Shown piece after piece: positions 1 to 8,167 of a DNA stretch of 8,167 bases. The first letter of the stretch is position 1, and the number at the start of each line of letters is the position of its first letter. Source of the stretch: a bacterium (GTDB lineage Bacteria > UBP15 > UBA6099 > JAJRTR01); the NCBI GenBank assembly GCA_024278215.1, contig JAJRTR010000066.1:1-8167 (forward strand), in the 5' to 3' direction. A model generated the notes under the pieces. The model did not search any database. It saw only the letters and a program-made list of their open reading frames with translations, and was not told the DNA's origin. The position numbers and the translations under genes are program-made.

Positions 1-204
1 AGGCCGCGCCGCAACAAGCCGCGCTCTGATGTCGAGAAGTCGATAAGAGAGGTAGCAGCATGGCGCGCGCGACACCTGCGCGAACGCGCCGAAAGCGCCA
101 TCTCCGCACTGCCCGCCGTAGAAGACAGCGCGCCGCCTGCCGGGGCAGCGGCCACCGACACGGCGCGTCTTGTTCCTTTCGGACGACAAACAAAAAACTT
201 CTGA
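1..204 (+). CDS. 3' end of an ORF, possibly a phage packaging protein
   Basis: An open frame of 67 codons runs in from the window edge and stops at TGA 202-204. Its codons are rich in G or C at the third position, like the portal gene downstream, whereas the other two forward frames either close early or give an arginine-rich shadow. The visible tail is charged (VEKSIREVAAWRARHLRERAE) and then rich in Ala and Pro, which suggests a helical segment followed by a flexible C-terminus. I do not recognise the family. In Mu-like phages the gene just before the gp29-type portal is the large terminase subunit, so a terminase tail is the best guess from position alone. The start and any diagnostic motifs lie outside the window. 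The 152-bp gap to the next gene is wide for a phage packaging cluster. Confidence 0.45.
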   Translation, partial: RPRRNKPRSDVEKSIREVAAWRARHLRERAESAISALPAVEDSAPPAGAAATDTARLVPFGRQTKNF

Positions 205-226
205 GGATTCCGGCTCTGCCTCAGAA
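199..226 (+). other. Hairpin spanning a stop codon
   Basis: TTCTGAGG (199-206) and CCTCAGAA (219-226) are perfect 8-bp inverted repeats around a 12-nt loop. The stem includes the TGA stop of the upstream ORF. No run of T follows, so it is not a typical intrinsic terminator. It could stabilise or weakly terminate the upstream transcript. Confidence 0.35.
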
Positions 227-307
227 TCTGTGAGTTTACTTCAAGCCGGTCGCAGCAGAATCGTAATTTTCCAATCAGCTTACTTATCAAAACAAAAAAC
301 GACAGAC

Positions 308-356
308 AGGAGGCGGAGCCTTCGAGCAACCCGCTTGCAGGGCTCCCGACAAACAG
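308..356 (+). promoter_or_regulatory. Displaced Shine-Dalgarno with a bridging hairpin ahead of the portal gene
   Basis: A perfect AGGAGG lies at 308-313, but no ATG, GTG or TTG follows at normal spacing. The only good start in the portal frame is ATG 357, which has no Shine-Dalgarno of its own. Between them, GGAGCC (315-320) pairs perfectly with GGCTCC (341-346), and GCAA (326-329) pairs with TTGC (335-338) inside that stem. If the hairpin folds, 32 nt are looped out and the effective distance from AGGAGG to ATG falls to 11 nt. Folded-leader ribosome-binding sites of this kind are known, for example phage T4 gene 38. The pairing is read directly from the sequence; the function is inferred. 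Confidence 0.5.
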
Positions 357-1694
357 ATGAAAACAACAGAGGCAATCAGGAAGTATATCGGCAGGATAAG
401 AGGGAATGAACCCGTCGGAAGACATGATGGACTTGCGAGCACAGCGACAGGCTCGACTAATGACGGCACAGCGGCGGACTCGGCCTACAGCGGTGCGGCG
501 GCAATACAGAAAACCGGACCGGCCGCCCCGGCCTCCGCGCGCCGGGAAGTCGGCGTGGACGTCGAGATCGCGCGCCAGCGCGGGCCGGGCGGTTTCGTCT
601 CGTTCCGCAATCCCGACGATCTCGCCGCGGGCAAAGGGCTCGACACCTACGACCGCATGATGACCGACGCGCAGGTGCGCATGGCCGTCAACTACAAGCG
701 CTTCGCCGTCATATCGAGCGACTGGGAGATCGCCCCGGCCTCGGACTCGCCGGCGGATAAAGAAATAGCCGCGTTCGTGAAGTCGGCCCTCGACAATATG
801 AACGGCTCGCTCGTGCAGGCGGTCTTCGGCATCATGAACGCCCTCGTGCACGGCTACTCGATCTCGGAGATGGTGTTCGAGCCGATAGAAAGCGGGGCGT
901 TCGCGGGCAAGTGGGGCCTGCGCGCCGTCAAGCCGAAACACCCGGAAGATTATGACTTCGACCTGGACCGTTTCGGCAACATCAAGTCGCTGCTGCTGAC
1001 AGACGAGAACAGCAAACAGACGAAAGTGCCCGCGTGGAAATTCGCCCTGTATACATATCTGCCGGAGTTCGGGCGGCCATGGGGGCGCAGCGACCTGCGG
1101 GCCGTCTACAAACACTGGTGGTCGAAAGACTTCCTGCTCAAATGGTGGAACATATACCTCGAAACATTCGGCGCGCCCACGCGCGTAGGCAAGTATCCGG
1201 CCGGCTCGACCAGCGTCTCGAAACAAACCGACCTCAAGCGCGTGCTCCGCGACATCGTCAACAATACCGCCATCACGCTGCCCGACGACATGGACATCGA
1301 GTTTATCACAGCCGCGGGCAACGCCGGGTTCGAGACCGCCGTCGAGTACCACGACGCGCAGATCGTCAGGGGCATCCTCGGCCAGACACTCACCAGCAGC
1401 GAAGGCAAGCGCGTCGGCTCGCTCGCGCTCGGCAACGTGCACCAGGAAACGATGGAAGACTACGTCACATTCCTCCGGCGCGACATCGCCGAATCTGTGA
1501 TGCGCGAGCAGATAATCCGGCGGCTCGTCGAGTTCAACTATTCGGGCGTCGACACGCTGCCGCGCTTCGTGTGGCAGCCGCGCAAGGGCAAGATTGTGAT
1601 GTCGTCCGTCTCGGATATCGCCACACTCATCGACACCGGCATCGTCACCAGCGACGACTTCGCCGCGCTGCGCGAGCGTCTCGACCTGCCGTGA
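357..1694 (+). CDS. Mu-like phage portal protein (gp29 type, DUF935)
   Basis: This encodes a 445-aa protein of the DUF935 family, the Mu gp29-type portal. In that family the protein forms the dodecameric ring at the head vertex through which DNA is packaged and released. Recognisable stretches are the N-terminal part near residues 85-130 (TYDRMMTDAQVRMAVNYKR, then SSDWEI), the Trp-rich segment WWSKDFLLKWWNIYLETFG near residues 254-272, the SSEGKRVGSLALGNVH segment near 347-362, and WQPRKGKI near 406. The first 60 residues are low-complexity and rich in Ala, Gly and Ser. The end at RERLDLP comes soon after the conserved domain, so the protein is somewhat shorter than Mu gp29 (about 512 aa) but not clearly broken. 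Start ATG 357 is the first start in frame and may depend on the folded leader upstream. No head-morphogenesis or protease gene follows, which suggests a prophage remnant. Confidence 0.88.
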   Translation: MKTTEAIRKYIGRIRGNEPVGRHDGLASTATGSTNDGTAADSAYSGAAAIQKTGPAAPASARREVGVDVEIARQRGPGGFVSFRNPDDLAAGKGLDTYDRMMTDAQVRMAVNYKRFAVISSDWEIAPASDSPADKEIAAFVKSALDNMNGSLVQAVFGIMNALVHGYSISEMVFEPIESGAFAGKWGLRAVKPKHPEDYDFDLDRFGNIKSLLLTDENSKQTKVPAWKFALYTYLPEFGRPWGRSDLRAVYKHWWSKDFLLKWWNIYLETFGAPTRVGKYPAGSTSVSKQTDLKRVLRDIVNNTAITLPDDMDIEFITAAGNAGFETAVEYHDAQIVRGILGQTLTSSEGKRVGSLALGNVHQETMEDYVTFLRRDIAESVMREQIIRRLVEFNYSGVDTLPRFVWQPRKGKIVMSSVSDIATLIDTGIVTSDDFAALRERLDLP

Positions 1695-1727
1695 GCGGTT
1701 ATATCATATTCTCCTTGTCTCCGGTGT

Positions 1728-1742
1728 TCTTTACAATAAAGA
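1728..1742 (+). other. Small hairpin after the portal gene
   Basis: TCTTTA (1728-1733) and TAAAGA (1737-1742) form a perfect 6-bp stem with a 3-nt CAA loop, 33 nt after the portal stop. It is AU-rich and lacks a T-tract, so terminator activity would be weak. The rest of 1695-1849 is purine-rich on the + strand from about 1737 and shows no convincing gene on either strand. Confidence 0.25.
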
Positions 1743-1849
1743 GCAAAAGGCACAAAGAAAAGAAACTTGACCACCGCCGCAGCCAATAAGCCGACAGGCA
1801 AAGAGAGTAGTCTACGGCATCTGCGCAGAACCAAGAACGAACAATCATT

Positions 1850-2029
1850 TGAGCCGATTGCAAAATTCTGATTCTGCTGCGGTCGGCTGCTATTGCCCAT
1901 AGCTGCGTTGTCGGCACAAAATCGTCCTCGACGTACTCTACAAGTACGCCTGCGAGGATTTTACACCTCCGCCTTGCTCTGAACAATTTCGCTCGACCTC
2001 GCTACGAACATAATTTTGCAATTGGCTCA
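1850..2029. repeat. Long nested palindrome, element 1 (MITE/REP-like)
   Basis: This is an imperfect palindrome of about 180 bp. The outer arms TGAGCCGATTGCAAAATT (1850-1867) and AATTTTGCAATTGGCTCA (2012-2029) match at 17 of 18 positions. Near the centre is an imperfect hairpin with arms at about 1918-1937 and 1943-1962: AAAATC pairs with GATTTT, then CCTCG with CGAGG, then CGTACT with AGTACG, around a short loop. TGCGTTG (1904-1910) and CCGCCTTG (1969-1976) flank this core. The same TGCGTTG, TACT/AGTA stem and GCCTTG order, at nearly the same spacing, recurs in element 2. No transposase is encoded, so if mobile it would have to be moved in trans. No target-site duplication is evident. Short antisense ORFs across it are products of the repeat. 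Confidence 0.7.
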
Positions 2030-2139
2030 TTGGAATTTTGTTATCATCACTGACATTCGAGGAGTTCTTGGACAGAGTTGAAAATTTCATAAAAGAGAAT
2101 TACCCGGATTACGAGAAATATCTCAGGTATCTGGAATGA
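2014..2139 (+). pseudogene. Possible 3' remnant of a gene, or a very small ORF
   Basis: An open frame follows TAA 2011-2013 and ends at TGA 2137-2139. Its C-terminal part, FEEFLDRVENFIKENYPDY followed by EKYLRYLE, has the composition of a real helical protein tail. The frame has no ATG. The only possible start is TTG 2038, without a clear Shine-Dalgarno, which would give about 33 residues. The first codons lie in the right arm of element 1, so the natural 5' part may have been lost when the repeat arrived. Element 2 begins just after the stop. No family is recognised, and chance coding cannot be excluded at this length. Confidence 0.35.
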
Positions 2140-2155
2140 GCCGGGCACGCCGTTT

Positions 2156-2337
2156 TAGCCCGGATTTCTCACAAAGAAATCCGGAAAACCGGGATAACGC
2201 CTGTTCTATTGCGTTGCGATGGCGATTCGGGATCGGTCACATACTTACAGTATGCTCCCTCACCACTCACTTGCCGCGCCTTGTATTATAGGCGTTCTTC
2301 CGGTTTTCAAACCCGCATTTGTGAAATATGCGGGTTA
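2156..2337. repeat. Long nested palindrome with terminal hairpins, element 2
   Basis: This is an imperfect palindrome of about 182 bp. The left end is a perfect 10-bp hairpin, CCGGATTTCT (2160-2169) with AGAAATCCGG (2175-2184). The right end is a perfect 9-bp hairpin, AACCCGCAT (2310-2318) with ATGCGGGTT (2328-2336). The two ends resemble each other in inverted orientation. Further in, GAAAACCGG pairs with CCGGTTTTC and AACGCCT with AGGCGTT. The centre is CATACT (2240-2245), loop TAC, AGTATG (2249-2254). TGCGTTG (2210-2216) and GCGCCTTG (2276-2283) flank the core, as in element 1. Terminal hairpins are typical of palindromic elements moved by single-strand transposases. That mechanism is an analogy here, since no such enzyme is encoded in the window. 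Confidence 0.7.
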
Positions 2338-2353
2338 GAAGCGAGTTGCCGAT

Positions 2354-2394
2354 GAGGGAAATGTGTTTGCAGTATTCGCTTGCGCATTTCCCTC
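2354..2394. repeat. 10-bp perfect inverted repeat upstream of the broken membrane gene
   Basis: GAGGGAAATG (2354-2363) and CATTTCCCTC (2385-2394) are perfect inverted repeats separated by 21 nt. The structure ends 63 nt before ATG 2458. It could be a terminator or leader structure, or a further palindromic repeat, since it directly follows element 2. It has no T-tract. Confidence 0.45.
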
Positions 2395-2444
2395 TCAACC
2401 ATTATCCTTCAATCAGGTATTTATCCTTATATTCAAAACGGCAT

Positions 2445-2450
2445 GAGGTG
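2445..2450 (+). promoter_or_regulatory. Ribosome-binding site for ATG 2458
   Basis: GAGGTG lies 7 nt before ATG 2458. This supports translation beginning in the frame that encodes the hydrophobic N-terminus, not at TTG 2504, which has no such signal and lies in the other frame. Confidence 0.5.
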
Positions 2451-2457
2451 TTCCGGC

Positions 2458-3106
2458 ATGAAATTTCGAAAATTTCTTATAGGATGCGGCGCAACGATTA
2501 TTATTGCCCTTAGTATTTGTGGTGCATATAGTATATATCGATTTATCCTTACCTATCTTTCAACCTTACGATTCAGACTGGCCGCGACTGAGTGAAAAGG
2601 ATCAGAAGTTCATTGATGATGTCTCGAACATGATGACGGATGCGGGGCTTTTTACCGTACACAACGATAATGATGATGAACTTGCGCAGGAGATAGACAA
2701 AGTGCGTGAATTAGAAAAGTATGTCAAAAGTAAGGAAGGCTATGTATTTGATTCCGGAGCCGTATTCAGAGAAGCTTCTTCTTTCCACATATTGACAGTG
2801 GAAGCCTATATCAAGGCTTACGATTCATACGGCGAATGCGATAAGGTCTATGAGCTTATGCCTGAATTCATAAGTATGATAAATGATGACTACCAGATAG
2901 TGGAATTATTCACCGGAGAAACAACCGATCCTGAAATGGAGACGAGTGAAGAATACTATGAGAAAAAAATAGATGAAGATGCTTTTTTAATAAGTTTATT
3001 GAGAGATCTCAAATGCAAAAGCTGTGGAATTCAGCCACATCCGTATTGGCGCCTCAAGGGGAGTTGTAACCCTGGCGCGCCACCGGATGAACCCGGCGTT
3101 GATTAG
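2458..3106 (+). pseudogene. Frameshifted membrane-anchored protein of unknown function
   Basis: Two overlapping frames appear to be halves of one gene. From ATG 2458, with a good Shine-Dalgarno, the first frame encodes a basic start and a hydrophobic helix (MKFRKFLIGCGATIIIALSI and on to IYRFI), typical of a signal anchor. It then degenerates and stops at 2595. The +1 frame carries on from about 2545 with LPIFQPYDSDWPRLSEKDQ and stays open to TAG 3104-3106. That part is an acidic, probably extracytoplasmic domain rich in Asp, Glu and Tyr. The joined product would be about 215 aa. The gene is more AT-rich than its neighbours, which suggests a different origin. The last 25 residues or so (from CKSCGIQPHPYW) look unlike the rest and lie in GC-richer DNA. 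No family is recognised. A sequencing error, a real mutation or a programmed shift could explain the break; there is no obvious slippery site. Confidence 0.6.
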
Positions 3107-3143
3107 AATACCCCGCAGGATAGAAAAAGTTCCCTAAAAGAAC

Positions 3144-3185
3144 ATTGTGTAAGATCTGGGAAGATCTGGGGACACCATACACAAT
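3144..3185. repeat. Tandem 10-bp repeat inside a 7-bp inverted repeat
   Basis: AAGATCTGGG occurs twice in a row (3151-3160 and 3161-3170). The pair is enclosed by ATTGTGT (3144-3150) and ACACAAT (3179-3185), a perfect inverted repeat. The string GGGGACACCATAC following the second copy resembles sequences I associate with the ends of IS200-like or REP-associated transposase loci. That is recollection, not a search result. Confidence 0.5.
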
Positions 3186-3235
3186 TATTTGCAATATAAG
3201 ATTATTTTTGACGCAAACGGCACTATCAGAAAATC

Positions 3236-3310
3236 CTGGAATGCAAAAACGTCAGTTTTTGCGAAATGCGACTTCTTCACAGTTGCAACGACACAGTCGT
3301 TGCATTCCAG
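3236..3310. repeat. Palindromic cluster: two perfect hairpins inside an 11-bp inverted repeat
   Basis: Outer arms CTGGAATGCAA (3236-3246) and TTGCATTCCAG (3300-3310) are perfect inverted repeats. Inside them, GCAAAAAC (3243-3250) pairs with GTTTTTGC (3255-3262) around GTCA, and TGCAACGAC (3284-3292) pairs with GTCGTTGCA (3296-3304) around ACA. The outer arms overlap both inner stems, so the outer and inner folds compete. This could be an RNA with two alternative structures, a cruciform in DNA, or a dispersed repeat. No T-tract follows. Confidence 0.65.
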
Positions 3311-3385
3311 AAATTTCAGATGTACTGTTGCGAGCAGTTACCCGTGAACGGATACAGTGGTTTTGCGAAAAGCGGGATAGGTACC

Positions 3386-3419
3386 GCAAAAAACAGCGTT
3401 ACCAGGCCCTGTTTTTCGC
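3386..3419. repeat. Imperfect 11-bp hairpin
   Basis: GCAAAAAACAG (3386-3396) and CTGTTTTTCGC (3409-3419) pair at 10 of 11 positions around a 12-nt loop. The arms carry the same GCAAAAA/TTTTTGC theme as the stem at 3243-3262, which suggests that both belong to one repetitive unit spanning about 3236-3419. A few short stems follow, such as CACAT/ATGTG near 3420. Confidence 0.45.
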
Positions 3420-3639
3420 ACATTAAAAATGTGGTTGTTTTTAACCCACTTTTATGTCGCACATCCCATAACGGCGAAAAGGATGCACAAAAGCGCAAGC
3501 GTGGATATAATATCTGTATCCCGGAGGGGAAGCGCGGCGCGTGTCGTGGGGGGGCTCTCCTTATTGAGGCCGGGAAATCGTGACTATCCTGTCCTGAGTC
3601 CTGAGTATACGGGACGGCAGGCGCGGAGACAGCGGAATA

Positions 3640-4221
3640 TTGATTGACGACGGCACTATAATGGACCGGCTGTGCGAACAGCTTGTGGCTGCTGCGGCGG
3701 ACTACGATGCGGCGCGTCACGACCTCGACGATATTGTCGAGTTGTTTATTACGGACATAAAACAGAACCTCAGGTTGTATGTGTTCAACAATATCAAGCG
3801 GGAACTCACAAAGAATCCGCGCCGACTGGAAGATATAGACGAGGTGAAGTTGCGACAACTCCGCGGCGAACTCGAGCAGCCGCTGTATGATGAAACCGAG
3901 CGAATCGTAGCCATACTGCGCGATTTCCCCGGCTGGTACGATCTTGACACTGTATATATAGATGTTTCTTCAAAAGTGTGGAGAGCAGTCAAGTCGGTCG
4001 AAACACCTGTCAATAGAATTCTGAAGAAGTTCGACATCTCATCAATAAATATGAAGAACTGGACATGGTTGTCCGAAGACATCAACAGGCTGGCGACCGA
4101 GCACTTTCCGGGAACCAAGAAGGAGTATATCGAAAGAAAGAAGAAGTATGCTTATCTCGAGGACAGATACCGGGAAGAGGAGCGACTCGGGAACGCTATA
4201 GAAAGGCTCGAAGGCTTATAG
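3640..4221 (+). CDS. Helical protein of unknown function, 193 aa
   Basis: The frame from TTG 3640 to TAG 4219-4221 encodes 193 residues; ATG 3661 would give 186. TTG is preceded by GGAG at a somewhat long spacing (about 11 nt), while ATG has no Shine-Dalgarno, so the start is uncertain. I do not recognise the family. There is no signal peptide or membrane helix, so it is probably cytoplasmic. The protein is charged and mostly helical, with a central FPGWYDLDTVYIDVSS segment near residues 105-120, a Trp-containing NWTWLSEDINRL segment near 139-150, and a C-terminal stretch very rich in Lys, Glu and Arg (KKEYIERKKKYAYLEDRYRE) that could form a coiled coil. Base composition and codon use fit the downstream genes better than the AT-rich broken gene upstream. 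The next gene starts 183 bp later with no shared operon signal. Confidence 0.7.
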   Translation: MIDDGTIMDRLCEQLVAAAADYDAARHDLDDIVELFITDIKQNLRLYVFNNIKRELTKNPRRLEDIDEVKLRQLRGELEQPLYDETERIVAILRDFPGWYDLDTVYIDVSSKVWRAVKSVETPVNRILKKFDISSINMKNWTWLSEDINRLATEHFPGTKKEYIERKKKYAYLEDRYREEERLGNAIERLEGL

Positions 4222-4404
4222 CGCGACCTGTGCGGATTTTCGGGGGCATGATGTGGCTTCACGCTTTATTCGCAAGGAATTGTTATATGTCTCCGCGGGG
4301 TGGCAACGAATCATGTGTGCCAGGCCCGATCTGTTTTTGTTTGGGGGCGAACAACACTTTGACAGCATTCCGAGCGGTCCCGACGGTGTGTGCTGTATTG
4401 CAAA

Positions 4405-6906
4405 ATGACGATAATTACGAAGACAAATTCAGGCCGGGCTTATCCCGTGTTTATGCTGCTGTTTTTCAGTTGCGCTCTTTTTAGCTTTACGGCGGCTTTG
4501 CCCTGTTATGGGCTTGTTGTCGCCGAGCGTGCAGGCATTCTTTATGTGAGCGGAACAACGGTGCGTGTGCAATATGATCTGGAGTCGGGCACTTTCGATC
4601 TTCTGAGGCCGAGTGGTGAAGTAGTCATAAAGGGTGGAACAGCCGAGGCGCTGCTGTCCGGCGATGCGGGCGAAATGTATATCACGATGGCCGGCGCGGG
4701 ACGGCTTGCGTGGTTCTATTCTCCTATTGAAGATATACACGGAAAAGGGATCGAGGCGACAGTCGTCCTGCACGGCAGCGGCCCCGCGCCGGACTTTTCT
4801 CATTCGATCCGTATGTACGAGACCGCTCCGTTTATCATTTTCAGCGCGGCGGTGGAGAATTTTTCGACACACACGTTTTTTGTCGAACGTATTTCGCCGC
4901 TTGCGCTGAGAAGCGCTGACGGCGGCGGCCTGTTCCTGGGGCTCGATCCGGAGAATGTAAGGATCGCAGGCGGCGGAGGCACAGGCTCCGCGGGCGGTCT
5001 TCCCCCGGGCGGAAGCGGGCAGGGCGCGTCGAAAGAGGTGCAGCCTGAACAGGGGAATATGTTCGCGGCCTTATTTGATCCGCCGTCGGAGAGGGGCCTT
5101 GTCGGCGGCTTCCTGAGCGCGGCGACGGGCGAGCCCTTTTTTGAGATTGCGAAAACCGGCGACACGCCTGTTGAGGATGTGCGGACAGGACGCGCAGGTG
5201 TCGCGAAATTCATCGCGTCATCCGGATATTTTCCTTCAAAAAGCGTGCCGCAAAACAATGTGTTGAATTCGGAATCTCTTTATTTTGAGATCGCGTGGCA
5301 GGAACCGTTCGATGCGATGACCCGTTATGCGGAAGCTGTCGCGGCGGAGAATCACGTCGGCCAGGATGTGCTTCGCGCACAATCATACTGGTCGAGCGGC
5401 ACACAAAACAGCGGGAAAGTGAATACCCCTGAAGCAATTAAAAAGAACATCGACGCGGCGACAGCGAAGTTCGGCGCTTTCGGGCTGGACGCTATCGAGA
5501 TCGGACCCGGATGGCAGTCGAACTTCGGGGATTGGGAGCCTTCCGCCGTATTTTCCGGCAAGATGAAATCTCTCGCGGCTTACGCGAAGCTGAACGGGTT
5601 TAAACCGTCGATCTGGATATCACCTTTTCTTGTTGATCTCGATTCGAAAGTGTATAGAGATCACCCGGAATGGATTATAGAAAAGTTGTCGCCATGGGCA
5701 AACGCGAGAATGCCCGCGGGCAGGGCGGCGCTTGATATGTCACGCGCCGACACACGCGAATATGTCGGCGGGATCATTCGAAAGCTCACAGCCGACTGGG
5801 GGTTCGAGTCGCTCAGGATCGAAGTGCATCCGTGCGCGCTCGGGGCGGTGGCATACAACGCGGGCGGCAGGACCCGGATCGAGATTTTCAGGAAAGCGCT
5901 TCGCGCAATAAGAGCGGCGGCAGGCGAAGGTGTGAGAATGTCCGTCGAAGGCGCGCCGCCGGAGTTCAGTATCGGAATCGCTGATGCCGCCGGTCTGGAT
6001 ACAGAGACCAGCCAGGTCCCGGCAGGAATTGCAGAGACGGACGATTTCCTGGAACGGCGGCTTTTCGGGAATGATAGTTTACCCTTCTTTAACGGCAGTG
6101 TTCTGATATCGTCCTCCGGCAGAATCCCGGCATACGCGGGTGACGAAGACCCCGGGCGGAAACAGGAGGCGGGTGTCGACGATGAATACATGTCGTTGAT
6201 AAACGCCACAGCGATAATCGGCGGCGACATACGTATCGAGGAGGCTCCGGTTGATATCTCGCCTGCCGTGCTGAACGTTATCCGAAGGATACTGCCCATC
6301 GGTGCGCGCGCGGCTGTTCCGGTCGGTCTTTTCACGAACGAATACCCGGATGTTTACGCACTGAAGGCATCGAAGACGCACGATGTGCTGACCGCGACCG
6401 TCTTCAACCGCGACATTCTGCCGGACACAGACAGCGCGGCGAACACGAGCAATACCATTCATTTCTATTTCAGCCGCCTCGGACTTGCGCCAAACAGCGA
6501 GTGCCTGATATACGACTTCTGGAATGACGAATATCTCGGCAGTCACAAATTCGGATACTCGGCAACCCTCGCGCCGGGTGCCTCGAAAGTACTGACCATT
6601 CGTGAAATCACGGGAAGGCCACAGTTGCTGTCGACCAACAGACACTTCCCCGGTGAAGGTTCCGGCATCCTCTCCGTCGAGTGGAACAGCGAATTACTTT
6701 TTCTCAAAATTAAAATACAAACAATATCCGGGTTCGAGCACAGAATAACATTCTATATTCCTGAAGGGTTCACTTTGTTGAAAACGGCGCTCGACGGAAA
6801 GGAAACCGACGGCAATTACGATCAGAAAAGACACATTCTCGAACTCCGTTTTACGCCCGCCGCGACAGGCACCGCCGAATGGAAGCTGGATTTCGGAAAG
6901 AAGTAA
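4405..6906 (+). CDS. Secreted GH36-like glycoside hydrolase with unusual active-site residues
   Basis: This 833-aa protein has an N-terminal export signal (hydrophobic run PVFMLLFFSCALFSFTAAL, residues 14-32), an N-terminal beta-rich part, a TIM barrel from about residue 325, and a C-terminal beta-rich part from about 620. The barrel shows the alpha-galactosidase (GH36, melibiase) pattern: YWSSGTQNSGKVN, then DAIEIGPGWQSNFGDWEPS near 361-379, SIWISPFLV, and DHPEWII. The family cleaves alpha-galactosides using two aspartates. At the nucleophile position (usually K-x-D) this protein has R-I-E with Glu473, and at the acid/base position it has D-T-E-T with Glu534. Specificity may differ or activity may be altered. 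A Gly-rich segment at residues 189-207 looks like an insertion in the N-terminal part. GTG 4390 (5 residues longer) is an alternative start; neither start has a clear Shine-Dalgarno. Confidence 0.8.
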   Translation: MTIITKTNSGRAYPVFMLLFFSCALFSFTAALPCYGLVVAERAGILYVSGTTVRVQYDLESGTFDLLRPSGEVVIKGGTAEALLSGDAGEMYITMAGAGRLAWFYSPIEDIHGKGIEATVVLHGSGPAPDFSHSIRMYETAPFIIFSAAVENFSTHTFFVERISPLALRSADGGGLFLGLDPENVRIAGGGGTGSAGGLPPGGSGQGASKEVQPEQGNMFAALFDPPSERGLVGGFLSAATGEPFFEIAKTGDTPVEDVRTGRAGVAKFIASSGYFPSKSVPQNNVLNSESLYFEIAWQEPFDAMTRYAEAVAAENHVGQDVLRAQSYWSSGTQNSGKVNTPEAIKKNIDAATAKFGAFGLDAIEIGPGWQSNFGDWEPSAVFSGKMKSLAAYAKLNGFKPSIWISPFLVDLDSKVYRDHPEWIIEKLSPWANARMPAGRAALDMSRADTREYVGGIIRKLTADWGFESLRIEVHPCALGAVAYNAGGRTRIEIFRKALRAIRAAAGEGVRMSVEGAPPEFSIGIADAAGLDTETSQVPAGIAETDDFLERRLFGNDSLPFFNGSVLISSSGRIPAYAGDEDPGRKQEAGVDDEYMSLINATAIIGGDIRIEEAPVDISPAVLNVIRRILPIGARAAVPVGLFTNEYPDVYALKASKTHDVLTATVFNRDILPDTDSAANTSNTIHFYFSRLGLAPNSECLIYDFWNDEYLGSHKFGYSATLAPGASKVLTIREITGRPQLLSTNRHFPGEGSGILSVEWNSELLFLKIKIQTISGFEHRITFYIPEGFTLLKTALDGKETDGNYDQKRHILELRFTPAATGTAEWKLDFGKK

Positions 6907-6933
6907 ATTTTATGGAAACGGTGTGATGCACGA

Positions 6934-7914
6934 GTGCCGGCGAATCTGACACCTGACTATCACAGGGCTGAAAGACAGTTCAGGGAAGCGGCGACGCCCG
7001 AAGAGAAGATCGAGGCGCTCGAGTTGATGCTTGCTGTTATCCCCAAACACAAAGGCACCGATAAGCTACAGGGCGACCTGAAGAAACGTCTCAGCAAACT
7101 GCGCAACCAGGAAGAAAAGAGAACCGGGAAGCGCGACCTTTTCCGGTTCCCCCGCGAGGGTGCGGGCCGCGCGCTCCTGGTGGGCGTGCCCAACACCGGC
7201 AAGTCCTCGCTTCTCGCGGCTCTTACAAACGCCGCGCCGGACATCGCGAACTATCCTTTCACTACGACCAGACCCGCGCCCGCCATGATGCCGTTCGAGG
7301 ACATAATGGTGCAGCTTATAGACACCGGCCCCGTGACGGATGGCCGCATCGAGAACTATCATCCCAATCTGGCACGCGGCGCCGACCTCCTCCTGTGTGT
7401 CGTCGACCTGGCATCGCCCGACCCGGCGGCGCAGTTCCACGAGACCGCCGCTGTTTTCGAACGTGTGAATATCGGTTTTGTTCACGACCTGCCGGAAAAC
7501 ATATCGCCATTCGGCATCACGCCCGTGAAGACGATAATCGTCGCCGCGAAATACGATCAGGACGAAGACGACATCCTGCTGGACGACTTCAAAGATACGG
7601 CGACGACGAACCTGGAGATATGCCCGGTATCCGCCGTAACCTGCGCCGGAATCGAGGAACTTCGGGAAATGATCTTCAGGAGACTGGACGTTGTCAGAAT
7701 CTATTCGAAGATTCCGGGCAGGACGGCGGAAATGAAATCGCCGTTTACCCTCCCCGCAGGCAGCACCGTGCAGGATGTCGCGAGAATGGTGCATAAGGAT
7801 TTTGCCGACAACCTGCGTTATGCGAGAATCTGGGGCTCCGAGCGTTTCGACGGCCAGCAGGTGCAGCGCGACTACATCGTACGCGACAGGGACATAATCG
7901 AATTGCACATGTAG
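6934..7914 (+). CDS. TGS-domain GTPase of the DRG/Obg type
   Basis: This is a 326-aa cytoplasmic P-loop GTPase related to DRG/Obg proteins, probably acting in translation or ribosome-linked regulation. The start is GTG 6934: the resulting MPANLTPDYHRAE matches the N-terminus I recall for this family, although the Shine-Dalgarno is weak. A helical, lysine-rich N-terminal region (about 1-70) precedes the G domain. G1 is GVPNTGKSS (84-92), with the switch I threonines in FTTTRP (109-114). G3 is DTGP (130-133), lacking the usual DxxG glycine. G4 is AAKYD (204-208), with alanine where NKxD has asparagine. The C-terminal TGS domain starts at PFTLPAGSTVQDVARMVHKD (from about 270) and ends with DIIELHM, as expected for an intact protein. 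The gene lies 27 bp after the glycosidase, so co-transcription is plausible. Confidence 0.88.
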   Translation: MPANLTPDYHRAERQFREAATPEEKIEALELMLAVIPKHKGTDKLQGDLKKRLSKLRNQEEKRTGKRDLFRFPREGAGRALLVGVPNTGKSSLLAALTNAAPDIANYPFTTTRPAPAMMPFEDIMVQLIDTGPVTDGRIENYHPNLARGADLLLCVVDLASPDPAAQFHETAAVFERVNIGFVHDLPENISPFGITPVKTIIVAAKYDQDEDDILLDDFKDTATTNLEICPVSAVTCAGIEELREMIFRRLDVVRIYSKIPGRTAEMKSPFTLPAGSTVQDVARMVHKDFADNLRYARIWGSERFDGQQVQRDYIVRDRDIIELHM

Positions 7915-7961
7915 ACCCCCGGTTCGCCGTGCGCGGCAATTGGCTTTTGTGGAAACAAATA

Positions 7962-8167
7962 ATGAAGCGTTTTTTCAAAACAATATATATCGCGTCTTTC
8001 TGGCTGATCTGCATCGCTATGGCACCGCTTGTGGCGACAGGTTTTTTCTTCAGCGTCGGCTATCTATTCGTGGCCGCGTTCATTTTTGTGTGTCTCTACA
8101 AAGGTGTCCCGCGCGTTATTAAAAAATCGCGGTTCAAATCGTTCCGCGCCGCATTTTTCACTACCGA
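7962..8167 (+). CDS. Membrane protein, 5' part only
   Basis: ATG 7962 opens a frame that runs off the window after 68 codons. The visible part begins with a basic MKRFFK and contains two hydrophobic segments, about residues 8-30 (YIASFWLICIAMAPLVATGF) and 35-50 (VGYLFVAAFIFVCLY), followed by a basic loop (KGVPRVIKKSRFKSFR). This suggests an inner-membrane protein with the basic loop in the cytoplasm. No family is recognised. It follows the GTPase by 47 bp with only a weak purine-rich Shine-Dalgarno (GTGGAAAC). An overlapping frame from TTG 7940 is less credible because it lacks this hydrophobic pattern. Confidence 0.65.
   Translation, partial: MKRFFKTIYIASFWLICIAMAPLVATGFFFSVGYLFVAAFIFVCLYKGVPRVIKKSRFKSFRAAFFTT

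Follow-up and report, generated by a model that had tools for sequence, protein, structure and literature searches.

A GH36-family protein with a replaced nucleophile and sugar pocket: a probable catalytically lapsed paralog in the phylum UBP15

Does a GH36-like protein that carries glutamate in place of its nucleophile aspartate work by an altered mechanism, or has it ceased to be an alpha-galactosidase? The question is raised by the window analyzed here, one complete contig of 8,167 bp from a 4.55-Mb draft genome of the candidate phylum UBP15. A forward-strand reading frame (positions 4390–6906) is open throughout and encodes P0001, a GH36-type protein of 838 aa. Judged by eye, its real start is likely ATG 4405 or ATG 4453, and the hydrophobic, signal-peptide-like stretch MLLFFSCALFSFTAALPCYG at the N-terminus suggests that the protein may be secreted. 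P0001 is GH36 by descent, as the sequence-only reading had proposed, and similarity to Melibiase and fold agree on this. It matches Pfam Melibiase (PF02065; 35.3 bits against a cut-off of 27, E 8.2e-9), a PDB sequence search retrieves 6lcj (TtGalA, E 2e-18) and 1zy9 (TmGalA, E 1.5e-12), and its predicted fold, a beta-sandwich followed by a (beta/alpha)8 barrel, resembles both enzymes with a VIA Z of about 20. The N-terminal beta-sandwich domain spans about residues 40–303 (4507–5300, +) by AF2 secondary structure and by VIA alignment to GH36 chains, which begins at residue 41; the barrel comprises residues 325–648, with low model confidence in its second half. Pfam and AF2 delimit a C-terminal beta-sandwich region (6400–6903, +), in which a Melibiase_C-like match at residues 671–737 lies under the Pfam cut-off.

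The segment SLRIEV (P0001 474–479) contains R476-I-E478 (5815–5823, +), which replaces K325-x-D327 on the nucleophile strand, beta4, of TmGalA; E478 itself is codon 5821–5823. In every alignment, whether phmmer against TmGalA or MAFFT with near and far homologs, E478 falls on the catalytic Asp of K-x-D, and AF2 models residues 474–479 as a barrel strand. Elsewhere this column is nearly invariant, with Asp in 42 of the 44 other homologs, Gly in one (L062) and a gap in one (the truncated L023), leaving P0001 as the only one of 45 homologs with Glu. The nucleophile change reported by the sequence-only reading thus holds; its residue numbers, counted from ATG 4405, are five lower than ours, so that its Glu473 is E478 and its Glu534 is E539.

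That reading had paired the change with a second Asp-to-Glu replacement at the acid/base position, and here the alignments split. The relevant stretch, G535-L-D537-T-E539-T (5992–6009, +), lies within GLDTETS (P0001 535–541), and either D537 or E539 (codon 6004–6006) is the equivalent of D387 of TmGalA. Ungapped alignments place E539 on the acid/base Asp, whereas D537 takes that place, with a two-residue deletion, when P0001 is aligned to its closest relatives or to the full set of canonical homologs. The closest relatives read G-M-R-T-G-L-D-T, and the identical G-L-D-T of P0001 falls at this point, giving D537; three profile alignments favor D537 over E539 by two to one. Whichever alignment is taken, the Arg of R-x3-D after strand 6 is gone. 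For the structural overlay proposed as a check, AF2 with six sequences, run on the full-length protein and on the barrel only, gives pLDDT <50 for the acid/base region (about 521–612) and 23–38 at GLDTETS, so the overlay does not discriminate between D537 and E539.

The changes extend well beyond the catalytic pair. The sugar is held in TmGalA by W190, Y191, D220, D221, W257, K325 and R383 (PMC5132143; PMC6089974). Homolog alignment shows that in the strand-1 motif WSSGT of P0001 (334–338; 5389–5403, +) G337 and T338 replace W190 and Y191, and that in E370-I-G372-P373-G-W (5497–5514, +) Gly and Pro replace D220 and D221, preceded by a Glu, E370, that is unique to P0001 in an otherwise Gln column. 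K325 has become R476, and R383 is Gly or deleted. Within the galactose-binding shell (W190, D220, D221, W257, K325, R383) only the W257 equivalent is present, as W409 (5614–5616, +), the sole conserved −1-subsite residue kept. At the end of strand 5, E520 (5947–5949, +) is likewise unique to P0001, its homologs having Cys, Val or Ala. P0001 keeps 1/8 of the conserved −1-subsite residues against 37/57 (65%) of the other conserved columns (Fisher p 0.007), a count that takes E539 as the acid/base column and becomes 2/8 with D537; L068 and L011, homologs similarly diverged overall (65–67%), keep 8/8. The barrel motifs had been described as otherwise good, which is contradicted by the loss of the W-Y, D-D, K and R pocket residues; the motifs in question (GDW, W-x-x-PF, D-W-G-F) are mostly structural.

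P0001 lacks two tested defining features of a retaining GH36 alpha-galactosidase, the Asp nucleophile in a strand-4 K-x-D and the galactose-binding shell. Nearly the entire sugar pocket has been replaced, and not two residues alone, so P0001 has probably died as an enzyme or been repurposed, rather than simply altered its mechanism. We favor, as fairly probable, the explanation that it is a secreted GH36 paralog whose catalysis has lapsed and which is retained to bind something or to fill some other non-canonical role; it would be a pseudo-glycosidase, with nucleophile Asp and binding shell missing on a kept fold. P0001 would have lost canonical alpha-galactosidase catalysis and should be unable to perform the two-step retaining reaction on galactosides; it would have been retained with its barrel or beta-sandwich domains binding a glycan or a partner, or in some other role. 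Its own genome holds two further GH36 genes, L021 and L051, both canonical, which would carry on the enzymatic function. The conservative nature of the changes on the nucleophile strand, R476 for K and E478 for D, counts against this explanation. As to the altered mechanism or substrate suggested earlier, a clean mechanistic switch is the less probable reading, and canonical catalysis has more likely been lost.

The main rival, which we consider unlikely, is that P0001 is an active glycosidase whose acidic pocket has been rebuilt: E478 would be its nucleophile or base and E539 or D537 its acid, E520 might also take part, and the substrate would be something other than an alpha-galactoside. Acidic residues do remain at or near both catalytic positions, and the glutamates E370, E520 and E539 near the pocket, the first two at columns otherwise Gln and Cys/Val/Ala, could form a new active site. 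There is precedent in GH97, a barrel family related to clan GH-D that changed mechanism: some of its subfamilies are without the strand-4 Asp, and their inverting enzymes use a Glu on strand 5 (PMC1249566; PMC2670981). The GH97 catalytic Glu lies at the strand-5 end where P0001 has E520 (PMC1249566); P0001, however, matches GH36 in sequence, and a catalytic role for E520 by analogy is speculation. Against a rebuilt pocket, the equivalents of W190, K325 and R383 and nearly all other sugar-holding residues are lost with no visible substitute, conservation of E478, E520 and E539 is seen in no ortholog, and the acid/base loop is modeled with low pLDDT.

Six further genomes of this order contain relatives of P0001, and the phylum sample contains no close ortholog. 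A contig search of genomes with P0001 alone found no relative, the same search with the canonical relatives found only the five same-phylum loci, and the viral contigs searched held no GH36 relatives. The closest full-length homologs, L003, L004 and L005 of UBP15, are 34–36% identical, align end to end, and have the length, domain order and signal-peptide-like start of P0001. Unlike P0001 they are canonical, with a K-V-D nucleophile motif and an R-x3-D acid/base motif, and among the conserved pocket residues have lost only D221, to Gly or Ala, perhaps as a first step. In a maximum-likelihood tree they are sister to a clade of P0001 and L023 (support 98/96), in which the P0001 branch measures about one substitution per site. 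L023 comes from another family of the order, on a contig that ends before strand 4, so the nucleophile is absent from its sequence; of the pocket, the W-Y segment is missing, the W257 column reads Val, and D221 is Pro, as in P0001. This clade lends some support to the distinct subfamily suggested by the sequence-only reading, but both members are long branches and their grouping may reflect attraction. We regard as doubtful the further proposal that P0001 and L023 found a GH36-derived group with a pocket rebuilt on E370, E478, E520 and E539 and an activity, glycoside processing or binding, that known GH36 chemistry does not cover. Conserved gene neighborhood was considered as a functional clue and discarded, the neighbors of L032 and L034 being unlike those in the window.

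Improbable, too, is a decaying gene, a released paralog drifting to loss without present function. The long branch, the absence of a close ortholog from the phylum sample and the repeat-rich surroundings fit this, as does a GC3 of 0.63 (above GC1 and GC2 of the same frame) against 0.68–0.70 in the paralogs, which may indicate relaxed constraint. However, over a branch of this length the 838 codons have acquired neither a stop nor a frameshift, the structural conserved columns are 65% kept, and the clade with L023 implies age. Neutral drift of L003 simulated to only 60% identity yielded a mean of 13 stops and a minimum of 7 (60 runs); P0001 has none. The intact frame and this simulation favor selection as what keeps the gene, with dN/dS coming only from the independent pair L094/L098. 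An ordinary alpha-galactosidase that tolerates Asp-to-Glu agrees with the GH36 fold and family match and is very improbable given the loss of the residues that bind O2, O3, O4 and O6. Mis-assembly or sequencing artefact, conceivable for a short draft contig with repeats nearby, is hardly credible for a single frame that aligns end to end with L003–L005, an alignment that also rules out a frameshift as the source of the odd motifs.

The lapsed paralog that we favor has counterparts in another phylum, where canonical-like relatives of the L057 type occur alongside degenerate copies of independent origin, L062 and L094/L098. Like P0001 these are full-length and have lost nucleophile and pocket residues, but the nucleophile has changed to Gly (L062) or Asn (L094/L098), not Glu. 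L094 and L098 are 91% identical with a dN/dS of 0.14 (NG86) or 0.09 (YN00), like canonical pairs, so purifying selection acts on one or more lineages of degenerate GH36. The same phylum contains a large GH36 branch (L057, L081–L092, L095, L099) with E-A-D or similar for K-x-D; there the O3/O4-binding Lys is replaced and the nucleophile Asp kept, suggesting another substrate.

Compared with TmGalA (1zy9, 5m0x) and TtGalA (6lcj), P0001 has in common the barrel fold, detectable sequence similarity and the W257 equivalent; it differs in its greater length, its signal-peptide-like N-terminus, its Glu at the nucleophile, its ambiguous acid/base and the loss of W190, Y191, D220, D221, K325 and R383. 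Lapsed glycosidase homologs are familiar from other families, for example the chi-lectins of GH18. P0001 is comparable to these, here in GH36 and recurrently: a known kind of evolution in a variant form. A literature search found no catalytically lapsed GH36 proteins, which is no proof of absence. Annotation pipelines would label P0001 a melibiase, probably wrongly. In little-studied phyla, loss of the active site has recurred among GH36 paralogs alongside surviving canonical copies, and these degenerate paralogs form a natural set for asking what role sugar-enzyme folds play after catalysis.

The window has other features. Positions 1851–2030 hold a dispersed, MITE-like element of about 180 bp with imperfect terminal inverted repeats (GAGCCGATTGCAAAATT...AATTTTGCAATTGGCTC) that folds strongly (z −7.3) and has no Rfam match. 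Its 27-mer core occurs in 216 copies (<=3 mismatches) in the genome of P0001, many at contig ends, and is absent from the phylum's six other genomes. Neither ORF 2504–3106 nor ORF 3640–4221 matches Pfam, NCBIfam or PHROGs. A TGS-domain GTPase (6934–7914; MMR_HSR1 plus TGS, Obg/DRG-like) starts 28 bp past the GH36 stop and scores far under every cut-off of the NCBIfam GTPase families. At 357–1694 lies a portal protein like that of phage Mu (Portal_Mu in Pfam, E 2e-76); near its counterpart in genome G001 (L124) is an ORF that looks terminase-like by eye. The portal protein is about 70% identical in 5/6 other genomes of the phylum, a conservation far above that of the GH36 gene.
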